Of a DNA stretch of 64,000 nt, positions 1 through 64,000 are shown piece by piece. This DNA comes from Phytopythium helicoides. Lineage: Eukaryota > Oomycota > Peronosporomycetes > Pythiales > Pythiaceae. The position numbers were made by a program, and so were the translations under genes. The notes beneath the pieces are model-generated. The model was not told the DNA's origin, did no database searches, and worked only from the letters and a program-made list of their open reading frames with translations. Position 1 is the stretch's first letter, and every line of letters begins with the position of its first letter. The DNA lies in NCBI GenBank assembly GCA_024867545.1, contig JANFNE010000003.1, positions 1,922,001-1,986,000 of the forward strand, written 5' to 3'.

Positions 1-773
1 AGATACGGCATCAAGGTAGCTGTCGGAAGAACTACACTGAAAGTGAAAGCGACAATCCCATCGAGAATGTAACACAAAAGTCGGACAGAGATAGGAGACC
101 CTTCTCGTGGTGAAGAACTTTCATCTGACACGGAGCGAGAGCTCTTACCATTTTGAACCAATCTCGGGTACAGTATCGCGACCGAGATGCAGTTTGTCAC
201 AAGTAAGGTAACCGACAAATGATTGATCCATGGACGTGCAATTCGAGAGCTGGATATGTTGCACTGATAGATTTGAGCTGTGATGACGACTGCTTTACGG
301 AGAACGAAGACGGACTCGAATTTCGGACTGCGAATACCGAGTAACTCGCTCGCATTGCTAAGCGCTTGTCGTGAGCTCAGCCGGCTTTGAGAAAGGTTGC
401 TCTTGTTGTGCATTTCTTTTAAGGTTACTCGCTTGCGAGCGAGGCATCGTCTCGGTGTTACCAAATAATGGTCGAGCCATCTGATGACTGTGTTAAAGCT
501 TTCGACGACGGGAATGGCTGGTCTTCGAGCTCGAATCGACGCAGCAACTAGTTGAAGCCATTCTAGCGCGTGACAACCACCGAGAACTCCCAACATAGTC
601 CCAAACAGTCGTAATCGACGATGCTCAGACGGAGCAAGGAGATCAGCAAAGTAAGTCATATCTGGTCTATCTACATACCAGTGCAATAGAGCACTCGCGA
701 TGAGGAAAGCGGCGCAGGCTGCATGTAGGACAAATAGCAACACCCACAGCGCGATAAAAGTGCGACGCAGCAT
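1..773 (-). CDS. Partial multi-spanning membrane protein (N-terminal part, runs off the left edge)
   Basis: The minus strand is open from an ATG at 773 to the window edge, about 257 codons with no stop. The N-terminus (MLRRTFIALWVLLFVLHAA) starts a long hydrophobic segment at about residues 5-33. Further hydrophobic segments lie near residues 55-78, 190-212 and 232-252, separated by polar loops with an RKR block. Four or more transmembrane helices are therefore likely. The segment FVLRKAVVITAQIYQ followed by RIARPWINHLSV resembles, from memory, the membrane-anchoring N-terminal part of oomycete leucine-rich-repeat transmembrane proteins. The LRR part would lie outside the window, so that assignment is inference. 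No frame break is seen. Confidence 0.6.
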   Translation of the reverse strand, partial: MLRRTFIALWVLLFVLHAACAAFLIASALLHWYVDRPDMTYFADLLAPSEHRRLRLFGTMLGVLGGCHALEWLQLVAASIRARRPAIPVVESFNTVIRWLDHYLVTPRRCLARKRVTLKEMHNKSNLSQSRLSSRQALSNASELLGIRSPKFESVFVLRKAVVITAQIYQCNISSSRIARPWINHLSVTLLVTNCISVAILYPRLVQNGKSSRSVSDESSSPREGSPISVRLLCYILDGIVAFTFSVVLPTATLMPY

Positions 774-1332
774 GGATGTGTGTTGGTCGCCAGCGACGGA
801 GGAGAGATAGATTGATGTGTTTTCCGTCTGATCAAGTATGGTTGTAGATATGGGGCTTGAGCGTTTCTAGTGTGTATGTAGACGAACTCGCCCCAATTTT
901 AGCGCTGAAGAACAGACGAATGTCGCCGCCAATTTGAGGCGACAAGATTGCGACTGGGAATCGAAGATACTCTTGTGTGCACTTTTTCAAACACCATTTT
1001 TCTCGAGGATCATTCCGATCTTGCTCAATTCAACTTGATGAACAAACGTGTACGGGGAAAGTGTTGCTCCTCGATTCTAACTGCGAGATCTATTTTTCCA
1101 TGCGCCAAACAGGCATGATCATTTCGTGCGATAACGATTGTGTGTTGATGAGTCGGGTTTTGACTACAGTGGGTTCGTCGGCACTCTCCACAATCCGTCA
1201 CAGCTGACACCAGATCGTTGCAGTCACCAAAGTATTCCATGGCCACTTGCCCCGCTAAAGAGCTCGCTCGCTGGGGCTCCAACGCCACAGCCAGGATGGT
1301 GGAACGCATACAAGGGCTAAAGCCGCGAGTTC
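774..1332. other. Intergenic, no gene recognised
   Basis: This is the space between the divergently transcribed membrane-protein gene and the M96-like gene. Only short, unconvincing open frames are present. It probably holds both promoters, but I see no clear initiator match. Confidence 0.4.
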
Positions 1333-2636
1333 TTGAGGATGCACTTGTGTCGTGTACATGAGCCGGGCTCTCCTCTCCCGATCGCTCATTCGTATTCCCG
1401 CCTGAACACTTCCATCTGCCCACTACGGAAAAACGCAACTCCTGACCAAAAATGGAGGCTGTCGAATGACGCCTTCTTCCAGGACGTACTGTCGCTGCTG
1501 CTGCTAGTGGACGCGTCGCCTTCTTCCCAGCGTCAGCTCCCTCCAAGCTCGTCGATGCAGCCTCTGCACAAGAAGAAGAACGCGCACCGCGAGCACGAGA
1601 AGGCCGAGATGCTCGCGTTGCGACGCAGAGCGTTCGAGCTCGAGGGAAAACTGCAGGCGCTCCAGCAGGGCAAGAAGGTGCTCGTGGCTCCGGACGGGAG
1701 CAACAACCCACGAGAGTACTGGAGACGTGTGGCGCTGCAAGCCCGAGAGGCGTTGGCGCTGGCCGAGAACCAAAACCACTTCCTCCGAGCCGAGTGCGTG
1801 CGCCAAGGCGCGGCCATCGAGCAGCTCATCGCCGCGATGGGCAACGACGAGCTCGGATTCGCGTACCGATCGACGCTGCACCGAGCAGTCCGCACCGTGA
1901 GCAGGTCGAGGATGAGACCTGTCATGACCCCGGTGCCGAGATCTCAGGCTCCCGCGCTTCGACGGAGAGCTGCGTGCTTTGACGACCAAATTCTACAGGA
2001 GCTGCATCTAGCCGAGCTCGACAGCGTCTATCGGATGACGGACCAAGTATTGAGTGACAGCACTCTGGATCTCAAATCACACGAGCCATCGCTGCCCAAT
2101 GTTCGCTCAAGAAAACTCCGCGGCACAGATATCCAGGTGTACGAGGCGACGGAGACGCGAGTGCTCCAGTTCGAGTTCCCGCGCGTACAGAATGAGGCGT
2201 GGCAAATTGTTTCTTCGCTCTACCCCAGTCGACTCGGTGACGATACCTTCATGGGTAAGGTCTACGTTGGCGGCTCCGACTACGAACTTTGCATCAACTT
2301 CACCATGCGACGATACTGCGAAGAAAACAATGGCCGCATGATCATCGTGTGGCGAACGCTGACCATTGGAGATGGCGCGTTTGCTGGCATGGATGCCGAT
2401 GAAACTGGCTGGATGCTCGTGCATCCTCAGCGAGCAAAGTCTCCTGAGAATGAAGCAATGCTACCGTGATGCAAATCTGCATGAGAATCATCCCGATGTT
2501 TTCGGTACCTCCGAGCCTCACAAAAGCCAAAAAATTCACAGAGACTTTGATGCAGTGTGGAGACAGTCGAACTCATGAATATGGCACAGATCATGGAGAG
2601 CATTCTTCTGCAGTCCACAGCAGGGGTTGAGGAATA
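1333..2636 (+). pseudogene. M96-like bZIP/START-like protein, 3' end frame-broken
   Basis: The main frame is 1333-2469. It contains an acidic/hydrophobic N-terminal patch (DAFFQDVLSLLLLVDAS), then a basic-coiled segment (HKKKNAHREHEKAEMLALRRRAFELE) and a second heptad stretch around EYWRRVALQAREALALAENQNHFLRAE. The C-terminal START-like half includes TETRVLQFEFPRVQNEAWQIV. The usual family C-terminus survives only in other frames: TVMQICMRIIP at about 2462-2497 and QIMESILLQSTAGVEE ending at 2636. At least two frame changes are therefore needed, near 2460 and 2565. The true start is uncertain because an upstream exon is possible. Family function is unknown; a DNA- or lipid-binding regulator has been proposed from domain content. 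Confidence 0.6.
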
Positions 2637-3039
2637 ACGTAGTTCACTAGAGCAGAGCAAACTACCCTATACGAGAGTACCCGTCTCATGAGTTGTATTC
2701 GGAGACACTACTGAAGGCTTTCCGTGAGCAGACGCACCTGCGCTGTTTGATGGCAACCCTTTTCAACTCGCAGAATATTGTCCAAGCACGCACGCCATTG
2801 GTAGCAAGGTCCTCACCAGGAAAAAAAAAGTTAATTGCAGCGTTGGTATCCCAGTTCCACACACAGTATTAATCGTCCGCGACCACCTTTCCTGCAAATC
2901 AAATCGCGCATTCGCTCGCAGTCGCCCAAATCAGCACAAACAGCGTTTCTACGAACTGGATGGGAGTGAAGAGCATTGTAGTGCATCGCATCGAGTAAGT
3001 GGTCAGAAGTGTATTTCGAAACGACAGTTAATTCCATAA
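2637..3039. other. Intergenic, no gene recognised
   Basis: This is sequence between the M96-like gene and a dead macro-domain copy. I see no coding signal, RNA gene or repeat. Confidence 0.35.
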
Positions 3040-3712
3040 AGCATAAAGCCCTTTAACACACTGCACGAACTCAACCAATTGCTTCTTCTCCTCTGTGAAC
3101 GTGTCAAACGCTTGCTGCTCGTACCACACGATCCCAAATGTTCCAACCCACTTTTCCGCTGCAAGAAAGCACTTGCTCGCTCCCAGTACCATTTGCGCTC
3201 CTTCGTAAGGAACGCCGAGAATTCAAGACGATATCGATGCCAGCGCAACGCACTGAAGACTCACGGCTCGTATGACGTTCGTGAAGGTAACTTGGAGTAG
3301 GTCTCGGTAGCGTGGCTGGAACAGACTTGGTCCCACAAGCTTGCCAACACCAGCATCGAATCCTGGTGTCACATGCACCTCGCCAACGTTCAAATGGACT
3401 CGTAAGCTTGCAATATGAGCATCTAACCGGTCGCCGATACGCCGATGTACCACAGCAGCCGATCCAATTCTCGGATTTGACAAGCGAGACGCTGTCAGGA
3501 AAGCAATGCCGTCATGTTATCGCTCCGTTCAGCTCCGTGATCGTTCCAATGTCACCTTCGATGATCACAACTTTCTCGACAAGCGCTTCCACTCCTCAGC
3601 CGTCAATAGAAACGCTTTGAGCTCGTCACATGCTGCACTCAACACCATGTCGCTGGGTTCAGGAATCAGTGAGGAAGCCATCTCCGAGCTCAAGATAGGA
3701 GGCAGCACAGCT
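3040..3712 (-). pseudogene. Macro-domain pseudogene (copy 1)
   Basis: Read on the minus strand, the order of family blocks is clear: AACDELKAFLLTAEEWKR, then SNPRIGSAAVVHRRIGDRL, then VGEVHVTPGFDAGVGKL, then CVALASIS, and finally the W-GTFGIVWYEQQ-type block in shifted frames. The ELNG-A-IDGIAF region, which is intact in the 11.3-12.6 kb relative, is destroyed by a short change that introduces stops near 3510. Further frame changes occur near 3240 and 3590. The same ELNG lesion is present in the copy at 14.66-15.23 kb, so this locus died before the inverted duplication. It is transcribed away from the intact macro gene at 4373. Confidence 0.7.
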
Positions 3713-5262
3713 CCCTCATTCTCATGTTCTTCTTATTCTGCTTCGCGCGCGTGAATGGGTGTCCAAATGGCAGTCAAATGCTGTCGTTGGGTTGCTCTAG
3801 CGGCCTCCATTCTGTTGGCGACAGCTACACGATCTGCGTCAGTCATCCCTTTCAAGCGTCCTATGCTGTGCGAACGCCCAGATCCCATCGACTAATAGGA
3901 GCCGCGTTGCTTCGAAAGGAGTGGAAGTGGGTCTGTCCTCTTCACGTCTGCGAGTGGACTCGGAGCGAGATACCACGTCGTGAGGTGACGGACATTGATA
4001 TAAGCAGCTTCCAGGTCGCGTCACTTGGACTGGAGATGCAGGTGGATCGCCTCCACCATCATACACCCATGCTCGGAGCCACGGCAGCCTTCTCGCCTGC
4101 TTTTCCAGTTCGGAGTCCAGACCGCAGCAGAGCTCGGGCATCCTCCAAGAATCCCATTCCGTCCGTCATTTGACCCATTCTCTCCCTCGACGACCTCGAC
4201 ACTGGTCCCCATCGACCGCCCTCAAGCGGATCTGCCAAGCTCTGGTAAGGTCCAGGCAGCCGCCACCTCCACCTGCTGAGCCCTCGTCGGCTTGAACCCG
4301 CGCTTTCTCGACATGGGTTGACTCCTCCCATTTGGCCAACGACCAGCCCCGCACCTCCCCACTCGCCGCCCCATGGAGCTCGAGCCGCCCGCCGCGCTGC
4401 GGCTGCTGGCTGTGGATAACGTGGCGCGTGCGCTGCTGCTGCTGCTGGACGCGCACGCCGTGGACGCGCTGGCCGAGAGCTTCCAGGCCAGCAACTCGCT
4501 GCGGACGCACACGCGCGACGCGCCACTGTGGGCCGAGCTGGAGCGGGTCCACTTCGGCGCGGCACGGCCGGAGGCGCTGCGCTCGCTGTCGCTGCCTGCG
4601 CGCGCGCGCGGATGGCCGTGGACGGACCCCGCGCGCTCCTGCGGGCCGCTGCGCGACTTTCTGCGGTCGCTGGACGAGCGCGAGGCCTTCGAGCACCGCG
4701 TGCGCGTGGTGCGCGGGGACCTGCGGACGGTGCGCGAGGTGGACGGCGCGCCGATCGACGCCATCGCCTTCCCCACCAACTCGCACCTGACGAACCACTT
4801 CACGGGCGCCGCGGGCGCCGTCTTCGAGCGCGCGGGCAGAGAGCTCGTCAACTTTGTCAACGACCCGCTCTTCCGCGGCCGCAGACCCACGGGATCGGCC
4901 GTCGCCACGCCAGGCTTCAACGCCGGCGTGCGCAAGCTCATCCACTGCGTTGGGCCCAGCATATCCATGGACAACTGCTACCAGCTGCTCGAGATCACTT
5001 ACAGGAACGCCATGAACGCCGTCATGCACGAGGACCTGCACTGCGTGGCGCTAACGTCGATCTCGACGGGTAACTTGGGCGTGCCGGTGAAGGGCGGCGC
5101 GCAGGTCGGGCTGCGCGCGATCCAGAAGTTCATACGGTCCAACGACTGGAGCGGCACCATCGCCATCGTGTGCGTCGACATGCACGTGCACGACGCGTTC
5201 ACCAAGGCGAAGCAGGAGATCCTGGACAACTTCAACATCGAGCCACCGCACCCGACGCACAT
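3080..5262. repeat. Left arm of an inverted segmental duplication
   Basis: This arm matches 13107-15186 in reverse complement. It contains the macro pseudogene, the shared divergent intergenic block and nearly all of the GC-rich macro gene. Similarity stops abruptly inside the macro gene just after the codons for PHPTH. The right arm has lost roughly 85-90 bp of the pseudogene. The spacer of about 7.8 kb holds the expansin and FG-tailed macro genes. Confidence 0.75.
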
Positions 5263-5314
5263 CCGCTGGGTCCGCGGCTTGGACGGCGGGTTTCGCCCAA
5301 ATAACCAGGAGTGA
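4373..5314 (+). CDS. F-box-like N-terminus plus macro-domain protein
   Basis: A 313-residue single-exon protein. Residues 8-62 (RLLAVDNVARALLLLLDA... then LWAELERVHFG) have the spacing of a degenerate F-box: a hydrophobic helix, a small-residue helix, then a W in LW-x-L. Residues 110-290 are a macro domain: RVVRGDLRTVREVDGAPIDAIAFPTN as the first strand and loop, GAAGAVFERAG in place of the usual GGG-V-D-AIHRAAG, GFNAGVRKLIHCVGP, and the phosphate-loop motif SISTGNLGVP. The canonical Asn survives as TN, but the catalytic Gly-Gly-Gly-Val-Asp loop is absent. ADP-ribose binding is therefore more secure than hydrolysis. The C-terminus (RWVRGLDGGFRP) matches the tail of the FG-type relatives. Codons are very GC-rich compared with those relatives. 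A role as an SCF substrate receptor for ADP-ribosylated targets is inference. Confidence 0.75.
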   Translation: MELEPPAALRLLAVDNVARALLLLLDAHAVDALAESFQASNSLRTHTRDAPLWAELERVHFGAARPEALRSLSLPARARGWPWTDPARSCGPLRDFLRSLDEREAFEHRVRVVRGDLRTVREVDGAPIDAIAFPTNSHLTNHFTGAAGAVFERAGRELVNFVNDPLFRGRRPTGSAVATPGFNAGVRKLIHCVGPSISMDNCYQLLEITYRNAMNAVMHEDLHCVALTSISTGNLGVPVKGGAQVGLRAIQKFIRSNDWSGTIAIVCVDMHVHDAFTKAKQEILDNFNIEPPHPTHIRWVRGLDGGFRPNNQE

Positions 5315-6638
5315 GCATGTGCTTTGGCTGATGCGATGCATCTGGACTGCAAGAACGGTTGGTTGTGGATTATCTTCGCAGCAGGAGTGAATTCTGGTCG
5401 AATAGTGCGAATGAGGGCCTGGAATCCACGCACAGCAGCCGACTAGCTTCTAGTGCAGTGACTGGTAACACGAATGGGACAACATTTTGCTTCGGTTTTC
5501 GTTTGGAGATTGGAGAAGATGCTTGAGGTCATTGCGCTGGCTGTCGGTGAGTGAGCAGTAGTGTCAACTTGAAGTGACCCACCAACACTCGACATGTTGG
5601 TTTTTGTCCAATAAATGTCACGAAAGTATCTGTTATCAAACATTTTGCCCAATGAACATCACGAATTGATTCATTATCGAATGCAGCACTTCAGCTCAAA
5701 GCTCGCCAAACCAAGTCCAAGCATCCCGCAACGATATCTGAGAATGCACAACCAATGCGAACACAAAACAAAGAGGCGACGGAAGATTCTGCTTAGCTCC
5801 TAACTTCGAATGCCTATCTTTCCAACCAGCAATGTTCTTGGCAACCTGCTGATCTTGTATGGATTGGTCCACTCTAGGAGTCAAATGCTCTCACTTGGTG
5901 GAACGATCGAAATGCTCGTCACAACCTGGCGGGGATTCTGGGTTCTTGGCAGCGCTCGCAGGACTAGACATTCGATGTCATGCTACGTACATGTGAATCG
6001 GCGCTCAGATCCGCGCTTAGATGCGCGCAGTTTCGGTATTGCAGCCGGTTGTGGAGTCAGACAAGCTCTCCGTTGGAGTGAAATGTTTTCTTCCTCTACT
6101 CGAAAGCAAATCTTGATTTGGGAGCTCCATTCAGTCTAGTCTATTGAAAGGAGTCAAGAGATTTTCGGTATGGCCATGCGCGAGGGCCCATCCTAATCTT
6201 TCTCCTTGCAAAATGGCAAAGCGATGATGGTGAGCGTCGTCACCTCTGTCTGTGGGCGTAAGCAAGCTGACGGACGTCCAGATGGGAAATCTGTTTTTCA
6301 ACTATCATCCCACACCTCAAAGCATTGCTGCAAGTGTTCAGTTCAAACACGCCTTGTAGCTCCTGAAGTGTTGCAGCAGGATGAACATCAGTCCGACTCG
6401 CATTCATACTGATAGTCGTTTGACTGCTGGCCGATATGATTTAGTTCCACTCGTCGCGCTTTTGGTGGAGCAAACGAGGCGCTTAGGATTCTGCACAAGC
6501 AAGCAGATCATGGAGGATGTGTCACCCTACTCAAACAGCAAAACCTGCTACTCATCCTACACCTTGCTGAAGCGCAGCTCTGTCAGTAGGATATTCGTCA
6601 AAGTAACACAACTATCGCTTCATCAAGCGCTGCCATCA
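5315..6638. other. Intergenic, no gene recognised
   Basis: About 1.3 kb with only short scattered frames and no recognisable family motif, RNA gene or long repeat. Confidence 0.35.
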
Positions 6639-6654
6639 GTTCATTTGCGAATCC
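6639..6654 (+). promoter_or_regulatory. Initiator-like core promoter of expansin gene 1
   Basis: GTTCATTTGCGAATCC resembles the oomycete initiator GCTCATTYYNCAWTTT. It lies about 50 nt before the ATG at 6704, the usual distance for a short 5' leader. The second expansin gene has a better match at the equivalent place. Confidence 0.5.
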
Positions 6655-6703
6655 CCCTCGGCCCAAGCACCTGCTTCCTCCTTCTACACTCCAGCTCCAC
6701 GTC

Positions 6704-7456
6704 ATGTTCGCCGGCAAGCTCCTCACTCTCTTCGCCGCTGTCGTCGCAACTCTTGCCTCTTCCCCAGCATCGGCTGTCACCTACTACACCGGCGATGGCA
6801 CGGCATACTCGCTCAGCACCATCAGCTCTGGTAACTGCAACTTTATGTCGGCCATCCCGACGGCTTCTACCAACTTCGTCGCGATGAACCAGGCTCAATG
6901 GGACAACCAAGGGGCTTGTGGTCGGTGCGTTGAGGTATCATGCACGGATAGTCGATGTGCAGCCACGAAGAACGTGAAGCGCACGCTGCAAGTGCTGGAC
7001 CGTTGCCCTGAGTGCAAGCAGGGCGACCTCGACCTGCCGCCGGCTATCTTCAAGGACTTGACGGGGTCGAATCCGAGCCGCTACACCATTCAGTGGCGCT
7101 TTGTGGACTGCCCAAATCCGGGCACCATCAAGGTGTGCGTGAAAGTGGGCAGTGGACCTTACTGGCTCGGCATTCAGCCCACCAACTTCCTCACGGGTGT
7201 CAAGAGTGTGACTGTGAATGGCGTAGCCACGACCATGCTGAATGGTGCATTCTACTACATCGCCACGAGCTCGACTGGCATCGATTTGAACGCTGCGAAA
7301 ATCACCATCACGTCCATCTACGGCGACGTGGTGTCGGGCACGTACAAGTTGGTGACCAACTCTTGCACGGACACGAAGCAGCAGTTCAAGACAAGCACTT
7401 CACGCCTCCTTGAGGATGGAAACGTCACGGCAATCATGGAGGACGCTGACTTCTAA
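6704..7456 (+). CDS. Secreted expansin-like protein (DPBB plus CBM63-like)
   Basis: A 250-residue protein with a signal peptide (residues 1-24, cut after SPASA). It continues directly into an expansin/GH45-like double-psi beta-barrel beginning VTYYTGDGTAYS. Paired cysteines sit in GACGRCVEVSC and LDRCPECKQGDLDLPPAIF. Asp99 of LDRCPEC is in the position of the conserved Asp of bacterial expansins. From about residue 130 the C-terminal cellulose-binding-like domain follows (IQWRFVDCP, YWLGIQPTNFLTGVKSVTVNG). Expansins loosen cellulose networks without hydrolysis. In oomycetes such proteins act on the organism's own cellulosic wall or on host walls; which applies here is not visible. The tandem paralogue is at 8665. 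Confidence 0.85.
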   Translation: MFAGKLLTLFAAVVATLASSPASAVTYYTGDGTAYSLSTISSGNCNFMSAIPTASTNFVAMNQAQWDNQGACGRCVEVSCTDSRCAATKNVKRTLQVLDRCPECKQGDLDLPPAIFKDLTGSNPSRYTIQWRFVDCPNPGTIKVCVKVGSGPYWLGIQPTNFLTGVKSVTVNGVATTMLNGAFYYIATSSTGIDLNAAKITITSIYGDVVSGTYKLVTNSCTDTKQQFKTSTSRLLEDGNVTAIMEDADF

Positions 7457-8602
7457 TGGGTCTACGGGAAAACCTACATACCGGTACTGTCCTGATCAGT
7501 CATCGATCAGCTGACGTGTGCAAGTTTCAGTTACAAATGGCGTGACGTGATGGCTCATCCCACGAGAGCAGTTTTGGCAAGCATGATTTGATAGGTTTAC
7601 AGGGCCTAATGAAATACATGCGAATGAAATTGGTGTAGTATGGCAGCAGCACAGCGCGAGTACTCTATTCCGTAGACTACCTTCAACAAAAAGACACAAC
7701 CTGATTACACGATGATCGAGTCTCGAGGTCTTGAGGGAGCCTTCGAGATGGATTTGTAGACAAGAGAGCATCAGTCCGGACTTTCACCAGCTTTGTTGGT
7801 ATCTTTCAGGTCATTGGAATTGAGCGCTTTGTGAGTTTGTGCAACGGCAATCATCAACGGCCGTCAACAGAGAGGGTTTTGGTTACTAGACGGCTCACAA
7901 CATGTCTGGCTGGATTCACGAGTGCGGACTCTCCAAGAATTGGCGCACTCTACGCTGCGTGTGGCTCTGCACATGCACAAGCTAGTATGATGTGCATGAT
8001 TCAAAGTTGGTGCTGGCCCTCAAAACTTGAGTCGTGACTCGAGACTTCGACTGTTCGAGTGCAAATCTCGCTCGAGGAGAAGTAAGGTCTGTTGTATTGT
8101 GTCAGATGATGATTCGCGTGATGACCGTGCAGCATTGATCCAACCAGTCTCGCGTAAGCCCCATCCTAATCCAGGATCTCCCACTTCACCCCACCACGAG
8201 TGTCCCCATCCAGGGAAACAATCGTTGCACCACGAACGAAAGTTGCATCACATCACAGCGTTCGTCCACACTGCGTCGCATAAACCGTGGTGGACTTTGC
8301 AAGGAATCAATGATAAACGCTCTGTATCTCGATACGAATGTTGCCTCGTGACGTTTTTGCTGCACCATCTGGTGATCCGAGGCAGTGCCGTGGTTCATCG
8401 GCACGCGCCGATCGTAGCAGTCACAAGCGGACACGAGCGAATCGTAGAGGATGTGCACGTAGGTGCACTTGAAGCTGTTCAGCTCAAACAGCAAAATCCG
8501 CAGAACGTCACGCCACGCGCGCTCTGCTGCTGCGCTCCTGATGACTGCAGCGGTGTGAATGCAACCACTTCTTCGGCTCCGCTCCACTCGGCTTTTCCAG
8601 CA
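7457..8602. other. Intergenic, no gene recognised
   Basis: Spacer between the tandem expansin genes. A frame of 212 codons at 8027-8665 has no family features and overlaps the promoter and start of the next gene, so I do not call it. Confidence 0.35.
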
Positions 8603-8618
8603 GCTCATTTTCCAATCC
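8603..8618 (+). promoter_or_regulatory. Initiator-like core promoter of expansin gene 2
   Basis: GCTCATTTTCCAATCC matches GCTCATTYYNCAWTTT at 14 of 16 positions. It is 46 nt upstream of the ATG at 8665 and is followed by CTCTTCGGTCCAAGCA, a stretch also largely present downstream of the first expansin initiator. Confidence 0.6.
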
Positions 8619-8664
8619 TCTTCGGTCCAAGCAACTACCTCCTCTCCTCTCCAAGTGAAGCATA

Positions 8665-9425
8665 ATGTTTGCTGCCAAGCTCCTCGCACTCGTCGCTGCC
8701 TGTTGCAGCCACAATCGCCTCCTCTCCAGCATCGGCTGTCACCTATTATACCGGCGACGGAACGACGTACGGACTCGGAAGCATCGGCTCGGGAAACTGC
8801 AACTTTATGTCGGCCATCCCGAACGCCGCGACCAACTACGTCGCCATGAACCAGGCTCAATGGGATAACCTTGGGGCCTGTGGCCGTTGTGTTGAGGTTT
8901 CGTGCGTTGACAGCAAGTGTACGGCTACGAAGAACGTGAAGCGCACCCTGCAAGGTGCTCGATCGCTGCCCAGAGTGCAAGCAGGGTGACTTGGATATGC
9001 CTCCGGCTATCTTCAAAGAGCTGACGGGATCGACCCCGAGTCGCTACAAGATTCAGTGGCGCTTTGTGGACTGCCCCAGCGCGGGCAACATCAAGGTGTG
9101 CCTGAAGGAGGGCTCTAACCAGTGGTGGCTCGGCATTCAGCCCACCAACTTCCTTACGGGCGTCAAGAGCGTGACCGTGAACGGCAAGTCGACTACCATG
9201 CTGGACGGCGCCTTCTACTACATCTCGCAGAGCTCCACAGCTGTGAACCTGAACGCTGTCCAGGTGTCGGTCACGTCCATTTACGGCGACGTGGTGTCCG
9301 GCACGTACAAGCTGGCGGTTGGCTCGTGCACGGACACGAAGCAGCAGTTCAAGACGAGCACGAAGCGTCTCCTGGAAGAGGCCAGCAACGCTACGGCCTC
9401 CATTGTCGAGGACTACGAGTACTGA
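8665..9425 (+). pseudogene. Expansin-like protein, second copy, two one-base frameshifts
   Basis: A tandem paralogue of the gene at 6704. The reading frame begins MFAAKLLALVAA. One extra base near 8700 (GCTGCCTGTTGC, where GCTGCTGTTGC would restore the signal peptide) moves the frame to ...ASSPASAVTYYTGDGTTYG. One extra G at about 8954 (CAAGGTGCTC against CAAGTGCT in copy 1) moves the frame to LDRCPECKQGDLDMPPAIF, which then continues unbroken to DYEY at 9425. Everything else, including the cysteines, is conserved, and the promoter is the better of the pair. This could be a recent pseudogene or a functional gene with two assembly indels. Confidence 0.75.
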
Positions 9426-9580
9426 GGCAGTCGACGAAAAGTCCGTCGCCTCCATCGACTGACATCAGACAGCAACCTGTGACGTGTGGTAGTGTAACTG
9501 ACTGTAGTTGAACTTACTGGCAATCAGTGTAACCAACACGATTTTTGTGTCGTGACCTTCACTCTCTTGTTGCTAGTTGA

Positions 9581-9630
9581 AGTTATACCATCACTCAGAT
9601 GAACCAGTTATACCATCACTCAGATGAACC
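9581..9630 (+). repeat. 25-bp tandem duplication
   Basis: Two identical copies of a 25-bp unit (AGTTATACCATCACTCAGAT followed by GAACC), at 9581-9605 and 9606-9630. They lie in the upstream flank of the FG-tailed macro gene. The paralogues at 15.6 and 21.9 kb carry related sequence once. Confidence 0.85.
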
Positions 9631-9738
9631 AGCTGAGTAGCGTGTCAAATCAAAGCATTCACACCTGTTGTTGAAGCGCAGCTCACAGCTTCCAGCATCT
9701 GTCATTCCTAAACTTACCAGCCTACACTCAAGTAAAAA

Positions 9739-11016
9739 ATGCCAAAGACCAAGACCAACGCACGAACTACCAGGGGTCAGCGCCGCGCAAACAACTCCCC
9801 ACTCTCCAAACCAAGCAACTCGACCACCGCGACCAAGAAGGACGATGAGAAGCACCAGAAGCTACTGCTGAGGCAGATGGACGCTGCCTCCATCGACAAA
9901 GTGTCCATGACATTCCAGACCAGCCGCACACTAGCTCCGTACGACGCGTTGATGTGGAGTGAGTTGATGCTCAAGCACTTCGGTGCTCCACTCCCACCAA
10001 CTCTGCGCTTCTTGAACGTCCCTGCTCGCGATCGAGGATGGGACTGGACAAATATCAAGCACTCGTGCCAGCAGTTTCGTGACTTCTTGCGTACATACGA
10101 TGAGCGAGAGATGTTTGACAAGTCTGTGCGCGTCGTCCGCGGCGACCTGCGGACGTTCCGGGAAGTGGACGGGACACCAATTGACGGCATCATCTTCCCA
10201 ACCAACGCACACTTGACAAACCCTCACAACGGCGCAGCGGGAGCCGTATTCGAGCGAGCAGGAACAGAGTTGAGCGAGTTTGTCAAGCAACCGCAATTCG
10301 CTTACGCCCATTCCGTTGAATCGGTCGTCACCACACCAGGATTCAACGCGGGTGTGGAGAAGCTAATCCACTGCGTGGGTCCAAGCTTCTCATCTGATTA
10401 CTGCTACCCGCAGCTTGAAGCGACTTACAGGAATGCCATGGGTGCTGTAATGCGCGAGGGTCTTCAGTGTGTCGCATTGACGTCCATCTCAACTGGTAAC
10501 CAAGGAGTGCCAGCAAAGGGAGCCGCACAAGTCGGTCTTCGCGCGATCCAGACGTTTCTGCGGTTGAACAGCGGGTGGCGTGGCACGATCGCTATCATAT
10601 GCGTCGATGTGAATGTGTACGATGCATTCATCCAGACAAAGCAAGACATTCTGTACAAGTTCAATGTGCCTCCTCTGTATCCGAGTCGCGCTCTTTCTGG
10701 CTTCGGAACGGTGTCTACAAATCCGAGTCCATTCGGTGCCGGTTTCACGTTTGGTCAGTCAGCTCCGCAATCAGGCTTCGGCTCTGGATTTGGAGCCTCT
10801 TCGTTCTCCTCTTCAAACTCGACTACATTCTCATTTGGAAATCCGACGCCGTCTTCAACATGGACATCATCATCTGTTAATTCGAAGAGGTACTTTGGAA
10901 GCGGTTTACCAGCCGTGGCTAAACCCTCGAGTCAAGCAACTCGGTTGGCAAAGACATTTAAGCCACAATCACGATGGTTCCGCGGGATCAATGGCTCGCT
11001 CCGACCAAAGAAGTAA
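9739..11016 (+). CDS. Macro-domain protein with FG-repeat (nucleoporin-like) tail, copy B1
   Basis: 425 residues, intact. Residues 1-45 are basic and low-complexity (TKTNARTTRGQRRANNSPLSKPS), probably a nuclear signal. Residues 46-85 retain the end of the F-box-like unit (LMWSELMLKHFGAPLP). Residues 130-310 are the macro domain (GDLRTFREVDGTPIDGIIFPTN, GAAGAVFERAG, GFNAGVEKLIHCVGP, SISTGNQGVPAKGAA). Residues 318-390 form a Ser/Thr-rich linker with seven FG dipeptides at 322, 332, 338, 347, 351, 366 and 386, including TFGQ, SGFGSGFG and SFGNP, as in FG-nucleoporins. The protein ends RWFRGINGSLRPKK, a tail shared with the GC-rich macro gene. Nuclear-pore association is inference. The upstream TGTCATTCCTAAACTT at 9700-9715 may be its initiator. 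Confidence 0.75.
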   Translation: MPKTKTNARTTRGQRRANNSPLSKPSNSTTATKKDDEKHQKLLLRQMDAASIDKVSMTFQTSRTLAPYDALMWSELMLKHFGAPLPPTLRFLNVPARDRGWDWTNIKHSCQQFRDFLRTYDEREMFDKSVRVVRGDLRTFREVDGTPIDGIIFPTNAHLTNPHNGAAGAVFERAGTELSEFVKQPQFAYAHSVESVVTTPGFNAGVEKLIHCVGPSFSSDYCYPQLEATYRNAMGAVMREGLQCVALTSISTGNQGVPAKGAAQVGLRAIQTFLRLNSGWRGTIAIICVDVNVYDAFIQTKQDILYKFNVPPLYPSRALSGFGTVSTNPSPFGAGFTFGQSAPQSGFGSGFGASSFSSSNSTTFSFGNPTPSSTWTSSSVNSKRYFGSGLPAVAKPSSQATRLAKTFKPQSRWFRGINGSLRPKK

Positions 11017-11302
11017 ATGAAAATCCATGCAGCTAGGCGAGTCCGACGGTCGCACGCAACTTCAAGTGTGTAGCCATCGACGGCCATCATTCTTCGTGAA
11101 GCCCGCCGCTGATTCGTTGTAATTACAATAATTACAACCAATGAACTGTCCATAATGAATCATTACACCTATTTTACCCAATGGGATTACATTGTTTATC
11201 GTATTTTCAACCAATCCTGGCTCTGAAAGATCCCGACCGATGCAGTTCAAAGAACGATCAGCAACGGTCACTTCCCAAGCCTCGAGCAGCTCCGCAAGCG
11301 CC

Positions 11303-12627
11303 ATGGAGGCGCCAACCGAGAGCCAAGCGAAGCGCCAGCGGCTCCCAGAGCGCCCCACGGCCGCCGCGACCGAAGTTGGTACTATTCACAGCGTGCTGGA
11401 CATCGAGACGCTGCTGCTCGCGGTGGTGCGGCTGCTGGATTCGCGCTCGATCGCGAGCTTCGCGGAGGTTTTGGCCGTCAACAAGCAGTGGCGGAGCTGT
11501 CTGCAGCACGAGGCGGTGTGGGCGGATCTGCTGGACGGAGAGATTTGGAGGACGACGAGGGTCTGGAGGTGACGGACCGAGATTTGTGGTGCGAGAAGAT
11601 CTCGTGCGGCTGGCTGACAGCGTTGAAGACAATGAAGACGACGATGAAGAAGAAGAAGAAGAGGAGGAAGAGGATGAACAGCATGCACTTGCTGTTGTGG
11701 CTGCCGGAACTGCCTGCAGGTCGCTGTCGGAGCGGCAGGCGATGGCGGTGGCAGCAGCTGCGGGGACCTTTGATGAGGAGCAGCATCGTACCATGAACGA
11801 CGCGATCGCGCAGCTTGAGACAGCAGGCGAACAGGTCGCTCTCGAGTATTGGAGCTGCCTCCGAGCGTCTATGGCCTAACAGTCTTGCGACTGTAACAAC
11901 GGAGGCGCACAGGATTATGGCTGAAGCCAGAGCTCGAAATCTGGTGTCTACAACCCCGGCTTCTAGTGCGAATCAAACTTCATTGCACCCAGATGCCAGC
12001 GTCATGGTGCTGAGTGCAGCGTGTGACGAGCTAAAGGAATTTCTATTGACGACTGAAGAGTGGAAGCGCTTTTGTGACAATGTTGTGATTATCAAGGGGA
12101 CATCGGGGACCATCACAGAGCTTAACGGACGAGCTATTGACGGCATCGCGTTTCCAACCACTTCATTCCTCTCAAACCCTGGAATCGGCTCAGCAGCAGT
12201 CGTTCATCAGCGTGCTGGAGATCGGTTGGCATCTCATGTTCGTGGACTGAGAGTGCAGTTGGACGTTGGCGAGGTGCATGTAACGCCAGGATTTGACGCC
12301 GGTGTCGACAAGCTCATTCATGTGGTTGGTCCAAGCCGTTTCCAACAACGTTGCTTTGATCTTCTTCAAGTCACGTATACAAACATACTGCGAGCCGCTC
12401 GACGAGAGGGCTTGCAGTGCGTTGCAATGACGTCAGTGTCGACGGGAAACCTTGGTGTTCCTTGTCAAGAGGGAGCAAGAATGGCGCTGCGTGCGATCAA
12501 GCGCTTTCTTGCCGAAGAAAAATGGTCGGGAACGGTCGGTATTGTATGTTACGAGCAGCAAGTGCTCAATGCGTTCACGGAAGAAAAGAAGGCCCTGGTT
12601 GGTGCGTTCAATGTATCTCGGGGTTGA
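11303..12627 (+). pseudogene. F-box plus macro-domain gene, read in three frames
   Basis: Three collinear coding blocks. The first (ATG 11303) gives the clearest F-box of the family: DIETLLLAVVRLLDSRSIASFAEVLAV then NKQWRSCLQHEAVWADLLDGEIW. The second, in another frame from about 11560 to 11880, is an acidic hinge (DNEDDDEEEEEEEEEDEQ) followed by a helical segment. The third frame, to 12627, is a complete macro domain (ELNGRAIDGIAFPTTSF, GSAAVVHQRAGDRL, GFDAGVDKLIHVVGP, SVSTGNLGVPCQEGA). Frame changes fall near 11550 and 11860. Either unrecognised introns or indels could explain this, and no convincing donor/acceptor pair joins all three. It is the closest relative of the two macro pseudogenes at 3.0 and 14.7 kb. 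Confidence 0.65.
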
Positions 12628-13050
12628 TGGAAGAGCTCGGTTTGTGAAAGTACGAACAAATTGACCTGAATTTTCGCACTCATTTATGGTTGATCATCTG
12701 GTCTAACACAAGTCAACATCTCCTCATCCATGGGACGGAAATGTAGCAGATAAAGACAACATTTATGAGCTCGTGTGTTTGAATGCGATCTAGATGAAAT
12801 CGCAGATCTCGTCATTCGTGGCCTGGCATTGTGGCGAAACTTCTACAGACATTGACGCTGAAATCACACGGCCAAAACGCAAACGAGAGTGTATTCATGA
12901 ATCTGCACTTCGACTGTGACTCCAAAGAGCCAGCGATTTCCCCCAGCTTCGTATTCGTCCCGTGGCCTTTATCTAGAGAGCTCATTGGTGTCCCGCACCA
13001 CGGTCCAGCTTCGCACCACTAACAGGAAAGTGTCAAAGCACAGATCGCTC
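12628..13050. other. Intergenic, no gene recognised
   Basis: Convergent space between two macro genes. I see no coding signal or hairpin strong enough to report. Confidence 0.35.
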
Positions 13051-13983
13051 TCACTCACGTCTCTGATGTAAATGTCGTCCGAACACACCCGTGCGGTGCG
13101 TCGGGTGCGGTGGCTCGATGTTGAAGTTGTCCAGAATGTCCTGCTTCGCCTTGGTGAACGCGTCGTGCACGTGCATGTCGACGCACACGATGGCGATGGT
13201 GCCGTTCCAGTCGTTGGAGCGCATGAACTGCTGGATGGCTCGCAGCCCGACCTGCGCGCCGCCCTTCGCCGGCACGCCCAGCGCGCCCGTCGAGATGGAC
13301 GTGAGCGCCACGCAGTGCAGGTCCTCGTGCATGACGGCGCTCATGGCGTTCCTGTAGGTGGTCTCGAGCAGCTGGTAGCAGTTGTCCATGGATATGCTGG
13401 GCCCGACGCAGTGGATGAGCTTGCGCACGCCGGCGTTGAAGCCTGGCGTGGCGACGGCCGAGCCCGTGGGCCTGCGGCCGCGGAAGAGCGGGTCGTTGAC
13501 AAAGTTGACGAGCTCTCTGCCCGCGCGCTCGAAGACGGCGCCCGCGGCGCCCGTGAAGTGGTTCGTCAGGTGCGAGTTGGTGGGGAAGGCGATGGCGTCG
13601 ATCGGCGCGCCGTCCACCTCGCGCACCGTCCGCAGGTCCCCGCGCACCACGCGCACGCGGCGCTCGAAGGCCTCGCGCTCGTCCAGCGACCGCAGAAAGT
13701 CGCGCAGCGGCCCGCAGGCGCGCGCGGGGTCCGTCCACGGCCACCCGCGCGCGCGCGCAGGCAGCGACAGCGAGCGCAGCGCCGCCGGCCGCGCCGCGCC
13801 GAAGTGGACACGCTCCAGCTCGGCCCACAGCGGCGCGTCGCGCGCGTGCGTCCGCAGCGAGTCGCTGGCCTGGAAGCTCTCGACCAGCGCGTCCACGGCG
13901 CGCGCGTCCAGCAGCAGCAGCAGCGCGCGCGCCACGTTGTCCACGGCCAGCAGCCGCAGCGCGGCGGGCGGCTCGAGCTCCAT
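13051..13983 (-). CDS. F-box-like/macro-domain protein, inverted duplicate with a new C-terminus
   Basis: 310 residues, near-identical to the gene at 4373-5314 over the first 296 residues, including the F-box-like N-terminus and the macro motifs (GAAGAVFERAG, SISTGALGVPAKGGA). Homology ends exactly at the duplication breakpoint (about 13107). The conserved tail RW-RG-x-x-G-x-x-RP is replaced by RTGVFGRHLHQRRE from unrelated flanking sequence. The macro domain itself is complete, so the product may be stable, but the tail shared with the other macro genes is missing. A very long antisense frame across it is a by-product of the high GC3 and is not called. Confidence 0.75.
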   Translation of the reverse strand: MELEPPAALRLLAVDNVARALLLLLDARAVDALVESFQASDSLRTHARDAPLWAELERVHFGAARPAALRSLSLPARARGWPWTDPARACGPLRDFLRSLDEREAFERRVRVVRGDLRTVREVDGAPIDAIAFPTNSHLTNHFTGAAGAVFERAGRELVNFVNDPLFRGRRPTGSAVATPGFNAGVRKLIHCVGPSISMDNCYQLLETTYRNAMSAVMHEDLHCVALTSISTGALGVPAKGGAQVGLRAIQQFMRSNDWNGTIAIVCVDMHVHDAFTKAKQDILDNFNIEPPHPTHRTGVFGRHLHQRRE

Positions 13984-15186
13984 GGGGCGGCGAGTAGGGG
14001 GAGGCGCGGGGCTGGTCGGTGGCGCGAATGGGAGGAGTCAACCCATGTCGAGAAAGCGAGGGTTCAAGCCGACGAGGCAGGTGGAGGTGGCGGCTGCCTG
14101 GACCTTACCAGAGCTTGGCAGATCCGCTTGAGGGCGGTCGATGGGGACCAGTGTCGAGGTCGTCGAGGGCGAGAATGGGTCGAATGACGGACGGAATGGG
14201 ATTCTTGGGGAATGCCCGAGCTCTGCTGCGGTCTGGGCTCCGAGCTGGAAAAGCAGGCGAGAAGTCTGCTGTGACTCCGAGCATGAGTGTATGATGGTGG
14301 AGGCGATCCACCTGCATCTCCAGTCCAAGTGACGCGACCTGGAAGCTGCTTATATCAATGTCCGTCACCTCACGACGTGGTATCTCGCTCCGAGTCCACT
14401 CGCAGACGTGAAGAGGACAGACCCACTTTCACTCCTTTCGAAGCAACGCGGCTCCTATTAGACGATGGGATCCGGGCGTTCGCACAGCATAGGACGCTTA
14501 AAGGGACGACTGACGCAGATCATGTAGCTGTCGCCAACAGACTAGAGCAACCCAACGACAGCATTTGACTGCCATTTGGACACCCATTCGCGCGCGCGAA
14601 GCCGAATAGGAAGAACATGAGAATGAGGGAGCTGTGCTGCCTCCTATCTGGAGCTCGGAGATGGATTCCTCACTGATTGCCGAAGCCAGCGCCATGCTGT
14701 TGAATGCAGCATGTGACGAGCTCAAGGAGTTTCTATTGACGGCTGAGGAGTGGAAGCGCTTTGTCGAGAACATTGTGATCATCGAAGGTGACATTGGAAC
14801 GATCACGGAGCTGAACGGAGCAATAAAATGACGACATTGCTTTCCTGACAACGTCTCGCTTGTCAAATCCGAAAATTGGATCGGCTGCTGTGGTACATCG
14901 GCGTATCGGCGACCGGTTAGATGTTCATATTGCAAGCTTACGAGTCCATTGGAACGTTGGCGAGGTGCATGTGACACCAGGATTCGATGCTGGTGTTGGA
15001 TCTTCAGTGCGTTGCGCTCGCATCGATATCGACAGGAAATCTCTCCGTTCCTTGCCACGAAGGAGCGCAAATGGCGCTGGGAGTGAGCAAGCGTTTTATG
15101 CAGCGGAAAAGTGGGTTGGAACATTTGGGGTCGTGTGGTACGAGCAGCAAGCGTTTGACGCGTTCACAGAGGAGAAGACGCAATTA
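13107..15186. repeat. Right arm of the inverted segmental duplication
   Basis: Reverse complement of 3080-5262, carrying the same divergent pair: GC-rich macro gene and macro pseudogene. It is slightly shorter because the pseudogene has an internal deletion near 15000. Confidence 0.75.
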
Positions 15187-15228
15187 ATTGAAACGTTTAG
15201 TGCTGCACGCCCGCGATTTGCGCTGTGA
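14661..15228 (+). pseudogene. Macro-domain pseudogene (copy 2)
   Basis: The frame opens MDSSLIAEASAMLLNAACDELKEF and stops after ELNGAIK at the lesion shared with copy 1 (AATAAAATGACG region). The macro domain resumes as SNPKIGSAAVVHRRIGDRL and VGEVHVTPGFDAGVG. About 85 bp encoding KLxxVGPSxFQ...LLQVT is then missing. The end is recognisable as KWVGTFGVVWYEQQAFDAFTEEK. It cannot give a folded macro domain. Confidence 0.75.
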
Positions 15229-15292
15229 TTTGAGAGACGAGTGAGATTCTGCCAATGCATTGCATTCTACAACATTTTACAACACCATTCGC

Positions 15293-15359
15293 GTACTGCG
15301 CCCCGGAGTTCGAGAATGAAGTGTACTACAACTACACTGCTGTCCACGGCAGCAGCTAA
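15293..15359 (+). pseudogene. 3' fragment of an AAAP permease
   Basis: The translation YCAPEFENEVYYNYTAVHGSS followed by a stop is identical to the C-terminus of the permease at 22155-23626. The fragment is the start of a block that continues through 3' flanking sequence into the macro gene at 15753 and matches 20345-22206 in reverse complement. It marks the edge of the second inverted duplication. Confidence 0.85.
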
Positions 15360-15752
15360 AGCGTTGTGCGTAGTATGAGCGGCTGAGCTGTAGATAGCTA
15401 GTCGAGTCGATAATGTGTCGATTGACACAATAACATCGAGCAAATTGCGTGGCGAAATATCGCAATATGAGCGGTTGCAACACAGTAAGTAGCGCATGCC
15501 TATAGAAGCGCTTCATCTCGTTTGGGGAACCATCGACGAAACGAAGGCCAAAGTCGTCTTAGTGGATACCTATGACCATCACTCTCTATCTTTTTGTTGA
15601 AGTTACCATCACTCGAATCTCCTGAATGATTCACTTGACCAATGACGCATTACGTGCCGCGTTAGTCGACTAGCAAAGCGCTTCAACACGCCAAGCTCGC
15701 GCCTTCCAGCATCTGTCATTCCTAAACTTACCAGTCGTCACTCAAGTAAAAC

Positions 15753-17031
15753 ATGCCTAAGACCAAGACCAACGCACGAGCTACCAAGCGCCAGCGCCTC
15801 GCAAACAACTCCCCACTCTCCAAGCCCAGCAGCTCGACCATCGCAATCAAGAAGGACGACGAGAAGCAGCAGAAGCTACTGCTGAGGCAGATGGATGCTA
15901 CCTCGATCGACAAATTGTCCATGACATTCCAGACCAGCCGCACACTAGCTCCGTACGACGCGTTGACTGTGGAGTGAGTTGATGCTCAAGCACTTCGGTG
16001 CTCCACTCCCACCAACTCTGCGCTTCTTGAACGTCCCTGCTCGCGATCGAGGATGGAACTGGACAAACATCAAGCACTCGTGCCAGCAGTTTCGCAATTT
16101 CTTGCGTACATACGATGAGCGAGAGATGTTTGACAAGTCTGTGCGCGTCGTCCGCGGCGACCTGCGGACGTTCCGAGAAGTGGACGGGACACCAATTGAC
16201 GGCATCATCTTCCCTACCAACGCACACTTGACAAACCCTCACAACGGCGCAGCGGGAGCCGTATTCGAGCGAGCAGGAACAGAGTTGAGCGAGTTTGTCA
16301 AGCAACCGCAATTCGCTTACGCCCATTCCGTTGAATCGGTCGTCACCACACCAGGATTCAATGCGGGTGTGGAGAAGCTAATCCACTGCGTGGGTCCAAG
16401 CTTCTCATCTGATTACTGCTACCTGCAGCTTGAAGCGACTTACAGGAATGCCATGAGTGCTGTAATGCGCGAGGGTCTTCAGTGTGTCGCATTGACGTCC
16501 ATCTCAACTGGTAACCAAGGAGTGCCAGCAAAGGGAGCTGCACAAGTCGGTCTTCGCGCGATCCAGACGTTTCTGCGATTGAACAGCGGGTGGCGTGGCA
16601 CGATCGCCATCGTATGCGTCGATGCAAATGTGTACGATGCATTCATCCAGGCAAAGCAAGACATTCTGTACAAGTTCAATGTGCCTCCTCTGTATCCGAG
16701 TCGCGCTCTTTCTGGCTTCGGAACTGCGACTACAAATCCGAGTCCGTTCTGTGCCGGTTTCACGTTTGGTCAGTCAGTTCCGCAATCAGGCTTCGGATCT
16801 GGATTTGGTACCTCTTCGTCAACGTTTTCGAGCTCGACTACATTCTCATTTGGAAATCCGACGCCGTCTTCAACATGGACATCATCATCTGTTAATTCGA
16901 AGCGGTACTTTGGAAGCGGTTTACCAGCCGTGGCTAAACCCTCGAGTCAAGCAACTCGGTTGGCAAAGACTTTTAAGCCGCAATCACGATGGTTCCGCGG
17001 GATCAACGGCTCACTTCGACCTAAGAAGTAG
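15753..17031 (+). pseudogene. FG-tailed macro-domain gene, copy B2, one-base frameshift
   Basis: Near-identical to copy B1. A single extra C at about 15966 (GCGTTGACTGTGG against GCGTTGATGTGG in B1) terminates the first frame after APYDALTVE. Reading resumes from 15979 and is intact to 17031, covering the whole macro domain and the FG tail (SGFGSGFG, SFGNP, YFGSG) and ending RWFRGINGSLRPKK. A product initiated at the ATG at 15979 would lack the basic N-terminus but keep the macro domain. An assembly indel is an equally good explanation. Confidence 0.7.
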
Positions 17032-17339
17032 TCAAGTTAGGATCGAGAGCAATGTGTTTATGCATCTGCAGCTCCATTATCTTCTTGGCAACTCTGCATT
17101 CTTGTCGTAAATCCTACATCAAGAGGCGCTGATTCTATGCTTTGACAAAGCTTTCAGTGCTTTCAATTTCGCGAACAATATGTGCTACTGTCGTGACAAC
17201 CGAACTCACCATCGGCATTCATTGCATTATGAATCGACAAGGTAGAATACGCAAATTGCTCGGCTTTATTGCGTCAAACGAGACATTATCGACTCGACTA
17301 GCTATCTACAGCTCAGCCGCTCATACTACGCACAACGCT

Positions 17340-18812
17340 TTAGCTGCTGCCGTGGACAGCAGTGTAGTTGTAGTACACCGTGTTCTCGTACTCCGACGAG
17401 CAGTACGGGAACGTCGCGTCGTTATCCGTAGGAGCGAAGAGCGACTTGCCCGTCGTGTATGTCACATAGCAACCGAGGATGGTACAGATCGCGGCAACGA
17501 GGATGCCCGGGATCTTCTCCCAAAGAGGGACCTTGTCCCACGCCTTGTAGTAGTAGAAGATGATCGGGAGCACGATCGAGTTGGCCGTGTTGCACGACGC
17601 ACCAATGAAGTCGCTGAAGTCACCGAAGTGGTCCTTCTCCACGACAGCAAGGATGACAAGCACGATAATGATAGCAAGGCGGAGCAGCGCGTACTTGATA
17701 GCGTTGGCACCCTTGTACTCAGCAGCCTCAATCTCAGCGTCATCGGTGTTACGAGCAGTGTCAGCCATCGACACAACCGACATCTTGGACGAACGGCGCT
17801 CCTTCTCAATGCCGTCAGCAGGAGTAGAGGCGTCCTCGTACGAGATAGCGTTCTCAACATCGTCAGTAGGCTTCTTGTGCATTCCGAGAAGCAGACGCTC
17901 CGAGATGTAGAAGGCCGGGTTGATGATCACAGCGAAACCAATCGTGATGTGCAGCTGCATGAACAGGAACGCGAGCACAACGGCACCCTGGTCCGGAGAG
18001 AAGCCAAGCGCAGTCAGACCGGTGGTGGCATCCGGGTAGATAGTGAAGAGGAGGTTGCCCGAGATCTGGCACCCGACAGCAGAGTAGCCGGTCGAGGCGA
18101 GCGTCAGGAAGAGCACCGAGATGAACGTGAGCGTGGCAAGCACGACACCAGGCATGCGCGTGGGGACGCTGTGCTGACGCTGCACATCCGGGATGACGAT
18201 ACCAGCACCGTAAGCAAGCGCAAGGTTACCAAAAGCGTTCACGACCTGCTGGAACTTGAGGTCCGGGAACGGCACCGACGGGTGACCACGCATGCCGTAC
18301 ATGACGACGGACACGCCAATCACATCCGCGATGATGGTGCCGAGGCATCCAGCGAAAGCAGCACCAGCTCCTTCCTTGAGAGTGGGGATCAAGCAGACCG
18401 GGAGCACCATGACCGCCATGAGGATAATCCAGGTTGACTGGCTGAAGGCACCGGGGAACAGATCATCGAGCAGCGTGCCACCAAGCACGAGGAACACAGC
18501 CGGCACAAGCAGGCAGGTACTGATCTGGGCGATGACGGTGAGCCAGCGGCCCGTGGTGCCCATGCACCACTCGCCCATGTCACCGTAGGTCTTGACACTC
18601 TTGGGGGCCATGAGCATGACCTTGGTGATGCACCAGCCGGCGTAGACGTTGGCAAAGGCCATGAAGAGCAGCGCGATGGAGGCGATGGCAGGTCCCGCTC
18701 GCGAGAAGTTGCCGGGCATACCAAGAGTACCAATGCCGTAGACGCAGCAGAAGATGCTGAAGGCGGCCTTGAGGTCGTCGGCCATGATCCACTTGCGGCC
18801 TTCCTTGGCCAT
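17340..18812 (-). CDS. AAAP-family amino acid permease, copy 1
   Basis: 490 residues from the ATG at 18812 (MAKEGRKWIMADDLKAAF). Upstream codons in frame are rejected because an initiator-like element (ACTCACTTCTCAATCC on the minus strand, near 18885-18870) lies about 60 nt upstream of that ATG. Eleven or so hydrophobic segments are visible. The first carries the family-typical IGTLGMPGNFSRAGP, and a later helix reads AYGAGIVIPDVQRQHS. A cytosolic loop with RRSSKMSVVSMADTA is rich in possible phosphorylation sites. Members of the Aa_trans family move amino acids with protons across plasma or vacuolar membranes; the substrate cannot be read from sequence. Intact. Confidence 0.85.
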   Translation of the reverse strand: MAKEGRKWIMADDLKAAFSIFCCVYGIGTLGMPGNFSRAGPAIASIALLFMAFANVYAGWCITKVMLMAPKSVKTYGDMGEWCMGTTGRWLTVIAQISTCLLVPAVFLVLGGTLLDDLFPGAFSQSTWIILMAVMVLPVCLIPTLKEGAGAAFAGCLGTIIADVIGVSVVMYGMRGHPSVPFPDLKFQQVVNAFGNLALAYGAGIVIPDVQRQHSVPTRMPGVVLATLTFISVLFLTLASTGYSAVGCQISGNLLFTIYPDATTGLTALGFSPDQGAVVLAFLFMQLHITIGFAVIINPAFYISERLLLGMHKKPTDDVENAISYEDASTPADGIEKERRSSKMSVVSMADTARNTDDAEIEAAEYKGANAIKYALLRLAIIIVLVILAVVEKDHFGDFSDFIGASCNTANSIVLPIIFYYYKAWDKVPLWEKIPGILVAAICTILGCYVTYTTGKSLFAPTDNDATFPYCSSEYENTVYYNYTAVHGSS

Positions 18813-20338
18813 CTTTGCTGCTTTCAGACGCTTGGAGACAGGCGGAAGTGGTCGGCTTGGGCTCGAGGCGGCGGATTGAGAAGTGAGTGGGGCGGGCGCT
18901 CGCGGGGCTGAGACCGACGGCTGAGACCGACGAGCAGCTACGAACGCATACTGAACCCAAGTGAACGTGCAGGCTGCAGTTGACGTACACTTTTTGCATC
19001 GGAGGGGGATGGGCACAGTGATTCACTTGATTTCACTATGCCGCATGCTGTGGCGGGGTGTCAATGGTGTAATCTGGTGTTGCAGCGCCCATCTCCCCAT
19101 CTGTAACGGCTCTTTCTGTTTTGATATAGAAGTTTGTATGTGGGGGAGAGCGGCACCGCCAGACATCCGGACCGCGCCACCTGCGGTGCTTTTGGCCAAT
19201 CAGAGCGCTGGAAAGGATGACAAACAGCGCGTCATAGCCAATCAGCGCGCGCCAATGAGGTGAGTACAACAGTCCCCACTGACCCAAGTGGACACTTGAG
19301 GCTGCACTGCAGCTCCCGACTAATTACGACAACGCGTACCGTCGACGAAGAAAGTGCTGGCCGCGCGCCACGCGCACTCGTCACGAGGCCAGGAGGCACT
19401 CGCCGTCGATGGCTTGAGCGACCTGCTGCTCGAGCTCTCTGCGTTTCTTCAGACTACAGATGCTCTCTCTCAATCTCTCTGCGTGTTGGCGTGAGCTCTG
19501 TAGCCACAGCGATCGATCGACGCTGCTACCCATCCGAGATCCGAGGGCTCGCTCCGGCTTGGAATGGGCGTGTTGCGAGGCGATGATTCCAGGCCTTGAG
19601 CGGGAGCAAATCCCCGAGAGTCGGAGTGCACCCTTCCTTCAGATGGATCCACCGGGATCGCATCGCATCGCACAAAGCGACGCACGCCCACTGGACCCTC
19701 TGCTATAGTCCTCGTGTTGGGCTGCAATCACCCGCGGCGTGAGCCTGATTTAGATCCAGAGCGGTGCTCTCAAGTGACTTTCGAGGACGAAGATGGGCTG
19801 CAGAGCGTAGCCGCTCGGCGACGACGACGCGAGCGGCGGGATACCTTGGGGGTCGTCACAGACGCGGAGGAGACTCGAGATGGATGTGCATCGAGTACAG
19901 TGTACAGTATAGCACCGCTAAGACCAAGTGTAGAGAGCGGAGGGAGCCGTGTTACTGTCTGATCACTACAAGCGAGTGGCAAAGCGAGTGTCAAAGCTCG
20001 CTTCACTTTTTAGCAAGCCCCCATCGTTATGATTGGTCAGATGTTAGCTGAAATTGTGTTGATTGGCTAAAAATTTGAAAAAGGCAAGTTTGAACCAGAG
20101 TGTTGGTGCAGTGGTCCACTTGCAGTTGATTGACGAGGCATGCAAGCGTTGCAGGAACAGGAACAATGGGAGTACGTTGATCTAACTGCAGCGGCATCTC
20201 TAACATATCCAACACCTCAATTTCTCAAATGATAATTGAATCGTTTTCTTTGAGCAGCTTCATTTTTTAGGTGATTCAAAATGAGTTGTTTGGTCGGCAG
20301 TATTCGCTGGTACCATACTTAAATGAAAAGTATAACAG
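18813..20338. promoter_or_regulatory. 5' flank of permease 1 with CCAAT boxes
   Basis: Roughly 380-450 bp upstream of the start there are several CCAAT motifs (TTGGCCAATCAGAGCG at about 19193, AGCCAATCAGCGCGCGCCAATG at about 19237). The sequence CATCCGGACCGCGCCA next to them recurs upstream of permease 2 at about 24025. This supports a shared promoter region. From about 19300 to 20338 I recognise nothing. Confidence 0.5.
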
Positions 20339-21754
20339 CTACTTCTTCGGTCGGAGAGTGCCGTTAAGTCCGCGGAACCACCGCGAGCTTGAAGGGATGC
20401 CTGGCGCATTGGCTCGGCAAAACGATCGCGCCGCGAAGGCAGGGCGACTATTAAAAGCTGACTGACTCGGAGTAGCAGTCGTAACCCCAAAACGCGACGA
20501 TGCCAATGGTGAAGGCGCCGCCGGATTTCCAAATGAGAACGAGTCGAGCTCGAAAACGTTGACGAAGAGGTACCAAATCCAGATCCGAAGCCTGATTGCG
20601 GAACTGATTGACCAAATGCGAAGCCTGCACCGAACGCACTCGCGTTTGTTGACGCAGTCCCGAAGCCAGAAAAAGCGCGGCTCGGATACAGCGGATGCTC
20701 GTTGAACTTGTCCAGAATGTCTTGCTTTGCCTGGATAAATACATCGTACACACTTGCATCAACGCATACGATGGCGATCGTGCCACACCAGTCGCTGTTC
20801 AATCGCAGAAACGTCTGGATCGCGCGAAGTCCGACTTGTGCAGCTCCCTTTGCTGGTATTCCTTGATTACCAGTTGAGATGGACGTCAGAGCGACACACC
20901 GAAGACCCTCGCGTACTACAGCACTCATGGCATTCCTGTAAGTCGCATCAAGCTGCGGGTAGCAGTAATCAGATGAGAAGCTTGGACCCACGCAGTGGAT
21001 TAGCTTCTCCACACCCGCATTGAATCCCGGTGTGGTGACGACCGAGCCAACGGAATGGGCGTAACCGAATTGCGGTTGCTTCACAAACTCGCTCAACTCT
21101 GTTCCCTGCTCGCTCGAATACGGCTCCCGCTGCGCCGTTGTGAGGGTTTGTCAAGTGTGCGTTGGTAGGGAAGATGATGCCGTCAATTGGTGTCCCGTCC
21201 ACTTCTCGGAACGTCCGCAGGTCGCCGCGGACGACGCGCACAGACTTGTCAAACATCTCTCGCTCATCGTATGTACGCAAGAAATCACGGAACTGCTGGC
21301 ACGAGTGCTTGATGTTTGTCCAGTTCCATCCTCGATCGCGAGCAGGGACGTTCAAGAAGCGCAGAGTTGGTGGGAGTGGAGCACCGAAGTGCTTGAGCAT
21401 CAACTCACTCCACATCAACGCGTCGTACGGAGCTAGTGTGCGGCTGGTCTGGAATGTCATGGACACTTTGTCGATGGAGGCAGCGTCCATCTGCCTCAGC
21501 AGTAGCTTCTGGTGCTTCTCATCGTCCTTCTTGGTCGTGGTGGTCGAGTTGCTGGGCTTGGAGAGTGGGGAGTTGTTTGCGAGTCGCTGGCGCTTGGAGA
21601 GTGGAGAGTTGTTTGCGAGTCGCTTTCGCTTGGAGAGTCGGGAGTTGTTTGGGAGTTGCTGGCGCTTGGACAAACAACTCCCGACTGGCCAAGCGCCACG
21701 GGAGTTGTTTGTCTGGCGCTTGGTATCTCGTGCGTTGGTTTTGGTCTTAGGCAT
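20339..21754 (-). pseudogene. FG-tailed macro-domain gene, copy B3, frameshifted and with repeat-expanded N-terminus
   Basis: It opens MPKTKTNARDTKRQ and has an N-terminus about 46 residues longer than B1, because the basic SKRQRLANNSPL unit is repeated. One extra G at about 21105 (GCAGGGAAC against GCAGGAAC) breaks the frame inside FERAG. The macro domain resumes (MSEFVKQPQFGYAHS, GFNAGVEKLIHCVGP, SISTGNQGIPAKGAA). A one-base loss near 20545 shifts the FG tail, and the conserved ending RWFRGLNGTLRPKK is found in a third frame at 20339-20386. The tail between has diverged more than the domain. Either decayed or affected by assembly indels. Confidence 0.7.
21555..21715 (-). repeat. Coding minisatellite in macro copy B3
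   Basis: Imperfect repeats of about 30-36 bp on the minus strand encode tandem SKRQRLANNSPL-like units (also SKRKRLANNSPL and SKRQQLPNNSRL). Copies B1 and B2 have one such unit. The unit resembles a basic nuclear-localisation signal, so its number might affect targeting. Confidence 0.75.
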
Positions 21755-22154
21755 TTTTTGCTTGAGTGGCAGGTGGCGGATTTATGAATGACAGATGCTA
21801 GAAGGCGCGAGCTTGGCGTGTTGTAGCGCTTTGCTAGTCGACTAACGCGGCACGTAATGCGTCATTGGTCAAGTGAATCATTCAGGAGATTCGAGTGATG
21901 GTAACTTCAACAAAAAGACAGAGAGTGATAGTCATAGGTATCCACTAAGACGACGGCTTTGGCCTTCGTTTCGTCGACAGTTCCGCGTCCACAGACGATG
22001 AAGCGCTTCTATAGGCATGCGCTACTTACTGTGTTGCAACCGCTCACATTGCGATATTTCGCCACGCAATTTTCTCGATGTTATTGTGTCAATCGACACA
22101 TTATCGACTCGACTAGCTATCTACAGCTCAGCCGCTCATACTACGCACAACGCT

Positions 22155-23626
22155 TTAGCTGCTGCCGTGGACAGCAGTGTAGTTGTAGTACACTTCATTC
22201 TCGAACTCCGGGGCGCAGTACGGGAACGTCGCGTCGTTCTCCGTAGGAGCGAAGAGCTGCTTGCCCGTCGTGTACGTCACGTAGCAGCCGAGGATGGTAC
22301 AGATGACCGCGACGATGATACCAGGAATCTTCTCCCAAAGAGGAATCTTGTCCCACGCCTTGTAGAAGTAAAACACGATTGGAAGCACGATCGAGTTGGC
22401 GGTGTTGCACGACGCGCCAATGAAGTCGCTGAACTCGCCAAAGTCATCCTTCCACACGACAGCAAGGATGACAAGCACGACGATGATAGCAATGCGGAGC
22501 AGCGCGTACTTGATGACGTTGGCACCCTTGTACTCAGCAGCTTCCAGCTCGGCATCGTCCGTATTGTAGCGGTGTCAGCCATCGACACAACCGACATCTT
22601 GGACGAACGGCGCTCCTTCTCAATGCCGTCAGCAGGAGTCGAAGCATCAGCGTACGAGATGGCGTTCTCAACATCGTCAGCAGGCTTCTTGTGCATTCCG
22701 AGAAGCAGACGCTCCGAGATGTAGAAGGCTGGGTTGATGATGACAGCGAAACCAATCGTGATGTGAAGCTGCATGAACAGGAACGCGAGCACCACCATGC
22801 CTTGGTCCGGAGAGAAGCCGAGCGCCGTGAGGCCCGTCTCAGCGTTGGGGTAGATAGTGAAGAGGAGGTTGCCCGAGATCTGGCACCCGACAGCAGAGTA
22901 ACCCGTGGAAGCAAGAGTGAGGAACAGGCACGAGATGAACGTGAGGGTAGCGAGCACGACACCGGGCATGCGCGTGGGAACGCTGTGCTGGCGCTGGACA
23001 TCCGGGATGACGATACCAGCACCGTAAGCAAGCGCAAGGTTACCAAAAGCGTTCACGACCTGCTGGAACTTGAGATCCGGCTCCGGAACCGACGGGTGAC
23101 CACGCATGCCATGCATGACCACAGCGACACCAATGACATCAGCAATGATTGTACCCGCGCATCCGGCGAAAGCAGCACCAGCTCCTTCCTTGAGAGTTGG
23201 GGTGAGGCATACCGGAAGCACGGTGACCGCCATGAGGATGATCCATGTAGTTTGGCTAAAAGCACCGGGGAACAGATCGTCGAGTAGCGTGCCGCCAAGC
23301 ACGAGGAACACAGCCGGCACAAGCAGGCAGGTACTGATCTGAGCAACCACAGCCAGCCAGCGACCGGTCTTACCCATGCACCACTCGCCCATGTCACCGT
23401 AGGTCTTGACAGATCTGGGGGCCATGAGCATTGTCTTCGAAATGCACCAGCCGGCGTAGACGTTGGCGAAGGCCATGAAGAGCAGAGCGAGCGTAGCAAT
23501 CACCGGTCCAGCACGCGAGAAGTTGCCGGGCATACCAAGAGTACCAATGCCGTAGACGCAGCAGAAGATGCTGAAGGCAGCCTTGAGGTCGTCGGTAATG
23601 ATCCACTTGCGGCCTTCCTTGGCCAT
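22155..23626 (-). pseudogene. AAAP-family amino acid permease, copy 2, one frameshift
   Basis: The start MAKEGRKWIITDDLKAAF at 23626 is fixed by homology and by an initiator-like element at 23685-23700. The frame is intact through about 350 residues (IGTLGMPGNFSRAGP, PDVQRQHS, SSKMSVVSMADTA). A one-base deletion near 22565 (GTATTGTAGCGG against GTGTTGTAGGCA in copy 4) then shifts it. The C-terminal 107 residues (ILAVVWKDDFGEFSDFIGA to TAVHGSS) continue in the next frame. Only one lesion in 1.47 kb suggests either recent inactivation or an assembly error. Its 3' part was copied to 15293. Confidence 0.75.
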
Positions 23627-23684
23627 CTTTGCTTCTCCAGGTTCTTGAGGGCAGGTGAGGTGGATGACTTGAGCTCGAGGCGGC

Positions 23685-23700
23685 GAATTGAAAAGTGAAC
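23685..23700 (-). promoter_or_regulatory. Initiator-like core promoter of permease 2
   Basis: The minus strand reads GTTCACTTTTCAATTC, 13 of 16 matches to GCTCATTYYNCAWTTT, about 60 nt upstream of the start codon. Equivalent elements are at the same place in the other three permeases. Confidence 0.5.
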
Positions 23701-23929
23701 TGGGCGGCCGTCCGAGATTAAGGCCGACGGCTAGAAGTTCATTACTGACTTGCTTTGGCGATGGACAAGCCCCCTCAATATAGGTAAAACACACCTTACT
23801 ACCTAATTTGAGTCTAAATAGGCAGTATCATTTTAAAGCTATTTTCAATTGAACATCTGTCTCTAAATAGGCATTTTGCAAAATAGGATTCGGACTTTGA
23901 CACTACCTAGTTTAAGATCTGGAGATGGA

Positions 23930-24180
23930 CACATTTTAATCTGCAAGCAAATTAATGATGGTCCATCTCCCTGGTAACGGCTCTCTTTGATTATGTTGGA
24001 ATTTGTATGTCGACGCCACGAGATATCCGGACCGCGCCAACTGCGAGGCATTTGGCCAATCAGAGAGCTCAAATTCGTGACTCGCGGTGCATCACAACTA
24101 ATCAGCCCATGTATGTGCAACTGTCCGCTGACATAAGTGGACAAATGAGAATACCGACAACACGTCCGCACCAACACATC
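23930..24180. promoter_or_regulatory. Upstream block shared with permease 1
   Basis: ATCCGGACCGCGCCAACTGC and the CCAAT box TTGGCCAATCAGAG are collinear with the block at 19150-19260. The intervening 24200-24720 shows nothing recognisable. Confidence 0.45.
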
Positions 24181-24720
24181 GTACAGTACAGAAATGAAAG
24201 CGTTCCTTCGTCAATTGCTCTGCCGGTAACTGACTGTGCGTCTTCGCGTGAGGTTTGGGTTTGATCGAAGCGAGGTGCAGCCCATCCGGGTCGACTCCTG
24301 CGTTGAGCGAGCGACCAGCGGTTTGAGTACCATTGCAGAAACTAGCGAGGTGCTCCCATATTACTAAGGGCTCATCTCACGTGTACACGATTCAAAACAC
24401 TGTGCAAAATATGGATGGGGACCAAAGACCAGCTGACACGGGTACAGTACAACAGCGCTGGCAGAGATCGTCACCGTCGAGGAGGAGAGTTCTCGAAATA
24501 CGTAACTATATGGTGCGACTCGCCAACAAAGCACCGGAAATTTGACTGTGCTGCCTGTGATGTGGATTAATGTAGATTGTGCAGAGTGACTGGCAAACCG
24601 CAAAATTGCTGGAAAATAGGAAACGAGGCGGCTTCAACGCAGAAATTGGACATCATATTGGACTGTCATATGCTCGCACAGGTACTCCCAACGGTACATT
24701 GCGCACTACTCGAAGCCTAC

Positions 24721-26206
24721 TTAGCTGCTGAGGTGCGCGGCGGTGTAGTTGTAGTACACCTCGTTCTCGTACTTGGGCGAGCAGAACGGGAAGGTCGCGT
24801 CGTTGTCCGACGGGTCGAACAGCTCCTTGCCAGTCGTGTAGGTCACGTAGCAACCGAGCACCGTGCAGACGATCACGACAATGACGCCGGGAATCTTCTG
24901 CCACAGAGGGATCTTTGCCCATGCCTTGTAAAAGTAAAACACAATGGGAAGGATGATCGAGTTGAGCGAGTTGCACGCGGCACCAATAAAGTCGCTGAAG
25001 TCGCCAAAATGGTCCTTCTCGACCACTGCAAGAATGACGAGGATCACAATAACTGAGACCCGAAGGATCACATACTTCAGCGCATTGGCGCCCTTGTACT
25101 CAGCAGCCTCAATCTCGGCCTCGTTGTTGATGCGGGCAGTGTCAGGCCATCGACACGATCGACATCTTGGACGAACGACGCTCGCTGTGAATCACAGGCA
25201 TCGCTGGGCGGGGTAGACGCATCCTCATAGTTGATAGCGTTCTCGATGTCATCAGCCGGACGCTTGTGCATGCCAAGAACAATGCGCTCGAGCAAGTAGA
25301 ACGCCGGGTTGATGATGACAGCGAAACCAATCGTGATGTGAAGCTGCATGAACAGGAACGCGAGCACAACGGCACCCTGATCCGGAGAGAAGCCGAGCGC
25401 CGTGAGGCCCGTCTCAGCGTTGGGGTAGATCGTGAAGAGGAGGTTGCCCGAGATCTGGCAGCCGACAGCCGAGTAACCCGTGGAAGCCAGGGTCAGGAAC
25501 AGGCACGAAATGAAGAGAAGCGTGGCAATCACAACTCCTGGCATCCGAGTCGGCACGCTATGTTGGCGCTGCACGTCTGGGATAATGATACCGGCTCCGT
25601 AGGCGAGTGCGAGATTGCCGAAAGCGTTGGCAACTTGTTCAAACTTGAGGTCCGGGAACGGCACGGACGGGTGGACCGCGCATGCCGTACATGACGACGG
25701 ACACGCCGATGATATCCGCGATGAGAGTACCCGCGCAGCCCTGCGAAAGCAGCACCAGCTCCTTCCTTGAGAGTGGGGATCAAGCAGACAGGGAGAACAA
25801 GCAGCGCCATGAGGACGATCCACGTCTTTTGACTGAAAGCATCCGGGAACAAGTCCACAAGCAGCGAGCCGCCGAGCACGAGGAAAACACACGGGATGAG
25901 GAGACACGTGCTCATTTGAGCAATGGTGCAAAGCCAGCGACCAGTCTTGCCCATGCACCACTCGCCCATGTCACCGTAGGTCTTGACGCTCCTCGGGGCC
26001 ATCAGCATGGTCTTGGTGATGCACCAACCAGCGTAAATGTTGGCGAAGGCCATGAAGAGCAGGGCGAGCGTGGCAATCGTAGGTCCCGCTCGCGAGAAGT
26101 TACCGGGCATACCAAGAGTACCAATGCCGTAGACGCAGCAGAAGATGCTGAAGGCGGCCTTGAGGTCGTCACCCATGATCCAGCGGCGACCGTCCGACTT
26201 GGTCAT
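24721..26206 (-). pseudogene. AAAP-family amino acid permease, copy 3, several frameshifts
   Basis: Starts MTKSDGRRWIMGDDLKAAF at 26206, with an initiator-like CCTCATTCTCCAATTC at 26288-26273. Relative to the intact copies there are one-base insertions near 25738 (CAGCCCTGCG) and 25675 (GGGTGGACCG). The segment replacing the SSKMSVVSMAD loop near 25200 is scrambled, and there is an extra G near 25147. All family blocks remain in order down to the C-terminal YYNYTAAHLSS at 24721. At least four frame changes make this the most decayed of the four permeases. Confidence 0.75.
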
Positions 26207-26272
26207 GACTGGCGAGCTGTCTTGAGAGCGTTGGGGAGCTTTCCGTGTGGTGCTGCTTGAGCCGAAGGAGGA

Positions 26273-26288
26273 GAATTGGAGAATGAGG
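26273..26288 (-). promoter_or_regulatory. Initiator-like core promoter of permease 3
   Basis: CCTCATTCTCCAATTC on the minus strand matches the oomycete initiator consensus at 14 of 16 positions and lies 67 nt upstream of the ATG. Confidence 0.55.
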
Positions 26289-26989
26289 CGATTGGTGACC
26301 AGACCACTCGCTATGAGCTGGGCCACGACGAGCCGGAGCTCCAGAGTCACAGTCCCCGTCGCAGTTGCTGAACATGGGATCAGTAGCTCCCTCTGCTGTG
26401 CAGCACCTCAACGGACATACCCGTTGACGTCTAGCCCGGTGTTGCACGGCTCACATGAGTGCATAGCCGGAATTGGCGAGCTCTTGGCGTAATCGCGCCA
26501 ATTCATACAGAGGCCAAGACAATCCCGTGAGATCGACCACAGGCCGGCCTTGAGCCGGCGCGGAGTAATCCTCGGCTCAAAAAGCAGAAAACGTCCAAGG
26601 CTCCGTACGTTCTCATCGCAGCCAGCGAGCCTCGTTGCGACGGAGCTGCTTGCAGTTGCGCGGAGATCCGGAGCCGGCGAGCCCAATCGAGCGTCGACGT
26701 CGTTGTGACAAGGTCGCCGATTTCGTTAGAACGGTCCATGCTACGTCACATGAATGGTTTCTTGAGCGTCAAAGCTTTTTGTGATTACCGCGCCGTTCCG
26801 TGCTTTTCTTTTTCTAGTGGTTGACGCAACGCAGCGTCAAATGACAAGAAGACAGCAGCAATGCGGCCGAGCACGACGAAATCGTGGACTGCGATCTCAA
26901 TATGCTTTGTGCAGACATTTTACTCCTCGGATCCTTTGAAGGTGATTGATTCGTCAGATTGTCTAATACCCTTCATCGACCGGCATCCG

Positions 26990-27312
26990 AGCTGTGATCC
27001 AACATTTGCATTGCTGGATCTGCTCGTTCCTAAATGTAGTTGGGAGAACACGGGAATAGAGAGCAGGATAATTAGGATCGAGAGCAGGAATCTTGTCGGG
27101 GAGTGCGAGAATGATGCGAAGCCAATGCAGAATGCGAAGTACCGCAAACCAACACATCGCAATTGCGGCGATTCAACATTTGCGTTGCTGGATCTGTTCA
27201 TTCCTAGTTGGGAGAGCGCAAGCGCTACGAGAATTGAGAGCAGGATAGTTAGGATCGGCGTGGTGTAGAATGCAAGTACCGCAACGATTAGCAAACCAAC
27301 ACATCGCAACTA
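26990..27312. repeat. Two imperfect tandem copies of a ~140-175-bp unit
   Basis: The blocks CAACATTTGC-TTGCTGGATCTG (27000 and 27174), GAGAGCAGGATA-TTAGGATCG (about 27058 and 27236) and ACCGCAA..CCAACACATCGCAA (about 27141 and 27277) recur in the same order. Both copies are AT-richer than the surrounding genes. No coding content is visible. The rest of 26289-27744 also shows no gene, apart from an (AAG)n microsatellite near 27605. Confidence 0.7.
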
Positions 27313-27744
27313 TTTTTGTGCAAGCGCAGGCAATGTATATCGATGTGTCTTCAGTACCACCGCCATGATCTCGACTCCAGCAAAGCCGACCACAGGAACA
27401 AAGGTGGTGGGAAACATACCTGGAACGACAAGAACCGAGAAAATGAGGAAACATTCACCACTTGTACGACGTGCAGTGCGGACTCTGCTTGCCCTTTGCA
27501 GCTATTCAGATCCAATTGACTCAATTGATGCGAAGCGCTGCTCTTGCTAACGAGGACTCATCGGGACTCGAAATTGATCGACTACCAACTCCATAAGGAC
27601 TTACAAGAAGAAGAAGAAGATGATGAAGAACAAGAAAATCGTTGTTGACAGCTACACTACTCGGGCATCGATAGGAATACGGCGGAATGTCCGTGGTCCA
27701 TCTAACTCGCTCATACTCCCAGTGGTCTGAGCTTTCTTCTTTGC

Positions 27745-29226
27745 TTAGCTGCTGAGGTGCTCGGCGGTGTAGTTGTAGTACACCACGTTCTCGAACTCCG
27801 GAGCACAGTACGGGAACGTGGCATCGTTCTCCGTCGGGTCGAAGAGCTGCTTGCCCGTCGTGTAGGTCACGTAGCAGCCAAGCGCCGTGCAGACAATCAC
27901 AACAATGATGCCCGGGATCTTCTCCCAGATCGTCACCTTGTCCCACGCCTTGTAGAAGTAAAAGATGATCGGCAGGATGATCGAGTTGAGCGAGTTGCAC
28001 GCGGCACCAATGAAGTCCGTGAACTCACCAAAGTCGTCCTTCCAAACGACTGCGAGGATAACGAGCACGACGATGATGGCAACGCGGAGGATCACGTACT
28101 TGAGCGCGTTCACTCCGCGGTACTCGGCAGCCTCCAGCTCGGCGTCGTCCGTGTTGTAGGCAGTATCAGCCATCGACACAACCGACATCTTGGACGAGCG
28201 GCGATCGCCACCATGGACGAGGTTGTCGCCAGGGGTGGTGGCATCCGCGTAGTTGGCAGCATTCTCAATGTCGTGCTGCTGCTTCTTGTGCATTCCAAGA
28301 ACAATGCGCTCGAGCAGGTAGAACGCCGGGTTGATGATCACAGCGAAACCAATCGTGATGTGAAGCTGCATGAACAGGAACGCGAGCACCACCATGCCTT
28401 GGTCCGGAGCGAAGCCAAGGCTAGTCAGGCCCGTAACGGAGTCCGGGTAGATAGTGAAGAGGAGGTTGCCCGAGATCTGGCACCCGACAGCAGAGTAACC
28501 CGTGGTCGCGAGGGTCAGGAACAAGCACGAAATGAACGTGAGCGTAGCGAGCACAACACCAGGCATGCGCGTGGGAACGCTGTGCTGGCGCTGCACATCC
28601 GGGATAATGATACCGGCGCCGTAAGCAAGCGCAAGGTTACCAAAAGCGTTGGCGACCTGCTGGAACTTGAGATCCGGCTCCGGAACCGACGGGTGGCCAC
28701 GCATGCCGTGCATGACCACAGCGACACCAATGACGTCGGCAATGATGGTACCCGCGCATCCAGCGAAAGCAGCACCAGCTCCTTCCTTGAGAGTTGGGGT
28801 GAGGCATACCGGAAGCACAGTGAGGGCCATGAGGATGATCCACGTCTGCTGGCTGAATGCACCCGGGAAAAGGTCCATGAGCAGCGTACCTCCGAGCACC
28901 AAGAAGGCACACGGAATGAGCAAGCACGTGCTCATCTGAGCGAACGTGCAAAGCCATCGGCCGGGCTTGCCAAGGCACCACTCGCCCATGTCACCGTAGG
29001 TCTTGACGGATCTGGGGGCCATGAGCATGGTCTTGGTGATGCAGAAGCCGGCGTAGACGTTGGCGAAGGCCATGAAGAAGAGCGCGAGCGTAGCGATCAC
29101 GGGCCCGGCGCGAGAGTAGTTACCAGGCATACCAAGAGTACCAATGCCGTAGACGCAGCAGAAGATGCTGAAGGCGGCCTTGAGGTCGTCGGCCATGATC
29201 CACTTGCGGCCCTCGGTCGCAGTCAT
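27745..29226 (-). CDS. AAAP-family amino acid permease, copy 4
   Basis: 493 residues from MTATEGRKWIMADDLKAAF at 29226. This start sits about 100 nt downstream of an initiator-like element, and the extra 66 upstream codons contain that element. The family signature IGTLGMPGNYSRAGP, about eleven hydrophobic helices, the AYGAGIIIPDVQRQHS helix and a regulatory-looking loop (DRRSSKMSVVSMADTA) are all present. The C-terminus ends YNYTAEHLSS. It is intact and, with copy 1, one of two apparently functional members. A 561-codon antisense frame spans the whole gene but reflects codon bias. Confidence 0.88.
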   Translation of the reverse strand: MTATEGRKWIMADDLKAAFSIFCCVYGIGTLGMPGNYSRAGPVIATLALFFMAFANVYAGFCITKTMLMAPRSVKTYGDMGEWCLGKPGRWLCTFAQMSTCLLIPCAFLVLGGTLLMDLFPGAFSQQTWIILMALTVLPVCLTPTLKEGAGAAFAGCAGTIIADVIGVAVVMHGMRGHPSVPEPDLKFQQVANAFGNLALAYGAGIIIPDVQRQHSVPTRMPGVVLATLTFISCLFLTLATTGYSAVGCQISGNLLFTIYPDSVTGLTSLGFAPDQGMVVLAFLFMQLHITIGFAVIINPAFYLLERIVLGMHKKQQHDIENAANYADATTPGDNLVHGGDRRSSKMSVVSMADTAYNTDDAELEAAEYRGVNALKYVILRVAIIVVLVILAVVWKDDFGEFTDFIGAACNSLNSIILPIIFYFYKAWDKVTIWEKIPGIIVVIVCTALGCYVTYTTGKQLFDPTENDATFPYCAPEFENVVYYNYTAEHLSS

Positions 29227-29318
29227 GGTGGTCGAAGGAGAGATTGGACCGGTCGGAGAAGTGGGCTTGACTGGGGCTTCGAAGGTCCGTCGGGAGCGGG
29301 GCTTGAGCTCGAGGCGGA

Positions 29319-29334
29319 GGATTGGGAAGTGAGC
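29319..29334 (-). promoter_or_regulatory. Initiator-like core promoter of permease 4
   Basis: The minus strand reads GCTCACTTCCCAATCC, 13 of 16 matches to GCTCATTYYNCAWTTT, and is followed by CCGCCTCGAG-type sequence shared by permeases 1, 2 and 4. Confidence 0.6.
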
Positions 29335-32022
29335 TGCTCGACGCTCGACACGACACTCGATGGTCGGCTCGTTTGGCCCAAGCCGGCGATGGAGGAACTT
29401 GACGATGGGGGGAACCTCGCGCACCAGAGACAGACCGACTAAAATGCGAGATTAAAATCCCACTAGCCGAGGCGCAAGGCCAGGGAAGAGCTTCTTCAGC
29501 TGGCAGCTAGCCTCGTCCCATGCACCATCAGCTCTCTGCAGAAGTGAGAATTCTCACGCGACGCCACCACATCAGGTGTGAGTTTTGCGCATCCCGCCGC
29601 ACATACGGTTCATCCCGCGCACATGTTCAAGCTGCTCGAGTGCCACCATTCATGCTCGGAGCTGGAGCGTTGGAGGTTTCTTGACAGGGGCCTCGACGCC
29701 GTAATCTGGTGCTGCATCTCCTTTCGGGCGAGAGAATGAGCTGCTCGCGAAGATCCGGAGCGCCAGCCGCCCCGATCCTCATTGAGGTTCCCCAATCGGA
29801 GGTGCCAGGGAAGGCTGACTCGCGCACGGTCACTTTCTCGCAGGGCTTCGACACCGGGATTTTCCGTGATGCACTTGCAAGGCCAGTGCTGACCTCGTGC
29901 AAAGCCTCGCCTCGAGTCACTTTTGTGGCAGCAGGGATCTGCTTTACGTTTGCCCAAGCAAGCAAGCGGGGTGTCGAGCGCTCGTGACGGGTGCATAGGA
30001 AGTGGGCGAGCACCTACAAAAACGAGAATTGCTGACGGAAAATGAAATGTCACGGGATATTTGCCGGTGATCGGCTGTGTGCGCGATTGACACTCCAAAG
30101 AAAACCTTGACGCTTTGAAATGCTTGAAAAGCGTGGGGGCGTTGGCCGTTCCCACTGTGCACCACCACCATCCTCACTTGCATAGCTTTCCTCGTGTTTT
30201 GCCAGGGTACCTACCGTAGAATCACGCGTGTCCGTCGGGCAGATCGTGAATCGTGGACCCAACGTGGCAAGGTGACCGCTGGTGATGCGCAGCAGAGGCA
30301 GCCTCGTCGCGGCTGACTGTCACATCCGGCTCGATGGGGCCGGAATTAGGCTATCTGGTAGTCAAATACTACTGTGTGTGGATTGGATGATATACATGTC
30401 AATGCACCAATCAGAATCCCACGTTTTTGACTTTTGGGTAGTCATGTTGGACATAAAAATGACTACTAGGTAGTTCTTTGTTCAAAATGTTTTCCGGGTA
30501 GTCAAAGTGGTGGCGTCATCACATGGCTCAAACACTTCAACTTGAAGTCGCTTGTCATCGCTGCCTCCATTGGCCCCTTGCTGCGTCGCGGCGTCAACCG
30601 CTTCCCCACGGTGAGCACCAAACCTGATACAGCTGTGTCAATCTCCACATGGAGCTACATACGGACCAAGCGTTTGCGCCTCCGTGTCGCTGCGGTCAGA
30701 CGACGACTGCGAACAGACGATTGCCATCCTCAGCAGCATCTTCTGGACTGCCCAATATACTCGCCACCGCTGTCACATCCCGCAGACGGAGTCGGACGCT
30801 TTACGAATACATGCTTCGAGTCAACGATTGTTGCTTATAAAGCGCGCCAACTAGGACCCTTGTATCACAATATATGCAGTATGCAAAGGTTCAGGCCATT
30901 GCGACACCACCTTCGTAGCCACTCGAGCATCACGCAAGCCCAAGATGACGGATTCCTACCTCCGGATACCCTAGAAACCCTCAAACTTGTCCCTAGGGAT
31001 GCAACTCAATTCTGAACCTGTGTGGATGTGCAACAAGGGGTGGACGCGATCCGTCTCCACCCTTGAGAGACTGCTCATGTAAGTTCAAGTTGTGGCGGTG
31101 ATCGCCAGGTGCACTCGAAATCCATCCTTTTGCTCACGAAAATATATCTTTTCTTCTGGAGACAGAGCTGCTGAAAATGCCCAGTCCCCCAAGAATTATG
31201 CCGAAGCGAAACTCATTGTGTACGTGGCGCTGCTGTAGCCAGCGCTTCGTTACATCGCCATGTACCTTGCTCCCACCACCGGGGATAGTGTGTCTTCTTC
31301 GACAGGTGCTCGAGACGCCGCCAATTATTATATTACCAGTCATGAATCATGATATGGCACCGCAAATGAACGCGCTCACCCAACCCACTTTCACAGTCGC
31401 TGCTATTACTGCTGCGGTCATTGTCTACCGAAGCTCCCGCCATCTACGACGATCTGATAGGCGCGTTGTCCCTACTTTGCTGGGTCGTCATAATCACAAA
31501 ATCTCCAAGCTGGCTTTCCGAGATGACGCCACTCGCGTATAACCACGTTGAATACCATCCTCAACAACGACCGCAAAGCTCGCTGTTGTGACGCTCGCAA
31601 AGCTCAAGTCAACAGAAACCAAGGCTTCCCCGAACCGCCCATCGCCAGGAACCACCTGACACAACCACATGCCCACTGCCCGTACAGGCAATCCCAGCTG
31701 ACGCGACAAGGCATTCAGCAGAACTGCTGCCCATGGATTCGCTCGGTAACTTCGGCGCGACTTATGTTCTTACACGCATGACATTCGTACACTGTCGCTC
31801 ATCTGCTACTCCTACTCTGGAGCAGTATGCCCAGACATCAAGTGATTGAGATACTCACGATGACGAACAATGCACTGCTTTGCATTACTGCTTCTCACGC
31901 TACTGCTAGTCAATGCGTCAACCCATGAACCGATCACCATTGGTCACGTGCTAGATAACAAAGGACGTGATCTGCTCAAACGAAGTCGGTGGTCATAACA
32001 ACTTCGACATAGAGACACTTGT
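29335..32022. other. Long intergenic region, no gene recognised
   Basis: About 2.7 kb. Several frames of 60-180 codons exist on both strands (for example 29610-30155 minus and 30542-31015 plus), but none shows a family motif, a signal peptide or convincing composition. Short recurrences of GGTAGTCAAA occur at 30357-30500. No RNA gene was seen. Confidence 0.3.
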
Positions 32023-32331
32023 TTATTGCTTGGCCGTATACGCACTGTTGCTACTCACAACGGTCCAGTGCCATCTCCACGTTACTAGAAGAACCTCCAT
32101 CTCCTCCCCACCAACCGTTAGTGGAGCCAAATAGGCTGCGATGCATTGTCCGCTCGACGGATCTTGGAGGGTTGCAACGATACCGAACCGGCTACCGGAC
32201 TCGCCTTCAGGTACCATCGGAATACCGGTATTCTCACGAAAGGCCACGTGTTTTATCGACTCCCTGGAAGCCACGAGTCTGCCATTGGTCCAAATCCAAT
32301 GCTTTTGCCCAATCACCGCGCACCATGTCAC
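32023..32331 (-). CDS. Hypothetical short protein
   Basis: A 102-codon frame whose middle (ESIKHVAFRENTGIPMVPEGESG then SRFGIVATLQDPSSGQCIAAYLAP) has balanced, protein-like composition, unlike neighbouring frames. It lies just upstream of, and divergent from, the co-chaperone gene. No family is recognised. It may be an exon of a larger gene or a chance frame. Confidence 0.25.
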   Translation of the reverse strand: MTWCAVIGQKHWIWTNGRLVASRESIKHVAFRENTGIPMVPEGESGSRFGIVATLQDPSSGQCIAAYLAPLTVGGEEMEVLLVTWRWHWTVVSSNSAYTAKQ

Positions 32332-32473
32332 CGGTATCCGGTCGCCACCTCACCACCGCCATAAAGCTCTCGAGCAGCTCTTCCTCGAGGATCCAGGCGC
32401 TCGTCCGCGGCTTCCGGCGGACTTCCAGGGCCTCTAGCAGACTTCCAGGGCCTCCAGGACCCCCGCGAGGCTC

Positions 32474-34386
32474 ATGCGCGTGCTGCAGGCGCTGGTGGCG
32501 GCGCTCTGCGCGCTTGCGGCGGCCCCGCAGGTCAGGTTTCCTCGCCGAGAAAGGCGTCCAAGTGCAGGTTTCTTGACGATTTCTTGGCGCTTGGGAGCAG
32601 GCCGAGGCCGCGCCGGAGGGCATCGCCAAGGTGCGCGTGGCGGCCGACAACGCGTTCGCGGGCGGCGACATGAAGACGGCGATCTCGCTGCTGTCCAAGC
32701 TCATCGAGCTCGAGCCCACGAACGAGCGCAACTTCTACAAGGTCGACGCTTTTGGAGATATATTTTTTGTTTCTTTTGGTGACGAAGGGCTGAACGCTGC
32801 ACATGGTACTGTATGCAGAGGTACCGCGCGTACCTGAGCGAGCGCAAGTACTCGCACGCGCTGTCGGACCTGACGTCTTCGCTCGCGGTTAACCCGAGCT
32901 ACAAGCAGGTGGGGCTGCCGTGGTTGCGTTTTCATGGCCTTGGGTGTTGTGTTTTGTTGAAGGCTGACACTTTTTTTTTTTTTTTTGCTTAGGGCATCAT
33001 GCAACGTGGCAAGCTGCTCATGATGCTGGGCCAATGCGCGAGCGCGGTGCAAGACTTTGAGAAAGTGGTCGAGTGCGTTCGCATGTGTGGGTTGCTAATT
33101 CAACGTCCAGGGCTTTGACATTGCGTCGCTCGACAGGCTCTTTCCGACTGACTCGACGGCTGCTGAGAACCTCGCCAAGAGCACTCGCTGCGCCGAGCAC
33201 ATTGACCAAGCCGAGCGTGCGCAGAGCCGTGGAGACTACGAGGCTGCGCACGATTATCTGACGCAAGTACTCGAGGAGTCGGCCGTGTCCAGTGTGCCGC
33301 TCCTACTTGAGCGTGCGCAGCTAAGGTATGCTTGCGACAACCGTCTTGATGTATCCGTTCAGAGCTGACCTGTACTGATGCCTACTATCCTGCCCAGCAT
33401 TGCGCTCTGAGCCCGTACGACGCCATCGCGGACCTTGGGCACGATCTTGAAGCTCGAGTCATCCAACATTGTCGCCCTCCAGATGCGAGGCGAGGTGCTC
33501 TACTCGGTGCGTACACTTTCTCGGTTGTACCATTCTCTAGCACGCCCTAATTGTCAATTGTTTGGTGCCGACATTCAGCTTGGAGACCGCCAGTCGCTCG
33601 ACTCTGCGCTGAACCACTACCGCCAGGGTCTGCATTCGGATCCTGAGCACAAGGGACTGAAGAAGCTATTTCGGCAAGTCAAGAAGTTGCTCAAGTTCAT
33701 GAACAACGCCGAGGAGGAAATGGCTCGTGGCGAATTCTCTGAGGCTGCGGAAGACTGGCAGTCGGCGCTTGAGGTAGACCCCGCGCACTCACAGCTGAAC
33801 AAGGACCTGTATCTTCAGTTGTGTGAGTGCCGACTCAAGCTCAAGCAGTACAGCGAGGCTCAGCAAGCGTGCGAGGACGTGGTGGCCATCGACGACAGCA
33901 TCGCCCTCGCATACTCCAAGCTCAGTGAGGCGCAGCTTGGACTTGAGCAGTTTGAGGAGGCCGTTCGATCGGCCAAGCGCGCGTTCGAGCTCGACGACTC
34001 GAGCCGCGAGTTCAAGGAAGGCGTGCACCGCGCCGAGGCGGCTCTCAAGCAGAGCAAGAGCAAGAACTACTACAAGATCCTTGGCGTGTCCCGTGACGCG
34101 AACGCCAAGGACATCAAGAAGGCATACCGCAAGATGGCGCTCGAGTGGCACCCCTGACAAGCACGGCGACAAGGACGAAACCGAGCGCGAATCTGTACAG
34201 AAGCGCTTCCACGACATCGCCGAGGCGTACGAGATTTTGTCGGACGAGGAGACGCGCGCGCGGTACGACCGTGGGGAGGACGTGACGGGCAATGGAGGCG
34301 GCCAGCAGAGCCGGCCGTTCAATCCGTTCGGCAACGGGAACTTTTTCCAGCAGGGCGGCCGCACGTTCCATTTCAACTTTGGCTAG
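32474..34386 (+). CDS. ER-lumenal TPR-J-domain co-chaperone (DNAJC3/p58IPK type)
   Basis: Exons proposed: 32474-32530, 32601-32741, 32819-32908, 32993-33072, 33137-33325, 33398-33506, 33579-34386. Exon 1 is a signal peptide ([19 protein letters not shown]). TPR helices follow ([45 protein letters not shown], then [18 protein letters not shown] and [29 protein letters not shown]). The J domain is [21 protein letters not shown] ... EWHP-DKHGD, ending [15 protein letters not shown]3 proteins bind misfolded proteins by their TPRs and pass them to BiP. Three one-base frame problems remain: two near 33400-33440, and an extra T at about 34155 that puts a stop inside the HPD motif. In a gene this conserved I favour assembly error. 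Introns 4 and 6 have good GTGCGT donors and CTAAT branch sites. Confidence 0.8.
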
Positions 34387-34730
34387 ACGAAAAAGGACGA
34401 TCGCGAGCGGGAGGACACCGCCATCAGGCGTCATCCACTTGCTCGCTGACCAATGCATGTGGTGACCAGCTGCAACCTTCTTGTTGTTTTGTTGTTGTTG
34501 GAGGTTTATGCTTGGACCAGGATGCTTCCGAGCTCCTGCCTGATGACGACCAAAGGTATCCTCCGCAGTAGCGCGTAAGCTGCAGCTCAAATCGTGAAAA
34601 GCACGGCGTCAACAGAGGTAGCTATCTCCAAATCACAAGAAAGACGTGATCTGAACAACGCAAATGCGACAGAAAATACACACGGGACGCAATCCTTTGA
34701 GTGCAGAGAGGTATCCCCAACCAAACAATG

Positions 34731-34760
34731 CAAGCAAATGCAAGCAAATGCAAGCAAAGC
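34731..34760. repeat. Three 10-bp tandem units
   Basis: CAAGCAAATG is repeated three times, the last unit imperfect at its end. It lies in the spacer between the co-chaperone and the next M96-like gene. Confidence 0.8.
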
Positions 34761-34884
34761 CCTCAACGTGAGCTCTTTCGTGAGCAGTGCAACGCAGTAA
34801 TCCCTTGCCTGTGGAGAGGCTGCCATGGCGCTTTTATATAGGATCCAGTATAGAGGCCGTTTGGAAACGTTTCTAAACGTTCCT

Positions 34885-35075
34885 GCACGCTGATTGGCGC
34901 GCGCGGTCCCTCGTAAGCGACCCGGCGCGACGCCCCCACGGCGCACGCTGATTGGCCACGGCGCACGGCGCACGCTGATTGGCTCTATTTTCGCCAATCA
35001 TAACAGAGCGTATCCCGTGTTTACGCCCCGCACCGCCTTGCGTCAAGAGCGTCAGCTCGTCGCTCATTGCTCGTC
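34885..35075 (+). promoter_or_regulatory. CCAAT cluster and initiator upstream of an M96-like gene
   Basis: Four CCAAT boxes occur within about 115 bp: GCTGATTGGC at about 34888, 34947 and 34973 on one strand and CGCCAATCATAAC at about 34992 on the other. The CACGGCGCACGCTGATTGGC unit is duplicated. An initiator-like GCTCATTGCTCGTCTT starts at 35062, 27 nt before the ATG at 35089. This is a dense, NF-Y-type promoter. Confidence 0.6.
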
Positions 35076-35088
35076 TTGTCGGCTCGCG

Positions 35089-36433
35089 ATGGCCTTCTCC
35101 AGCGCTCCGGCGGGTTTTGCGGCGGCCGCCAAGCGGCTCGAGGCCTCCGGCGGCTCTCCCTGTGACGGCGACGCGACGCTCGACGCTCTGCTGTTCGAGG
35201 AGGACGCGGAATCGTCGCGTGAAGCGCTCTACAAGCCGAGCAATGGCCAGGCGAGTGAGCCGCAGCTTCCCGAGTGGCCGTGGCCGCTGCGGTCCGAGAA
35301 GAGGGAGCGCGTGCCGCAGAAGGAGCAGCGCGCGCGGCTGCTGCAGGACGTCAGGGAGATGGAGGCGCTCGTGGCGCAGCTGCAGGCGCAGCGGCCTGCG
35401 TGCGGCGGAGACGGAGGCGTCAAGCGCGAGCGCGAGGCAAAGAGGGACGCAGAGTGCAGCAACCTGAGGCTCCGCCAGCTCAACGCGCAGCACGCCAAGC
35501 GCATCAAGCGCATCGACCGCGTCATGGAGCAGGTAGGAGCTCGCTGAACGAGGGGGGAGTTTTTTTTTTTCGGTCGGGACTAATGGGTCTCACTCCTTAT
35601 GGACAGAGCCTGAGCGACTATGAGAAGCTGCTGGCCTCGGAGAGGCTGGAGTACGACCCTCAAACAGACGCCAAGCTGTACCAGGATCTCCGGAGCAAGC
35701 AGGAGGAGCAGCTCCAGCAGCACGAGGCCGTGTTCGCGGCCGCGGGACTGGAGAAGAACACGACCGAGCTCAACACGGCTCAGGTTGTGACGGATCGCGA
35801 CGGCAGCGCCATCATCCGGTTCACCATGGCGAGAATCGTGCCGTTCCCCATCAAGGTCATCCTCGGGGGAACCGAGCGGTACCACTCACAGTTCATGGTC
35901 TTCCCACCATTCGATGAAGACCCAAACGGAGAGGGAGCACGGAATAACGTCGACGTATACGGCACGACAACCATCAAGGCTCGCTTCATCCTGCGACAAA
36001 AGGCATCCAAGCCCATGCCGTTGGACACTCGCGGCGTCGGCAAGATTGTGGGGAATGGGAAAAACAGTGTGCGTGGTGTCTGGTCGGGCGAGGGCGAGTG
36101 GCCGCCAGAGTACGCGCCTGATAGGCTCTCAACCGTGCCGATCCGGGAGAAGGGCTGGATTTGCCTTCGCGAGTTCAGCAAGAAGCGCGGCGGCCAGCGG
36201 TATACGCTGATGCAGACGTGCATCACATGTCGCCCGGCATCTCGAACGCTGCGTCCAAGCTCATGAGTCAGAGTGACTTTGTGGCGCTCGTGGCAGAGAC
36301 CGTGATCCCTTCGTACTCGGAGCTGCTACTGTCCCGCCAGCAGACGATGGAAAACGTGTTCATGGACGAGTTGCTGCGGGAGCAGAAGCTCGCCAAGCTC
36401 GGCGTAAAGTGCGTGCAGACGACCGCGGGATAG
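35089..36433 (+). CDS. M96-like bZIP/START-like protein with one 3' frameshift
   Basis: Exon 1 is 35089-35532 and exon 2 starts at 35607, joined in phase 0 by a GTAGGA...GGACAG intron. The N-terminus MAFSSAPAGFAAAAKRLEAS is followed by a coiled segment (RLLQDVREMEALVAQLQAQ) and a basic stretch. The second exon carries the family's START-like half (RIVPFPIKVILGGTERYHSQF, VWSGEGEWPPEY, REKGWICLREF, LMQTCIT). One extra base near 36225 diverts the frame. The real ending (MSPGISNAASKLMSQSDFVALV ... MENVFMDELLREQ) runs in the next frame to 36433. The single lesion lies in an otherwise well-kept motif. Family function is not established. Confidence 0.7.
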
Positions 36434-36990
36434 CAGGCTGCCAAACCAGCCATTTTGTACACCTATCGACTCCCCCGTGCGTGCGTGGGAGTACCTCTAT
36501 CATAAATACACCACTCCACTCTTTGAAGCAGAAGGCTTTTTCTCGCCAAACTTTGGTGTGGATCCACTTGGTGCTCGGCCATCATGGCTAACAGCTGCGA
36601 GCTCCAGATTGACAACCTTTGACAGGCTTCCAGCTGGGAGACCTCAAGACCACGACACCTCGAAGTTGCCGGATCGAGTCCCATAGCCCAGGCTTGATGA
36701 CGGCACGGCCTCCATCTGGATCTGCCAATGTTTACGCCAATCGAACGCTGCGCTATTCATTGCAATCGTGTCGCTCGCCGCGCATCCCTGCGATTGCCGT
36801 CATCATGCTACGGCCCATTGCCAAAACGCCGTACCGCGGCGGAACTGCAAGGCGCGTGGACTGTCACGGTTGCACGCTGTCTTTGAAGCCGGCGTGGCGC
36901 TCATCCTCGGCTATATTGGCACCGCCCTTCGATCGATCGGACCAAGCGGCGAAGGCCAGTGCACAAGTTCCGATGACCAAGGAAGGAGCC

Positions 36991-38298
36991 ATGACAGGCA
37001 AGCTACTGGACGCGTTTCTCTCCGATATGGATTCGCTCGGGGTGTCTGTCGGTGGCGAGAGCCCCGACACGACTTCGATTCAAATGCCCAGTCCGGTGAA
37101 GCCGTCCTGCTTCGTTCGCCGCTGGCAGTGCCACCAAGTCGGCCCCGGATGATAGCAAGAAGCAAAAAGAACCCCAAGCTCAAGGACCCAAGACCAGCCG
37201 CCCCCAGTTGAGACGCAGGTCGAGCCTCCACGTCGAAATCGGGACCTCAACGATCAAGCCCGTCGGATTGAAAAGGTGCCGCAGCACCTCCGAGTCCGCA
37301 GCTCCCAAGGGTATCGAAATGTTCGACGTGCTGGGGAGGATGCTGAATGCGGATACGGATAACAGCGACTCAAGCTCCCCAGATGATGTGTTCAACCATC
37401 GGTGGACCAAAGTGCCCTAAGCTCGATGTGCGGAGCCCGTGGCTGTCTGTTTGTGGATTCATGCCCGGCGACGAGGTACGCTCGTTCACCTCGTTTGCTG
37501 CACCAAAGCCCATACTAACCCCCGCTGAAACCGACAGAAAATCGCACTGCCACTGCTTTTCAACCAGCGACTGCCGTACGAACCAAAGAAGGATGAACAG
37601 CATTTTGCTAGCCTGGAACAGTCAGCTCGGTCCCAATTATTGGAGGTCGAGAGTGTTCTGCGGTCAGAGGGACTGGGTGCTGGAGTCACCAAGGGAAGAT
37701 TCACAAGCGTCAAGCCCACGGGCGAGTTCGGGCCATTCCTGACATTCTCATCGGCCAAGGACACTTCCCTTTTCGCTCGACATCATTCACGAGACGGCTC
37801 ATCAACTTATTGACCAAGCTGAGCTCGAGCTCCCACACGGCGGGAAGTTACCGTCGGATATGATTTTCATCAAAAAACAGTACTTCCTGCGCTCCGACAA
37901 CTCCGGTGAGAAAGAGAGTGACAGCCTGGGCGTTCCCAGTCTTGCTTCGCTGTGCACTTCTCCTCGTCAAATTGGACGATACTCTTTTCGGTGCGTGGTC
38001 TGGCACTGGAGAATGGCCAGCCCAAATCAAGAGGCTTCATCCAACGTGTGCACCTATCCGAGAGAAGGGCTGGGTGCTCGCACGCGCGTGCAAGAACTCG
38101 TCTTCTCGCTCCCTTGTTCATTCGTGCCTGCACGTTACTCCTGGACTTCTGGATGACGAAGTTGCAAAGAGTCAGAGCTACTTGGACGAGCTGTCGGCTG
38201 TCACGGGACCATCATACGAAAAGCTACTGCTGGAGCGCGAGCAAATGTTTGAGAACAAGTTCATGGACGTCATGCTTGCTCGGCGGTTCCGCCGATAA
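36991..38298 (+). pseudogene. M96-like relic, multiple frame breaks
   Basis: Opens MTGKLLDAFLSDMDSLGVSV at 36991. Blocks then appear in changing frames: RSTSESAAPKGIEMFDVLGRM (about 37280), KKDEQHFASLEQSARSQLLEV (about 37590), LIDQAELELPHGGKLPSDMIF (about 37805), and a long coherent end (LFGAWSGTGEWP, REKGWVLARACKNSS, HVTPGLLDDEVAKSQ, MFENKFMDVMLARRFRR) to 38298. The end is clearly related to the gene at 35089, so this is probably a decayed tandem duplicate. Confidence 0.65.
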
Positions 38299-38473
38299 TC
38301 TTCTCAGTCGAGACAAAGTTATCTGATCATGCGTTCACTGCGTTTTTTTATTTTTTTCTCGTCTAAATGAATCAAGTCGGCGCAGAATTTGATTGCGTTG
38401 TACATATCTCACATTTTCACAGGCTGCTCGCCCGTGACGGACGAGCGAACTTTTCATCTCCAAACACTAAACG

Positions 38474-39857
38474 CTACTGACCCCTCGCGGATGCACGAGC
38501 TTCATCGAGCAGCGCATTCTCGATGACTTTGGTCCGCACGAGTAACCATGGCGCCAAGTGCTGGCATAGCCATGTTGGCGATAAGGTCCCGCCGAGTGCG
38601 GTTGCTTGGGTTCCGCGCGTCTTTTGCCGACACGAACGTAGTCTCAATCATACCTCTCATGTGTGCACCGCCATTGCTCTTGGGTGAAGAGCTAGTACGA
38701 ACCAAGGCCCACGCGGACTCTTCTGTTAGCATCGTGCTCGATCCTTTGTGATCCCATTCGCTCACACAAGCAAACTGGAAAAGGATGGAGCCATCTACAA
38801 TTGTCCTCTTGATGACACCGCTGATGTGAAACGCAGCGGCAAGATCACCCAGACCAACCACTCGAGGAATGTCAACATCGCCTTCTAGTCCGACGACGTC
38901 GTCTGATAGAGGAAATGCCTGCACAACACAAATAGGTCAGTACTGAACCAGCTACGATTTGTTTGCTCCGATGCAACTCACCATTCTTGAGTTGGTGGTG
39001 AGTTCAGCAAAGCCTTGCTGTGCGTAGTTCCAAAACATGTTGGCAACCTGGGTCAAGTCGAACGGGAACGTCTTGAATCGCTGGATATTGCCTAGAGGCC
39101 GAGCACTATCACTGTCGTTCACCTCCATTTGGACAGAGTTTGACAGCTCAGGGCGAGTTTGAGTCGATGCAGCAAAACGGCGGATCATGACTCGGATGCT
39201 AGGATGGCGCGCATCGATCTTCTTCTCGAGTGCGTTGAATAGGCTCGATCTCTCCGCAGCGTTCTGCCATCGCGCTTGGGATGGCAAATCGATGGCACTG
39301 CTCTCTGCCATTACCGACCTGAGAGCCTGCGATAGACGAACGTGGCGAGCCACAAGCTGCTTGAGTTGCTCATTTTCTACTAGCGCCGCTTGTTTGAGCC
39401 TCTCCTCCTTCTCAGCTGCGATCTTCCATGCGATCTCCAAGTACTCCCTTCTGCGTTTTTCTCGGCGCTCTCGTTCTCCCGGGGCTTCTTTTCCATACGT
39501 AGAGATACTCACGATCGCTGTTTGCTTGGTTCGGAGCTCCGTCTCAAGCCGAGCAACCTCGTCGTGTAGCTGCTGGCGTTCCAGCTTTCGTCGCTGCCAC
39601 GAGTTGGTCTTTTTGCTCGGGAAGGCGGCCTTTTCCGGCTGGATCAGCTTTGTTCTCGCTTTCCACAACCTCGTCGCCTCCGCCTGCAAGTTGGCCATTG
39701 CGTCGGTGGTCTGCAAATTTTGCGTTTGTGACTTTCTTTGCGGTGACTCCCAGCCACTGAAGTCGTCAGCATCCGCAAGAAGCGCATCCAGGTATCCTCC
39801 GTCAGAAGCCACTGGGTGCTGAGGTGGGCTCACTCGCTGCAGCTCTGGCCGCGACAT
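38474..39857 (-). CDS. M96-like bZIP/START-like protein
   Basis: Exon 1 is 39857-38982, starting MSRPELQRVSPPQHP. It contains KKTNSWQRRKLERQQLHDEV, a basic-coil segment, and a second coil (EERLKQAALVENEQLKQLVARH), then the START-like onset IQRFKTFPFDLTQVANMFW. A GTGAGT donor and TTGTGCAG acceptor join it to exon 2 from 38918 (AFPLSDDVVGLEGDVDIPRV). Near the end one extra base at about 38530 replaces the expected VIENALLDEARASARG, which is readable in the next frame to a stop at 38474, by a premature stop at 38502. The longer coordinate is given. The basic segment lacks the Asn-x7-Arg of true bZIP proteins. Confidence 0.7.
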
Positions 39858-40160
39858 CGCGATACAGCACCCTGGGCAAGTGGTTTGACTAATAGAAACT
39901 GGAGCAAAGGAGAGGCTTGCACTGTCCAGCACGTTGACGCCACGACGGATGGCGGGGTCGAACGAGATCGGTGGTGTTTACTCCAGGCGTCAGCCGAATC
40001 GCTGCAGACTGCACTGCTGAATGATTATGACACCACCTGCTGGAAATCCTGGCCGCGTGTGGCTGGGCTGTATCACGCCTTCATATCGAGTGGCAAGCCA
40101 GAGCCAGCAAAGTGCGACACCCCCTGATTGTGGCGATGAGATGCATGTACAAGCCGAGCG

Positions 40161-40360
40161 CCGGCCCCGCAAGCGGGTCCGGTTCGTGAATGGAAAAAAG
40201 GTGTTTTACTACCACTCGCTGCGCTCGTGGGGGCTCGGCGCTACGCGCCTACGCGACTGTTGCGCTCGCTGGCGCTCGCTGGCTCGGCGCTCCGCGCCTG
40301 CGCTTGGTAGAGCGACAGCTCGCGCCGGAGCGCTCGCTATGACAGCTTCACCGGCTCCGG
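40161..40360. repeat. Cluster of GC-rich fold-back hairpins
   Basis: Four hairpins occur within 200 bp: 40161-40182 (9 paired bases around CAAG), 40237-40249 (GGCGC-TAC-GCGCC), 40286-40298 (GGCGC-TCC-GCGCC) and 40325-40360 (CCGGAGC...GCTCCGG). CTCGGCGCT-CGCGCC and GCTCGCTGGCGCTCGCTGG are internal repeats. The cluster resembles those at 42855 and 58149-58261, so it may be a non-autonomous mobile-element end. Confidence 0.6.
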
Positions 40361-40699
40361 GCTAACCGGCGTAGGGGCCACTATTAGCATGCGGACACGA
40401 AGGCTTCCGTTTTGGTAGTACCGTGAAGTGTCCCACTGTACCCCTGTGAAAATATGTTTTAGGATACCATGGGAGCCAAAATCGTAAATGTATTTCTCTA
40501 GTGCTAATGTGCCAGCGCCCGTGTCTGGGAGCTGCTCGGTGCAGCTTTCTTCGCCGCCGAGCACGCCCCTTATACTCTAGCTCGCCTCGAATCTTTCCTA
40601 AATGAACAACGGCACCGATTGTGCCGGTGCCTGGGCGCGTCTTGTAAATTACGTCGCGAGACCCATGGATACTCGCGGTCAGAAAGCTCTCACTTGGGC

Positions 40700-42397
40700 T
40701 CATGACCGAACCTTTTCCGTCTTGATGGGGCTTTTGCTACCGCTGCTGCTGCAGCTGCTGGTGGTACTGCTGCTACTGCTGCCACTGCCGACTGCCGAGT
40801 CCATCAGCAGATTTTCAAGCACACGCTGCCGCTTGCCCCACATCTGACGAAAGCTAGGGACGACAAGGTCCGCGAGACTGTGCACGTGCTGCCGGCATTC
40901 CTCTGAAAGAGAGCCGCCACCGACTCGAGGGGAAATGTACGAGCAGAGCTGCACGAGCGTCGAGCTGTCGCCCGGAAGCGAACCCGTGAGCGGCTCGAGC
41001 ACTCCCCAGCCGTAGTCACGCACCTCGGCATCCTTGACCGCATAGTTGAGCAGCTTGCTCGGACACTCGACGACTGACTCCCACAGGAAAAGCACACGCT
41101 TCTGGTCCGGGTCGACAAACCGCTTCATGACACCTCGGATCTCGAGCTCGGCGTCCGGTGCGCGGTGCTGGCGGAGCGGGATCACACCCTTCATGTAGAT
41201 GGTGTCCGCAGGCGCCTCGGGCAGCTTGCGCTCTTTCTTGGTGGGCGACGGAATGGGGCACACGTCCAGGTCGGCGAACTTTTCTTGGTGGTTGATGGCC
41301 TCTTGCTCGATGCACTCCCACAGGGCGTTGGAGCACGTGGCGACGTCGAACGGCAGGATCTTGGCGTCCTTGACCTCCATGACTGGTCCACGGCGCTCGT
41401 CCAGAATCATCTGCGTCTCCTGGATCTCGCGCTTGTCCTTGATCATGCCGCTCTTCTCGAAGACCGTCTCGACCTCGTGCACGCGCGAGTCGATGCTCGC
41501 CACGAGGGCCTCAAACAGCGACGACTCGCTGACGTCGCACAGCCTCCGCTTCTTCTCGGGGAACGGGTTCTCGGTCTGAAAGAAACGAATGGGACACACA
41601 TCTGTTAGATCAGTTGGGTGACATGACGCCACAGTGAGAGCACGGCGACGCACCATGTTCTTGCATCTCTTCTTGAGCAGCTTCTCGAGGCCCCTCGAGA
41701 TCTTGACCTGCTCCTGGATGAGCCCCTTGAGGCGCAGGTTCTCCATCTCTGCCTTGCTCTTCTCCTCCTTCTGGTGCTGTGCCATGCGCTCCCACACGGG
41801 GGTTCCCACTGCCGCGGCAGCTCCATGTCCAGCTCCGTTGCAGGCTCCAGCCATCCTCGCGGCTGGCTGTTTGTGCGGCAGCCTCCCTCTCACGTGCTCG
41901 AGCTCTCTCTGCAGCTCCTGCACCTGCGCGCGGAGGCGCGTGAGCTCGTCCTTCTGCCTCTTCCTCGAGTTGTTCACAGTCGGCGCGGCCGCGACCACGG
42001 CCGCGGGCTGCACGGCCGTTGGCTGCACATGCTGCGGGGTCACAACCGCGGCCGCGGGCGCGAGCTTGTCGGCGCCGCCCATGAGTCCAAAGAAGGCGCC
42101 AGGCGCCGCGAGCAGCCACGGCCGCTCCTGCGTCATGTGCGCCGGCGCGACCTTCATCTTTGGCAGCGAGGGGAGCACTGGCCTGGGCACGACCACCCGC
42201 GGGGGCGATCGGCCATTGCTGGCGTCTCGCTGCCCTGCCGTGGCCAGCAGCTCGACGATCGTCAGCGCCGTCGCGTTGCGCCGCTCGGCGTCCTCGTCGT
42301 CGGTGGACGCGGGCGACGCGGCGCGCACGGGCCGCAGACGCAGCGGCGGGACGACGGCGGACGCGCTGCTCATGGCCGGCGAGTTGGCTTGTGCCAT
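40700..42397 (-). CDS. M96-like bZIP/START-like protein (long form)
   Basis: 539 residues from two exons (42397-41654 and 41575-40700), starting MAQANSPAMSSASAVV. A proline- and alanine-rich N-terminal half is followed by SRKRQKDELTRLRAQVQELQREL, the bZIP-like segment. The second coil is VWERMAQHQKEEKSKAEMEN ... ISRGLEKLLKKR. The START-like half has AKILPFDVATCSNALWECIEQ, YGWGVLEPLTGS and LENLLMDSAVG. It ends in a Ser-rich tail. The intron begins GTGCGTCG, ends TTTCTTTCAG, is 78 nt long and has no in-frame stop, so retention would add 26 residues. Intact; together with the genes at 53.8 and 62.5 kb it is a good reference for the family. Confidence 0.75.
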   Translation of the reverse strand: MAQANSPAMSSASAVVPPLRLRPVRAASPASTDDEDAERRNATALTIVELLATAGQRDASNGRSPPRVVVPRPVLPSLPKMKVAPAHMTQERPWLLAAPGAFFGLMGGADKLAPAAAVVTPQHVQPTAVQPAAVVAAAPTVNNSRKRQKDELTRLRAQVQELQRELEHVRGRLPHKQPAARMAGACNGAGHGAAAAVGTPVWERMAQHQKEEKSKAEMENLRLKGLIQEQVKISRGLEKLLKKRCKNMVRRRALTVASCHPTDLTDVCPIRFFQTENPFPEKKRRLCDVSESSLFEALVASIDSRVHEVETVFEKSGMIKDKREIQETQMILDERRGPVMEVKDAKILPFDVATCSNALWECIEQEAINHQEKFADLDVCPIPSPTKKERKLPEAPADTIYMKGVIPLRQHRAPDAELEIRGVMKRFVDPDQKRVLFLWESVVECPSKLLNYAVKDAEVRDYGWGVLEPLTGSLPGDSSTLVQLCSYISPRVGGGSLSEECRQHVHSLADLVVPSFRQMWGKRQRVLENLLMDSAVGSGSSSSSTTSSCSSSGSKSPIKTEKVRS

Positions 42398-45300
42398 GGC
42401 GCGGCGAGGGGGGAAGTGGCGCCGGGAAGCTGGTGGGCGCGTGTATACGCCAGCGGGCCGCTGGTGGCGAGGTGGATAATCAATTGTGGGAACACTTGGA
42501 GAAGGGAACGGTCCAGCGGACACTTGGATTTTGTATGGGGTACGCGTCGTAAGCGGTGATTACAGCGGGGGCGACCTAGCGTCATCGACCTGTGAAATGT
42601 AATACGTCGTGGCGTTGCGGCGGAGGAGGGAAGCAGGGAGGGATACGGAACAAGACCTGCGAGAATTTGTACGTAATCATGATGCTGAGGCGAATTCATT
42701 CCGATGAAAGATTGGTGGACAAATCGCACTCGAGTAGGTTGCGTGCAGCTGAAGCGAGCGAGAGAGGAGTATGGGTGTATATACCTAAGCGGGAGGCGCT
42801 GTGTTGACTGAGATCAAACTTTTGCTGATGACGATGCGCTGATCCTGATTACGGACGCCGCGGAGGCGTTCGCGAGCGCGACAACATCATCACTTTCGGC
42901 CAATGGCGGATCCGCTCAGAGCGCAATCAGCGGCCAGCAACAACCCACCTCTCGTGTCACTGGTTGCCGCCCTGGACTTTTACATCAGAATGTCCCTCGC
43001 CACCTCTTTGCTGGACGCCGCCACACACGTTGGACAGCAGCAGTCGTATCCAAAGGAAAGTGTCACCGTCTCATTCGAACTATCACACCAAACTAGAAGA
43101 GTCTCGGATCTTCAGAACCGAAACGATTCTGGTTTGGTGCGATAGCTCGCTACAGTCGCATGTCCAGCGTGAGTAGTCAAAGAAAAGAGGTTGTCTAGAA
43201 GCCCAGCGGTAGCATGCTCGTTCCAAGCACGACTGGCGAGAGCTTTGGCGTTACAATGCTGTCGAATGGCGATACGGCCAGTGACTCTACCGGCGACATC
43301 GTCATGGCGGATGAAGTGGTTGTCGGTAACTAATCGTGATCCCTTGGGGCACGAGCACTACGAGCACGGAGTTGGACGTGTGGAATGTGGTGAGAAAGAT
43401 TGTAGTGGGTGGGACGATGACGATAGCACCAACTCCATCGTCGACTATATTCTCAGCAGATGCAATTGCGAATAGACCAAGCACTGTGGACGCGAATCGC
43501 AACACACTCGATGCGTTTAGCTCCTCAAGATCTACTGTGTGGTGTACGCAGTGATATCTCGGCAGCTCGAGCAATGGCGCGCAGTGCAAAGTCCCTGCCG
43601 ACAGGTCTCCGAGACGAAGGCTGCGCCTCTTGTGGTCGCTGGAAAAGCCCGACATCTGGCTGCGCCGCACGTTGATGATCTTGAGCTACGACGATCCCGC
43701 ACTTGGAGAGCTTTCAGAACTAAGGCAGCGTGCTCCCGCAGTCTTTCTGTCTCGGAAGATGACTGCGCAAGAGGAAGCACAGGTCGACCGCCGCGCGCTC
43801 CCTCATCCGCTCTCGAACTCCTGCACATCGTGAAGCTTGACTTGAATACGTCGCGCTTGACACCCTTCGTGCCCGATCATCCGGGCCGCTACCTTGGCAG
43901 ACCCCGATGTCGCTGCGGCGAAGGCCTTGCAAGGGTCTGGAGGCTAGATATGTGGTCCAGGATTGTGAGCCGGAAATGCGTCCGTTTGGACACCATCGCT
44001 CAAATCGCCGACTGCGGAGGGGAATCGAATACACCTCGCTCAGGCAGCCTTCTCCTAGGCAGCTCCGACCGTGCGATGGAATCCACGACGCAACCGATGA
44101 GCAATCGGCAAGCCTTCTACGTGACCGAGGACTCCAGCAGCGTGTTTGAGTCGCCTAGGCAGTCCTCATGTCGCTCGGTTCCTCGCTGGGTGCCTGGCAC
44201 TCCACGCAAATGAGAAACAAGCGTGTCATGCAAAGACTATCGCTTACAGCTCATGTGCTTATGTCGTAAGATACGACGTTGGGAACCAAGATCTGAACAG
44301 CACCGTTACGGTGTCGATTGGTCGAGCTTGAGCCACTCGACACACAAACTAGCACACCGCCGATCGAAGAGCTTGCGTTACCCGCCACACTCATGTCACT
44401 CCCGATTGATCCGGCATCGCCAGACATCGACAACGGCTGTCAATGCCGACACTCGCAGAGCTCGCGACGCCAGAGAACGTCACATTTCTTCCAGATAGTT
44501 TGGAAAACTCAAGCATATGCTCACCAGCAAATCTCCACCGCAATAGCTCAAGCAGTTGAGACCATACTCGTCACACTGCTTGTAGTCGCCCCTCACACTG
44601 CTCCGAATGCTCACCCATCCAACTTAGCGCTCGCAGGTAATGCCATTTTCCGAAACACTCCAAATCAAACGGAAATCTATGTTAGCGAGCATGTTGGTGT
44701 CTTGTTCGCCCTCAACCTGTCACTGCAATCCATGAAGGCTGCGCATTTTCATCGTCGCTCGAGTTCAACTCGCTTTGCACGATCTCCATGATGTAGTCCT
44801 TCATGTCGTTACACCAGTTGCTTCCTTGCTTGTTATCGACTCGATCCGAGAACCTGCTTCCGGAGCACCGTCATCTGAGTTGAATTCCCGATGCACTATA
44901 CTCACCCAGTCCTGTGCACACGACAGCACACTACCAGACAGGATATGGACGCGATGCTGCCGGTAACGGAAGATCGTCCTGCGACCTCGATCTTTCCAAG
45001 CACAGGCAGCGTCAACGGCTTGTTTCCAATATGCGCGCGCCAGAGTTGCCACTCGTCGACAAGCTATCGTCAAGCATGACAGACATAGAGCTGTCAACCG
45101 AGTCGACTGACGGCTTGCCATCCACCACCACATCACCTGCCACAATTTGTGCGTTGCTGGTACCGAGGATCTTCACGGACTCGCCGCACTTTCATTGTCC
45201 ACTGGTCCATCCAGCACCGATACGTCACTGCTGACACTGCTGACGAAGCTGCTAGATGATGTGGATGCCGTCTCCATCGCTGTGATAGAGCCATTTGACA

Positions 45301-45995
45301 CGAGCTTTGAGCGGAAACCCCCGCTAAACCGATACCTGACTCAATGCTCCGACGCAGAAACTGTATCTGAGAAAATGGCTGCATGCGCGACTCGACTTGT
45401 CATGGTGCGACTATGTGAGTTGTCGAGGTGCGACTTTTGTGATTTGTTCGGCATGGATGATGCTCAGCGAGGTGCGCGAGCACTCGACCATCAGCACGCG
45501 ACCACGCACGCATGAAACAGCTTGTTCCCGTTGAATGCCGAGCGAGCTGTTGCGAGTCGTCGAATCCTTCGCAAGGGAATAATCGCCGCAGCTGGCAGAC
45601 AAGCCTTCAAGGTGTCCCCGCTTGATTGCTGCAGTGCTTAGCGAGCTGTTGCTGTATGAGACGGCGGTGGGGATGACACTGTGCACTATCCAATGCGATC
45701 GAATCGACACAACGCTCGGAGCTTGCAGACAAGCCGAAGGAGACCTTCAAGGAATTGCAGGCTCGAACCGCGAGACGGCACTGCAGTCGACCTTTATGAA
45801 CGTTCTCACCAAGACCAACTGAGTTACGGAAGGGTTCAAGAACGAGCACGAGGCACAACACGATGAGCGCAAGGCTCCATCGAGAACAGGCGCAAGCAGT
45901 AGATGGGCCACTAAACAACAGTATGCACCGCAAATCCACGTGAGCTAATAAATATGTATTGGGTTGGTTGGCGGACTCGGTGGGAATGGACCTAT
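42398..45995. other. Long intergenic or degraded region
   Basis: No recognised gene in 3.6 kb. Some short stretches look protein-like (for example SMLVPSTTGESFGVTMLSNG at about 43210 and DTSLLTLLTKLLDDVDAVSIA at about 45220), but in different frames without shared motifs. A decayed gene is possible. A small hairpin (ACGCC-GCGGA-GGCGT) lies at 42855-42869. Confidence 0.3.
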
Positions 45996-46727
45996 TCAGC
46001 AGGCGTAGTTGATGATCTCGTTGAGCTGGTCGGCCACGCAGTGCTGGTTGGTCTTGCGCAGCTGCTCAATCTGCGCGTTGATCGAGGGAGCGCTCGAGGT
46101 TCTTCATCTGCTTCCAGCGGCGCGAGACCTGGTCGCGCAGCGACGCATTCTCGCGCTCGACGTTCTGCAGCTCGGCCTGCTGGCGCTTGGCCATGCTCTG
46201 CCACAAACGCTGCGATGAAAGCGATTTCCGCGGCGCGGCCTTGACAGGGCGAGTTGCACGCCGACTCGTCGCTCGTGGCGCCCTCGACGGTGCTCTCGCG
46301 CTGGCGCTTGCGCTCATGCAGCTCGGCCAGCTTGGCGTTGAGCTGCTCGACCTGGTCCTTGAGCTGCGCGATCTCCTCCTTCTGGCGCTGGCTCTGCGAC
46401 TTGCTCTTGGGCGGCTTGCCATCGATGGCCGTGCGCGCGCGCTTGGCGCTGCGTTCCGAGGCCTCCTCCATCGACGAGGTGCTCGGCGATCGCTCGCGCT
46501 TGATCGAGCAGGTCGGAGAAGAAGGCGGCGAGGTGGTGATCTCTGCCCGCGAGGTCGGCGGCAGGCGTCGACGTTGAGCAGCTCGTGGCAGCAGGTTGAG
46601 GTCGTCCGTGCCGAGCGCGTCCGTGAGCGGCGAGTCGCTCGCGACAGGTGGCGTTGAACGCCGCAAAGCAGTCCACCGGCAGCGTGGCGTCCAGCATCAC
46701 GCCCGACAAAGAAGAGGTGGCAAACAT
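45996..46727 (-). pseudogene. Short bZIP-like member of the M96 family, frame-broken
   Basis: Starts MFATSSLSGVMLDATLPVDCF at 46727. A frame change near 46650 leads into DSPLTDALGTDDLNLLP and then the bZIP-like core SQRQKEEIAQLKDQVEQLNAK. Another change near 46240 gives LWQSMAKRQQAELQNVEREN. A third near 46075 gives the ending QIEQLRKTNQHCVADQLNEI to a stop at 45996. The START-like half is absent, so even if the frame breaks are errors this would be a zipper-only protein, possibly a dimerisation competitor of its relatives. Confidence 0.6.
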
Positions 46728-47479
46728 ACTGCGGATGACTCTGGCAGATTCGGTTATGACGACCCCGGTGGCGAGCGCGCGCGGAGGTGGTGGTCGCGGA
46801 GAAGACGGGGTGGTGTAGTCGAGCAGCAGAGCCCGGCGATGTACGGCGCGACAGCCTCGCCCAGCCTCGCCCAGGCCCAGCCCGGGAACGGCCTGGCGGA
46901 TGGATTTTTCGCGTGCTCGCAGGCGGGCCATGCCCAGATGGACACCGGCAGGTACCGGCCCATACTGAACCACGAGTTCGTGCGCGAGTCGCGACACCCT
47001 GCCCATCGTTGAAGATGTGCTTGGGGCTGCGGGCTGTGGACGGCGATGTCCGCCGTGACGAGCAGCCAACGGCGCGACGCGGAATCTCTTGATGCGTCCA
47101 TGTTCACGGGGGCGGCGCGGCGTTTTCCTACGCAATCGCGGGCGGCGGTCACGTGCGGAGACCGTGTAGGCACACTAGGCATGGACACCTTCATTTAGGT
47201 TATTGTGCCGTTTTGAATGAGCGACATTATCACAGGAAGCCAGTTGCCACGGTCGCTGAAAACAGCCTACTAGGCTGAACGGCCACTAATCATTTTCTGA
47301 GTCTGAGGAGAACAGGGGATGATGCCTGCGATCGACCAGCGCTTTGAGAGTCAACACGTGATGGAGTCCGCGCTCCCGCTTCACGATCTCGCTACATTCG
47401 AGCGGTGAGGACACCATGCAGGCTGTTTGCGAGTTTATCGAACGTCCTGGCCGGCAGCCACCAAGGAATCAATACTCGA
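46728..47479. other. Intergenic, no gene recognised
   Basis: Frames on both strands in this GC-rich stretch carry no motifs. Nothing else is visible. Confidence 0.3.
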
Positions 47480-48444
47480 GGCGGCATATGACCGGTCGGG
47501 ATGGGTATTACGACTGCGGAACGCACTCTCGGTAATCTGATCCACACACACACACGATACACATGACACGGGCGCTCAGCTGTAAACACCTGGTGCAGTC
47601 GCGAGCCAGCAGTTCAAAGATGCGGTGCAGAGCCTCACCCAGCCAGCCGATCAAAACTATCCTTGGGAACGACTTTCCCATGGCGATTCTCCCTCCTTCT
47701 CTCGCCTTGCTCGGTCATTTGCCTGTCCGATGATTTTTCATGCGTTTCAAGCTCGGGGTCTCCAAGAAGCATGAAGTAAACACCAACATGCTCCACGTGT
47801 TTCTCGTGGTGAGAAATTTGCCTTCTCCAACCCAAGATGGGAAGGCCTCGCGAGATCGTGCAATGCGTCGCTAAAGACACGGCACCACTCAATCACGCGC
47901 GCAGTGGGCATGAGCCACGTTAATGCACACCGTAGGTAGGCGCTGTTGCACAGTCCACGTTCGCTGCGTGAATCCTGGGTCGGACAGAGATCACTTGCAT
48001 CACGTGCCAGTGATGTGATGGACCCGGCACCGCGACCAGCATCAATTGGCGCGTCAACGACATCCTCCGTTTAACTTCTCCAGGTGGTTCTCACGCTCCT
48101 CCTTGACGCGTCCACATGGTTTTGGTGTGCAATGGTCCAAACCTGTTTTGTGGGCAACGACCGAGAGATCGGGACTTGAGATGGGTGGTCCCTGTCTCCC
48201 CGACCTGAATCTGCCACCGATGACCCGCATGACGTGTTGCCTCGCCGCCAACAATTGATCGGTCGCGCGTACTGGTACGGGAGTACGGATAATAGTTGAC
48301 TTGCTCGCAACAGGAAGGACATTCCCGCACGATTTACGAACGGAGCGTCCAGATTTCGCAAGGCAAACGAGCCTCCGAGCCTTTGGACAATCAATTGCTT
48401 GCACCGTGTTCCCATATATAGTACTCGCTCGCGCGCGACACCTA

Positions 48445-49290
48445 CTATAGCAGTCGTCGACGCTTCTTGCTACGAACCACTTCGTCCAGCATCAAGTTCT
48501 CGAGCGACTGGTAGACTTTCACTCGACTCTTGTCGTAGGAGTCGGCAAGAATCTGCATCAGCTTGAGCTGGCCCTGGTCCGCGTCCACCTGAGGTCCTGA
48601 AAGGTCTCCAATGAATGCCCTAGTGAACGATCGGATCGAGCATCCATTGCCACCGCTGCGCAGCTTGTGAGGCGCCGACTCGTTCCATCCGCGCTGGATC
48701 CACGTCAGCGCCGGTGTGCCAAGCTTCTTCATTTCTGGTAGAAAAGACAGCGCCTCCCAGGCATATGCAATACGATCGTCATTACGCTGACGCTTCAGCA
48801 CGAGGTATGTCTTGACGCGAGGGAGTTCAAGGTCCCCATCGCCTTCGAAGCTCATGGGGTCGACGCTGAGCTGAGACGCGAGCGTGTCTTCGGATTGAGT
48901 AATGGTCTAACTCGAAGCACGGCTGTTAGTTAGGCTACTTACTAGATCGAGAAAATGCGGATCAGCGTCAGCCAACGCGCAACATACCGCAATCGCGCGC
49001 ACTCCAAAGTGCAGCGTCCCATTACCCACGGACAGCCACGAGACCTTGTTCACCAAGTCCAAGTCGAACGGCATCAACCTCGTTTCTTCCTGCTCGAAAA
49101 TGCAGGCGCCGCTCGCGTCCGTGCGAATCGTCCCCACTGCATCCACGTCGTTGGAAAACTCGCAGGGTCCAGTGATCCTGGGGAACCCGATCGCGTCGAC
49201 GTTACTTGCACGACTGACGCGGTCGGGCAGGAAAGTTCGACCTCGACGAATCACTTTGTATTTCAACAAACTGCTGAGACTGTTTCTCGC
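48445..49290 (-). pseudogene. M96-like 3' half, array copy 1
   Basis: Two clean exons. Upstream exon to 48988: VDAIGFPRITGPCEFSND, EETRLMPFDLDLVNKVSW, LHFGVRAIA. Intron 48987-48907: GTATGT donor, CTAACTAAC branch, TTAG acceptor. Downstream exon 48906-48445: TITQSEDTLASQL, LVLKRQRNDDRIAYAWE, and the end YQSLENLMLDEVVRSKKRR. Above about 49290 the bZIP-like half is missing or unrecognisable. This is a truncated duplicate of the gene at 51910-53342. Confidence 0.7.
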
Positions 49291-49687
49291 AGATATCCTC
49301 CAAGGATCCGGCTCTGTATGCAGGCGCTGAATTCCGTGACGGGAAAGATGGATATTACAACTGCGGAATTAGGACTCGGTAATCTGAGCCACACACACAC
49401 GATACACCTGACACAGAGCACAGCTGTAAACACTTGGTGCGTCGCGAGCTGGGAGCCTCAGCTGTAAACACTGTCGTCACGAGAACGGCTTTCCCGTGAC
49501 AAGCCCCCCCTCTCTCTTCTGTTCATCCGATGAGATCATTCCACAACATTAATGCGTTCCAAGTGTCGCTCTCCATGCCATGAAACAAAGAGCAGTCAAC
49601 TAGGCGCTCCTCGCTTCTTTTGGTGAGCAATCTGCCTCCCTCGACACAACAAGACGGAAAGGCTTCGCAAGATCGTGCAAAGTGTCG

Positions 49688-50128
49688 CTAAAGACACGAG
49701 GATTTCCTTGCTCGCTTGATGAACTTTGATGTGCTGACCGTAGCGCAGCGAACACCATCGATCCGCACAGCAAAAGCCATCATATAGTCCGTCAACTGCC
49801 ATCCTTCGTTTAACTTCTCCAGGTGGTTCTCACGCTCCTCCTTGACGCGTCCACATGGTTTTGGTGTGCAATGGTCCAAACCTGTTTTGTGGGCAACGAC
49901 CGAGAGATCGAGACTTGAGATGGGTGGTCCCTTTCTCCCCGAGCTGAATCTGCCAGCGATGACCCGCATGACGTGTTGCCTCGCCGCCAACAATTGATCG
50001 GTCGCGCGTACTGGTACGGGAGTACGGATAATAGTCGACTTGCTCGCAACAGGAAGGACATTCCCGCACGATTTACGAACGGAGCGTCCAGATTTCGCAG
50101 TCAAACGAGCCTCCGAGCCTTCGGACAA
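49688..50128 (-). CDS. Hypothetical ORF carried in each array unit
   Basis: A 146-codon frame in the spacer of unit 2 (MSEGSEARLTAKSGRSVRKS ... VRIDGVRCATVSTSKFIKRA). Versions exist in unit 1 (48054-48404, 116 codons, truncated at the unit edge) and unit 3 (51615-51857, 80 codons, early stop). It begins about 50 nt past the stop of the M96 exon, after an ACTATATATGGG sequence that could be a TATA-like element. The units are near-identical, so conservation says nothing about selection. No family is recognised. Confidence 0.25.
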   Translation of the reverse strand: MSEGSEARLTAKSGRSVRKSCGNVLPVASKSTIIRTPVPVRATDQLLAARQHVMRVIAGRFSSGRKGPPISSLDLSVVAHKTGLDHCTPKPCGRVKEERENHLEKLNEGWQLTDYMMAFAVRIDGVRCATVSTSKFIKRARKSSCL

Positions 50129-50180
50129 TCAATTGCTTGCACCGTGTTCCCATATATAGTACTCGCTCGCGCGACACCTA

Positions 50181-51000
50181 CTATAGCAGTCGTCGACGCT
50201 TCTTGCTACGAACCACTTCGTCCAGCATCAAGTTCTCGAGCGACTGGTAGACTTTCACTCGACTCTTGTCGTAGGAGTCGGCAAGAATCTGCATCAGCTT
50301 GAGCTGGCCCTGGTCCGTGTCCACCTGAGGTCCTGACAGGTCTCCAATGAATGCCCTAGTGAACGATCGGATCGAGCATCCATTGCCACCGCTGCGCAGC
50401 TTGTGAGGCGCCGACTCGTTCCATCCGCGCTGGATCCACGTCAACGCCGGCGTGCCAAGCTTCTTCACTTCTGGCAGAAAAGACAGAGCCTCCCAGGCAT
50501 ATGCAATACGATCGTCATTACGCTGACGCTTCAGCACGAGGTATGTCTTGACGCGAGGGAGTTCAAGGTCCCCATCGCCTTCGAAGCTCATGGGGTCGAC
50601 GCTGAGCTGAGACGCGAGCGTGTCTTCGGATTGAGTAATGGTCTAGCTCGAATCACGGCTGTTAGTTAGGCTACTTACTAGATCGAGAAAATGCGGATCA
50701 ATGGCAGCCAATGCGCAACATACCGCAATTGCGCGCACTCCAAAGTGCAGCGTCCCATTACCCACGGACAGCCACGAGACCTTGTTCACCAAGTCCAAGT
50801 CGAACGGCATCAACCTCGCTCCTTCCTGCTCGAAAATGCAGGCGCCGCTCGCGTCCGTGCGAATCGTCCCCACTGCATCCACGTCGTTGGAAAACTCGCA
50901 GGGTCCAGTGATTCTGGGGAACCCGATCGCGTCGACGTTACTAGCACGGCTGAAGCGGTCAGGCAGCACAGCTCGATCTCGACGAATTGCTTTGTATTTC
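50181..51000 (-). pseudogene. M96-like 3' half, array copy 2
   Basis: Same two-exon structure as copy 1, with only a few substitutions (EGARLMPFDLDLV, PEVKKLGTPALTW). The acceptor is CTAG rather than TTAG. The bZIP-like 5' half is again absent, so no full-length product is expected. Confidence 0.7.
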
Positions 51001-51909
51001 AACAAGCTGCTGAGACTGTTTATTGGACATACCCTCCAAAGATCGGGTTCTGTATGCAGGCGCAGAATTCCGTGACGGGAAAGATGGGTATTACGAATGC
51101 GGAATGGGCACTCGGTAATCTGAGCCACACAGTCATGACACCTGACACGGGGCACAGCTGTAAACGCTTGGTGCGTCGCGAGCTGGGAGCCTCGGCTGTG
51201 AACACTGTCGTCACGAGAACGGCTTTCCCGTGACAAGCCCCCTCTCTCTTCTGTTCATCCGATGAGATCATACCACAACATTAATGCGTTCCAAGTGTCG
51301 CTCTCCATGCCATGAAACTAACAGCAGTCGACTTGGCGCTCCACGTTACTTTTGGTGAGCAATCTGCCTTCCTCGATACACGACGGAAAGGCTTCGCAAG
51401 ATCGTGTGAAGTGTCGCCAAAGACACGAGGATCTCCTTGTTCGCTTGATCAACTTTGATGTGCTGACCGCGGCGCAGCGAACACCATCGATCTGCACAGC
51501 AAATGCCATCAATTAGTCCGTCAACTGCCATCCTTCGTTTAACTTCTCCAGGTGGTTCTCACGCTCCCCCTTGACGCGTCCACATGGTTTTGGTGTGCAA
51601 TGGTCGAAGCCTGTTTAGTGGGCAACGACCGAGAGATCGAGACTTGAGATGGGTGGTCCCTTTCTCCCCGAGCTGAATCTGCCAGCGATGACCCGCATGA
51701 CGTGTTGCCTCGCCGCCAACAATTGATCGGTCGCGCGTACTGGTACGGGAGTACGGATAATAGTCGACTTGCTCGCAACAGGAAGGACATTCCCGCACGA
51801 TTTACGAACGGAGCGTCCAGATTTCGCAGTCAAACGAGCCTCCGAGCCTTCGGACAATCAATTGCTTGCACCGTGTTCCCATATATAGTACTCGCTCGCG
51901 CGACACCTA

Positions 51910-53342
51910 CTATAGCAGTCGTCGACGCTTCTTGCTACGAACCACTTCGTCCAGCATCAAGTTCTCGAGCGACTGGTAGACTTTCACTCGACTCTTGTCG
52001 TAGGAGTCGACAAGAATCTGCATCAGCTTGAGCTGGCCCTGGTCCGTGTCCACCTGAGGTCCTGACAGGTCTCCAATGAATGCCCTAGTGAACGATCGGA
52101 TCGTGCATCCATTGCCACCGCTGCGCAGTTTGTGAGGCACCGACTCGTTCCATCCGCGCTGGATCCACGTCAGCGCCGGCGTGCCAAGCTTCTTCATTTC
52201 TGGTAGAAAAGACAGCGCCTCCCAGGCATATGCAATACGATCGTCATTACGCTGACGCTTCAGCACGAGGTATGTCTTGACGCGAGGGAGTTCAAGGTCC
52301 CCATCGCCTTCGAAGCTCATGGGGTCGACGCTGAGCTGAGACGCGAGCGTGTCTTCGGATTGAGTAATGGTCTAACTCGAAGCACGGCTGTTAGTTAGGC
52401 TACTGGATCGAGAAAATGCGGATCAGCGTCAGCCAACGCGCAACATACCGCAATCGCGCGCACTCCAAAGTGCAGCGTCCCATTACCCACGGACAGCCAC
52501 GAGACCTTGTTCACCAAGTCCAAGTCGAACGGCATCAACCTCGTTTCTTCCTGCTCGAAAATGCAGGCGCCGCTCGCGTCCGTGCGAATCGTCCCCACTG
52601 CATCCACGTCGTTGGAAAACTCGCAGGGTCCAGTGATCTGGGGAACCCGATCGCGTCGACGTTATTAGCAAGGCGGAAAAATATTTCTCGGTCTTCGAGC
52701 GCTGGGCTGAGGGACATCGGGCTAAACGCGCTGTTTGACGCAATACTAGTCCATTCCTGCGAGAGGTTGTAGGCATGCCTCTCGGTTAGACATTGGTGGT
52801 GCAGCAAAACTCGACGAACAATTCGGTACCTCAGCTTTTCTCAACAACCTGCCGAGACTCTTCACAAACTTTTTGTTTGCCGCGATTTCTCGCGCAGCTT
52901 TGCGTTTTCAGCCTCTGCTTTTTCCTTCTGCTCTTCCTGGCGCTTGGCGAGCGCTCCCCAGATGCTCTCGTCCTTCTCCTTTGACTGGTCCAGCAGCAGC
53001 TGTGGAGGCGCCATACAGTCGATTCGCGCCTTGAGCTCAGGCCGCCTGCAAGCCTTAGCGCCGCCATTCTCCTCCTTCTGCCTCTGTATCGTCGACTTGC
53101 AGCGCTTGCGCTTGCCTGAGGTCCTTGGATTCGCCCTCATTTCCTCCATTTCCGCCGCCAGCTTCTTCCAACGAGCCGACGGACTCAATCGACGTTCCTG
53201 GCGTCCCTGGAGCTTCAGAAAGCGGCGAAAACACCGCCGGGAGCGCCAGAGAGTCGCTGATCGACGTCAGAGGCGAGCAGCAGCCTCGCAGCCACTCGTC
53301 GAGCCCCAGCAGCGCGTCAGGAAGCAGCAGATCGTCGCTCAT
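51910..53342 (-). pseudogene. M96-like bZIP/START-like gene, array copy 3, full length but frame-broken
   Basis: N-terminus MSDDLLLPDALLGLDEWLRG at 53342. After a frame change near 53110 comes the bZIP-like SGKRKRCKSTIQRQKEE. The second coil is SIWGALAKRQEEQKEKAEAEN, shifting to EIAANKKFVKSLGRLLRKAE near 52870. The START-like half (WTSIASNSAFSPMSLSPALE, then NVDAIGFP) needs one more shift near 52640 to enter the same EETRLMPFDLDLVNKVSW exon as copies 1 and 2. The final exon to 51910 is intact. This is the only array member with both halves and so the presumed parent. Confidence 0.65.
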
Positions 53343-53808
53343 TGCGGTGCTCGTAGGTTCCACTTGGGTAGCCGGAGCAGCTCGTGGCGTAATCCGGCGT
53401 CGGAAGCTCAGCATAGACGCAGTACTTTTGAAAATTACAGATCTATACCTGTCACACAACACTCGACAAACGTGCTTTCGACGCTGAAAGCCCGAGACGT
53501 TGAAATCGAGTATGATCGAGAGAGTGCGGTGGGCGATACGAGAGTTATGGGTTTCTACGTCTCCGATGATCCCACGAGTGAGAAAATAGTCCACTGACTA
53601 GCTTGCTGGGAGCTATGTCGCTGCGTTTTTTGCTGGAGCTACTGTGGTTCACAATGGCTGGACAGCGCTGCTATTTCTCTGGGAAGAAGGACCACGAATT
53701 CCACACAATAAATGATTTGCTAGTGGAGCTTGAGGACTAGAAACCTCTTGACAGTCACCAACAGGCAATCGTATTTGCTTTTCACGGAAGACAACAAGTC
53801 GTCCTTCG

Positions 53809-55285
53809 CTACATATTGCTTAGGGTTGCATCAAGCAGCAGGTTCTCCACGAGTTGTCTTGTAAGCTGCCTCTTCTCGCGCATTGCAGACATGATGAGCT
53901 GCGACAGCATACCAATCTCATAGTGACCTTCAGTCTGATCACGAGATTTTGAGGTCGGCTCGAGAAGGTTCAGAATGGAAGTCGAGTAGACTTGCAACTT
54001 GGTTCCAAAAGTCCCGTCCTGCAACGCACTAGGAGTGATGCGGACCCATGCCTGCCCAATAACTTGAACGGCTGGCGCAGGTCCGGCCATCTCGGTTGTC
54101 ATCCCAGCTATTTCGGATATTATCGAGATCTCATTGTTGACAATATAGCGCTTGAAAGCCTGGTAAACGGTGACAGGTCTGTCAATTATTGGAGATCGAT
54201 GGATCTCCATCTTTGTTAGCACAACGTCGTCGGACTCCGCAACAATCTAGACCACACATCATTAAGTCAGCATATGCCAATCGATCGACAGCAATGCTTG
54301 CAGCCATAACTTACCGACATCGGAAAACTATACACGTTGATTTTCCCTTGGCGAAGTGCTCGCCAAAGCACGCGATTACACATGTCAAAGTCGAACGGAA
54401 GCACTTTGCTCATTTTGTTCTCGATCATGAGGCCGTCATCCGTCGCATACTTGAGTTTGATATCATCCACCTCCGGGCTTTTGTAGTGTAACCCATTAGA
54501 GTTCAAGACACTGTCGAGCAGCGGATGCCGAGAATCAATGCTTTGGACGAGGTCGTGAAACCACTCGCTGTCGGTCTTGGTGATCTGCTCGCCTTTCTGC
54601 CAGTGGTCCTCTTGCAGCTGATCCCACACCTAGAACAGCAACTAATTATCAACCAAATAAGCACAAGCACCTCAATTCTCCAGAAGCTACGTACCTGCGG
54701 CTTGCTCAGCAGCTTTTCGAGGCTTCGCGCCAGCTTGATCTGCGCCTGCACCGACGCGACGAGCTTGGCATTTTCTTTCTCAGCCTTGCTCCTCTCCTCC
54801 CTCTGACTCGCCGCGATGCTCCTCCACAGACTCGTCGAATCCGGATCATATCCACCACCGAGCTCCAAAGAATCTGGCGAGGCCTTGTCGGCGTCAACGT
54901 GCGCCAGCTGACGCTCCTTGATCCTGTCCAGCTCCTCCTGCAGCTCCGAGGCTCGCGCTCTCAAAAACTGCAGCTCCTCCTTCTGCCTCTGCGTGGAGCT
55001 CTTGGGCTTGGTCAGGACCACTGGAGTCGAGACGGACGAGGGTCCAGGCAGAATTGGCTTCAACGTCGCCGATTTGCGCCGCACATGCCGCTGCGTGTCC
55101 CTCGGTAGCTGCGAGTCCAGCAGTCCGTGCGTCGCGCCGTCCTCCACGCCCGCCAGCAGCGCGTCGAGCTCCGAGAAAAAGTCGAGCGCCACGCCGTCGC
55201 TCTCGCCGCTGCCTTCGCCTTGCGTTTCGCTAGTTGCGGCGTCCTGGGCGTCCTGCCGTCGTCGCTTGCTGCCGAGCGGTGCCAT
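53809..55285 (-). CDS. M96-like bZIP/START-like protein, intact three-exon gene
   Basis: 447 residues from exons 55285-54695, 54629-54315 and 54246-53809, all joined in phase 0 by GTACGT/TTCTAG and GTAAGT/GTCTAG introns. An acidic N-terminus (FFSELDALLAGVED, residues 36-49) precedes the bZIP-like SSTQRQKEELQFLRARASEL (97-116). The second coil is SLWRSIAASQREERSKAEKE (residues 152-171) and KLARSLEKLL. The START-like half includes MSKVLPFDFDMCNRVLWRAL, AWVRITP and the C-terminal LTRQLVENLLLDATLS. The clean structure makes it the best local reference for judging the broken members. DNA-binding residues of canonical bZIP factors are not present, so DNA binding is unproven. Confidence 0.82.
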
Positions 55286-55619
55286 GCCGAGGAAGAGGTG
55301 AGACCGAGTGTGCGTGCTGCGGTGAGACGGAGGCGACTCGTTCGTTGTGAACGTTCTGCAAAAGTATCGGTTTGTATTGGAGTATGAATGGAACAGTCAT
55401 TCTGTACGTCATTTTCGCACATTCTGAAAAAATATCCTGTTATAGTGGAGTATATATAGTATGGTTCTTCTGGATGTATTTGAAAAAGTTGACAATGAGA
55501 TTGATGACGCCAAATGGACATGAACGCATCACTCCATGTTGGTTACTAGAAAGTTACAGCCGAGCTGATGTGAGCACTACGTTCCGTGAAGGAGCTTCCT
55601 ACATCGAACGTCGATACTA
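55286..55619. other. Intergenic, no gene recognised
   Basis: AT-richer spacer between the M96-like gene and the 3' side of the Fanzor locus. The predicted guide-RNA 3' end, and hence any native guide, would fall at its right edge. Confidence 0.35.
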
Positions 55620-55800
55620 GACCCAGCGTGTAGCTCCTAGCATTACCGGCTTCCTCGTTTTTCGTCGTGAGAGGAACCGGCGGTCAACAACGCTCCGGAG
55701 AGTCGCCCTCCGCCCTGTTTCAAGGACAGAGCCACCCGTTGTCGGAGTACACCCCGACGGTGGATGGGCTGAGGATGGGTGAATTCAGGGTAGGTCTGGT
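55620..55800 (-). ncRNA. Candidate guide-RNA (omega/fRNA-like) scaffold of the Fanzor gene
   Basis: Overlaps the last codons and 3' flank of the nuclease gene on the same strand, the usual place of TnpB-family guide RNAs. Three foldable parts are visible. One is a stem 55741-55745 with 55754-55758, extended after a bulge by 55732-55736 with 55759-55763. The second is a long-range GGCGG/CCGCC pairing that encloses CTCTCCGGAG. The third is a strong hairpin 55646-55680 pairing CCGG-TTCCTC with GAGGAA-(G)-CCGG. The GGTTCCTCT...GAGGAAGCC design is strikingly like the 3' stem of many prokaryotic TnpB omega RNAs, as I recall them. The scaffold probably ends near 55625-55640, with the guide reading into flanking DNA. 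Transcription is not shown. Confidence 0.6.
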
Positions 55801-57875
55801 TCGCTTTCTTGATCGTGTTGCGCTGGACGCTGGAGCCTTGACGGTCGCTCGTTCCCCTCAAGCATGCTCACCAATATGCCTCGAATGTTCTTTGCAGCAT
55901 TCACGTCGCGGTCGACCGAACTGCCACAACCTCCATGCCTAGTCAGACAGTGAAGCACCTTGTGCACTGGCACGTTTCGTCGAGAGCCGTCGCGAAACAC
56001 TCGCATGACACGCTGATTCTCCATGTGGCTCGTAGCCTCACAGTCGTGGTGCACTTTGCTGGTCAGATACTCATCAATCACGACCACCTCGCAGTGTCGA
56101 GCAAGCTTGCGAGCAAACTCCTTAACTGGGCCAGCAACACACCCTTTGATGATACCTTGTCCACGAGTACCTGAGTCTCCAAACCCGACGATTGTTTTGC
56201 TGCCTGGAGCACCCGCGAGCTCAAAACAGGCACGGTCAAGCTGCGCAGTGCGAAGCTTGTATCGTCGAAACTTCAGTTTCCTAAAGAATGGGTCCATTAG
56301 ATCTTGCAGGAGTCGTGGCCCGTGATCAAACCAGTACGCCACGTGCTTCTTGAACAGGTCCAAAGAAGCGGTCTTTTTCGACTCAGTCCTACGAAGCAGC
56401 TGCTGAACAACCGGTTGCTTAGCTATGCGATGCCTCGACTTGCGGTTCGACCGCGTGTATCCACTCGCTCTGTGAAAGTCGGACGTTCGAAAGCGAAGCG
56501 CTGTCTCCTCTTGGTTGACCGCCATGATGAAGTCGGTCCGACCGGGGTCGATCCCCCACACGGTAGAGTAGTCGTCCATCCTCCCCTTTGGCCACGTTGG
56601 ACAGGGAAATCCCAGAGCGTCTGATGTCTGCTTTTCTTTGTCCTCGCTGTCAGCACCGCTCGTCTTCACCCTCTTCCTAGGCTTCTTGGTCTTTCGTCGC
56701 TTCCGCTTGCTGCTGCACGGTCGATCCATGTGTACACTCACACCAAACCCATCGGTAGAAATCTCACGATGAAATGAGCCTTTGATCTTGTCCACGTGAA
56801 AAAACTTACGCCACCACAAGTCACTCATCGCGATCCATGGGGCATCGTCTTTTAGGCTTTCTTCGAGAGTCCATTCCCTGCCTTCGTACTCAACAGTCAG
56901 TGTCCTATCTACCAGCAAGCTGCGGCGAAGAAGGGAGCGCAAGCCCGTCGAATCGACCTTGCAGTATGAGCAGCCATAGCCATTCTTGGTAGGAAGCAAG
57001 CAAAACTGACGCTTCATCTTGTAGCCAGGCTGATCTTTGTTCGCAATGTTGCACTCCTCGGCGTACAGCAGGAACTCGTAGAAGAGCTTCAGCATGAGAT
57101 GTGGAGCCCAGTTGACCTTGCCGTTAGGCTTGCGCGGCACCTTTGCGTGAAGGTAAACAGCTGCGGACTCAATCACTTGTGGTCGTCCCCATTGTTCCTC
57201 CATGAAGCCGTCCGAAAGCTGACTCTCGATGTCAGGAGAGAAGACCAAGTTCACAATCTTGTGGGCTTCTTGTGGAGTTGCCCCAAAGCAATCAATCACA
57301 TACGTTCGCAGTCGCTTGGCAAAATTCGCGACTATAGAGTTCTGCGCATTCGTCGCCATTGATTTTGCCGCAGCCTGGAACCACCCCTGATTGAGATGAG
57401 TAGTGTTTGCTGGCTTTCTGGTCCCTCTCATTGCATTGAACTCGTATGCAGCAGTTGCCAGCTCATCGTCTGCAACTTGGCGCTTAGGATTAGTGACGTA
57501 ACTCAGGCATTTTTGGTAGAATGGTGCGTTCAACTCGCGAAGTGGTCTGTCATCCTTTAGTTGCCGTAGTGCGTAGAGGTTGGCAAGCAGATATGCCTCT
57601 GCCATTGCGCGGTTGACCTCGAGAATACATTCCTCCCACGCAAGTAGGGCCCCCTCCGGCTTTATGAACTGCTGAAGTGTCTTCTTCACTACGAAGAAGT
57701 CTAGCGTCTTGTTGCGGGCGATGCGCTCCTTGATATCAGGGCGCTTGCCTCGCACTTGTGGTGGCTCTGGTTGCTGGTTTAGTGGTGAGCTGGGGCCGTT
57801 CGTAGCACGTGGTACCTTCGCCGCCCTGGGAGGCCCAGGCGGCGGCTTGTCAGGGGGAAGCCGCTTCTTCCCCAT
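55785..57875 (-). CDS. Fanzor-type RNA-guided endonuclease (TnpB/OMEGA relative)
   Basis: Intronless. ATG at 57875 (MGKKRLPPDKPPPGPPRAAK) is preferred over the in-frame ATG at 58013; the product is 696 residues. Numbered from the upstream ATG, RuvC-I is WGIDPGRTDFIMAV (Asp489, 56549-56547), RuvC-II is VVVIDEYLTSK (Glu648, 56072-56070) and RuvC-III is SSVDRDVNAAKNI (Asp703, 55907-55905). The triad is therefore complete. The zinc-knuckle region between II and III reads TSKVHHDC ... HCLTRHGGCG, where one expected Cys appears to be His. A Cys pair (GYGCSYCKVD) lies near residue 350. A basic block (KRKRRKTKKPRKRVK, 436-450) just before RuvC-I looks like a nuclear signal. Family members cut DNA guided by an RNA from their own 3' end. 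Neighbours are M96-like genes, suggesting an inserted element. Confidence 0.85.
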   Translation of the reverse strand: MGKKRLPPDKPPPGPPRAAKVPRATNGPSSPLNQQPEPPQVRGKRPDIKERIARNKTLDFFVVKKTLQQFIKPEGALLAWEECILEVNRAMAEAYLLANLYALRQLKDDRPLRELNAPFYQKCLSYVTNPKRQVADDELATAAYEFNAMRGTRKPANTTHLNQGWFQAAAKSMATNAQNSIVANFAKRLRTYVIDCFGATPQEAHKIVNLVFSPDIESQLSDGFMEEQWGRPQVIESAAVYLHAKVPRKPNGKVNWAPHLMLKLFYEFLLYAEECNIANKDQPGYKMKRQFCLLPTKNGYGCSYCKVDSTGLRSLLRRSLLVDRTLTVEYEGREWTLEESLKDDAPWIAMSDLWWRKFFHVDKIKGSFHREISTDGFGVSVHMDRPCSSKRKRRKTKKPRKRVKTSGADSEDKEKQTSDALGFPCPTWPKGRMDDYSTVWGIDPGRTDFIMAVNQEETALRFRTSDFHRASGYTRSNRKSRHRIAKQPVVQQLLRRTESKKTASLDLFKKHVAYWFDHGPRLLQDLMDPFFRKLKFRRYKLRTAQLDRACFELAGAPGSKTIVGFGDSGTRGQGIIKGCVAGPVKEFARKLARHCEVVVIDEYLTSKVHHDCEATSHMENQRVMRVFRDGSRRNVPVHKVLHCLTRHGGCGSSVDRDVNAAKNIRGILVSMLEGNERPSRLQRPAQHDQESEPDLP

Positions 57876-58078
57876 GGTCGCCGAACAATTTCTGCTGTGC
57901 CAACGACGACCTCCAGATCGCATGAGCCACCCGTTGGCTCGTCGCGTCCCGATGTTGGCACACTCTCGAAAATCCAACATGTCATCCACGACGCGACCAA
58001 TGAGCTCTCGCAAATCAAGTTGAAGCTGTCTGCGTCGATAACTGATTTAAGGTGTTATTTTGATCAATAGTAGCAGAC

Positions 58079-58389
58079 AGACACGCACTGGCCACACCTC
58101 TTTGGCTACTGTAGTTTTTTCTTCATATAGTTGTGAACTAGCCGAGCGTCGCCCGCTTCGCGGGCGATCAATAAAAAAAGGCCACAGAGAGCCTACAGGT
58201 TAAGCCACAGAGGGGAGCGCGGTGGCCACTCGCTTCGCTTGGAGCGGCGCCGGTGCGCCGCAAGAACGCTATCATAAAGAACCGGTAACTGATTTAACAT
58301 AAATTATAGCCAATAATATGATAGTACCACTGTGACAAAAACGCTTCCAGACACACACGCAGACACGCACTGGCCACACCTCTTTGGCT
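58079..58389. repeat. 29-bp direct repeat and fold-backs 5' of the Fanzor gene
   Basis: A 29-bp sequence (AGACACGCACTGGCCACACC then TCTTTGGCT) is present at 58079-58107 and 58361-58389. Between the copies are two strong hairpins: 58149-58167 (TCGCCCGC-TTC-GCGGGCGA) and 58244-58261 (GCGGCGC-CGGT-GCGCCGC). AACTGATTTAA also precedes both repeats, at 58039 and 58286, so a longer flank may be duplicated around a 250-bp insert. This could be the left end of the Fanzor element or a separate small fold-back element. Confidence 0.65.
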
Positions 58390-58479
58390 TAGTTTCTTGT
58401 TAGATACTAGGTGCATGTCAATTGCGCGAGTTTCCACAACACAGCGGCACCAACTCCCTACTGTACGGTGCAACCTGGT

Positions 58480-59873
58480 CGAGCTCGGGAGGTGGGCTTC
58501 ACTACTCTCGCTGAAGTGTCAAACCACTTTTTTTGTCTTTTGCTGATCGCCGAGTCGATCAGCAAATTCTCAAGTTGCTACTCGCTGCACAGTCGAACCC
58601 CCTCGAGCATTTGAACCGTGGCTTCAGCAGCTCCAGGATACCTTCGCTGATTTCCATTGATTTATTGTCGTGAGTTTCGATCCCGCCCTCGGTGTAAGAG
58701 TTGGTCGCACATACCTGCCTGCCGCTTGACGAATTGCAACGCACCAGCCTCGCTACGGCCAAGTAAAAAACTAGCTCCGCTGTCTCAAAAATACAATAGA
58801 CCAGTACAATACGAGCTTACCGTCGCGGGCATAAGCCCACGATGTAATTCTCCGCTGCGAAAGGAGCGCCAAGCGACCTGTTCAACTAACTCAAAGTCAG
58901 AAGTAGCAACAGCGCGCGTTCCCTCTAGTAGAAGTAAGAGCCTTGTGAATCTTAGCAAAGTCTGCCATCGCAATAATCTGCAGGCTGCCATCAAAGTTGG
59001 CCGGTGGCATTACGAATCGAGGACAAGTGTCTGTCGACACTAAGGGCCATTCTTGAAATCATTGTTTTATCCTGGCTTTGTGATAGATCTAGAGCAAGCC
59101 AGTTGTGGTAGTTCGGCACAACGCGCTTAAGTTTCTGTGGTCACTGTTGGAATTCGAATCCTCTCCTCTGGTGGTTACACGTAGGACCCGGTGAAGGGGC
59201 ACCAGTGCGGCCGAATCCCCGCCTTGCGCCGCCCTAGGGTCAGTCCAAGATTTATAAGCTACTCAACACGTTGCATTGCTCAGAGTCGAATTGCCTTACC
59301 TTTTCAGTCAGTCACCAAACACTACAAATAATCAGATTCTGCCAAATTAACGGCTCATGATTTTTCAACCCACCACTGCCATTTTGAGAGCTTGTTGAAG
59401 ACTGTGAACGAGATTGCTATACAGTTTAATTAGGCCGCGCAGCTTTGAATTCTCCTCTTCAACACAGTATCTTTCATCACGTTGATTTCGGGCAACACTC
59501 TGCTAAAGTGTTCTAGATGGTCATCTCTGAGCACAATTGAGTGGGAGAATGATATCAAATGCGCTTCTAGTTGGTAGATTTCTTGTCTTAGCATGGTCAT
59601 TTCCTTTTTTTTACGTCAACTCGTCGATTTTCGGCGTGGTCGAGCTCAAGCTCGAGAAGCAGCGTATTGTTGTGGAGAAGGGCATGTGGCGTGGAGAGCT
59701 CCAACCTTTTCAAAACCGCATTGGGTACCGAGGGCCACGGCTGTGTAAGCTGAAGTAGACGACGTCGAAGCTGAAGTCGTGGGCAAGAAGTCACATTCTC
59801 GTATCATTACATCCACATTTTGTGGAAGCAGTTTGGCCAACTGAACCAGTTCGCTCAACTCAGCGTCGTCCAA
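58480..59873 (-). pseudogene. M96-like gene, decayed and interrupted
   Basis: Start-like region MDDAELSELVQLAKLLPQNV at 59873. The bZIP-like coil KKKEMTMLRQEIYQLEAHL follows near 59610 in another frame, and a second coil (RDERYCVEEENSKLRGLIKL) lies near 59460. After about 300 bp of unrelated sequence (59050-59340) the START-like onset SDFELVEQVAWRSF appears with a following GTAAGC donor. The C-terminal motif QLENLLIDSAISKRQKK lies near 58560. All parts are in order but no continuous frame exists. It sits directly upstream of the Fanzor locus. Confidence 0.6.
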
Positions 59874-60336
59874 AGCTGCAACAGGGCAAATGAAGCAATT
59901 ATAAACAGTAAACCGCCTTGCCTCGAACTACTGTAGCGGTGTCAATCACTCGATCAGTCGTTCAGAAGTTTCAGCTTTCTCTTTAACACCTTGGTTCCCA
60001 ACGTCGTATCTTCCGACATCAATAAACGGACCGCAAGTGATGCAGCCTCTGCATGATACGAAGTGAAACGAACGTTGCTCACACATGTAGTCCTTGGAGC
60101 CCAGCGCACCAAGAGGAGTGTCTCGGCGACTCAACGGACACTACACTACTCGACTGGATTTCCTCGGTTGCGTAGAAGGCTTGTCGAGAGTTCATTGGTT
60201 GCGTCGTGGATGCCAACATGCCAACGCACAGTATTCGGATCTACTTCATTCTCACAGGCTTTACATGTCTAGTCCATGAAAGTTGCCAAAGATTTTTTTT
60301 ACGTATACGCATTTACTTCACCTAAGACCACATTCA
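59874..60336. other. Intergenic, no gene recognised
   Basis: Spacer between two same-strand M96-like genes. No coding or RNA signal was seen. Confidence 0.3.
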
Positions 60337-61689
60337 TCACACCAAACGGCGTCTCTTGTTTGTCGCCTCCATCATCAGCTTGTTCTCAAACATCTGTTCA
60401 GCTCGGGTTCCCATTTCTTCCAGTGCAGCAGCCATAAGGCCCAAAAGTTTCATCCCACGCTCGCCCAGATTAGCTTCAGCATCTCCTTGGACGTTGATTT
60501 TGGCACGAATCCGGGCCCACGACACACAACCTTCTGTCCCATCATGCAATTGTTGAGGCCATGTAAAGTTCCGAGCTCGTTGGACCCAGCGTAGAGCTGG
60601 TGTTCCGAGCACTTTTGATTCTGGGATAAACGAGACTGACTCCCAAGCAGTCACCATCCGCCCAAGATGCTGTCGGCGCTTCATAACCAAGTGTGTCTTG
60701 ATACCGAGCAGTTCAGGCTCGCCAAGCCCTTCGAGGGGACTAGCGTGAAAGTTGACGGTGGAGATTATCAAGTCATCTGTCACCTGTAGTCCAGTTAGAC
60801 CGAGGAGAACAATTCTTCCTAACGATTGCACTTACCACGGTTGCAGGCTGGGGAGCATAGAGAATCCCACCAGAGGATACCGAGCTCCACCTAACTTTGT
60901 TCACCAAGTCGGCACTGAATGGAAACACCTGAGCGCGCTCTCTCTCATACAGATATCCGCCGTCTGGATCCATGAGAATTTGGGTGATTAGCTTGTCGCC
61001 TTGCCGCTCTGGCTGGTAGTTTGCATCAGGTTCCGAACTCAGCGAAAGCTGCTTATCCACGTTGGCGACCAGGAACGAGATGACGTCGTAGTCTTCGCTT
61101 GTTGTATCCAAGTTCGGCCCCTTAAACACGTCTCGACTCCACTTCTGTAATCAACGAAACCACACCATGAGAAGTATTGCTCTAGAGTCAAGTGCTTTGT
61201 GCTTCCTTACCTCTGCTTGACGCAGCACGCGCTGGAGGTTCCAAATGAGCTTGTCTTGCGATGAGAGTGTGTCCCGTAACTTTGCGTTCTCTTCCTCTAC
61301 TCGCCGTCGCTCACTTTCCTGCCGCTGGGCGAGCATCAACCACAAGTGATGTGCTGTGCCTTCACTTGGTGGATTGAGAACCACCTTCCGAGGGTTCTTC
61401 TGCGCGAGTCTTAAGCTTTCGAGATGCTCTTGAAGCCCATCCACTTGCCGCCGCAGCTGCTCAATCTCATCCTTCCTGCGCTCGGCGGTCCTCTTGCGTC
61501 TGCGCTGGGAGGCCAGCAGAGGGGGAGACACAAGCCACGCTGGCAACACAGTGCGCTGGTCAGGAATTGATGCTGGGACCCTCCGACTGGGGATAGAGGA
61601 CAAAGAGGGTCATCGGGCAAGGAGAGATCGCAGACTGCGAGCAGCTCGTCGATGTCGACGTGAAGCAAAGACAGTGAATCATTCAGCAT
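60337..61689 (-). CDS. M96-like bZIP/START-like protein with one frame break in exon 1
   Basis: Exons 61689-61211, 61144-60836 and 60783-60337, introns of 66 and 52 nt with GTAAGG and GTAAGT donors. N-terminus MLNDSLSLLHVDIDELLAVCD. A one-base change between 61600 and 61690 then leads to SQRRRKRTAERRKDEIEQLR, the bZIP-like segment. The second coil is HLWLMLAQRQESERRRVEEE. The START-like half has RERAQVFPFSADLVNKVRW, LVMKRRQHLGRMVTAWESVS and the end EQMFENKLMMEATNKRRR. Exon 3 is exactly as long as that of the gene at 62536. The lone frame break in the linker may be an indel error. An initiator-like TCTCATTTC lies on the minus strand near 61730. Confidence 0.72.
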
Positions 61690-62535
61690 GACTCCCTCAC
61701 TGGCTTGGAGGCACAAGCAGAAATGAGAAGAAATGATGATTACACGTGGAGACCACCTCGGCGTCTGAGAATATCCAGCGAAGGGTACCACGTGTCAGTA
61801 CTGTCCCTGAAGCCCTGCGACACATGGCGATGGCGATCACGACTGCCACCAAACTGCCTTCGGCTGTCAGCACGAAGATTTGCAGGTGATGTTGATGTCG
61901 ACGAAAAAGCTACTGTGCATTCGTCCTCGAAGGCCTGTCCAAGCCCGATGGTTGCAGTACGGCAGTAACGTGCATTATGCCTGATTGGTGTTGCATCGTG
62001 AGGCGTTTGACTCTCTCTCTCTCTCTCTCGAACAAACAAAGAGTCCGAGTACACGGAGTCGCCGAGAGAGTTGCGAAGGTGAAAGGCTCGCAACGGAGAC
62101 TTGATCTAGCTTCAGGAGTAGATAGACTGACTCGGTCCATCTTGACAGCAGGCTGACCGTGAGATCAACCACCGAACCATCGAGGTACTTCAAAGCGTTA
62201 GTCAGAGGTGGTGATAACTAGTCTACACATCTTCCAATGATGAGAAATGATGACACTGTCAGCTGCTTATTATGACGATTGTCCCATTGTGAGTCGGCAC
62301 TGGATATTCTCATCCTCACGTGCAGATCGCGAATCGCTCACTCCGGAGTAAGCGTACAACCCAAGCTTCTGCTCCAGGAGTGGTTCGACCTGGTCGAAGT
62401 GGTTGACTTGGATGTCACGTCGGTGCCGAGGCAGCCTCTCTACACCAAGTATTATACAAGTTCGTTCACTGAACGCTCAACTTTTCCAAGAGCAACAACT
62501 ACCACTAAAATTTCTTGCTGTGATGCAAGTACAAT
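61690..62535. other. Intergenic with a CT microsatellite
   Basis: A pure (CT)9 run is at about 62011-62028. The part next to 61689 contains the initiator-like element of the preceding gene. No gene recognised. Confidence 0.4.
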
Positions 62536-63923
62536 TCACTTCAGGTGTCGCCTCTTGTTCGCTTCCGCAGTCACTAGCAAGCCCAGCAACTCCTTCTCGA
62601 CTCGCCGCCCGCTCTCTTCAAGCGCAGCAGCCATGACCTGCACCATTTTGAGCCCTCTCTCACCCAAGTCAGCCTTTTCATCATCTTGAACACTAATTGA
62701 CGCCCGCGTAGATGTCCACGTCGCGCATCCATCAGCGCCACCTGGCAATTGCTGAGACCAATTTGCACCCCACCCCTCCTGAACCCATTGCAGTGCTGGA
62801 GTTCCAAGCGCCCTTGATTCTGGGACTAGTGACACCGATTCCCAGACAGTCGCCACTCGCCCTTCCTGCCGATACCGCTTCAACACAAAGTGGGTCTTGA
62901 TCGAGAGCATTTCAGGATCAGAGAACCCCTCAAACGAGGTTGCGCAGAAGTTGAAAGTGGAGATGACCGAGTCATCTGTCAACTGGAGCAAATTGGAGCT
63001 TAGCCAACACATAAGGGTTGTTCGTCAAATAGAAGCATACCTCTGCAACAGGGAGGAGACCCATTTGAACACCTCCTCTGCACACGGAGCTCCACGCAAC
63101 TTCTTCTACGAGGTCAAGCCCGAACGGCAATACTTCACCTCGCTCTCTCTCATAAAAGAACTTCCCGTTTTCATCTTTGCGAATGCGTCCAATGCATTGT
63201 TCGTCGCCCTGAATGAGCCATTGGATCGCACCAGGCTCAGTTCGCACAGAAAGTTGCCTCTCCACCTTCTCGACAAGTTGTGAAATGATATCTCGGTCCT
63301 CAGTTGTCGTATCGAGCGCCAACCAATCCCTGGAATTAACTACTGCTTGCTTCCATTTCTACGATCAGCATGAGCCAACAGTTAGATCGTTGATGGAGAT
63401 AGGTGTTGGAGCCGAGCGCCAATCTCACCTCCGCTTTGCGTAGAACACGCCGAAGGCTCTGCATCAGCTTAACCTGCGATACGAGCACCTCACGTAGTCT
63501 CGCATTGTCCCTCTCTGCCCTCCGCCTTTCGCTTTCTTGCCGCTGTGCAAGTCGGAGCCACAGGTAGCACGCCGTGCCTTCATCTGGCATTTTAGAGGCT
63601 CCATTGCTCGGAGGTGGGGTGATGCAAACAAGCTGAGAGTTGAGCTCGTCTATCTGCTGCTGCAACTCCTTGATCTCCTCCTTTCTCCGGTCGGACGTCC
63701 TCTTGCGGCTTCGTACTTTAGTCGGAGGAGCTGCGGTCGCCAACCATGGTGGTAGTGTGCTGCTACTCCCTTGCAGCTGGCTCAAGACTGGACGTGTAGC
63801 CTCAACCTCAGGCCCAGACGATGCCAAAGTCAGCGAAGCTGTCGAAGAAAAGTCACAGGCTGCAAGTAGCTCGTCGACATCGATCAGTTCGTCGAGGAAA
63901 GGCAGAGACTCGGGGCACTTCAT
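62536..63923 (-). CDS. M96-like bZIP/START-like protein, intact three-exon gene
   Basis: 419 residues from exons 63923-63429, 63358-63041 and 62982-62536, all in phase 0 (GTGAGA/CGTAG and GTATGC/CTCCAG introns). N-terminus MKCPESLPFLDELIDVDELL. The bZIP-like segment is RSRKRTSDRRKEEIKELQQQ. The second coil is LWLRLAQRQESERRRAERDN. The START-like half has RERGEVLPFGLDLVEEVAW, FVLKRYRQEGRVATVWESVS and a C-terminus of AEANKRRHLK. It is a tandem paralogue of the gene at 60337, sharing exon lengths and the TCTCATTTGCGCTTG promoter element. No lesion. Confidence 0.82.
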
Positions 63924-63948
63924 AATGAAGCTGTGATACCTTGGCGCA

Positions 63949-63963
63949 AGCGCAAATGAGAAT
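63949..63963 (-). promoter_or_regulatory. Initiator-like element of the last M96-like gene
   Basis: The minus strand reads TTCTCATTTGCGCTTG here, about 30 nt before the start codon. The paralogue at 61689 has TTCTCATTTCTGCTTG at the equivalent position, so the element is kept between the two genes. Confidence 0.5.
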
Positions 63964-64000
63964 ATCCGATGGGCTTTGCTGCGACACACATGGCGCTCAG

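Follow-up and report, generated by a model that had tools for sequence, protein, structure and literature searches.

Among the closest described systems is SpuFz1 of Spizellomyces punctatus (PDB 8gkh, 9ceu-9cez; PMC10432273), which shares with the protein described here its full-length fold, its sequence profile and the places of its catalytic triad. As in our element, its RNA region lies between the stop codon and the right end of the element, and Spizellomyces also has "ghost" loci that retain only the omegaRNA (PMC10432273). The Spu-1 element has 33-bp terminal inverted repeats (TIRs) and putative TA duplications, in contrast to the Helitron termini that we report below. The same paper, which established Fanzor activity, declared the role of Fanzor for hosts or transposons unknown, and drew a parallel with TnpB of IS200/IS605, in which an HUH-type transposon goes together with a nuclease directed by an RNA that terminates at the element's right end. 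The second comparison is with CRe-1, -2 and -3 of Chlamydomonas, non-autonomous Helitrons with Fanzor1 as cargo and intact 3′ ends. Their termini are of the Helitron2 kind (5′ hairpin, asymmetric repeats, T-rich target; PMC3627910), whereas ours run from TC to a hairpin followed by CTAG, in an A/TA target (the slash marks the insertion point). The third comparison is with the oomycete Fanzor1 families that Bao and Jurka (2013) reported in Pythium ultimum and Phytophthora, from the same host group and protein family; the Pythium elements are described as mariner-type with TIRs (PMC3627910), unlike the Helitron found here. Earlier publications (PMC3627910, PMC10432273) cover Fanzor1 in oomycetes and Fanzor1 on Helitron2 elements, and have already suggested that Fanzor plays a part like that of TnpB alongside HUH transposons. 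The presence of a Fanzor in an oomycete is not new: Bao and Jurka (2013; PMC3627910) listed Fanzor1 for Phytophthora sojae, P. capsici, P. ramorum, Pythium ultimum and Albugo laibachii.

The window, as we call the whole stretch of 64,000 nucleotides of Phytopythium helicoides DNA analyzed here, contains a Fanzor1 gene and the element that carries it:

55785..57875, minus strand: Fanzor1 gene, 696 aa, intact, with RuvC residues D443/E602/D657, a DPG motif and candidate zinc ligands H609-C612-C643-C650
55546..58136, minus strand: Fanzor-carrying non-autonomous Helitron, 2591 bp, its 5′ edge placed as described below
55546..55572, minus strand: Helitron 3′ terminus, a 4-bp hairpin, then 11 nt ending in CTAG, then a host T
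55546..55784, minus strand: 3′ UTR, a probable omegaRNA scaffold whose last base is also that of the Helitron
55639..55685, minus strand: most conserved hairpin of the probable omegaRNA, 11 pairs, in 15 of 17 distinct sequences
58138..58404, minus strand: mini-Helitron, 267 bp, with 5′ A/TC, an 8-bp 3′ hairpin and 11 nt ending in CTAG

The reading frame comprises 696 uninterrupted codons from the ATG at 57875 to the stop at 55785. The N terminus, MGKKRLPPDK, resembles those of three relatives (MRGQKRLPPDK, MRGKKRFPPDK and MLGKKRLPPDK in P0001-P0003), which makes this ATG the likely start and bears out the earlier note in its claim of an unbroken, full-length frame. The D-E-D triad that it described is present and conserved, but its numbering (489/648/703) is 46 too high at each residue, and fits a count from a TTG at 58013. 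We aligned the window's protein with 49 of the 63 homologs found (50 sequences in all); the first aspartate is kept in 46/48, the glutamate in 46/48 and the second aspartate in 41/46 of the sequences with a letter at that place. The three acids do lie in the contexts IDPG (442-445), DEYLTSK and RDVNAAKN (with D657), as had been claimed, but the glutamate is not at the canonical RuvC-II place: E602, followed by YLTSKV and then H609, takes the rearranged ("alternative") position, six residues ahead of the zinc knuckle.

Identification as a full-length Fanzor1 with a Fanzor-type triad, also proposed earlier, is confirmed by a profile match to PF07282 (TNB zinc site; 31.1 bits, where the cut-off is 26.3) and by an overall fold predicted to be nearest to solved Fanzor1 rather than to Fanzor2 or TnpB. 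The triad aligns to D383/E541/D606 of SpuFz1, and the two proteins are 16-17% identical over structural alignments; a single-sequence search of the PDB gave no match at E up to 1, and matches came from the profile search only. The first of the four spaced candidate zinc ligands is a histidine, where SpuFz1 has cysteine. Histidine also occupies this place in 36 of the 47 aligned sequences with a letter there, and the 2013 Fanzor1 motif, written with four cysteine ligands (PMC3627910), seems too strict for the clade of the window's protein. The gene is a real and intact Fanzor1, probably functional, and its product, judged from sequence, is likely to be catalytically competent.

The Fanzor gene is the cargo of a Helitron, which the earlier note had overlooked. 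Comparison with copies elsewhere in the genome places a sharp 3′ end at 55546, with CTAG at 55549-55546. Among 14 copies the CTAG is exact in 12, the next base is T in all 14, and TA follows in 13. The related 5′ ends begin with TC in 12/12 cases and are preceded by A at 11 of the 12 junctions, consistent with insertion between A and T without duplication; the exception, G/TC on contig C55, directly follows the CTAG of another Helitron. At the window's own 5′ edge the TC at 58136-58135 is preceded by T, not A, and the first 30 nt are diverged, so that we infer this boundary from its position and a diverged likeness. The related Fanzor-Helitron copy on contig C12 measures 2573 bp. In four of four folded 3′ ends, of three kinds, the hairpin stops exactly 11 nt before the terminus, with a 4-bp stem in three; two of these hairpins taken alone are no better than shuffles (31/200 for L065, 17/200 for L053). 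We read these termini as canonical for a Helitron. Searches for empty sites at four loci (the window, L039, L040 and L067) returned in each case matches only to the two flanks, apart from two 76% partial matches for L040 besides its own flanks. A 3′-end match on contig C63 that reads CTAG/CA sits in a palindrome with a different end (L075, C63:10350-10680), which joins the Fanzor-Helitron 3′ hairpin to an inverted copy and itself ends in GCTAGCAATG. This second end resembles the 3′ terminus of family B, the sister family described below, and the terminus has possibly been shared or exchanged between two Helitron types.

The TA that follows nearly every 3′ end could instead suggest a mariner-like vehicle with TIRs and TA duplications, as for the Pythium Fanzors of 2013, and direct inspection does find a short, imperfect inverted likeness between the ends (an AGAAA motif). 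We regard such a vehicle as highly improbable: TA stands on the left flank in some copies only, CA and AA occurring too, no duplication is present in any of the six copies that keep their 5′ end intact, the TC start, CTAG end and fixed-distance hairpin fit Helitrons, and the 5′ end is common to a locus bearing RepHel. That locus is on C55, where a RepHel-coding frame lies 3.8 kb inside a 98%-identical 5′ end (80 bases, the 5′ end alone being compared), and makes a RepHel partner acting in trans plausible. The assembly has 33 matches to PF14214, scoring 27 to 188 bits, with RepHel open frames of up to 2277 aa; it is rich in Helitrons, of which some are perhaps active. Next to the Fanzor Helitron, the mini-Helitron adjoins its 5′ edge head to tail, and the same pair of termini recurs 2.55 kb apart on C12, in a comparison of the ends only. 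The literature searched, the coverage of which was incomplete, yielded no account of Fanzor1 in combination with canonical Helitron termini, and the passages of Bao and Jurka (2013; PMC3627910) that were consulted describe no Helitron vehicle for oomycete Fanzors.

The 3′ UTR of the gene is a probable omegaRNA scaffold. The final 243 nt of the element have a fold more stable than that of shuffled sequences (z -2.73, 2/200 as good), as do the last 95 nt of the UTR (z -2.82), while the 98-nt core alone and two pieces from L065 do not fold beyond chance (z -1.40, -0.36 and -0.57). In local alignments, which favor the best part and cover 50-59 nt in three of the five favorable copies, the 3′ region is more alike than the coding sequence in five of nine copies (L041, L042, L043, L044 and L047; for example 81.3 against 67.3%, and 87.1 against 80.0%), is about equal to or below it in two close copies (L039, L040), and was not found in the remaining two (L045, L046). 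The hairpin at 55639..55685 has 90.9% of its cells paired in 15 sequences, a value that none of 500 shuffles equals and that slid versions approach to at most 56.1%; L056 and L061, the other two of the 17 distinct sequences, begin inside the hairpin and are left out of this count. One of its pairs is C-G in ten sequences and U-A in five, but the number of pair types is at shuffle level (reached by 407/500), and pairs with double changes are not beyond shuffles (33/500 reach the count). An RNAalifold consensus of the whole 3′ region over both subfamilies was weak and was set aside, and Rfam gave no family for the region, with one chance match. Three short elements of 854-1166 bp (L051, L052 and L067) retain both ends and the RNA region with no room for a gene, much as the Spizellomyces ghost loci do. 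If the scaffold is read to the terminus, the 15-20 nt of flanking DNA that come next, at about 55526-55545, would act as the guide.

The genome also contains a sister family, B, whose 659-aa protein is 38% identical to that of the window. By C-terminal matches, about 52 copies belong to it, 38 of them without a stop, among the 64 scored of 271 candidates, and dN/dS is 0.22 over 55 pairs (11 complete copies of equal length from 17 loci). Its ends, with a 5′ palindrome GCCGGGGTACCCGGC at two loci and a similar sequence near the 3′ end, look like Helitron2, so that family B, rather than the window's family, resembles the CRe kind; two Fanzor1 lineages thus appear to travel on two Helitron types in one genome. 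Family B includes 5′-truncated copies, such as L028 and L031, and one relative, P0030, is filed in an archaeal metagenome bin and may be misbinned.

Helitrons are known gene catchers, and the gene could be an accidental passenger, captured by a Helitron and with no part in the spread of the element. Such capture is common for Helitrons in general, and the same 5′ end occurs on Fanzor-less Helitrons, among them the mini-Helitron and the C12 element. We nevertheless hold a passenger to be unlikely, for three reasons: the omegaRNA-like 3′ UTR stops exactly at the Helitron terminus, as a guide RNA requires; Fanzor lineages so far apart sit on two different Helitron types; and the sister family has the dN/dS given above. 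The reading that we favor as probable is that of a Fanzor1 RNA-guided nuclease carried by a non-autonomous Helitron, with its omegaRNA in the 3′ UTR, RepHel supplied in trans, and homing by cutting.

For the window's element we infer insertion and homing largely by analogy. To judge from the termini, the element would be moved into A/TA sites by a RepHel protein encoded at another place in the genome. The 3′ UTR, if transcribed, would yield an omegaRNA whose scaffold finishes in the terminal hairpin and CTAG of the Helitron itself, and the first 15-20 nt of host DNA past the element would serve as guide. By analogy with TnpB, the nuclease could then cut the unoccupied site on the sister or homologous chromosome, and repair would copy the element in. 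On the same analogy the A-ending left flank may be the adjacent motif for the nuclease; only the A at -1 is nearly constant there, and it may reflect Helitron preference.

We looked for target duplications at 14 loci, namely eight 5′-truncated copies with an intact 3′ end and six copies with an intact 5′ end, which include the three internally deleted elements L051, L052 and L067. Excluded before the count were L066 (5′ end not located), L076 (degenerate 3′ end) and L075 (palindrome with another end), as well as L055, L058, L059, L060/L042, L063, L064/L044 and L077, which have no intact 3′ end of the window's type. In five of the eight truncated copies, 9-14 bp are directly duplicated, beginning precisely at the 3′ junction (L053, 12/12; L056, 13/14; L062, 9/9; L065, 12/12; L074, 8/9). 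Among 2000 control flanks starting with TA, these scores are reached by 0, 0, 0.05, 0 and 0.3%, respectively. In each of the five, the left copy of the duplication stops no more than 4 nt from the start of element homology and is preceded by A, which gives the same A/TA site as in the other insertions. The six copies whose 5′ end is intact have no such duplication, an equivocal match at L039 (10 nt, 2 mismatches, P 0.045) being scored as none. In family B, where most 5′ ends lie outside the scanned stretch, none of 14 copies has a beyond-chance duplication from the 3′ junction. The three Chlamydomonas families of Fanzor-Helitrons have duplications at about 70, 57 and 10% of loci, against 1 in 200 copies of a Fanzor-less Helitron, and the authors could not separate Fanzor from element length as the cause (PMC3627910). 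On truncated CRe copies the duplications are mostly 7-19 bp, similar to the 9-14 bp seen here, but some loci reach 44-443 bp. The literature searched, with incomplete coverage, yielded no description of this pattern in oomycetes.

Tentatively, the duplication-flanked truncated copies may be scars of incomplete Fanzor homing. Guided by the right flank, the nuclease would cut the empty allele at a point about 9-14 nt inside this flank; the DNA end to the right of the break would copy the element leftwards from its 3′ end, with the occupied chromosome as template; copying would abort, and the new end would be joined to the left end of the break. The product would consist of the left flank, followed by N nt of the right flank, then an element truncated on its 5′ side but exact at its 3′ end, and finally the right flank in full, and the length of the duplication would equal the cutting offset. 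Homing scars would account for duplications that begin exactly at the Helitron 3′ junction, for their restriction here to 5′-truncated copies, and for their occurrence with Fanzor elements of two Helitron types, here and in Chlamydomonas, and rarity in the Fanzor-less Chlamydomonas Helitron. The three truncated copies that lack a duplication, the 44-443 bp duplications of Chlamydomonas, and element length as the other cause considered for that alga, count against this reading; given the small numbers, we think it possible rather than probable.

The oomycete setting given in the earlier note is supported by the relatives of the protein: of ten matches six carry a name, and each of the six belongs to an oomycete (P. 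citrophthora, 53%; Nothophytophthora, 43-50%; P. nicotianae, 48%). Pattern-based scans found no relatives in prokaryote or viral contigs; a viral source is conceivable. The C12 copy, on another contig of the same genome, is 98.3% identical over 2555 bases, and the two proteins, both intact, differ at ten residues (99% identical). Their coding sequences give dN 0.0065 and dS 0.018 (dN/dS 0.36, from only 19 differences). Of the two explanations that had been offered for the unbroken frame, recent arrival or selection, recent activity is borne out by the C12 copy and selection weakly by dN below dS. Alternatively, the window's Fanzor could be a dying copy, intact through recency only, its expression and activity lost. 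Five closer relatives do have in-frame stops (L012, L013, L014, L017 and L021) and others are partial, with at least two intact full-length copies, the two listed, among the 64 scored of 271 candidates. We find this reading rather doubtful, in view of two intact, nearly identical proteins on two contigs and of dN below dS, few as the changes are. Our own reading is of an element in use recently, and possibly still.

The PF07282 search also revealed other groups. Contigs C79, C70, C1, C32 and C68 hold a separate Fanzor or TnpB group (L001-L008; 68-81 bits, open frames of 412-761 aa, CxxC zinc knuckles at 7/8 loci), possibly Fanzor2-like. Five further matches (34.4-34.9 bits, open frames of 713-808 aa) lie within about 33 kb at C58:205515-238498, with akin matches at C90:502806 and on C22, C47 and C6; these are perhaps another Fanzor lineage, outside the copies listed for the window's family and family B.

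The argument for recent arrival or selection had been drawn from the claim that nearly every neighboring multicopy gene is broken. That claim does not hold for the 20 neighboring ORFs that we scanned against Pfam, and the argument is rejected for them, since transporter and Macro-domain ORFs are near complete:

4373-5314, 9739-11016, 11917-12627 and 15982-17031, plus strand: four Macro-domain ORFs of a local family, one nearly complete domain each
17340, 22277 and 27745, minus strand: three amino-acid-transporter ORFs

Two of the transporter ORFs (490 and 493 aa) span nearly all of the Pfam model, and the third is partial. Closer to the element, an ORF without a Pfam match (54503-55285, minus strand) starts about 260 bp past the Helitron 3′ end on the same strand, so that the element occupies its upstream region. 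About 2 kb off in the other direction, the short stretch 60178-60218 (with weaker pieces over 60006-60217) is similar to what immediately precedes the Fanzor ATG, and may be the remnant of a further copy.

A Fanzor on a canonical Helitron, with an omegaRNA that ends in the terminal hairpin, would be the eukaryotic counterpart of the bacterial pairing of HUH transposon and TnpB in IS605. If the homing-scar reading is true, the scars would be a visible biological role of Fanzor, readable from genomes; the scar length would equal the cutting offset, which could be tested in population genomes, and sites with scars would hold full-length elements in other isolates.
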